Origin: a virus | Virus record (IMG/VR): IMGVR_UViG_3300005827_000109 | Span: 1 to 30,620 of that record | Direction: 5' to 3' (one strand) | Length of the DNA stretch: 30,620 nucleotides | Part shown: positions 1 to 30,620 of the stretch, one piece after another | How positions within the stretch are numbered: the stretch's first letter is position 1 | Layout: the number at the start of each line of letters is the position of its first letter | Translations under genes and position numbers: made by a program | Notes under the pieces: generated by a model | Told to the model about the DNA's origin: nothing | The model's database searches: none | What the model saw: the letters and a program-made list of their open reading frames with translations, nothing else

Positions 1-2
1 GG

Positions 3-95
3 GTGTGGCCTTCGGGGTTGAGTTGGGACGAGCGGGAAACGCGGATGCAGGACTTCTGCGTGCGGCTCCCCCTGACGCGTGATACACCAAAATGA
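3..95 (+). CDS. Possible C-terminal end of an upstream gene (partial)
   Basis: One frame is open from the left edge to a TGA at 93-95 and would give the last 30 residues of a protein, including WPSGLSWDERETRMQDF and ending TRDTPK. The composition looks protein-like and the stretch is richer in G and C than the non-coding DNA that follows. A second frame is also open from the edge to a TGA at 80-82, and minus-strand frames are open as well, so this reading is a preference only. I do not recognise the family from so short a piece. Confidence 0.3.
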   Translation: MWPSGLSWDERETRMQDFCVRLPLTRDTPK

Positions 96-102
96 GTAAA
101 TA

Positions 103-153
103 GTGACAATTTTTGTCACCAATGACGTTTTTTGTCACTCTGCAATTTTTGCA
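103..153. repeat. Three consecutive T-centred dyads (operator- or iteron-like)
   Basis: The first dyad is GTGACAA-TTT-TTGTCAC (103-119). The second, TGAC...GTCA (123-137), is offset by exactly 19 bases so that TTTTTGTCAC recurs at 110-119 and 129-138. The third is TGCAA-TTT-TTGCA (141-153). Regular half-sites about ten bases apart are what a dimeric DNA-binding protein bound cooperatively on one face of the helix would use. The binding protein is unknown; the small helix-turn-helix protein at 2688-2969 is one candidate by inference only. Confidence 0.6.
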
Positions 154-209
154 TAGTTACCCCCTGGATCACCCTGAGATACCCCCGAACAGCCCCTGGA
201 TTACCCTAT

Positions 210-334
210 TCTCGTAAGTAGTTGATTTGACAGTATTAGTTCGATTTAGGTCAAATTAATATGCAATTAATATGGGGGCACTCTCGTAAGTAGTTGATTT
301 GACAACGATTATACAAATTATACAAATTAATATG
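210..334 (+). repeat. Tandemly duplicated 72-base regulatory element
   Basis: A 23-base sequence beginning TCTCGTAAGTAG and ending TTTGACA occurs exactly twice, at 210-232 and 282-304. The motif AATTAATATG follows each copy at a similar distance (254-263 and 325-334), with one extra copy at 265-274, so the whole roughly 54-base unit is duplicated. Each copy contains a TTGACA box (227-232 and 299-304), but only weak -10 candidates follow (TCAAAT at 251-256 and TACAAA at 321-326). A pair of promoters or a duplicated protein-binding site are both possible. Confidence 0.6.
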
Positions 335-452
335 CTTAAAAGAGAAAAAGAAATCCGATCTCCCCCTCTAAGGGAAATTTTTACCCCCACCTATATTAAT
401 TATATAAAGTATTTTAAAATAAGTAGAATCAAATACTTAGACCATGAAGTGA

Positions 453-515
453 TATGTTAATGTTATGTTAATGATATGTATAAAAGCCTCTGGCTCTTTC
501 CAGACTTATACATAT
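453..515. repeat. 11-base tandem repeat beside a nested hairpin
   Basis: TATGTTAATG occurs at 453-462 and 464-473. Directly after it, ATATGTATAA (474-483) is the perfect reverse complement of TTATACATAT (506-515), and inside that pair TCTGG (489-493) pairs with CCAGA (500-504) around a six-base loop. The result is one extended hairpin with a 10-base outer and a 5-base inner stem. No run of T follows that would make it a normal terminator. It may be a structured leader or a binding site. Confidence 0.5.
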
Positions 516-583
516 TTCTTTATAATAATATAAATACTATACATATATGTTGCTATAATATTTATATAAGTGTAAATTTAGGC

Positions 584-612
584 TTGACAGAATCTTCGAG
601 GCGATATATTGT
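584..612 (+). promoter_or_regulatory. Sigma70-like promoter before the first small gene
   Basis: A perfect TTGACA (584-589) is followed either by TATATT (605-610, spacing 15) or TATTGT (607-612, spacing 17). The ribosome binding site of the 648-899 gene lies about 20 bases downstream, so the transcript would have a short leader. Placement and the perfect -35 support it; the -10 choice is uncertain. Confidence 0.5.
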
Positions 613-647
613 GGGCATATCAAATCGTAGTAAGAAAGGAGAACATC

Positions 648-899
648 ATGGAAGCAAATGGTTATGCTATTGTAGAATCTTCACCGAAGTTGAAGGAACG
701 AACTGAATCGGGCCGACCTGGATACCCGTTCAAACAAACTCCAGTAGGTCATAGCTTTACTGTTCCGATTGAAGGAACTAATGAACAGTCGTTACGTTGT
801 GCTGCATATAATGCGCGTCGTAATTGCTACAAGATTTTTAAAGTAATTAAGCATAAAGATCACGGCATATTTGAGGTAGGTTGTATAGGTGAAATATGA
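648..899 (+). CDS. Small phage protein with a YPF...VG.SF.VP domain
   Basis: This 83-residue protein has no function I can name. From residue 26 it reads YPFKQTPVGHSFTVP, then a helical stretch rich in Ala and Arg, then IFKVIKHKDHGIFEVGCI. The same pattern (YPFDKLEVGQSFFIP, helix, V.FERKFIVRDADGGARVW) forms the C-terminal part of the 2053-2613 protein, so the two share a domain. Small phage proteins with this layout are common and uncharacterised (the DUF7303 type, from memory). The start at ATG 648 is chosen over an in-frame TTG at 609 because GAAAGGAGAAC stands just before it. Its stop overlaps the next start as ATGA. Confidence 0.8.
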   Translation: MEANGYAIVESSPKLKERTESGRPGYPFKQTPVGHSFTVPIEGTNEQSLRCAAYNARRNCYKIFKVIKHKDHGIFEVGCIGEI

Positions 900-1028
900 A
901 TCCTAAATTACTACCTACAATCATGATAGTATTGCAAGTAGGATCGGCAATAGGTTACTTAGGTAATTTGGCGAATGATGATTTATTGGCTTGCTGCTGC
1001 GGCAATTACTATTACCGTTACATATTGA
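896..1028 (+). pseudogene. Small membrane protein gene, apparently frameshifted
   Basis: Frame one from ATG 896 gives MNPKLLPTIMIVLQVGSAIGYLGN, then turns into an unlikely cysteine-rich tail ending at 1051. Another frame from about 969 gives WRMMIYWLAAAAITITVTY and stops at 1028. Joined, the two pieces make the usual small phage membrane protein of two hydrophobic helices divided by a short GD.R turn, seen in many phages without known function. The junction reads AATTTGGCGA (964-973). Loss of a few bases there would explain it. A sequencing error, a true decayed gene, or expression of the 51-residue frame-one product are all possible. The upstream start overlaps the previous stop (ATGA), so the gene is in the operon. 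Confidence 0.6.
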
Positions 1029-1043
1029 GAAAGGAGAAGATCA

Positions 1044-1205
1044 ATGACTAAAAAAGAGTATACAGCTCTAATAGAGCTTGTAGAAGCTAAGATAGATGAG
1101 AAGATTTCTGACGCATTTGGCAGAGATTCATTGAGTGAACGCATACGTTTTCGGGAACTAGAGAAAGATTTTCTATCGGTAAAGGAGAAGGGCGATGAAA
1201 ACTAA
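1044..1205 (+). CDS. Small charged protein, unknown function
   Basis: This is a 53-residue, mostly helical protein rich in Glu, Lys and Asp (MTKKEYTALIELVEAKIDEK at the start), likely a short coiled coil. AAAGGAGAAGATCA provides a strong ribosome binding site and lies inside the end of the broken gene upstream. Its tail overlaps the start of the next gene at 1195. I do not recognise a family. Confidence 0.65.
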   Translation: MTKKEYTALIELVEAKIDEKISDAFGRDSLSERIRFRELEKDFLSVKEKGDEN

Positions 1206-1302
1206 ATGCTCATTTTGCGGCCAAGAGTCAGATAATCAACCCGTTGGTAACGGGTGTCATACCTGTCAGAGAGGAACAATGCAACCAAAAGGAGAAGGGT
1301 GA
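1195..1302 (+). CDS. 35-residue zinc-ribbon peptide
   Basis: The peptide starts MKTKCSFCGQESDNQPVG and carries two CxxC pairs, Cys5/Cys8 and Cys21/Cys24 (CHTC), 12 residues apart, which is the spacing of a small zinc ribbon. AAAGGAGAAGGGCG precedes ATG 1195, and the stop overlaps the next start as TGATG around 1300-1304. Such very small zinc peptides in phages are mostly uncharacterised and may bind nucleic acid or a host protein. Being only 36 codons, it is easily overlooked, but the strong ribosome binding site and paired cysteines support it. Confidence 0.65.
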   Translation: MKTKCSFCGQESDNQPVGNGCHTCQRGTMQPKGEG

Positions 1303-1601
1303 TGAGTGAAAATGTATATTATGTAAAAACCCCCACTGGATTAGAATACAAAACTGATTATGTGAAGTCTTTACAAGAAGAGATAGCCGCCCTGAAGGTG
1401 GAGCTTGCTGAGGCATTGATTAAAGAGAGAAAAAGATTTTGTAACCTTATTGACGGGTATTGGTGTTGTAGTAAAGACTTAAAATCTACGGTTGTGACCG
1501 GAGAGGGGGTGTGTACTGGATCAGAGCAAGACCCTTATGAAAGAATGCTAAAAGGCCAGCCCGTAGAGGTGATGGTGATGAAAGGGGAAAACTTAAAATG
1601 A
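1302..1601 (+). CDS. Small coiled-coil protein, unknown function
   Basis: This 99-residue protein has a helical, probably coiled-coil stretch at about residues 18-46 (SLQEEIAALKVELAEALIKE), then a cysteine-containing C-terminal part (CNLIDGYWCCSK). The frame stays open further upstream, but ATG 1302 is preferred because AAAAGGAGAAGGG stands directly before it. It overlaps the next gene by four bases (ATGA). No family recognised. Confidence 0.7.
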   Translation: MSENVYYVKTPTGLEYKTDYVKSLQEEIAALKVELAEALIKERKRFCNLIDGYWCCSKDLKSTVVTGEGVCTGSEQDPYERMLKGQPVEVMVMKGENLK

Positions 1602-1990
1602 AACCTGAAGATTATGCCAGATCGGAGAGCGAGTTCTCGCATCAAGTAGCTCTATTCATGTGGGCTGCGTTGAACATGCAACGCTATCCCGAATTACGTT
1701 GGTTTCACGCTGTTAAAAATGAAGAGAAGTCGGGTAGTGTTGTATTAGGGGCAAAGGCAAAAAGCTCTGGTGTTAAGTCCGGCGTAAGTGATACTTGTTT
1801 GCCTGTTAGGAGAGGTAACTATTCCGGTCTTTATATCGAAATGAAAAAACCGAACGGAAAGCCCACAAAAGAGCAACTTGATTTTGGATCATTCGTAACT
1901 TCTCAAGGATTTCTATTTGCTGTTTGCGATCATTGGGAAAAAGCGAAGGATGTTTTAGAAAAATATTTGCTATTGCCAAAAAGTTGTTGA
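1598..1990 (+). CDS. VRR-NUC domain nuclease
   Basis: This 130-residue protein is a stand-alone VRR-NUC nuclease of the PD-(D/E)XK superfamily. The visible active-site pattern is E12 with Q16 (SESEFSHQ), then GVKSGVSD with D65, then E81 and K83 in YIEMKKPNGKPT, and Q93 in KEQLDF. The length fits phage members, which are single-domain enzymes. Relatives cleave branched DNA such as Holliday junctions, so a role in resolving replication or recombination intermediates before packaging is likely by family, not shown here. It is coupled by ATGA to the gene upstream, and a promoter-like sequence begins at its stop codon. Confidence 0.85.
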   Translation: MKPEDYARSESEFSHQVALFMWAALNMQRYPELRWFHAVKNEEKSGSVVLGAKAKSSGVKSGVSDTCLPVRRGNYSGLYIEMKKPNGKPTKEQLDFGSFVTSQGFLFAVCDHWEKAKDVLEKYLLLPKSC

Positions 1991-2014
1991 CATGCTTTTT
2001 TTAAGATGTATTAT
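1987..2014 (+). promoter_or_regulatory. Sigma70-like promoter, TTGACA-16-TATTAT
   Basis: A perfect TTGACA (1987-1992) starts within the stop codon of the nuclease gene and is followed after 16 bases by TATTAT (2009-2014). A start site near 2020 would give a leader of about 30 bases before ATG 2053. Both boxes and the 62-base gap free of genes support it. Confidence 0.7.
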
Positions 2015-2052
2015 AAAATTATATTTTAACCCATTTTAGAAAGGAATTAATC

Positions 2053-2613
2053 ATGGCCCCGAAATTAACAAAACTTCAGAAGGACGCACTCGCTCTCATG
2101 CCTGAAATTGTAAAGGCAAATGGTTCGCAACTCGGATATATGTTTACCGATCCGTTCACTACGAACTATCTTGAGGAAATTGGTTACGTCGAGATGAACC
2201 GCGAAATAACCAATGGTGAAGAAGTTGCTACTCGCGCAACTGCTGCCGGTATTCAGTTTGTTACCGGTAATGCAAATACAGAAGTAAAAGGAGAAGAACC
2301 TATGTCAGAAAAAGCACCCGCAGTAGTAACCGGCTTCGTTATCGAAGATTCTATCGAAATCCCGAAAACAAGTCGTGCTAACAACAGCAAGTATCCGTTT
2401 GACAAACTGGAAGTCGGTCAGTCTTTCTTCATTCCAGGCAAAACCGCAAAATCTTTGGCTTCTACGGTATCAAGCGCAACTCAGCGTTACGCTAAAGAAG
2501 CCGAAGGAACTCGTACTAATCGTAAGGGCGAAGAAGTTCCAAACGTCGTGTTTGAGCGTAAGTTCATTGTACGCGACGCTGACGGTGGCGCGAGGGTTTG
2601 GCGTAAGGAATAA
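2053..2613 (+). CDS. Two-part early protein with a YPF...VG.SF.IP domain and internal start
   Basis: This 186-residue protein has no known function. Residues 1-73 are helical and could be DNA- or protein-binding. A linker follows to about residue 105, and residues 114-186 hold the domain shared with the 648-899 protein (YPFDKLEVGQSFFIP, then an Ala/Ser/Arg helix, then FERKFIVRDADGGARVW). AGAAAGGAATTAATC precedes ATG 2053. Inside the gene, AAAAGGAGAAGAACC lies eight bases before an in-frame ATG at 2302, so a second product of 103 residues (2302-2613) carrying only the C-terminal domain is likely. A promoter at 1987-2014 and a hairpin at 2636-2661 make it a single-gene transcription unit, consistent with high expression. 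Confidence 0.8.
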   Translation: MAPKLTKLQKDALALMPEIVKANGSQLGYMFTDPFTTNYLEEIGYVEMNREITNGEEVATRATAAGIQFVTGNANTEVKGEEPMSEKAPAVVTGFVIEDSIEIPKTSRANNSKYPFDKLEVGQSFFIPGKTAKSLASTVSSATQRYAKEAEGTRTNRKGEEVPNVVFERKFIVRDADGGARVWRKE

Positions 2614-2635
2614 TCCAACGCACAAGCTGCGCTTG

Positions 2636-2661
2636 ATCCCCCTGATTTCGGTTAGGGGGAT
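2636..2661 (+). terminator. Hairpin after the 2053-2613 gene
   Basis: ATCCCCCTGA (2636-2645) pairs with TTAGGGGGAT (2652-2661) around TTTCGG, ten pairs with one G-T wobble. Only a short T run (TTTC) follows, so termination may be partial, letting some transcription continue into the lysis genes. Confidence 0.6.
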
Positions 2662-2687
2662 TTCAAAAATGAAAGGTGCATACGGAA

Positions 2688-2969
2688 ATGCAAAATTTGC
2701 AAGAAAACGTATGCAACTCCATACGCAAAAAGTTGGGCTATAGCATCGGTGATATGGCAGCACTATTAGGGTTGTCAAAGGCTACTTACCAATGCTACGA
2801 TAACAACTCTCGAAAAATTCCCGACGCTGTTGGAGTTGCCGTCATTCGCCTTTACCAGAAAGATCGGGAATTTTTTAAGCGTTATTCTCCTGGTGGAGAT
2901 TTTGATAAAGAAATTGCTGAATTATATCCCAATGGTTTTTTAGGAGCTTCCGATGAAAACAGCGTATGA
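2688..2969 (+). CDS. Small helix-turn-helix DNA-binding protein
   Basis: This 93-residue protein has a Cro/CI-type helix-turn-helix at about residues 18-45: GYSIGDMAALLGLSKATYQC, with the usual Ala, Gly turn and SKATY recognition helix. It probably acts as a regulator, binding phage operators as a dimer. ATG 2688 is preferred to an in-frame GTG at 2676 because GAAAGG (2671-2676) is then well placed, though the spacing is a little long. Its end overlaps the start of the lysis enzyme by 17 bases, so it may control or be co-made with the lysis genes. Target sites are not known. Confidence 0.7.
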   Translation: MQNLQENVCNSIRKKLGYSIGDMAALLGLSKATYQCYDNNSRKIPDAVGVAVIRLYQKDREFFKRYSPGGDFDKEIAELYPNGFLGASDENSV

Positions 2970-3360
2970 GATTGCCAAAGAAGAGATCGGTACACATGAA
3001 GTAATAGGTGGTGAAAACCCCCGTATTCTTCAGTATCACGACTGTTGTACCCTTCATGCAAAGGAAGATGAAATAGCTTGGTGTTCAGCATTTATGAACT
3101 TCTGCCAGAAAGCTGCCGGAAACCCGATTACAGGGGCGGCAAATGCAAGATCATGGTTGACATGGGGTAAACGTCTTGACGAGCCTGTAGAGGGTTGTGT
3201 TGTCGTCCTGAAGCGCGGTGCGCCACCATCCGGTCATGTCGGATTTTTCGTTTGTAAAATTTCTGGCGGTTTTATCAAAGTTCTCGGTGGAAATCAGTCT
3301 GATTCGGTGAAGTATTCTAATTTCAAAGAGTCCGATGTTCTCGAATACAGGGGGCTTTGA
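2953..3360 (+). CDS. Endolysin-like peptidoglycan hydrolase (TIGR02594 family)
   Basis: This 135-residue protein looks like a single-domain papain-fold cell-wall enzyme. It opens with AYEIAKEEIGTHEV, then has the nucleophile C44 in IAWCSAFMNF, H95 in PSGHVGFF, and N114 in LGGNQSD, the Cys-His-Asn set expected of the family. The neighbouring AANARSWLTWG stretch and the length also fit the TIGR02594 group. There is no signal peptide, so export to the wall would depend on the holin encoded just downstream at 3546. GGAG lies before ATG 2953 inside the previous gene. Confidence 0.85.
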   Translation: MKTAYEIAKEEIGTHEVIGGENPRILQYHDCCTLHAKEDEIAWCSAFMNFCQKAAGNPITGAANARSWLTWGKRLDEPVEGCVVVLKRGAPPSGHVGFFVCKISGGFIKVLGGNQSDSVKYSNFKESDVLEYRGL

Positions 3361-3536
3361 TGCAGATATTCATCCCCATGTGGGCTATGTGGTGTTTTGT
3401 GTTAAGCGGAATGACCATACTCGCTGTATTGGTGACTGTTATACTCTACGCGATATACGTTTGCTGGAAACATAAGATCGGTTTCAAGGATCTTTATATA
3501 AACATTCAGAGAATCTATTTTCAAATTCGTCGTTAG
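3360..3536 (+). CDS. Small single-pass membrane protein in the lysis cluster
   Basis: This 58-residue protein has one long hydrophobic segment (about residues 8-36, WCFVLSGMTILAVLVTVILY) followed by a basic tail (CWKHKIGFKD...RR). Its ATG 3360 overlaps the TGA of the hydrolase gene, and AGGGGG stands before it. Position between the hydrolase and the holin suggests a lysis role such as a second holin, antiholin or spanin component, but nothing in the sequence fixes which. It is short enough to be missed by gene callers. Confidence 0.7.
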   Translation: MQIFIPMWAMWCFVLSGMTILAVLVTVILYAIYVCWKHKIGFKDLYINIQRIYFQIRR

Positions 3537-3545
3537 GAGCATGTC

Positions 3546-3989
3546 ATGGATATTCTTGCATCGTTGTCAAGTGGGGCGGTAGGTGGTCTTTTGGGTGGTA
3601 TAGGAACGCTTGCTAAAGATATTCGAGAGGCTTTTGTTGGTAAAGAAATTGATCCCGCTTTGGTTGCTCAAATCGAAAGCAAGCTGAAGGAAATGGATAA
3701 TCAGGTTGTTTTAGCGCAGATCGCAGTCAACCTGGAAGAAGCAAAAAGCGAGCATTTATTTGTGGCCGGTTGGCGACCCGCTTGCGGTTGGGTATGCGCC
3801 GCGTCGTTCGCTTATGCCGCTATATTGGAGCCTCTTATGTCATGGGTTGCTCGTTTGAGCGGAAGCCTTGCTGTGTTCCCCAAACTCGATACGACTATAA
3901 CCATGTATGTACTCGGCGGTATGCTCGGTATTGGTATTCTGAGAACTGTAGATAAAGCACAGGCTCCAGCACCGAAGGGTAAAGAGTAA
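3546..3989 (+). CDS. Holin (three-transmembrane type)
   Basis: This 147-residue protein fits the 3TM holin family (PF11351 type, also found in gene transfer agents). Its N-terminal part is glycine-rich and helical (SLSSGAVGGLLGGIGTLAKD), followed by a charged helix, then the family's typical FVAGWRPACGWVCAASFAYA at about residues 72-91, and two further hydrophobic stretches ending near residue 134. It would form inner-membrane holes at lysis time and release the hydrolase encoded upstream. TAGGAGC precedes the start. The tail is KAQAPAPKGKE. Confidence 0.8.
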   Translation: MDILASLSSGAVGGLLGGIGTLAKDIREAFVGKEIDPALVAQIESKLKEMDNQVVLAQIAVNLEEAKSEHLFVAGWRPACGWVCAASFAYAAILEPLMSWVARLSGSLAVFPKLDTTITMYVLGGMLGIGILRTVDKAQAPAPKGKE

Positions 3990-4396
3990 TGCCCAAGGCT
4001 CCGCGAAAGGTATGCCGGAAAACCGGCTGCGGTAGGTTGACCGAGCATACCTTTTGCGAGAAGCATGAACATGAAAAGCGAGTAGCTCAGAAAAAGACCT
4101 ATAAAGAGATCGATAAAGAGCGAGGTTCCAAACACGAAAGAGGTTATACCTCAAAATGGAGCCGATATAGTGTTTTATATCGACAATCAAATCCCATTTG
4201 TGTAATGTGTGAAAAACGCGGTATTGTTAAAGTAGCAAATTGTGTAGACCATATAGTACCCGTAACCGGATCGGATGATCCATTGTTTTGGGAACCCACA
4301 AATCACCAATCATTATGTACCGCATGTCATTCAAGAAAAACCGCATCTGAAGATGGTGGATTTGGAAATCGAAAGGTAAATCAAAATGTCAGGTAG
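3989..4396 (+). CDS. HNH endonuclease next to terminase
   Basis: This 135-residue protein has a clear HNH core: C71-V-M-C74, D87-H88 in CVDHIVPV, N105 in PTNHQSLC, and C110/C113 with H114 in CTACHSRK. The four cysteines hold zinc and the His/Asn residues form the metal-dependent nuclease site. A second cysteine/histidine group lies at residues 9-26. HNH proteins beside P27-type small terminases assist the terminase in cutting DNA at the packaging site in HK97-like phages. The start overlaps the holin stop as TAATG, and its end overlaps the small terminase by 11 bases. Confidence 0.9.
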   Translation: MPKAPRKVCRKTGCGRLTEHTFCEKHEHEKRVAQKKTYKEIDKERGSKHERGYTSKWSRYSVLYRQSNPICVMCEKRGIVKVANCVDHIVPVTGSDDPLFWEPTNHQSLCTACHSRKTASEDGGFGNRKVNQNVR

Positions 4397-4859
4397 ACCA
4401 GGAACACTTCCCGATTTACGTCATTTGACAAATGATAAACGTCACGCGCACCGACATGCTGGTGTAGAAACCCCAAAGCCAAGTTCAAATAGACCAGAAC
4501 CACCGAGAACTTTATCGGAACGTGCGAGAGAAATTTTCGTACAATTTGTCAAGCGTATCGAAGAAGTTGGTATCGCATCTGTAACCGATATTGATATAAT
4601 CATTTTATATTCTAATAACGAAGAGCAACTTGAATCGTATGAATACATACTAAGATCCGAAGGTTCTACTTACGAGACATTTACTAGGGGTGGTGATAAG
4701 ATAATTAAACCTCGGCCCGAATTAGGTATGTATGAATCGTGTAAGAATCTCAAATTTAAAATACTGACTGAATTTGGATTGACACCGGCTGCTCGAAAAC
4801 GAGTATCTATGAAGATTAAGAAACCAGAAGAAAAGAAAAATCCATTTAGTTCATTATAG
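4386..4859 (+). CDS. terS: Terminase small subunit (P27 family)
   Basis: This 157-residue protein is the likely DNA-recognition subunit of the packaging motor. It starts GRPGTLPDLRHL, has the helical LSERAREIFVQFVKRIEEVG and ITD.D-like AS..DIDIIILYSNN region, the KPRPELGMYESC segment, and ends with FGLTPAARKRVSMK, all typical of the P27/PF05119 group. It would bind the packaging start site and pass DNA to the large subunit at 5466-7292. Unusually, a methyltransferase gene separates the two subunits. Confidence 0.85.
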   Translation: MSGRPGTLPDLRHLTNDKRHAHRHAGVETPKPSSNRPEPPRTLSERAREIFVQFVKRIEEVGIASVTDIDIIILYSNNEEQLESYEYILRSEGSTYETFTRGGDKIIKPRPELGMYESCKNLKFKILTEFGLTPAARKRVSMKIKKPEEKKNPFSSL

Positions 4860-4896
4860 GATTGTTTTTATTATTTATAATAGAAAGGTAATTAAA

Positions 4897-5466
4897 ATGA
4901 CATCGTCTGAATTATCTGGAACCAATCTTACAGGATCTTCCGTTGTTAATAAAAGGAAAGATTCTGATTTTTATCCAACACCTAGCGAGGCTACACAAGC
5001 TCTTATAAATAGTAATTTGATTTTAAACAGGAATGTATGGGAACCGGCATGCGGTGAAGGTCATATGAGCAAAGTTCTTACTAATAACGGGTTTAATGTA
5101 GCTTCTTCTGATATAAACGATATGGGATTTGGAGAATGTCGTGATTTTTTTGAAACAGAACTACCTTGGGATAACTGTTCGGTTGTGACAAATCCACCTT
5201 TTAATTTGTCCCAATTGTTTATTGAACGTCTGATTGACTTAAATTGTAATAATTTTGCGCTTTTACTTAAATCTCAATATTGGCACTCACAAAAACGCAT
5301 AAAACTATTCGATTTACAACCACCTAGTTATATTTTAGCATTAACATGGCGACTTGATTTTTGTTTTGGAGAAAGGGGTGGTGCTCCTACTATGGAATGT
5401 TTATGGGTAGTTTGGAATAAACACGATACTGATACCAAATATAGACTTTTAAAAAGGCCGATATAA
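4897..5466 (+). CDS. DNA adenine methyltransferase-like protein
   Basis: This 189-residue protein carries the marks of an S-adenosylmethionine-dependent N6-adenine methyltransferase: DFYPTP at 24-29, motif I EPACGEGHM at 49-57, an acidic residue D72 after SS for the cofactor ribose, and catalytic motif IV NPPF at 99-102. The order I then IV and the lack of a clear target-recognition domain resemble small phage enzymes. It may protect phage DNA from host restriction or mark it for packaging; the target sequence cannot be read from here. TATAAT (4876-4881) and GAAAGG lie in the gap before it, without a good -35. Its stop overlaps the large terminase start (TAATG). Confidence 0.85.
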   Translation: MTSSELSGTNLTGSSVVNKRKDSDFYPTPSEATQALINSNLILNRNVWEPACGEGHMSKVLTNNGFNVASSDINDMGFGECRDFFETELPWDNCSVVTNPPFNLSQLFIERLIDLNCNNFALLLKSQYWHSQKRIKLFDLQPPSYILALTWRLDFCFGERGGAPTMECLWVVWNKHDTDTKYRLLKRPI

Positions 5467-7292
5467 TGTCGGATTATATTGAAAAATTATTAAAATATTG
5501 TGACGATGTTATTAACGATAAACTCGAAAATAGAGTCGCATGTCAACTCGAAAAGTTGGCTTGTAAGCGTCACTTGAATGATCTCAAGAAATCGGAAAGC
5601 CCCGACTATCCGTTTTATTTTGATACTAGGGCTGCTAATCGACGCTGTAAGTTTACCGAATGTCTACAACATACTAAAGGTAAATGGCGCGGTCAGTATA
5701 TTGAATTGGAACCGCATCAAGTATTCATGGAAGGTGTTGGTTTCGGTTGGCTTAAAAAGAAGAATAAAATGCGTAGATTTAACCGTATGTATTTTGAGCT
5801 TCCGAGAAAGAACGGTAAATCCGCAGAGAGCGCAACCACCGGTTTGTATATGGCATTTGCTGATAACGAACTTGGGGCCGAAGTATATGCCGGTGCTACT
5901 ACCGAAGCGCAAGCTATGATGGTTTTTCAACCGGCATGGCAGATGGTTAAAATGAATGAAGATTTTAGGGAGCATTTCGGGGTTGAACTTAGCGGAACTC
6001 CAAAGAATCCCACCTCTGTTTACAATCTCGAAGATATGAGCAAATTTATCCCCGTTGTGGGCAAGCCTGGAGATGGTAGCTCACCTCATTGTGCGATAGT
6101 TGACGAGTATCACGAACACCCTACGCCTGTCTTATATGATGCTATGGATACCGGTATGGGTGCGCGTTCTCAGCCGGTGTTGTTGGTAATTACTACAGCC
6201 GGTGTTAATACGGCAGCCCCTTGCTACGATCTTCATTCCGAAGCCGTAAAGGTTCTCGAAGGAACCATTGAAAATGATGCTTTGTTTTGTATGATCTTCA
6301 CTATTGATAAGGATGATGATTGGCAAGACTTCGAGTGTTGGAAAAAAGCAAATCCGAACTATAAAATTTCAATAGATGAAGATTATCTATATGGAAAGTA
6401 TAAAGATGCGTTGAATAAACCGTCGCAACGGAACATACTTTTAACTAAGCATTTAAACATTTGGCAAAATGCCGGTGTAGCTTGGATGGATATGTTAAAA
6501 TGGAAACAATGTGAAGATTTAGAATTGACTATAGATTTGTTTCAGAATTATGAGTGTTGGGTTGCTTTGGACTTGGCTAGTAAGATAGACTTATGTGCTG
6601 TAGTATACGCATTTAAACATACAAAGCGAGTTGTCAACGTAACTTGTCCTGTTTGCTTTGAAGATGCTATTGTCGAGGGTAATTTGAATAAATGTACGAG
6701 TTGTGAATGGGAAAAGCCTGTAACTCGTCAATGCGTAGCATTTTTTGCAAGGCATTATTTACCAGAAGATACGGTAAATAAGACCGAAAACCAACATTAC
6801 CAGAAGTGGGTTCAAGAAGGATATCTAACCTCTACCGAGGGGGCTAGAACTGATTTCTCAAGGGTTGAGCGTGATATAGAACAAGCCGCAAAAGACTTCT
6901 CTGTAAAAGAACTAGCGTTTGACCCGAAAGAGGCTTCATATCTGATTCAGAACATAGAGGAATGGGCAAATTTCGAGTGTATCGAGTTTCCTCAAGGCCC
7001 GTCGTTGATCTCGGAGCCTATGAAGGAGCTTGAGGCGCGAGTATATGCCGGTGAGCTTGTTCATCCAGGTGATCCGATCTTTACATGGTGCATGGGCAAC
7101 GTGATAAAAAAACAATCTCGTTCAGGTGGATCAGTAAAACATTATTTCCCCACAAAAGAGAATGACAAGTTAAAAATAGACTCTGCTGTAGCCGCTATTA
7201 TGGCTCTAGCGCGGCTTATGACTTATGAAGATGGAACAGTATACGACGAAAGAGCCGCGAGGGAAAAAGGGGCTATTTTGAGAACATTGTAA
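5466..7292 (+). CDS. terL: Terminase large subunit with a zinc-ribbon insert
   Basis: This 608-residue protein is the packaging ATPase and nuclease. The ATPase part shows LPRKNGKS at 112-119 (Walker A, K118), AIVDEYH at 210-216 (Walker B, D213 and E214) and the coupling motif ITTAG at 242-246. The nuclease part shows acidic residues D369 (VALDLASK), D486 (LAFDPKEA) and D572 (IDSAVAAI). The layout fits the Terminase_1/HK97-like group. An extra feature is a CPVC...CTSC cysteine pair set, C394/C397 and C410/C413, inside the nuclease domain. All catalytic residues are present, so it should be active. It docks on the portal encoded at 7503. Confidence 0.95.
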   Translation: MSDYIEKLLKYCDDVINDKLENRVACQLEKLACKRHLNDLKKSESPDYPFYFDTRAANRRCKFTECLQHTKGKWRGQYIELEPHQVFMEGVGFGWLKKKNKMRRFNRMYFELPRKNGKSAESATTGLYMAFADNELGAEVYAGATTEAQAMMVFQPAWQMVKMNEDFREHFGVELSGTPKNPTSVYNLEDMSKFIPVVGKPGDGSSPHCAIVDEYHEHPTPVLYDAMDTGMGARSQPVLLVITTAGVNTAAPCYDLHSEAVKVLEGTIENDALFCMIFTIDKDDDWQDFECWKKANPNYKISIDEDYLYGKYKDALNKPSQRNILLTKHLNIWQNAGVAWMDMLKWKQCEDLELTIDLFQNYECWVALDLASKIDLCAVVYAFKHTKRVVNVTCPVCFEDAIVEGNLNKCTSCEWEKPVTRQCVAFFARHYLPEDTVNKTENQHYQKWVQEGYLTSTEGARTDFSRVERDIEQAAKDFSVKELAFDPKEASYLIQNIEEWANFECIEFPQGPSLISEPMKELEARVYAGELVHPGDPIFTWCMGNVIKKQSRSGGSVKHYFPTKENDKLKIDSAVAAIMALARLMTYEDGTVYDERAAREKGAILRTL

Positions 7293-7299
7293 AAAAGTA

Positions 7300-7321
7300 T
7301 TGACAGTAGTTTTTTTAGATG
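7300..7321 (+). promoter_or_regulatory. TTGACA element with T-run, resembling the 1987 promoter
   Basis: TTGACA (7300-7305) is followed by a run of seven T and then AGATG. The same order and exact spacing occur at 1987-2008 (TTGACA, seven T, AGATG). Here no good -10 follows at the normal distance (TACCGA at 7323-7328), so if it is a promoter it may need an activator. It lies in the 59-base gap before the head genes. Confidence 0.35.
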
Positions 7322-7351
7322 ATACCGATAATTTATTGTGAAAGGTTCGTT

Positions 7352-7501
7352 ATGAGCTTTGATGATAGTGATTTGCTGTTATGCTTTAGTGTCGAATCTG
7401 TATTCTACGGTCTTTACCTGATATATCCACCCGCTGCTTTTATCGGGGTTGGTTTGGCTTTTGGTTACTTATCATTTTTAATGGCTCCAAAAGAGGGGTA
7501 G
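7352..7501 (+). CDS. Small membrane protein between terminase and portal
   Basis: This 49-residue protein (MSFDDSDLLLCFSVES...) has a hydrophobic second half, about residues 17-44, that could span the membrane once or form a hairpin (FYGLYLIYPPAAFIGVGLAF). The frame also opens at ATG 7319, but ATG 7352 is preferred because GAAAGG is six bases upstream of it. It ends one base before the portal start. Function unknown. Confidence 0.6.
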   Translation: MSFDDSDLLLCFSVESVFYGLYLIYPPAAFIGVGLAFGYLSFLMAPKEG

Positions 7502-7502
7502 C

Positions 7503-8810
7503 ATGTCAATTCTTAGTGCATTGAAGCAGCCGAAGGGTGTAACTGTTCAACCAGGATTGCATCCTGGTGATCCGGCTCTCGTCAATTACTTTGGCAACGG
7601 TGCTACTAACTCTGCTCAACTTGTCAATTCCGATACCGCTATGCGTGTATCCGCTGTATATGCTTGTGTTACAATTCACGCTCAGACATTGGGAATGATT
7701 CCTTGTGAGATCAAGCGGCTTCGTCCTGATGGTGGAAGTGATATTGCGCCGGATCATCGGCTCTACAAGCAATTAACATACCGCGCTAACCGGTGGCAGA
7801 CTCCGTTTGAATTTATCGAAATGATGCAGGGTCATAGATTCTTGCGCGGCAACGCTTATGCTCAGATCGTTTACAATATCGGAACCGGTATAAACGAGCT
7901 TATCCCGCTGCATCCTGATCGGGTATATCCATTTTGTGTTACTACGGAGAATATTACGATATGGCTCAATGCAAATTCTCAACCGATCCCGCCGAAAGCT
8001 AAACTTTTCTATCAATATATTGAGTGCGACGGTACTACGACCATACTTCGCGCCGATGATGTTCTGCATATCCGAGGCTATTCATCGAATGGTATTGTGG
8101 GGATCAATCCTATTCAATACCACCGTGAGTCAATCGGTCTTGCTATGGCAACCGAAGAACACGGGGCCAGATTATTTTCAAATGGCGCACAAGTTGATAT
8201 GGTTGTAAAACATCCGGCCAAGTTGGGTGACGTTGCTTATGAGCGTTTGAAAAAAGAGTTTAACGATAAGTATTCGGGTGTTTCAAATTCACATCGTCCT
8301 GTTATTTTTGAAGAGGGAATGTCGATTGAAAAAGTCGGAATGACTAATGAAGATTCACAATTCCTCGAAAGTCGTAAATATCAGGTAGAAGATATTGCCC
8401 GTATTTTTAACATGCCTCTTGTATTGATCGGTCATTCTGGTGATAAAAATTCTACTTATGCGAGTTCCGAACAGATGTTCATTTCCTTTGTTCGTCATAC
8501 AATGGCCCCTGAAATGGCTCGTTGGGAACAGGCAATGAAAAAGGATTTGCTCTATCCTTCTGAAATTGGAACATATACCCTTCGTTTTAACGCTGAAGAA
8601 CTTCTGAGGGGGGATATGGTCGCTCAAATACAGTATTTGAAAGGTCGATTTGAAACAGGATCAATTTCTCCTGATGAAATAAGGACTCGTTGCGGTGAAA
8701 ATCCTACCGGAACTGAAGAGGGTAAAAAATACTATCTTGGCTCCGGTATTATGCCGATTGCACAAGCTATTGAACAAACTACTGCGACGGGGGCAAACAA
8801 TGGCGAATGA
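7503..8810 (+). CDS. Portal protein (HK97 family)
   Basis: This 435-residue protein forms the twelve-fold ring at one head vertex through which DNA enters and leaves. Typical signs are the early AMRVSAVYACVTIHAQTL stretch (about residues 45-62), the ANRWQTPFEFIEMMQGHRFL segment, the LRADDVLHIRGYSSNGIVG block, and YQVEDIARIFNMPLVLIGH near residue 290. Length fits PF04860. AAGAGGGGTAGC supplies the ribosome binding site at the end of the upstream gene. It overlaps the next gene by 11 bases. Confidence 0.95.
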   Translation: MSILSALKQPKGVTVQPGLHPGDPALVNYFGNGATNSAQLVNSDTAMRVSAVYACVTIHAQTLGMIPCEIKRLRPDGGSDIAPDHRLYKQLTYRANRWQTPFEFIEMMQGHRFLRGNAYAQIVYNIGTGINELIPLHPDRVYPFCVTTENITIWLNANSQPIPPKAKLFYQYIECDGTTTILRADDVLHIRGYSSNGIVGINPIQYHRESIGLAMATEEHGARLFSNGAQVDMVVKHPAKLGDVAYERLKKEFNDKYSGVSNSHRPVIFEEGMSIEKVGMTNEDSQFLESRKYQVEDIARIFNMPLVLIGHSGDKNSTYASSEQMFISFVRHTMAPEMARWEQAMKKDLLYPSEIGTYTLRFNAEELLRGDMVAQIQYLKGRFETGSISPDEIRTRCGENPTGTEEGKKYYLGSGIMPIAQAIEQTTATGANNGE

Positions 8811-9156
8811 AAAAACAGATCGGGTAAAAATTGATATTGACGAACTCCATGAAATAATGGATGATCTCGATGCGCCTGATAATGAAAAGCGAAAAAATAG
8901 CTTGACTAAAGATGATATTTTAGTCATAGCAAAGGTAGTTCAGGCTGTTTCCCACAATACATGTGCTATGGGATTCACCCCCGACGAAATTAATATGGTT
9001 AAACGGATCGTCGGAACATTGAACAAGGGTATTTTGGTAGTTGGATATGCTGTATTGGGTGCGATTGGAGCCGGAATAGTTTCAATAACCGTTTGGGCCG
9101 TTAAGCATGGAATTATAGAGGTCGCTCAGAACGGATCAAAAGTCGTTGGTAAATAG
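8800..9156 (+). CDS. Membrane-anchored protein between portal and protease
   Basis: This 118-residue protein has a charged, soluble N-terminal part (KIDIDELHEIMDDLDAPDNE), a middle LTKDDILVIAKVVQAVSH helix, and one hydrophobic segment at about residues 78-102 (GILVVGYAVLGAIGAGIVSI). ATG 8800 lies inside the end of the portal gene with GACGGGGGC before it; the frame opens earlier within the portal gene but has no better start. It is not a usual member of the portal-protease-capsid set, and I do not recognise a family. Confidence 0.75.
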   Translation: MANEKTDRVKIDIDELHEIMDDLDAPDNEKRKNSLTKDDILVIAKVVQAVSHNTCAMGFTPDEINMVKRIVGTLNKGILVVGYAVLGAIGAGIVSITVWAVKHGIIEVAQNGSKVVGK

Positions 9157-9164
9157 GGGTTGAT

Positions 9165-9971
9165 ATGTCAATAAATCGTCAAAGATTTTTAGCACGATAT
9201 GTAGCGTCACTCGAAATTGCCGCGAGAGAGCCAGGAAAACATACTTGGTTTGATATTGTAGCAAAAACCGATGAAGTAACCGAAATTTTTATCTATGACG
9301 AGATAGGATATTGGGGTGTAAGCGCATCTGATTTTATTCGTGATTTGAAGGGTGTAAAGAGCAAGAGTATTAATCTAAGGTTGAATACTCCTGGGGGTAT
9401 GGTAACTGACGGTCACGCTATATTTAACGCTCTCAAGGATCATCCGGCTACAGTATGCACATCAAATGATGCTCTTGCAGCATCTATGGGGTCGATTTTG
9501 CAATTGCTCGGTTCTCCTGTATTTGGCGGTGGTGGTATAACAATGGCGAAAAATGCCTTGTTTATGATTCATAATCCTTGGGGTTTTGCTATGGGCGACT
9601 CCGAGGAAATGATGAAAACTGCAAATCTTCTTGATAAAATGACCGGAATTTTAGCAGATACTTATGTCGAAGCTACGGGCAAAACCAAAGAAGAAATTTT
9701 ACAGGCAATGAAAGACGAAAGTTGGTACACAGCAGAAGAGGCTAAAGCTATGGGCTTCTGCACTACGATAAGCGGTGAGAATAAAGAAGCTGCTGCTTCG
9801 GTTTCAGTTGCTATGTTCGATGATGTACCGGAACACGTTTTGAAAGCTATAGCAGAAAATAAAGCTGCTATTCAAAATACAGTCGTAGATGAACCCGAAC
9901 CCGAAAGTGAAGTTAAACCGAATTTAATTGCGTTTAGAAAAAAACAGCTTGAATTGTTGGAGCTAAATTAA
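9165..9971 (+). CDS. ClpP-like prohead protease
   Basis: This 268-residue protein is a serine protease of the ClpP/S14 type that trims head proteins during capsid maturation. The oxyanion-loop LNTPGGMV is at 73-80, the nucleophile S107 sits in ALAASMGS, H136 in MIHNPWG, and the third acidic residue is probably D184 or E185 in KDESWYTAEEAKAMGF, as in other phage ClpP proteins. The last 65 residues are acidic and may contact the capsid protein. TAGGGG precedes the start, and the capsid gene follows after 26 bases. Confidence 0.93.
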   Translation: MSINRQRFLARYVASLEIAAREPGKHTWFDIVAKTDEVTEIFIYDEIGYWGVSASDFIRDLKGVKSKSINLRLNTPGGMVTDGHAIFNALKDHPATVCTSNDALAASMGSILQLLGSPVFGGGGITMAKNALFMIHNPWGFAMGDSEEMMKTANLLDKMTGILADTYVEATGKTKEEILQAMKDESWYTAEEAKAMGFCTTISGENKEAAASVSVAMFDDVPEHVLKAIAENKAAIQNTVVDEPEPESEVKPNLIAFRKKQLELLELN

Positions 9972-9997
9972 AAAGGCGAAAGCCGAAGGAGAACATT

Positions 9998-11230
9998 ATG
10001 TTGAAAGAACTGATGGAAAAACGCGCCAAAGCAATTGCTGCGGCAAGGGCTTTGCTCGAAACAGCAGGGGCCGAAAATCGTGATCTGACTGATACAGAAC
10101 AAGCGTCATATGATGCTGCTATGGCAGACTTTCACAAGTTCGACAAGAAATTCAAAGAAGCCGAAGCACTCGCTAAAGCCGAACTCGAAATCGGTATCGC
10201 TGCCGCTGCTTCTGCTGAATCTCGTCGTACTACCCCTGGTGCGCCGGTCAGCCCTTACGCATCTGAAGAGTATGTATCGGCTGTTATCGCTTCGCTGCTG
10301 CGTCAGCCTAATCAGCCTCTTGATGCACAGGCTGCTTCCACGATCCGCGCTCTCAGCACCGGAACTGATACCGAGGGTGGTTTCCTTGTAATGCCGGAGC
10401 AATGGGTTTCCGAACTTCTGGTCGGTGTGAAAAACCTAGTTTTTCTCCGCTCCAAAGCGCGTGTATTTCCGCTCAACAAAGCCGTATCGTTGGGTGTTCC
10501 GACTCTCGACACCGATCTTGACGATGCTGAATGGACTACAGAGCTTGCAACCGGCTCCGAAGATACCGCAATGCGCTTCGGTAAACGAGCATTGTTCCCG
10601 CATCCATTCGCAAAGCGTATCAAGATCAGCAATAACCTGATCGAGAACGCAGCAATGCCGATTCAGAGTATCGTCAATGACCGTCTTGCATACAAGATCG
10701 GTGTTACCGAAGAGAAAGGCTTTATGACCGGTACAGGTGTGAATCAGCCTTTGGGTCTTTTCACCGCATCTGCAAACGGCATTTCTACAGGTCGTGACGT
10801 TTCCACCGGCAACGAAACTACCGCGCCGACTTTCGACGGTCTGATCGAGGCTAAATTCAGCCTCAAAACTCAGTATTGGAATCGCGCTGACTGGATTTTC
10901 CACCGCGACGTTCTGAAATCTCTGGTTAAGATTAAGGACGGCGACGGTCAGTACATTTGGAGAGAGTCGGTTCGCGCTGGTGAGCCTGATATGCTCCTGG
11001 GTCGTCCAATCAATCTGAGTGAGTATTCTCCTAACACCATGACTACCGGCAAGTATGTGGGTATTCTCGGTGACTTCAATTATTACTGGATTGCTGACGC
11101 GCTGAATGTTCGCATCCAGATTTTGAAGGAACTTTACGCAGAAACCAATCAGACCGGCATTATCGCTCGTAAGGAAACTGACGGCGCACCGGTTCTCGAA
11201 GAGGCTTTTGCAAGGGTCAAACTGGCATAA
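9998..11230 (+). CDS. Major capsid protein (HK97 fold)
   Basis: This 410-residue protein is the shell subunit. Residues 1 to about 80 are a charged, Ala/Lys/Glu-rich helix (MLKELMEKRAKAIAAARALL) like the HK97 delta domain, which acts as scaffold and is usually removed by the protease encoded upstream. The rest has PF05065 features: STGTDTEGGFLVMPEQW, FGKRALFPHPFAKRIKISNN near residue 195, GTGVNQPLGL, and LGRPINLSEYSP near the end. GAAGGAGAACATT is a strong ribosome binding site. Frequent CGT and CTG codons and a UUCG hairpin right after the gene fit very high expression. Confidence 0.95.
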   Translation: MLKELMEKRAKAIAAARALLETAGAENRDLTDTEQASYDAAMADFHKFDKKFKEAEALAKAELEIGIAAAASAESRRTTPGAPVSPYASEEYVSAVIASLLRQPNQPLDAQAASTIRALSTGTDTEGGFLVMPEQWVSELLVGVKNLVFLRSKARVFPLNKAVSLGVPTLDTDLDDAEWTTELATGSEDTAMRFGKRALFPHPFAKRIKISNNLIENAAMPIQSIVNDRLAYKIGVTEEKGFMTGTGVNQPLGLFTASANGISTGRDVSTGNETTAPTFDGLIEAKFSLKTQYWNRADWIFHRDVLKSLVKIKDGDGQYIWRESVRAGEPDMLLGRPINLSEYSPNTMTTGKYVGILGDFNYYWIADALNVRIQILKELYAETNQTGIIARKETDGAPVLEEAFARVKLA

Positions 11231-11247
11231 TTATCACATTAAAATAT

Positions 11248-11265
11248 GAGGGGCTTCGGCCCCTC
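11248..11265 (+). terminator. UUCG-loop hairpin after the capsid gene
   Basis: GAGGGGC (11248-11254) pairs perfectly with GCCCCTC (11259-11265) around TTCG, a very stable tetraloop. No T run follows; TGAAAAGGAG comes next and is the ribosome binding site of the following gene. It is more likely a 3'-end stabiliser or attenuator of the capsid message than a full terminator. Confidence 0.6.
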
Positions 11266-11281
11266 TGAAAAGGAGTAATTT

Positions 11282-11722
11282 ATGAACCTGAGTAAAAATG
11301 TAAAAATCACCCGCGTTAGCAACGCGGTAGCTGCCGGTACAACCGAAATTGACGGTGCTGTAATCGACATGCAGGGCTTTGAGGGTGTTCAGTTTGCAGT
11401 ATCCTTCGGAACTATTACGTCGGGTGCTGTAACTTCCATCAAACTTCAGCATGGTGACGCTGCCAATCTTTCAGATGCTGCCGATCTTGCTGGAACTGCA
11501 ATGACTGTTGCTGATACCGATGATAACAAAATGTTCGTTATTGATTGTTATCGTCCGTTGAAACGCTATGTTCGCTGCGTTGTACTTCGTGCTACTCAAA
11601 ACGCTGTTGTTGACGGTATAAGCGCAACTCAGTATTCGGCGCGAGTCAAACCTTGCACAAATGATAGCACTACTGTTGCAAGTACCAAAACAGTAGTATC
11701 CCCTGCTGCGGGTACTCCGTAA
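11282..11722 (+). CDS. Small virion protein, possible head decoration
   Basis: This 146-residue protein follows the capsid gene directly and is bounded by hairpins on both sides, as expected for an abundant head protein. It is rich in Ala, Thr, Val and Asp with beta-like pattern (GFEGVQFAVSFGTITSGAVTSIKLQ, shortened here to its two strands), LQHGDAANLSDAADLAGTAM, and RYVRCVVLRATQNAV. The last 25 residues are Thr/Val-rich. The role of decorating or cementing the capsid is inferred from position and size only. Confidence 0.75.
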   Translation: MNLSKNVKITRVSNAVAAGTTEIDGAVIDMQGFEGVQFAVSFGTITSGAVTSIKLQHGDAANLSDAADLAGTAMTVADTDDNKMFVIDCYRPLKRYVRCVVLRATQNAVVDGISATQYSARVKPCTNDSTTVASTKTVVSPAAGTP

Positions 11723-11730
11723 GGGTAATT

Positions 11731-11759
11731 AAAGGGGCGGTTTGCGCCGCCCCTTTTTT
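11731..11759 (+). terminator. Rho-independent terminator
   Basis: AAAGGGGCGG (11731-11740) pairs without mismatch with CCGCCCCTTT (11747-11756) around TTTGCG, and the strand runs on in T to 11759. It is the most classical terminator in the window, placed just after the probable decoration gene, and would lower expression of everything downstream relative to the capsid genes. Confidence 0.9.
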
Positions 11760-11780
11760 AATTGACAAAAGGAGAAAGTT

Positions 11781-11996
11781 ATGGCTCTTGATACTACACG
11801 CGATAAGTCATTTGCTTGCAAGAATTACGAAAAAGATGGTGGAGATACTTCTGTTATCGGCGGTACTCTTAATGTGGTTTCGGGCGGTCTTATTCAGCTT
11901 CAGGCCGGTGCTGCGTTGATATTCCCGACAGCGGATCCGCATGTTGCTGGAGCGGTATGGAATAACGCGGGTACGTTGACAATTTCTGCCGGTTAA
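11781..11996 (+). CDS. Small beta-rich virion protein, possible head fibre component
   Basis: This 71-residue protein ends ADPHVAGAVWNNAGTLTISAG, a tail-end pattern shared with phage head-fibre and decoration-type proteins. The centre is a repeated Gly/Val/Leu pattern (VIGGTLNVVSGGLIQLQAG) typical of beta strands. AAAGGAGAAAG precedes ATG 11781. Assignment to the head rests on similarity of pattern and on position. Confidence 0.7.
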   Translation: MALDTTRDKSFACKNYEKDGGDTSVIGGTLNVVSGGLIQLQAGAALIFPTADPHVAGAVWNNAGTLTISAG

Positions 11997-12019
11997 TCTA
12001 AATTGAAAGGACGATCCGT

Positions 12020-12358
12020 ATGAAAATACGCATGTTGACCACAAGCTGCGGCCCTGACGCAGACGAAAACTGGACTGAAAATCAGAAAATGGATGTTAGC
12101 GTAGAACGGGCCAGGGAGCTTGTAGATGCCGGTTACGCTGTCGCTATTGATTTATTTCCTGGTGTTAAGCAGGGTACTGCTGCCGATGCTGCTCCGGTTG
12201 AATCTGATCCTGAATCTGATCCTGAATCTGATCCTGAATCTGATCCTGAATCTGATCCAGCAGAGGAAAGCGAAGCTGAAGTTGTTCCCGCTGCTCCCGC
12301 ATGGGGTGCTGCTGCCGATGCTGCTCCGGCTCCTGGTAAAAAAGGGGGTAAAAAGTGA
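12020..12358 (+). CDS. Small virion-block protein with ESDP repeats
   Basis: This 112-residue protein has a folded-looking part at residues 1-50 (KIRMLTTSCGPDADENW..., then VSVERARELVDAGYAVAID), which resembles the small proteins that sit beside capsid genes in many siphoviruses. Residues 61-79 are five copies of ESDP, followed by an Ala/Pro-rich stretch and a basic GKKGGKK end. The AADAAP motif occurs twice, on both sides of the acidic run. The acidic repeat is probably flexible and may vary between relatives. GAAAGGACG precedes the start; its stop overlaps the next GTG start. Confidence 0.75.
   Translation: MKIRMLTTSCGPDADENWTENQKMDVSVERARELVDAGYAVAIDLFPGVKQGTAADAAPVESDPESDPESDPESDPESDPAEESEAEVVPAAPAWGAAADAAPAPGKKGGKK
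12200..12259 (+). repeat. Five tandem 12-base repeats (GAATCTGATCCT)
   Basis: The unit GAATCTGATCCT occurs four times exactly from 12200 to 12247 and a fifth time with one change (GAATCTGATCCA) to 12259. It encodes ESDP repeats. The near-perfect identity at DNA level suggests recent expansion by slippage, in whole codons. Confidence 0.95.
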
Positions 12359-12750
12359 AATTCTTAATTTCGATTTTTGTTCTTCTTATCTTTTCAAGTT
12401 CCGCTTTGTGTGACGTTACGCAAAGTCGGGATGCTGAAGGTTCAAAGATTCAGGGCGAATCCTACGGTGCAATACGCAGCGCATCTGTAGGCACTAAAGG
12501 CTTTACATGCTTTAGCACAAGTGTTTATGTTGCATGGAAGCTCAAAGTTGCTGCTACTGCGAGTACGGATGGTGCTGCTATAGGATTTAAAATGTTTTAT
12601 AATGAATCTGAAGCGAAAACTTATCCGGTTTCTGCTGAGTTTTTCCAATGGAACAATTCGCCGATATCTCGTACTCGAACTATAAATAAAGTTTGTTTAC
12701 GATCTTATTCGTCGGTCACTCAGAAAACAGCTTACGGTTTGTTTCAGTAA
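12355..12750 (+). CDS. Protein with an N-terminal signal peptide
   Basis: This 131-residue protein begins KFLISIFVLLIFSSSALCD, a textbook export signal with a basic start, hydrophobic core and small residues before residue 19-20. The Cys is not in a good lipobox, so cleavage by signal peptidase I after ALC or SSA is more likely than lipid attachment. The mature part has QSRDAEGSKIQGESYGAIRS and several aromatic strands (FKMFYNESEAKTYPVSAEFF) but no family I know. Starting at GTG 12355 with AAGGGGG seven bases before it, and overlapping the upstream stop, it is in the virion operon, where an exported protein is unexpected. Confidence 0.75.
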   Translation: MKFLISIFVLLIFSSSALCDVTQSRDAEGSKIQGESYGAIRSASVGTKGFTCFSTSVYVAWKLKVAATASTDGAAIGFKMFYNESEAKTYPVSAEFFQWNNSPISRTRTINKVCLRSYSSVTQKTAYGLFQ

Positions 12751-12772
12751 TATTATCGAAGTAGATTGCGGC

Positions 12773-12800
12773 AAACCTCAAGGTGCAAATCTTGAGGTTT
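12773..12800 (+). terminator. Ten-pair hairpin before the large fibre-like gene
   Basis: AAACCTCAAG (12773-12782) pairs perfectly with CTTGAGGTTT (12791-12800) around GTGCAAAT. There is no T run beyond the stem. It may slow or partly stop transcription, or end the message of the signal-peptide gene. An in-frame GTG in its loop (12783) is unlikely to be the start of the next gene. Confidence 0.55.
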
Positions 12801-12827
12801 ATCAGAGTCTATTTGGGGGTATTTTTA

Positions 12828-15521
12828 ATGGCTAACTTCATACCTGAGAAACATTCCGATCTTGAATCCCCAAACGAAGTAACTGACGTTCAACATTTAA
12901 CTGCCGCTGAAAAAGCATCTATCACTAATCATGCGGGGCTTAATCTCGGTGCTTTGAACTCTTACGGCCTTGCCCTTTCCCCCACCCTATCTACCCCATA
13001 TTATGTCGGTCAGACATTTTGGGATGTTGATAATCAGTGTCCAGCTACGGTTATGTCGATAGATGGTGGTGGAAACATCACCTCTCTTTATCAGCATGGT
13101 CAAGAGATGCCGATGTACTGGACGAATGATGATGGTACGACGCATGTTAATGGAACAGTTACTTATATTTATGGCGGTACTGGCAAGAGATCAAAGGTCA
13201 AGAGAGCCTCGGCTGCTGCTGAGTCAACGTCTTACGTTATTGCCGTTGCTACGGTAGATGTGACTGCGGGAAATCCAGGGAAATATACCACCTTTGGAAA
13301 TGTGACCGACATACCGGCTGCGAATATTATCTGCTCCACTGATAACGAAGCCGATTGGACTGAGAACAAATCGGTTTTCCTATCAACTGAATCTGGTAAA
13401 ATGACGGTCAATCGTCCGGTGGCTCCGAATCACGGTGCGTTTATAGGAACCATCACTGAGCGCACCGGCAACGGGGTGGGACTCAAAATCACCTTAATGG
13501 TGAATCCTAAATCTGGATATGAGTTAGGTGAACTCCACGATATTGATACCACCAAAAGCAAAACCACTCCGGTTGATGCAGACGCACTATTGCTACAGGA
13601 CTCTGAAGATTCGTCTATCTGGAAAAAGCTGTCGTGGGCTAATATTAAAGCAACACTCAAGTCTTATTTTGATGATTTATATTCAATACTCGTTACTGAA
13701 TTGAAATCACCAGCAGGTTACGTTAATCGTTCTGAATCGACCCTTTCCTACAACTCAGGGACAAGAACAATAACACTCACAGTACCTACAACGACTAAGG
13801 TTTGCGTCCAAGGGGTTGAGAAAACCGTTACTACTGATTCGGTTCAGCACGATAATACTGTCGGTATACACTACGCCTACATAGATACAACGCCGAACCT
13901 AGTTGTTCCTTCCCCGTCAACTACAGCGTGGAACATCCTTGCTGGTGACGGACTTACCGCTACGGCCTATTGGAACGGCACAAAGGGTGTTGTCTGTGAC
14001 GAGCGACACGGTATCCGTGATCTTGCCTTGCATAAGCGTTTGCATGGTGGCGAAGGGGCAATATACGACTCAAGTTATGGTGGCGGCGCAATAACTGCTG
14101 CTGATGGCTCTTCGTTCTCAATGAATCGTTGTCGGTTCTTTGATGAGGACATTCCCCATGACTCAGGAAACGATACTCATACTACCGCTAACGTCTGGTG
14201 GCGTAATGCAGTAAGCCCAGAAGTCTGGACATGGGATGATGTGGCCGCTGCTGATTATCGCAAAATGAATGGGGCGATCATCCAGTATGACAATGGTGGC
14301 GTTCTCACTGATCTGCCAGACGGGTACTACTGCAACTATTATATGTGGCAGACAAACATTGTAGGTATGCCTATCATCGTTACTGTAGGCCAAAACATAT
14401 TCAGCACCGATGCCGACGCTATGGCGGGTTTACCTCCAGCTCTACCTATTGGTCAAGAAGCTATAGTCCTTCACAGATTCACATATCAAAGGGTTGGTTC
14501 AGTTACCAACTATATTCGCAGAACTGACTGGCGGGGCATTTCAAGATTCCAGATACCGCCTTCTGTGTCTGTTGCAGTATCCCAATTAAGCCTCAATGCT
14601 TTTCCGTCTGCTATAGACACCACCCTCGCCACTATTGGGGCAGTAACAGGAGTAGTTGGTAACTTAGTTGTTGATGATGGTACTTATTTAATAGTAACAG
14701 AATCAGCAGGAACGAATCCAGCCGCTATTAGATTTACCCTAAAGATACCCGTTGATGGTGCTGTATCATCATTAATGACTAACGGTAGATATGCCGGTTC
14801 TGCTTCACACGAAGTTGGAATATATCTGGCTTTGCAAGGTTCTGTTTCCTTGTCACAAGCTGTTACAGTTGGTGCTGACAATGCCTATTGGGGTTATGTA
14901 GGTAACTTCAACAAGAACACAACCACCGATGCTACTCAGGAATTTCCACTTACAGATGCATCTCATCGTAATGCTGGTTTTTTGTATGTTCGATACCAAC
15001 ACAATAATCAGGTTGGTATCGGTACGCACCAATTGTTACTTGATAAAGTCATGGTTGAGTATCAATCCCAGGGTTTGCTTGCTTCAAGGGTAGCAGCAAC
15101 CCCTGCTGGAAATCTCGCGGGTGCTACGGTTGAGGCTCAGTTATACGAGTTGGATGCTGAAAAAGCATCCACTGCTTCACTAAAGTATGAAATTACCTAC
15201 TCCAAAAACGGAGTGTTATCTGCATCAACTGGCAATATTAGAAGGTATATAACAGAAGCAGGAACTATACAGAGTGGTTCAAACGTCAGTATTGCTTCTG
15301 TGGGTACTGCTCCAACTGGTTCGGCTATTGCGCTGGTATTGAAAAAGAACGGTTCGTCAATAGCAACTGCAAGTATCTCTGCCGGTAGTAATACAGCGAC
15401 ATGGAGTTTCACAAATACTACACTTGCGGCGGGGGACTACTTGACGATGGATGTATCTTCTGTTGGGTCAACTGTTGCAGGTTCAGACCTGTTTTCAACA
15501 ATTAAAGTTTTGAAGTCATAA
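12828..15521 (+). CDS. Large fibre-like virion protein
   Basis: This 897-residue protein is probably a trimeric fibre or surface appendage. It starts ANFIPEKHSDLESPNEVTDV, followed by LTAAEKASITNHAG, a type of helper segment seen at the start of phage fibres. The middle has many Thr/Val/Gly beta stretches and two aromatic-rich blocks (VWWRNAVSPEVWTWDD, DGYYCNYYMWQTN) that could bind sugars. The last 150 residues are a Ser/Thr/Ala-rich beta domain (SIATASISAGSNTATWSFTN). ATG 12828 is chosen because GGGGG lies eight bases before it. It sits on the head side of the gene order, so it could be a head fibre or a tail fibre displaced from the tip genes. Confidence 0.75.
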   Translation: MANFIPEKHSDLESPNEVTDVQHLTAAEKASITNHAGLNLGALNSYGLALSPTLSTPYYVGQTFWDVDNQCPATVMSIDGGGNITSLYQHGQEMPMYWTNDDGTTHVNGTVTYIYGGTGKRSKVKRASAAAESTSYVIAVATVDVTAGNPGKYTTFGNVTDIPAANIICSTDNEADWTENKSVFLSTESGKMTVNRPVAPNHGAFIGTITERTGNGVGLKITLMVNPKSGYELGELHDIDTTKSKTTPVDADALLLQDSEDSSIWKKLSWANIKATLKSYFDDLYSILVTELKSPAGYVNRSESTLSYNSGTRTITLTVPTTTKVCVQGVEKTVTTDSVQHDNTVGIHYAYIDTTPNLVVPSPSTTAWNILAGDGLTATAYWNGTKGVVCDERHGIRDLALHKRLHGGEGAIYDSSYGGGAITAADGSSFSMNRCRFFDEDIPHDSGNDTHTTANVWWRNAVSPEVWTWDDVAAADYRKMNGAIIQYDNGGVLTDLPDGYYCNYYMWQTNIVGMPIIVTVGQNIFSTDADAMAGLPPALPIGQEAIVLHRFTYQRVGSVTNYIRRTDWRGISRFQIPPSVSVAVSQLSLNAFPSAIDTTLATIGAVTGVVGNLVVDDGTYLIVTESAGTNPAAIRFTLKIPVDGAVSSLMTNGRYAGSASHEVGIYLALQGSVSLSQAVTVGADNAYWGYVGNFNKNTTTDATQEFPLTDASHRNAGFLYVRYQHNNQVGIGTHQLLLDKVMVEYQSQGLLASRVAATPAGNLAGATVEAQLYELDAEKASTASLKYEITYSKNGVLSASTGNIRRYITEAGTIQSGSNVSIASVGTAPTGSAIALVLKKNGSSIATASISAGSNTATWSFTNTTLAAGDYLTMDVSSVGSTVAGSDLFSTIKVLKS

Positions 15522-15530
15522 GGAGTTATT

Positions 15531-15710
15531 ATGAGAAGATTCATCATACCAATGCCAGCAGATCAGACATCGGCAACATTTGTGGAGTGGGCATCGTCTT
15601 ACTGTGATGCTGATAATTCGATATACAGAAATTCAGATGGCAATATTGTAGTAGATACTATGGGCAACTGTACTGCCCATGATGCTGTGGAGGTTGAGTA
15701 TGTACTGTAA
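15531..15710 (+). CDS. Small protein, unknown function
   Basis: This 59-residue protein (MRRFIIPMPADQTSATFVEW...) follows the large fibre-like gene after nine bases, with AAGGAG placed well before ATG 15531. It is acidic with two cysteines and no membrane segment. Its end overlaps the next gene by 11 bases. It could be an accessory or capping piece of the fibre, judged by position only. Confidence 0.65.
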   Translation: MRRFIIPMPADQTSATFVEWASSYCDADNSIYRNSDGNIVVDTMGNCTAHDAVEVEYVL

Positions 15711-16629
15711 ATATGCGTGGAATGCAGGGGCAACAGCAGCTAATGTTCTGGCCGATATTACGGCTATTTTAACCGGCACTACAGACAAAACTGGCCTTTC
15801 TGCCTCCTGTGACCAGACAAATACAAACATTATTTCCACCATAGCGGCTGGTTGGGAACTCTATGACGATACAGCTGGCACTAATAGAAAATGTGTAAGA
15901 ACAGCAATTCATGACGATGTTACTAATTATCTATATGTCACTGTGGATACCAACACAGCAAATAAAATACTTATCGCTGCGTTTGAGTCGTGGAATGCCT
16001 CAACTAACACTGGAACAAACCAAGTAGCATCGAGCGACACAAACAACTATATAACAGTAGCTTTGGCCTCTGCTGGTTATGTTTTATTTTTTGCTACTCC
16101 GAAAGGACTTGGCTTTACAACATCAGCAGGTGGAACAGGTGTTGGTAATTGTGTATTTTTCTGTCAAAGGACAAGAAAATCCGCGTGGGATACTGTCGCG
16201 AATGGATACCCCCCGATAGCGGCTTGGTGGTCACGTGGAGCAAATCTCTATTTGATTGCCGGTATACGTGCATTGAGCAATACTGGGTCTGACTTAGTAG
16301 GTACTGGTATAGTAATGGACTTACTCTCCCCTTGTTTCCGTATGGTCTATAATGTAGCTGGACTTTCCGGTGTAACACCATCAACGGCATTTCCAGACGC
16401 TAACAAAACCAAGAAATACGGTCTGTTTGATATTAGTATTACAGGCAGCACTGGTAGTTCTGCAACCGCTACTATCGGTAATGTAGGTGGTAGTGTATCT
16501 GAGCTTAATGACATTTGGTTCCTCGGCACAATAGCAGCTACTCACGAAATATCAGAAATAATATGTAATGGTAAAACGTATGTAGTATGGGTATTGGGAA
16601 ACACTAAATACGCAATACGCAAGGGATAA
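15700..16629 (+). CDS. Virion surface protein, unknown fold
   Basis: This 309-residue protein is rich in Thr, Ala, Asn and Gly. It starts YCKYAWNAGATAANVLADIT, has GWELYDDTAGTNRKCVRTAI near residue 50 and an aromatic block (YPPIAAWWSRGANLYLIAGI) near residue 180, and ends in a WVLGNTKYAIRKG motif. ATG 15700 has GGAGG six bases upstream; an earlier in-frame ATG at 15679 lacks such a site. Composition and place among fibre-like genes suggest a particle-surface protein. I do not recognise a family. Confidence 0.7.
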   Translation: MYCKYAWNAGATAANVLADITAILTGTTDKTGLSASCDQTNTNIISTIAAGWELYDDTAGTNRKCVRTAIHDDVTNYLYVTVDTNTANKILIAAFESWNASTNTGTNQVASSDTNNYITVALASAGYVLFFATPKGLGFTTSAGGTGVGNCVFFCQRTRKSAWDTVANGYPPIAAWWSRGANLYLIAGIRALSNTGSDLVGTGIVMDLLSPCFRMVYNVAGLSGVTPSTAFPDANKTKKYGLFDISITGSTGSSATATIGNVGGSVSELNDIWFLGTIAATHEISEIICNGKTYVVWVLGNTKYAIRKG

Positions 16630-16632
16630 ATA

Positions 16633-16995
16633 ATGGCTCTATTAAGTATATATTCCACAGGCACAGCTTCTGTTTCGGCAGGAACTAAGGATGTTACAAT
16701 ATCTGGCGGCACTGTAACCGCAGCAGATACAGTTGGGAATCTATTTACGACTGACGGAGGTGCTACTAATTATCTGATCGCTGCGTGGGTGGATACAACA
16801 CACTTTACGCTACAGGATAATCATGTTGCAGGGGCGTCTGGGGCTGCATTTATAATCCACGGTGCGATTGTTATAGATAATACGGCTTTACCTAATATGA
16901 GTATTTCACAATCAAATATAACAACAAATAATGAAAACAACGAAATGACAAATTATTGGATAATCCAAGAAGGGGCAGCCGAAGGGTGGGGGTAG
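16633..16995 (+). CDS. Small beta-rich virion-block protein
   Basis: This 120-residue protein has a first half of short beta repeats (SAGTKDVTISGGTVTAADTV) and a C-terminal part rich in Asn and Ser (SISQSNITTNNENNEMTNYW). It starts three bases after the previous stop; the site AAGGGAT before it is weak but close. GGGTGGGGGTAG at its 3' end doubles as the ribosome binding site of the broken small gene that follows. Function unknown, probably structural. Confidence 0.7.
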   Translation: MALLSIYSTGTASVSAGTKDVTISGGTVTAADTVGNLFTTDGGATNYLIAAWVDTTHFTLQDNHVAGASGAAFIIHGAIVIDNTALPNMSISQSNITTNNENNEMTNYWIIQEGAAEGWG

Positions 16996-16996
16996 A

Positions 16997-17161
16997 ATGT
17001 CGTACACTCTGGTATTCACATTATGATAGATCGGTGTGATTGCATGTCTTGTCCTATTGTTATATTCAGATGAAGAGGGTTTTAACAAAATATTCTTCTG
17101 GCAAAAGAACCATTGTCAGGAGTCCATTGAGTCTGACGAAGGGAAAGATAAACTCCATTAA
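16997..17161 (+). pseudogene. Small membrane protein gene cut by TGA TAG
   Basis: ATG 16997 is well placed behind GTGGGGGTAGA and reads MSYTLVFTL, then meets two stops in a row, TGA (17024-17026) and TAG (17027-17029). The same frame then goes on as IGVIACLVLLLYSDEEGFNK and a charged tail to TAA 17159-17161. The two parts together make one membrane helix with a cytoplasmic tail, so the stops seem to have broken a small gene. A GTG at 17036 could start a 41-residue remnant, but has no clear ribosome binding site. Confidence 0.5.
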
Positions 17162-17172
17162 CGGGGGCTAAT

Positions 17173-17754
17173 ATGCAGGGTATTATAGGAACAAACCTTT
17201 TTGATGTAAAGTTCCCCGCTTCCAAAGCAGGGTTATCCACTGTAGGCTACACTTTATTAAACGCAGACGGCACTGAATATACCGCTCGAACTGTAACCAG
17301 TGTTATAGATCAAGGGTATGGAGCGTACAATGTCGAAGTGGTGTTCGCTTCACCCTGGATGGGGATGATTATTTGGGATACAGGGGACGTTGATATAAAA
17401 AGAGCTACCGAGGGTATTAATATAGTCGCAGGGGCATCTGTAGATGTAAATGCCGTCGCTACAGCGGTAGACGTATTGCTCAGTACCAATCATGGATCGG
17501 GTAGTTGGGGTAGTGACGCGGTAGTTTCTCCTGTACCGGTAAAATTTACTGTGGAATATGGTGAAAAATTACTTGACGGGGTTGCTGTATATGTTACAAC
17601 CGATGTTGAGGGATTATCTGTCGTAGCGGGGCCATTTGTTACAGATGCTTTTGGTAATGTGACTTTCTTACTTGATCCTGGTACATACTATGTCTGGAAG
17701 CAATTAAGCGGTTATAATTTCACAAATCCTGAAACGGTGACGGTGACTGTATGA
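17173..17754 (+). CDS. Virion protein with a C-terminal Ig-like domain
   Basis: This 193-residue protein seems to have two parts. Residues 1-85 are a beta-rich unit (FDVKFPASKAGLSTVGYTLL, later SPWMGMIIWDTGD). After a linker with AVDVLLSTNHGSGSW, residues 118-193 look like an Ig-like or carboxypeptidase-regulatory-type domain (DGVAVYVTTDVEG, TDAFGNVTFLLDPGTYYVWK). Ig-like domains on phage particles often bind carbohydrate weakly. ACGGGGGCTA precedes the start. Its end overlaps the connector gene by four bases, so it is the last gene of the accessory block. Confidence 0.75.
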   Translation: MQGIIGTNLFDVKFPASKAGLSTVGYTLLNADGTEYTARTVTSVIDQGYGAYNVEVVFASPWMGMIIWDTGDVDIKRATEGINIVAGASVDVNAVATAVDVLLSTNHGSGSWGSDAVVSPVPVKFTVEYGEKLLDGVAVYVTTDVEGLSVVAGPFVTDAFGNVTFLLDPGTYYVWKQLSGYNFTNPETVTVTV

Positions 17755-18356
17755 ATGTTGTAATAAATGCGACTCCCGCATACGCTCCGGTAGAACCGAT
17801 AACTCTATCGGACGTTGAGGCTCAGACACGAATAACCGATCTGTCTGGTGAAGCTGAAATCATCGAGGCTTTTATAAAAGCGGTGCGACTTCGCGCAGAA
17901 GCCATTACTCGTAGGGCTTTGGTAATTCAGAGTAAGATTAAGGTTCTCGACGCATTTCCTCTAGGTCGTGAAATTATAGAATTATCTGATCCACCATTAC
18001 GCTCGGTAGAAGCCATTACATACGTCGATACAGACGGTGTTACGCAAACATTATCACCCTCAACGTATCGGGTGGTTTTTGATAAATGTGATCCGGTTCA
18101 ACCTTCGTGCATTATTCCGATGAACGGTCAAAATTGGCCGGTTGCGCTGAATGACAAGGCTGTTGTCGAGATCGTCTATACTTGTGGGTATGAGTCGATG
18201 GATGTTCCGGCTCCGATAAAGCAATGGATGCTTTTGAATGTGGCGACTCTTTATGAGAACAGAGAATTGATCGCAATCGGTAATAGATTTTCTATGGTCG
18301 AGCTTTCTACATTGGCAGATCCGTTGCTTGAAAATTACAGGGTGTATAAGTTTTGA
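17751..18356 (+). CDS. Head-tail connector protein (HK97 gp6-like)
   Basis: This 201-residue protein should form the ring below the portal. It begins with PVEPITLSDVEAQTRI, followed by EAEIIEAFIKAVRLRAEAIT, a helix-first layout typical of the gp6-like/phiE125 gp8 group, and later LSDPPLRSVEAITYVDTDGV and VEIVYTCGYE, then PAPIKQWMLLNVATLYENRE. The residues after residue 180 are a short tail. It is coupled by ATGA to the gene before and by TTGA to the head-closure gene after it, which fits the normal head-tail gene order. Confidence 0.85.
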   Translation: MNVVINATPAYAPVEPITLSDVEAQTRITDLSGEAEIIEAFIKAVRLRAEAITRRALVIQSKIKVLDAFPLGREIIELSDPPLRSVEAITYVDTDGVTQTLSPSTYRVVFDKCDPVQPSCIIPMNGQNWPVALNDKAVVEIVYTCGYESMDVPAPIKQWMLLNVATLYENRELIAIGNRFSMVELSTLADPLLENYRVYKF

Positions 18357-18679
18357 GAGCCGGTACGCTTCGACATAAGGTACGAATTGAAGTTCCGGTT
18401 GTAATTAAGGCCGCGTCGGGATCACCGACAACCTCATGGCAATTGTGGCGCGAGGTTTTTGCTAATATCGAAACGCTGAAGGGTTACGAGCGGCAAGCTG
18501 TTAATGCTTCTTGGCCTGGGGTAGACGGTAGAATAACGATTCGATATGTTGCCGGTTTGTTGCCTACAATGAGAATTGTTCACGATGATAAAATATATTC
18601 GATCATCTGGATCAACGATATTGACGAGCGGCATAGAGAAGTTGAGATAATGACTCAACAAGGAGTCAAACCTTCGTGA
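18353..18679 (+). CDS. Head closure / head-tail adaptor protein
   Basis: This 108-residue protein fits the SPP1 gp16 / PF05521 group that closes the head after packaging. It starts MRAGTLRHKVRIEVPV, continues WQLWREVFANIETLKGYE, and ends with the typical KIYSIIWINDIDERHREVEI. The start is a TTG (18353) overlapping the previous TGA, with AGGGTG eight bases before it; the conserved RAGTLRHKV begins at residue 2, so no other start fits. Three linked genes use near-identical overlap coupling here. Confidence 0.88.
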   Translation: MRAGTLRHKVRIEVPVVIKAASGSPTTSWQLWREVFANIETLKGYERQAVNASWPGVDGRITIRYVAGLLPTMRIVHDDKIYSIIWINDIDERHREVEIMTQQGVKPS

Positions 18680-19101
18680 GAACGGACGAATCTTTATATG
18701 CTATATTGGAACCTGTTTTCGGTACTGAGTTATATCCTATTCATCATCCTGATCCTGATGGTCTTAGGGGTAGCGTTTCTGATCTATTTGCTACTTATAC
18801 TCAAATCGGCGGCCAGATGTTTGATGTTCTTCGAGGGGAAGGTGGTATAGATAGGGTTCGTTATCAGATTTCAATTTTCGGGATAGATTACGAACAGGTT
18901 AAACAAAAAGAAACCGCAGCAAGAGCGGCATTGTCTGCTGCTAATGACGCTGCAAATGCTTTAATTGATTCGGGTGAAGATGTATACAACACCCCTGGTT
19001 GTCAGATTAATATTTCGGGTTCGGTTCCGTTGTACGGGTATGAAAACGATACAAAACGCTATAGCTGTTTCATGGATTATTATCTTTGGGAAAAACTTTA
19101 A
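18676..19101 (+). CDS. Tail terminator-like protein (DUF3168 type)
   Basis: This 141-residue protein probably caps the tail tube and joins it to the head. Features are the N-terminal ESLYAILEPVFGTELYPIHH, a strand YTQIGGQMFDVLRGEGGIDR, YQISIFGIDYEQVKQ, a long helix with AARAALSAANDAANALID, and a last strand YSCFMDYYLWEK. This pattern fits DUF3168 proteins. The start is GTG 18676, overlapping the previous stop, with AAGGAG about 11 bases upstream. Confidence 0.85.
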   Translation: MRTDESLYAILEPVFGTELYPIHHPDPDGLRGSVSDLFATYTQIGGQMFDVLRGEGGIDRVRYQISIFGIDYEQVKQKETAARAALSAANDAANALIDSGEDVYNTPGCQINISGSVPLYGYENDTKRYSCFMDYYLWEKL

Positions 19102-19138
19102 CTTCGGTTAAATATCAAATTTGTAAAAGGAGTACATC

Positions 19139-19777
19139 ATGGCAAGTGGAGCTATTTCGGCACAAGGTTCAAAGGTTTATATCGCTACAGGTACGGGTGG
19201 TGCTGCTACCGTTACGGGTATTAGCAAAGCGTTCAAAGCGGAAGTAACTGCATCAAATACGCTTGCAAAAGGGGATCGAGTAACATTCGGTTCTGTTGGG
19301 GGTATGACTGAGATCAATACTCTCGTCGGAACTGTTCTCGCTGCTACGGGATCGGCGTTTGTAGTTGATATTGATACCCGTGCTTTCACGAGCTACACAA
19401 GTGGGGGTACTGCAACTCCTGTAACATTTACACAGATCAAAGAAGTTAAAGACTTTAAACCTTCGGGCGCACAGGTCAGCAAGATTGACGTTACCAATCT
19501 CGACAGCGCAGCCAAAGAGTATGTTGCCGGTCTGGTTGACAACGGGGATTTCTCTATGTCTGTCAACTATGTTGCTAACGATCCTGGTCAGGCTGCTGCA
19601 AAAACTGCATTTGAATCATCTCTCACCAAAACATTCAAAATCGTCGCTCCGAACAACGATACATTCACGTTCAGCGCGTTTGTAATGAAGTTCCCCGAAG
19701 TACCTTCGGGAGCGGTTGACGGGGTTCTGATGGGAGATATGAGCGTCCAGATTACCGGCGCGGTAACATTGTCGTAA
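19139..19777 (+). CDS. Major tail protein (tail tube)
   Basis: This 212-residue protein is the likely tube subunit. The C-terminal 115 residues hold the typical core: IKEVKDFKPSGAQVSKIDV, then LDSAAKEYVAGLVDNGDFSM near residue 130, and the strand FSAFVMKFPEVPSG. The first 95 residues include an inserted small beta segment (KGDRVTFGSVGGMTEINTLV) resembling a barrel. AAAGGAGTACATC is a strong ribosome binding site, and a GNRA-capped hairpin follows the stop, as expected for a heavily made protein. Confidence 0.88.
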   Translation: MASGAISAQGSKVYIATGTGGAATVTGISKAFKAEVTASNTLAKGDRVTFGSVGGMTEINTLVGTVLAATGSAFVVDIDTRAFTSYTSGGTATPVTFTQIKEVKDFKPSGAQVSKIDVTNLDSAAKEYVAGLVDNGDFSMSVNYVANDPGQAAAKTAFESSLTKTFKIVAPNNDTFTFSAFVMKFPEVPSGAVDGVLMGDMSVQITGAVTLS

Positions 19778-19785
19778 TTTAAAAT

Positions 19786-19812
19786 CCCCGTACTGGAAAC
19801 GGTACGGGGTTT
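19786..19812 (+). terminator. GAAA-capped hairpin after the tail tube gene
   Basis: CCCCGTACTG (19786-19795) pairs with CGGTACGGGG (19800-19809) with one T-G wobble around a GAAA tetraloop, followed by TTT. It is likely a partial terminator that lowers output of the chaperone and tape measure genes relative to the tube. Confidence 0.75.
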
Positions 19813-19851
19813 CCTTCGGGAATATTTCAAGCGTCAGAAAGGCAAAACGCA

Positions 19852-20256
19852 ATGAGGGTGCTAAACAAAGAAGAATTTTTACAAGAGGTAAAACTGAAAA
19901 CCGAACAGGTTGAGGTTGGATCAAGCGTTGTGCTTGTTTCCGAAATGTCGGCTGCTGATCTTGTAGAGGTCAGAAAACGGGTTGAAAAAGAAGATGGTAA
20001 ACCGGATATGGATATATTCGATTTTTACATCTTGCTTTTTACAATCGTCAATCCTGATGGAACCCGTATGTTCTCCGATGATGAACTTGAAACGGTTAAG
20101 AACTTTCCACCGAAAGTAAAACGAAAACTTTGTGACGCAGCACTCCGGTTAAACGGTTTGTCAGGTGACGAGGGAAACGACTCAGGGGTAACAAGCGACG
20201 ACTCAATCTCTGGCGAATCGCAGTTGCCCTTGGATATAGACACCCCGACTTCTTAA
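19852..20256 (+). CDS. Tail assembly chaperone, short form (lambda G-like)
   Basis: This 134-residue protein corresponds to lambda gpG by position between the tube and tape measure genes. It is acidic and helical: NKEEFLQEVKLKTEQVEVG, MSAADLVEVRKRVEK, DIFDFYILLFTIVNPDGT and FPPKVKRKLCDAALRLNGLS. Its last 25 residues are a low-complexity acidic Ser/Asp stretch that overlaps the frame-shifted reading. It is the main product when ribosomes do not slip at 20172-20178. AAAGG precedes the ATG. It probably coats the tape measure protein during tail assembly. Confidence 0.85.
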   Translation: MRVLNKEEFLQEVKLKTEQVEVGSSVVLVSEMSAADLVEVRKRVEKEDGKPDMDIFDFYILLFTIVNPDGTRMFSDDELETVKNFPPKVKRKLCDAALRLNGLSGDEGNDSGVTSDDSISGESQLPLDIDTPTS

Positions 20257-20516
20257 TTGTAGGCATGACCGCAAGCCAGTTGGTTGAGCTTGAAGATTTT
20301 TACGCCATAGAGCCATTCGGAGAAATCCGGCACGAATTGCGTCACGGTCAACAAATGGCGTTAACTAAAAATCTAAATAGAGATGAAAAGAAAAGACCAA
20401 AACCATTTACTGCAATAGAGTGTATGAACTTCGTAGAGGTAGAAGAAGAACCGATTATTGAAGAAAGTCCAGAAGTTATTTCAAAACGTATCGCATCGGA
20501 GCTATTTCGACTATGA
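19852..20516 (+). CDS. Tail assembly chaperone, frameshifted long form (lambda GT-like)
   Basis: A -1 shift at 20172-20178 joins residues 1-109 of the short form to 112 residues read from 20178 to 20516, for 221 in total. The new part begins RLRGNKRRLNLWRIAVALGY, continues HPDFLIVGMTASQLVELEDF YAIEPFGE, and ends KRIASELFRL, matching the DUF4035-type T domain of other phages. The visible ATG at 20265 lies inside this domain, has no good ribosome binding site, and would cut off its conserved first helix, so independent translation is unlikely. The long form recruits tail tube protein in lambda; the same is inferred here. Confidence 0.85.
20172..20178 (+). other. -1 ribosomal frameshift slippery site GGGAAAC
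   Basis: The heptamer GGGAAAC is read G GGA AAC in the short-form frame, the X XXY YYZ form needed for a -1 slip. It differs by one base from lambda's GGGAAAG. The receiving frame has a TGA at 20166-20168 just upstream and is open to 20516, so the shift must happen after 20168, and this is a slippery heptamer of the correct phase shortly after that stop. Confidence 0.88.
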
Positions 20517-21007
20517 ATGATGTAAAAATTCTAGGTGTGATTGAAATAACAGGACTTAAAGAATTAGAGTTGCGATTAGCGCAACTTCCGCAAAAACTTG
20601 AGCGTAAAATACTCATGGATGCTGTACGAGCGGGAGCTAGGGTCATACAGAAGGAAGCGCGAGATAAAGCACCTATGAGTGTTGCGCCCCATATTCTGAG
20701 GTCTTATGCTTCCGCTTTGTTTAAGGGCTTCAAATCTGACAAAATGGGCGTATGGATTACTCCTGGTAATCTCAAGAAGATGATCCGCGTTAAGGTTGAT
20801 CGAACTAAATCTCGCGGGTATGCTGTCACCTATGAGGTTTATGTTAAGAATAAAGAAGCATGGTATTGGAAGTTTGTTGAACTCGGTACAAGCAAAATGG
20901 GGCCAAATCCTTTTATGCGTAATTCGTTTGAAACTATGAAATATCAGGCTGTAAAAAGAATCGAAGAAGAAATCCGAAATCGTCTTGAATATGGGGGGGT
21001 CGCATAA
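20513..21007 (+). CDS. HK97 gp10-like neck/tail protein
   Basis: This 164-residue protein has the typical HK97-gp10 signs: GLKELELRLAQLPQKLERKI, then ARVIQKEARDKAPM near residue 50, and FVELGTSKMGPNPFMRNSFE near residue 125, before a charged helix end. Family members belong to the neck or tail completion set and usually lie between the head-closure and tail-terminator genes. Here the gene sits after the tail chaperones and before the tape measure, coupled on both sides by ATGA and TAATG overlaps. Function by family is solid only as a virion morphogenesis protein. Confidence 0.85.
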   Translation: MNDVKILGVIEITGLKELELRLAQLPQKLERKILMDAVRAGARVIQKEARDKAPMSVAPHILRSYASALFKGFKSDKMGVWITPGNLKKMIRVKVDRTKSRGYAVTYEVYVKNKEAWYWKFVELGTSKMGPNPFMRNSFETMKYQAVKRIEEEIRNRLEYGGVA

Positions 21008-23886
21008 TGAGTCTTGGAGATTTGGTAATATCATTATCGGCTAATACCGCAACGCTGCAATCTGATATGGGTAAAGCAAACCAGATTCTTGAAAGGTTTG
21101 CCGCTCAGAGTATTAGAACAGCACAGCAAGGCGAAAGAGCAATGAAGGTTCTGGCTGCTGCCGGATTGGATTCGGTGGATCGCCTTAAAATAGCCTTTGA
21201 TAATCTCGGTATTCAGTCTGCCGCAAGTATCGAAAAATCAAAGGAACGAATAGTCGCATCTTATGAGCGTATTCGCACAAGCGGGGTCGCTACAGCCGAC
21301 GAGATCAAACGCGCTCACGAAGCTATGAACGCAAAAATCGCTCAACTTGATGGTGGGCCTGGAGTAGCTCGTCAGACCGAAGGAATGAATCTTTTTGGAT
21401 TGGCTTCTGCTGCTGCAATTCTGAAGATTCAGGTTTTGTACTCCCTTGTCAATACCGTTATGTCGCAGATCGGTCAGGCTCCTGGTGCTGCTGTAGACGC
21501 TATCGAGAATTTCAATTCGGCTGCAATATCGAGTGCCGCGTTGATAACCTCAATGCAGAAAGGTACTGAAGATATAGGGAAGCGATATAAAGAAAATAAA
21601 CAGTATGCTACCGCTGTTCAAGAAGTGCTTGTCAAAATGGATGCTGAAACCGCTGCGTCGGCTCAGAACTTGACAGACATGAACCGTAAGTTTGTCGAAC
21701 AGGGCGTATTGATCGATACCAATAATACTAAACAGATCGAAGGATTCAAGAATATTGCAAATGCTTTGGCCGCGTTGACGAGCGGTGACGCTAATAAGAA
21801 CATGCAATATACTCAGGAGATCTCGGCCCTGATGCGCGGTGAGAACCGTCCGAGTAACAAACTGTTCCAGTTGCTTAACCAAATGGATAACGGCAATCTG
21901 AAGGAACATTTGGAGCTTTGGCAAAAGACGGCCAGGGAAACCGGAAACTACGGACTGATTCTTGAAAAGATCGGCCCTATGCTATCCGGCTTTGCTGCTG
22001 CTCAAGGCGATATTAACAACTTGTGGGAAACTGTTAAATCTACAATGGGAACGATCCGCGACGAAGTATTGCGCGGGGGCTTATCTGAAGGTTTCGCTCA
22101 GATTGTTGAGTTTATGAAGGAAATCAGCCGACAAGCTAATGACAATAAAGAACGCATCCAGGCTTTTCTACGGGATTCTTTTAATACTGCGATTAAGGTT
22201 TCGGGTGCTTTCTGGAACATAGCAAAAGCAATAGGCTCGATGGGAGAGCCTTTAATGTGGGCTGCTGTAACTGCTGGTATATACTCGGCTGTAAGTGCAA
22301 TGTCGAAACTCGTTGCTGAAATGACATTGGCTACTGGTGGAATGAATTTGCTTATTGCAGGTGCTGTTGCATTGGGTATATGGGGTGGCAAGAAGATTGC
22401 TGAATATAAAAATACCTCAAACGACGCTGCTGAGATTCGCGCTAGAGTCTTGTCGGGCCATGCCTACAAGAGCGCAAAGGTAATGGGTAGTAATCAGTTT
22501 GCCAATGTAGAGGCTGAGTTTGGCCCTAGTCAATTGGAATTTATTCGCAAAGAACTTCCAATGGCTAGTAACGATCAAATTGTTAAGCTAATTGAACAGG
22601 GTGCTATTACCGTAGTTCGTAAAACGGATTCGGCATTTAATGAATGGTATAACGTAGTTCAATTAAATAAAGAACGTATAGATAAAGTATTAAAAGGTGA
22701 TGATCCTAAAGTTCCCAAAAATCTAAACGTAGGTGCATTTAAAGAAGAAAAAACTAAAACCGAAACATTTAGCGAATATAACTCGTTTGTTCAGAAGTAT
22801 CGTCAGGCTTTTAATGCCGCTGAAACCGATGAATACAAGCGTAAGTTAATGGAGATCGACGATAAGTATTCCGACCTCGAAGTAAGTTATAACCAACTTA
22901 CTAAAGCTGAAAAAGAAAGTTTGTCTGTTAAAGAAGGTATAACAGCAGAAACTTTAAAGCAAATGAAACTGAATGAAATAATGGCGTTTCAGAAACGTGA
23001 AGATGAAAAGAGAACTAAGATTGCTTTGTCTGAAGCTAATAAATTAGCTGAAGAAAAGAAACGTATGGAAAATGAGTTGATTAAAGAACAAAAGCTCATT
23101 AGTTCTGAAAAACATCGAGTTGCGAAGATCACGCAAAATCTACCTGACATGTGGGGTGGAACGGATCGTTTAGGTGCGCTCAAAAATCAGTACGACGAAG
23201 AAATCAGGTTGCTCGAAGATAAGATGCTCCGTGAGGAACAACTTCACGGTAAAAACACCGATATGTATAAAATCTATCAGGATGAACAAATTGCTCTCGG
23301 TGAAGCATACGCAGCCCGTCAGAGTGAATTGGAAACCCAAAAATGGACTTCTATCGGCGGTATAATTTCCGGTCAACTTGGACAAATGGCCGCTATGATG
23401 GATAAGGGTAATGAGGAACAATTTATAGCCTGGAAAGCCCTTGCAATCGCACAGGCTACTATTGCTACCGCTTTGGCCGTTGCTGCGATTATGGCTCAAT
23501 CTGCTTTCTTTGGCCCATTTGTAGCATTTGGGTTGGCCGCTACTGCGGGAGCCATTGGAGCCGCTCAGATCGGTATTATTGCCGGAACTAAATTTCAGAA
23601 ACGCGAAATGGGTGGGCCGGTATCTGCTGGTGAATCTTATATTGTCGGAGAGAAAAGACCAGAACTCTTTACACCAGGAGTTTCCGGTGTTATAACACCT
23701 TATGTTCCGAGCGGCAAAGGTGGGGTTACTATTAACCAATCTTTCAGTATAACCGGAGTTGCTGCTGATCTTGCTACCAATATGAAGATCATTGCAAAAC
23801 AAGCTAAAGACGAAGCTGTAAATACCGTATATCAATCCATGCAACGCGGTGGTCAATTTGCAGTTGCGTCGGGTAGGAGAATTTAA
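21007..23886 (+). CDS. Tape measure protein
   Basis: This 959-residue protein sets tail length and is ejected with DNA. It begins MSLGDLVISLSANTATLQSD, typical of tape measures, and is mostly helical. Hydrophobic stretches lie at about residues 135-160, 410-460 and 810-860 (ATIATALAVAAIMAQSAFFG, then FGLAATAGAIGAAQIGIIAG), and the charged segment of about residues 570-760 is coiled coil. The C-terminal MGGPVSAGESYIVGEKRPEL followed by FTPGVSGVI is the common end motif. At the usual 1.5 angstrom per residue it suggests a tail of roughly 140 nm. It starts in a TAATG overlap. Confidence 0.92.
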   Translation: MSLGDLVISLSANTATLQSDMGKANQILERFAAQSIRTAQQGERAMKVLAAAGLDSVDRLKIAFDNLGIQSAASIEKSKERIVASYERIRTSGVATADEIKRAHEAMNAKIAQLDGGPGVARQTEGMNLFGLASAAAILKIQVLYSLVNTVMSQIGQAPGAAVDAIENFNSAAISSAALITSMQKGTEDIGKRYKENKQYATAVQEVLVKMDAETAASAQNLTDMNRKFVEQGVLIDTNNTKQIEGFKNIANALAALTSGDANKNMQYTQEISALMRGENRPSNKLFQLLNQMDNGNLKEHLELWQKTARETGNYGLILEKIGPMLSGFAAAQGDINNLWETVKSTMGTIRDEVLRGGLSEGFAQIVEFMKEISRQANDNKERIQAFLRDSFNTAIKVSGAFWNIAKAIGSMGEPLMWAAVTAGIYSAVSAMSKLVAEMTLATGGMNLLIAGAVALGIWGGKKIAEYKNTSNDAAEIRARVLSGHAYKSAKVMGSNQFANVEAEFGPSQLEFIRKELPMASNDQIVKLIEQGAITVVRKTDSAFNEWYNVVQLNKERIDKVLKGDDPKVPKNLNVGAFKEEKTKTETFSEYNSFVQKYRQAFNAAETDEYKRKLMEIDDKYSDLEVSYNQLTKAEKESLSVKEGITAETLKQMKLNEIMAFQKREDEKRTKIALSEANKLAEEKKRMENELIKEQKLISSEKHRVAKITQNLPDMWGGTDRLGALKNQYDEEIRLLEDKMLREEQLHGKNTDMYKIYQDEQIALGEAYAARQSELETQKWTSIGGIISGQLGQMAAMMDKGNEEQFIAWKALAIAQATIATALAVAAIMAQSAFFGPFVAFGLAATAGAIGAAQIGIIAGTKFQKREMGGPVSAGESYIVGEKRPELFTPGVSGVITPYVPSGKGGVTINQSFSITGVAADLATNMKIIAKQAKDEAVNTVYQSMQRGGQFAVASGRRI

Positions 23887-24497
23887 TGTCGTATGCTAAT
23901 TTTCCCACATTAACTCGTCAGGCTCCTACTACTGGCAAGTTTTCGTTACTCACAAATACGCAAACTTTTGAATCTCCTTTAAATAGGGCTGTTCAAACTA
24001 TGGAACTTCCAGGCGCAAGATGGAAAGCTGAGTTTGAGTTTGCCAATTTAAGCGAAGTTGATATACGAATTATAAGAGCCTTTATCGCAAAGTTGCGCGG
24101 TGCTGCTGGTCGATTTTGGATATACGATTTTACACATTACAGACCTTCGGGTAGTGCGTTGGGTACTCCTTTGATAAAAGGAGCTTCTCAAACCGGATAT
24201 AATCTTGTAACCGATGGTTGGACTCCTAATCAGAGTTCTTTATTGCTTCCAGGTGATTATTTTCAGGTGAACGACGAATTGAAAATGGTAGTTGAAACTG
24301 CATCATCAAATGCAAATGGTGAATCTACCATACGGTTTGAACCACCCTTGAGAAACAGTCCAACTGATAACTATCCCGTCATACTAACTAAACCATCGTG
24401 CTTAATGCGTTTGGATGATGATGAACAAGATTCCATTATAATGATGGAATCTCGCGTTGGAACTTTTAACTTAACGGCTACAGAGGTTTTTCAATGA
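23886..24497 (+). CDS. Minor tail protein, distal-tail-like
   Basis: This 203-residue protein is the first gene after the tape measure, where the distal tail or lambda M-like protein is usually found. Recognisable stretches are TQTFESPLNRAVQTMELPGA, then RWKAEFEFANLSEVDIRIIR, and FIAKLRGAAGRFWIYDFTHY near residue 80, shared with many tail-tip proteins of Gram-negative phages. The second half has beta strands (LLPGDYFQVNDELKMVVE). It probably forms the ring that joins tube and tip. Starts in a TAATG overlap. Confidence 0.8.
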   Translation: MSYANFPTLTRQAPTTGKFSLLTNTQTFESPLNRAVQTMELPGARWKAEFEFANLSEVDIRIIRAFIAKLRGAAGRFWIYDFTHYRPSGSALGTPLIKGASQTGYNLVTDGWTPNQSSLLLPGDYFQVNDELKMVVETASSNANGESTIRFEPPLRNSPTDNYPVILTKPSCLMRLDDDEQDSIIMMESRVGTFNLTATEVFQ

Positions 24498-25051
24498 GAA
24501 GTCAATCTAGTGCGATAACAACCGCTTTGACTTCGTTTAATTGTCCAATGCTTGTTTTGGTTGAAATGAACTTTGATAGCGGAACTATACGATGTTGTAA
24601 CGCGGCGTATAGCTTTAATTGGAACGGTTATGAATGGTTCGGTGTGGGTCAACTCGGTAGCATAAGTTCGGTGCAAGAAGGACATGAACTTCAGATGTAC
24701 GGTTGTACCTTAACTCTATCCGGCCTAGATCCTGCTATAGTATCATTGGCATTGACTACCGAGGAATTTCAGGGTAGGGTTGCTACAATTTGGCTTGCCC
24801 CTTTGTCTGATTCATACGCTTTATTGGCTGATCCTATAGTTATATTTGAAGGACGAATGGATATAATGCCAATTCGTCTTGGTAAAACTGCGGATATTTC
24901 ATTGAATATAGAATCAAAACTTATTGATTGGGAACGAGCTAGGGTACGTCGCTATAATAATGAAGATCAACAATCAGAGTACCCTAGTGATTTGAGTATG
25001 CAATATGTCGAACAAATGACAGAAAAAGAATTAATATGGGGGAGAGCGTGA
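24494..25051 (+). CDS. Tail tip protein, lambda L-like (DUF2163 type)
   Basis: This 185-residue protein fits the small DUF2163-like tail-tip proteins. Visible marks are CPMLVLVEMNFDSGTIRCCN, YSFNWNGYEWFGVGQLGSI near residue 40, the TLTLSGLDPAIVSLAL block, VIFEGRMDIMPI near residue 115, and IESKLIDWERARVRRYNNED followed by SEYPSDLSMQYVEQM near the end. Position matches lambda L between M and K homologues. It lacks the four clustered cysteines of lambda L, so an iron-sulphur role is not supported. Coupled by ATGA to the gene before. Confidence 0.8.
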   Translation: MRSQSSAITTALTSFNCPMLVLVEMNFDSGTIRCCNAAYSFNWNGYEWFGVGQLGSISSVQEGHELQMYGCTLTLSGLDPAIVSLALTTEEFQGRVATIWLAPLSDSYALLADPIVIFEGRMDIMPIRLGKTADISLNIESKLIDWERARVRRYNNEDQQSEYPSDLSMQYVEQMTEKELIWGRA

Positions 25052-25449
25052 AATTTGCCGATTGGGATAAAAGGCTAACCGAAGTTATAACGGGATACGA
25101 ATCGTGCGAGTTTGTTTGGGGCGAAAAGGATTGTTGTATGTTTGCAGCAGACGTAGTTTCCAGTATTACCGGAACCGATTATGCGAGCGAATTTAGAGGT
25201 AAATATACCGACGAAGAAGGTGCTGCTGCATTACTTGAAGAAAAAGGTGGTTTAGAGTCTGTAATGGATTCTAAATTTAAAAAGCATAGTAATATAAACA
25301 TGACAATGCGTGGTGATGTTGTTTGCTATGAAACCGAAACAGGATTGGCCCTCGGTATATGTGTGGGCTACACCTCGATGTTTATGTCACCAAAAGGTCT
25401 TATTCAGATACCCACAAATAAATGTCTGTATGGATGGGAGATAAAATAA
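25048..25449 (+). CDS. Tail tip peptidase-like protein (lambda K / NlpC-P60-like)
   Basis: This 133-residue protein has the start of an NlpC/P60-like fold: ESCEFVWGEKDCCMFAADVV, where the second Cys of the DCCMF motif is the expected nucleophile, then RGDVVCYETETGLALGICVG, where the usual active-site His is not evident (the position reads Leu-Gly-Ile-Cys). It may therefore be an inactive structural member. GTG 25048 is chosen over ATG 25036 because GGGGGAG lies just before it and it overlaps the previous stop as GTGA. In lambda, K helps assemble the tail tip and may cut peptidoglycan. Confidence 0.75.
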   Translation: MKFADWDKRLTEVITGYESCEFVWGEKDCCMFAADVVSSITGTDYASEFRGKYTDEEGAAALLEEKGGLESVMDSKFKKHSNINMTMRGDVVCYETETGLALGICVGYTSMFMSPKGLIQIPTNKCLYGWEIK

Positions 25450-25450
25450 T

Positions 25451-28444
25451 ATGCCCCCTGTACTCGTTGTATTAGCAACTATAGGTTGGGCTTTAGCTGC
25501 AAGTGCTAGTGTAACTGCCGCAATCGTTATAGGGGCGGTTGCAGTTGTTAGCGTAGTAGCTATGGCTGCTACCATTGGATATATGATGAGTAGCATGGGT
25601 GGCGATATGCCATCTATGCCTGGATTTAGTTCTGAGGTGCGCGAAAGGACTCAAGTAGTTAGATCGGCTGTTGCCCCGCATAGGGTCGTTTACGGTGAAT
25701 GTTTGGTATCAGGGCCGTTGATATTTGCTTGTTCTTCTGGTGATAAAAACGAGTATTTATGGTTAGTTGTAGTCTTAGCTTGTCACGAAGTAGAATCAAT
25801 AGGAGATGTGTATTTATCAGATAAGTTGAGCAATAATCCTAAGTATGGTAGCAATGTTACAATATGGAAATATCTAGGAACCCCAGGTCAGACCGCAAAT
25901 GCGGATTTAATATCGGCTTCAAAAGGTCAATGGTCGAGTTCACATACCGTATCCGGTAGAGCATACATTATAGTAAGATTGCATTATAATAACGACAGTT
26001 TTCCAAATGGAATACCAAATGTAAAGGCCGTTGTTAAGGGTAAAAAAGTTTACGATCCTAGAAATGGTCAACGATATTGGAGTAATAATTGGGCATTGTG
26101 TGTTTTGGATTATCTTTTAAGTTCTTATGGTTTAAACTGTAGCATAGATGAAATAGATGTACCCAAAGCTATTGCTGCTGCAAATATATCAGATGAATCT
26201 ATTGTAAGCGGTTGGCAAAATCTAAAACGATATACTGCCGATGGAACCGTAGATTTATCACAAACCCCTGTCGAAATAATGAAAAAATTATTGACAGCAG
26301 GGGCCGGATCAGTTGTATGGTCGCAGGGTAAATATCATATTCATCCAGCTTGCTATACATACCCTGTAATGACTTTAACGGAAAGTGATCTTAAAGGCGA
26401 TTTAGAAGTTCAAACCGGTATAAGTAGAAAGGACAAATTTAACACAGTACGAGGCACATTTGTAAATAAAGAAGATTATTGGCAACAAACAGATTTTCCC
26501 GTTGTTAAGGATTCCGCTGACGTTATTAGCGACGGTGGTGAGTTGGTTCAAAATATTGAATTACAATTTACTACCAATTCTTCAACCGCTATGAGATTAG
26601 CAAATATACATTTATTACGCTCTAAGTTAGGAATTACTGTTACATTTCCAGCAAAATTTACAGCATTTGCGTTACAACCGAAAGATAACGTAAGGCTCAC
26701 AATACCTAGATTGGGTTGGTATGATAAACTTTTCTCCGTAACTTCTTGGACTTTGTGCGAAACGGGCGGGGTTGATTTACTTTTAAGAGAAGAATCCGAT
26801 CTATCTTATTATTGGGATGTATCTCAGGAAATTATTAAGCTACCGACACCCGATATGCTATTGCCGGATCCCTGGTATGTTGATACTCCGTATCCGATAA
26901 ATTACGCCGAAGAGTTATATTATTCACAAGATCAACGAATACCTAAATCCAAACTTAATTTATCGTGGGCAACACCGTCTGCCGAAATACGTCAATACGA
27001 AATCGAAAGATATATAGTCGCAACTGAGGTTTGGATTTCTGAAGGTCAGACAGCTTCTACCGATTTTACTGTATATGATATAGCTAGGGGTAATTATCAA
27101 TTTAGGGTTAGATCGGTAAACGGTCTTGGTGTTAAAAGTCAATGGACTGTAATAGCCGTTGTAATATATGGAAAAACGACCAATCCTTCTGAGGTAACTA
27201 ATTTTATAGCATCTGTTAATAAAGATACTGTAAATTTAACTTGGAATCATATAGATGATTTTGATAGAAGGGGATATATAATAAAAGTCGGTGAAACTTG
27301 GGATAATTCTACTCTGATAAAATATGATGAAAGTGGTAATAGTTTGACATGGAAACCCAACATTAGTGGAGATGCTAAGTTTTTAATAAAAGCATTAGAT
27401 ACATCTGGAAATGCAAGCACGATTGCCACAACTTCAAATGTGATTACAGTGGGTGCGCCATTTTTTGTTGAAGGATCAATACTCGCTAGTCAAATAGTAG
27501 ATAATAACGTATTATTACGTTGGCCCGATGCTTCTTCTACCTTTCCAATAAGTAAATATGAAATTAGAAAAGGTGTTGATTATAATACAGCCGATATTAT
27601 AGGTTATACCAAAAGTACCTTTTCGTCTATTTTTGAATTGAATCAAGGTCAGTATAAATATTGGGTAACTGGTGTAGATACAAATAATGTTTCTGGAGAA
27701 ACTCTATCCACTTACGCTACGGTAAGCGAACCCCTTGATTTTATTTTTTATGGTAAAAAGCTATTAAATGGATCAGGCACTTTAGTAAACACAATTTTTA
27801 TCAATGATAGTTTTGTTTATCCTGTTAATAATACTGAAACTTTTCAACAACATTTTGTTAATAACGGGTGGAGTAGCCCATCAGATCAAATAAATGCCGG
27901 AAGTACATTATACATACAACCTGGATTGACAACCGGAAGTTATAGTGAAATTTTAGATTTTGAAGCTACTATACCAAGTACCAGGATTACGTTGGATTTA
28001 ACAAAAACTATGCTTTCTGGTACGGTAGTTATTACGCCCACAATTTCGACAAGTCTTAATGGAACCGATTGGACTGATTACGCCGGAGTATACACCGTAT
28101 ATGCAACCAATTTCAGATATGTAAAGGTGTTATTAGAGTTTGTAGCAGACTATAATGAAATTAATATAATAACCAAAGCCGCTGTAAGTTTGGATAGCAA
28201 AGTCAAAACAAAACAATATACCGTAACTTGTGTTAGTACCGATATTGGTGGTACTTCGGTAGATATAACGGGAGATTTTATAGATATTCAAACTCTATCC
28301 GTTTCTCCTTTATCTACAAATCCTGTTTTGGCTGTATATGATTTATTAGATACACCAAACCCTACCGAATTTAAAATATTGCTTTTTGATCTTAATGGTA
28401 ATAGATTATCAGGAACCGCAACAGTAGCTATAAGGGGGGTTTAA
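25451..28444 (+). CDS. Central tail tip / host specificity protein (lambda J-like)
   Basis: This 997-residue protein is the probable host-recognition hub at the tail tip. Residues 3-46 are two hydrophobic stretches (ASVTAAIVIGAVAVVSVVAM) like those of lambda I, fused to a J-like body that opens with APHRVVYGECLVSGPLIF near residue 75. GIPNVKAVVKGKKVYDPRNG and NWALCVLDYLLS near residues 190-220 are typical of the J core. Three fibronectin-III-like domains occupy about residues 497-560, 578-663 and 673-760 (for example VNLTWNHIDDFDRRGYIIKV). The last 230 residues are beta-rich and may carry the receptor site. Confidence 0.88.
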   Translation: MPPVLVVLATIGWALAASASVTAAIVIGAVAVVSVVAMAATIGYMMSSMGGDMPSMPGFSSEVRERTQVVRSAVAPHRVVYGECLVSGPLIFACSSGDKNEYLWLVVVLACHEVESIGDVYLSDKLSNNPKYGSNVTIWKYLGTPGQTANADLISASKGQWSSSHTVSGRAYIIVRLHYNNDSFPNGIPNVKAVVKGKKVYDPRNGQRYWSNNWALCVLDYLLSSYGLNCSIDEIDVPKAIAAANISDESIVSGWQNLKRYTADGTVDLSQTPVEIMKKLLTAGAGSVVWSQGKYHIHPACYTYPVMTLTESDLKGDLEVQTGISRKDKFNTVRGTFVNKEDYWQQTDFPVVKDSADVISDGGELVQNIELQFTTNSSTAMRLANIHLLRSKLGITVTFPAKFTAFALQPKDNVRLTIPRLGWYDKLFSVTSWTLCETGGVDLLLREESDLSYYWDVSQEIIKLPTPDMLLPDPWYVDTPYPINYAEELYYSQDQRIPKSKLNLSWATPSAEIRQYEIERYIVATEVWISEGQTASTDFTVYDIARGNYQFRVRSVNGLGVKSQWTVIAVVIYGKTTNPSEVTNFIASVNKDTVNLTWNHIDDFDRRGYIIKVGETWDNSTLIKYDESGNSLTWKPNISGDAKFLIKALDTSGNASTIATTSNVITVGAPFFVEGSILASQIVDNNVLLRWPDASSTFPISKYEIRKGVDYNTADIIGYTKSTFSSIFELNQGQYKYWVTGVDTNNVSGETLSTYATVSEPLDFIFYGKKLLNGSGTLVNTIFINDSFVYPVNNTETFQQHFVNNGWSSPSDQINAGSTLYIQPGLTTGSYSEILDFEATIPSTRITLDLTKTMLSGTVVITPTISTSLNGTDWTDYAGVYTVYATNFRYVKVLLEFVADYNEINIITKAAVSLDSKVKTKQYTVTCVSTDIGGTSVDITGDFIDIQTLSVSPLSTNPVLAVYDLLDTPNPTEFKILLFDLNGNRLSGTATVAIRGV

Positions 28445-28445
28445 T

Positions 28446-29057
28446 ATGGCGTGGCCCGATTTGGCAATAACCGATTTATATACGGCTATTATAACTAAAA
28501 TTAATTCCGGTTTTACATCCGTTTCTAAACTTTTTAAGGATCAAACTACCGGAGATTTTGCGGATCAAATTCGCTATTCGAGTTCCGCAAAAAGATTGGA
28601 GTATTGGAGCGGAACCGCATGGGTTGCATTAGATATTAGTGCTACCGCTATAACTCCAACTTCCAAGACCGGTTCCGGTTCAACGGTTGTTATGCAAGAT
28701 ACACCTACACTTACTACACCTATTTTGGGTAATGCGAGTGCAACTAGAGTATCAGAAGCTAAAGTTGCAATGAGTGCTGCTAATATAGATTTATCAACAG
28801 GGGCTTTATTTACTAAAACTGTTACGGGAAATATTACTTTTACTGTAAGCAATCCCCCTTCGAGCGATAAAGTAGGTACGTTCATTCTTGAGTTGACAAA
28901 TGCCGGATTATTTACAATTACGTTTTGGTCTGGTATAGATTGGCCTAACGGTGCAGTACCTTTGTTTTCTTCAGCCGGAACAGATTCTATCGTCTTTTAC
29001 ACATACGACGGTGGAACTAACTGGAAGGGTATGCTTATGGGGAGCGATTTCAAATGA
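28446..29057 (+). CDS. Tail-associated protein downstream of J
   Basis: This 203-residue protein has an N-terminal part AWPDLAITDLYTAIITKINS, then RLEYWSGTAWVALD and SKTGSGSTVVMQDTPTLTTP, a repeat-like fragment common in phage fibres. The rest is beta-rich (LFTKTVTGNITFTVSNPPSS). It probably joins the J-like protein to the propeller protein encoded next. Start is one base after the J stop with AAGGGGGG before it; it overlaps the next gene as ATGA. Confidence 0.75.
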   Translation: MAWPDLAITDLYTAIITKINSGFTSVSKLFKDQTTGDFADQIRYSSSAKRLEYWSGTAWVALDISATAITPTSKTGSGSTVVMQDTPTLTTPILGNASATRVSEAKVAMSAANIDLSTGALFTKTVTGNITFTVSNPPSSDKVGTFILELTNAGLFTITFWSGIDWPNGAVPLFSSAGTDSIVFYTYDGGTNWKGMLMGSDFK

Positions 29058-30007
29058 TCCGAGCTTTGGTAAAAGCATCCAGATGGAAAAAATATACAAG
29101 TTTAGCGTCAATTTTTACAACGGTTGATGTTAATGCCTTTGCTTATAGCGGTTCTGTATTTTGCGCTGTGGGTGGAGCTGGAAAATGCGCCACATCTACA
29201 GACGGAATAACATGGACTGAACGAACTGGATTGGCTACTATATTTGGTGCTAATCTTTGCTATAATATTGCTTGGAACGGTTCTGTATTTTGTGCAGTAG
29301 GGGCTGGAAGTAAATGCGCTACTTCGCCCGATGGGATAACATGGACTGAACGAACTGGATTACAATCGGCTTGGGGCGGTTCGTTTGCCGCAAGTAAACT
29401 CATTTGGACAGGTAGTATATTTTTTGTAATATATAATATAAATTATTTAGCATCGTCGCCCGACGGAATAACCTGGACAAATCGTTCAAGTGGTTTAGCT
29501 GCGTTATTTCCGAGTAGTTCAGTAACATCTTGTAATTGGGTTGTTGACAAAATACTCATCGGTCTAAGTAACGGGGGATTGGCATCTACTGTAGATGGAT
29601 GGGGGTATACTAATTTAAGTGCAGTTGGTCTTGTACCTACTCCAAAATCAATAGCCTATAACGGTTCGATATATGTGGTGGTAGGTGCAAGCGCAACTAC
29701 TCCGCGATTAGCGCATACATCCACCGATTTAGTAAATTGGACATATAGAGCTTCTTTTTATAACGAAGCCGCAAGCAATTTAAATTATGCTTCAAATGTT
29801 ATTTGGACAGGTAGTGAATTTTTGTGTATAGTTAGTTCAAGATTACTTAGATCGTCAGATGGTATAAATTGGTCTAACGATTCTGAATTTTATGCGACAT
29901 TAAATGCGTCTGGAACTAGCGCATCGTTATCATTTGTAAAAGCAAGTTCTTATACGGGTAAATTACATTTGGCTGGTTACAGAGGAAATGAATTAGTTAG
30001 AACCTAA
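29054..30007 (+). CDS. Beta-propeller tail tip protein
   Basis: This 317-residue protein is built of about six repeats of the form W.GS.F..VG....A.S.DGITWT, typical of BNR/sialidase-like or related beta-propellers. Clear examples are AWNGSVFCAVGAGSKCATSP, then IWTGSIFFVIYN followed by ASSPDGITWTNRS, AYNGSIYVVVGAS, and IWTGSEFLCIVSS followed by SSDGINWSN. The Asp-rich DG.TW boxes match Asp-box motifs. It has no signal peptide or fibre stalk of its own. As the last late gene it is the likely receptor-binding tip. It ends tail-to-tail with the polymerase gene. Confidence 0.8.
   Translation: MIRALVKASRWKKYTSLASIFTTVDVNAFAYSGSVFCAVGGAGKCATSTDGITWTERTGLATIFGANLCYNIAWNGSVFCAVGAGSKCATSPDGITWTERTGLQSAWGGSFAASKLIWTGSIFFVIYNINYLASSPDGITWTNRSSGLAALFPSSSVTSCNWVVDKILIGLSNGGLASTVDGWGYTNLSAVGLVPTPKSIAYNGSIYVVVGASATTPRLAHTSTDLVNWTYRASFYNEAASNLNYASNVIWTGSEFLCIVSSRLLRSSDGINWSNDSEFYATLNASGTSASLSFVKASSYTGKLHLAGYRGNELVRT
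29150..29361 (+). repeat. Near-identical repeats of propeller blades 1 and 2
   Basis: The 83 bases at 29150-29232 and at 29279-29361 are alike, 129 bases (43 codons) apart, and include a 26-base exact match at 29207-29232 and 29336-29361 that begins ATAACATGGACTGA. Other blades differ much more, so the first two come from a recent duplication or gene conversion. Confidence 0.85.
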
Positions 30008-30620
30008 AAGAAACTTTCAAGAATGGGTCTTTTAAGATAAGCGAGTTCATAGAGCATTTCTTTAGTTTCTTCAATATATTTGCAGTAGTCAATATCGGCG
30101 GGAAATTCAGGGGGTAAATCCATTATTGGTTTTGCCCCTTCGCTTTTAGGAACTTTGTTTCCAGATAAGACGTAATTTATAGTTCCCTTTTCACCTTTGG
30201 CGTAATAGAACCTGACAATTTTACCGAGATAAACGTCGCGTTGTTCTCCACCACCTCGAACTTCTCTGACGGTTACAAACTTGGTTATGTCTTTACATTT
30301 CAATATAGTTTCTTCAACCGGAATACCCTTCAGGATCAAGTTCTCGATTGCATCCATACAGATTGTTGTCGTTGGGTTCTTCTGAAGTCCTGGCTTTGAG
30401 TAAGCCCCTTTGCATTTGAGCGAATCGCCTTTGACAGCAATGTAATTATTAACATCTCTGGAATATACAGCCTTGTAGCGCGTTTCCTCGGTTTCAAAGC
30501 CGGTGATTTGTTCCCATGTATGAATTATCGCGTTCAGAAGGTCGTATTTGGCTTTCGGACATTTGATAACAATACCGTCTGTATTGCCCGACACTACAGG
30601 TATGCCCTGTAGCTCGATCA
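30004..30620 (-). CDS. DNA polymerase, C-terminal part (family B-like, partial)
   Basis: The reverse strand is open from the right edge to a stop at 30004-30006, giving the last 204 residues of a protein whose start lies outside. Near the edge it reads IPVVSGNTDGIVIKC, a variant of the polymerase motif C (YGDTDS) with one of its metal-binding Asp. YSRDVNNYIAVKGDSLK and ITKFVTVREVRGGG, then SGNKVPKSEGAKPIMDLP, are also seen in phage DNA polymerases. As it runs opposite to the late genes, it probably belongs to the early replication set. It overlaps the propeller stop by four bases, leaving no spacer for a terminator. Confidence 0.75.
   Translation of the reverse strand, partial: IELQGIPVVSGNTDGIVIKCPKAKYDLLNAIIHTWEQITGFETEETRYKAVYSRDVNNYIAVKGDSLKCKGAYSKPGLQKNPTTTICMDAIENLILKGIPVEETILKCKDITKFVTVREVRGGGEQRDVYLGKIVRFYYAKGEKGTINYVLSGNKVPKSEGAKPIMDLPPEFPADIDYCKYIEETKEMLYELAYLKRPILESFF

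Follow-up and report, generated by a model that had tools for sequence, protein, structure and literature searches.

Does the virus record analyzed here make a G/GT tail assembly chaperone pair by programmed −1 frameshifting, as an initial annotation proposed for positions 19,852 to 20,516, or do the two overlapping frames at this place have another explanation? The window is the whole 30,620-base record (IMGVR_UViG_3300005827_000109) and displays the head and tail gene order of a siphophage. Frameshifted G/GT pairs are standard in long-tailed phages; in the siphophage class, the fusion amounts to a few percent of G, and tail assembly requires it. The −1 frameshift of lambda gpG/gpGT was reportedly described by Levin in 1993 and Xu in 2004. 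On the plus strand of the window, which carries all the features described here, the gene for the major tail tube protein (19,139–19,777; Phage_TTP families, phrog_584) lies 5' of the chaperone pair. The pair is located between this gene and that of the tape measure protein (21,007–23,886; phrog_1538), and one HK97-gp10-like gene (20,513–21,007; PF04883) intervenes between T and the latter. The HK97-gp10-like gene sits after the tube gene, not among the upstream head-tail connector genes.

The short form, G, is a zero-frame ORF of 134 residues (19,852–20,256), and its protein matched the tail assembly chaperone family phrog_344 (E = 1.8e-15). The T frame is −1 relative to G, is open from 20,169 to 20,516, and overlaps the 3' end of G; its left bound is a TGA at 20,166–20,168. 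The sole in-phase XXXYYYZ motif within the overlap is GGGAAAC at 20,172–20,178, where the zero-frame codons are GAG GGA AAC, and the exact X XXY YYZ phase noted earlier was thus confirmed. The distance from the TGA to the heptamer, previously given as six bases, is really 3 nt. Read from 20,178, the −1 frame provides 112 residues and a TGA stop (20,514–20,516), and it matched PF06223 (Phage_tail_T, minor tail protein T; E = 3.7e-9). The earlier assignment of this frame to a T domain therefore holds, whereas the opening residues given for it do not: read from 20,178, the frame begins RLRGNKRRLNLWRIAV, and LWRIAV begins at 20,208. A −1 shift at the heptamer would join 109 residues of G to 112 residues of T, giving a fusion (GT) of 221 residues, the length originally predicted. 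A search of NCBIfam returned no family, and no solved structure matching the fusion by sequence was found. The phrog_344 and PF06223 domains, the phase, and the retention of the heptamer in relatives (described below) make it very probable that this is a siphophage G/GT pair with one start codon, in which −1 slippage at GGGAAAC yields the 221-residue GT.

The arrangement resembles that of lambda, whose frameshift has been reviewed (PMC5009743), in the location of the pair between the tube and tape measure genes, the short and extended chaperones, the −1 frame, the X_XXY_YYZ motif, and the C-terminal T domain of PF06223. It differs from lambda in the heptamer (GGGAAAG in lambda), in the HK97-gp10-like gene that separates T from the tape measure gene, and in a G part that has no Pfam model match. 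In the window's own genes, in-phase XXXYYYZ motifs occur once per about 245 codons; at the rates in these genes, the chance of any such motif in the 28-codon overlap is about 0.11, and that of an in-phase XXXAAAC/G is about 0.026. When codons were reshuffled synonymously, the −1 frame was open in 0.3% of the trials, and an open frame with a heptamer was obtained in 0.045%. The heptamer alone is mildly improbable and constitutes modest evidence; comparison with relatives lifts the case far above chance.

Searches of phages with the window's own sequences, by DNA and by protein, gave no match, as did searches of viral contigs with the T frame or the distal tail protein, and two scans of genome contigs found no relatives. 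Relatives were reached through two loci, L002 and L004, and then through phage phiSASD1; their sources were phages, plasmids, and viral contigs, and most loci came from two large scans run with peptide patterns that did not extend across the heptamer. In the closest relative, the viral contig L002, G is 37% identical to the window G and ends in GAA AAA AAC TGA, which places A_AAA_AAC directly before the stop, and T is at −1. The fused proteins of the window and L002 align across the junction, and the RR, A, LGY, and GMTA blocks are kept, partly 5' of ATG 20,265. G and T stand in the −1 relation in 111 loci, counting the window itself; in 107 of these, an in-phase heptamer occupies the same position (82 with GGGAAAC and 25 with AAAAAAC), at a nearly constant distance from both domains. 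The expectation that relatives would keep the heptamer was thereby borne out. Clustering of the 107 loci at 70% identity gave 21 clusters, 11 with AAA and 10 with GGG. The window is very divergent, with about 30% identity to all the relatives, and the phylogenetic tree places it on a very long branch as the sister of L002 (support 98/94). Because the window has GGGAAAC and its sister AAAAAAC, the first three letters have been swapped while the register was kept; on the whole tree, the GGG/AAA label changes about three times. The base following the heptamer is G in the window alone among the 107 loci and T in the others; this and the divergence of the window weigh against the frameshift reading.

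This comparison also bears on two explanations that do not involve the ribosome. At the G/T junction of three Piscirickettsia salmonis phage-like plasmids, we observed a run of A residues, namely, A6 in L019, A9 in L020, and A8 in L021; G and T are in one frame in L019 and L020, and L021 needs a frameshift. A sequencing or assembly error that split one gene might be suspected in a metagenomic contig, the more so as G and T share one frame in two of these plasmids, but 110 further loci of diverse origin show the same −1 relation, in nearly every case with the heptamer separating the domains, and we regard such an error as extremely unlikely. Slippage of RNA polymerase instead of the ribosome could likewise change the frame, since long A runs in relatives could slip in transcription and the Piscirickettsia runs differ in length. 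However, most relatives have GGGAAAC as their site, the X XXY YYZ register is retained, and polymerase would not slip efficiently on stretches as short as three G plus three A; the probability of this explanation is thus marginal, and ribosomal frameshifting is the reading followed here.

Heptamers with the XXXYYYZ pattern are missing from four of the 111 loci, all distant: Thermobifida phage P1312 and Rhodococcus phages REQ1, Shagrat, and Madraxi. The initial annotation had named the absence of the heptamer beside two intact domains as grounds against frameshifting, and these four cases do limit the rule for the family; the call for the window stands because T is still in a −1 overlap in all four. 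At about the heptamer's place, these phages (L008, L012, L013, and L023, near 1150–1170) have a zero-frame NNT TTC (U_UUC), which may be a single tRNA-Phe slip site.

The final C of the heptamer had been described as less usual. This is true against the G of lambda, but AAC ends 107 of 107 sites in this family. Moreover, GGGAAAC has already been predicted in gp18/gp19 of Burkholderia phage KL1 (PMC3483164), in the pre-tape-measure chaperones of Colossus (PMC3556154), and, as G_GGA_AAC, in the halovirus HCTV-1 (PMC5009743), so a C in the last position is nothing unusual. KL1 also resembles the window in a predicted stem-loop and in the single gene that separates the pair from the tape measure gene (PMC3483164), a likeness that does not imply homology; its site lies immediately 5' of the zero-frame stop, whereas 25 codons follow the site in the window. 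AAAAAAC, the second heptamer of the window's family, is predicted in phiCbK (PMC3556154) and, as A_AAA_AAC, used in HCTV-2 (PMC5009743); phiCbK and Colossus are large Caulobacter phages, and the likeness to the window considered here is that of the site. By contrast, the G and T proteins of Streptomyces phages phiSASD1 and Dubu are homologous to those of the window by profile, with GGGAAAC at the same place, and are annotated as joined frames, although identity is below 30% and the zero-frame stop directly follows the heptamer.

The T frame contains an ATG at 20,265–20,267, and T could in principle be a separate 83-residue protein that starts there, with a fortuitous overlap. An equivalent Met is present in L002 (in GMTA), which would agree with such a start. 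However, no Shine–Dalgarno match was found before ATG 20,265, and neither L004 nor L018 has an ATG, GTG, or TTG before +159 of T. A profile of the relatives (window left out) scored the T part at 33.0 bits from 20,178 and at 23.9 bits from ATG 20,265; the first 29 T residues thus add 9 bits, and none of 200 shuffles of these residues reached 33.0. An AlphaFold2 model of T was helical (pLDDT 81.9, pTM 0.42), with its first two predicted helices at residues 6 to 17 and 24 to 29, upstream of Met 30. The residues of the −1 frame upstream of the ATG are therefore conserved, and the earlier proposal that the T domain begins before it was upheld. Initiation at ATG 20,265 would lose the conserved first helices and leave the conserved heptamer unexplained, and we consider a separate T protein quite improbable.

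We found a predicted RNA hairpin at 20,182–20,233, a feature absent from the initial annotation, with an energy of −21.2 kcal/mol (z = −3.3; 0 of 200 shuffles as stable), which ranks it within the most stable 1% of 60-nt windows in the record. The result depends on the stretch folded, as significance was lost when two other stretches, longer or shifted, were folded (z = 0.01 and −0.45). With the stem closed down to its base, only 3 nt would separate it from the heptamer, less than the usual spacing. Downstream stimulatory RNA structures are common, not universal, at G/GT sites; among the relatives, L002 and L017 have a strong fold behind the heptamer and others have none, and such a fold is thus not fixed in the family. 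The hairpin is a candidate stimulator of the frameshift, and a likely one, as judged from the predicted fold. Upstream of the heptamer, an anti-Shine–Dalgarno-like hexamer (AGGTGA, 20,163–20,168) was considered as a further stimulator. Shine–Dalgarno-like matches of at least 5 nt occur there in 9 of 21 clusters, against a background of 16%, but conserved Glu codons could account for these nine, and the candidate was set aside as weak. A second in-phase GGGAAAC is present at 16,596–16,602, inside a 316-residue ORF, where no hairpin follows and the fold behind it reaches only −4.7.

By analogy with characterized pairs, we infer slippage, its efficiency, and the roles of the chaperones as follows. 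Most ribosomes would read G through to 20,256, and a minority, with GGA in the P site and AAC in the A site, would slip one base back on G_GGA_AAC, possibly helped by the hairpin a few bases downstream. Both tRNAs would re-pair with GGG and AAA, and translation would continue from 20,178 in the T frame to 20,513, producing the 221-residue GT. As in lambda, G would coat the tape measure protein, the T part of GT would recruit the tail tube protein, and both G and GT would leave the finished tail. A_AAA_AAC slips far less readily than A_AAA_AAG in E. coli (PMC5009743), which weighs against the frameshift reading. The A-site codon AAC is kept in all 107 loci, with hosts from Streptomyces to Moraxella; we tentatively suggest, as a possibility short of an even chance, that low slipperiness of A_AAC in bacteria is selected to hold the G:GT ratio high, a balance that the Asn tRNA would tune. 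For this highly divergent phage, the analysis provides the correct gene model, comprising the short form and a 221-residue GT, and it confirms for the field a known rule without changing it. It also yields data across the family that show a retained slip site beside variation in its first three letters, in the short-form tail, and in the RNA fold downstream.

Among these variable parts, the short-form tail differs in length between loci. In the window, G continues behind the heptamer for 25 Ser/Asp-rich residues and a stop (20,179–20,256), whereas no residue follows the heptamer in 82 of the 107 loci and 1 to 20 residues follow it in 24. The tail is not conserved, and its variation from 0 to 25 residues beside a retained heptamer is in line with the initial view of it as a by-product of the overlap; because it is usually absent in relatives, the window's Ser/Asp tail looks dispensable. 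Elsewhere in the window, an ORF of 112 residues (12,020–12,358) contains a run of ESDP tetrapeptide repeats.
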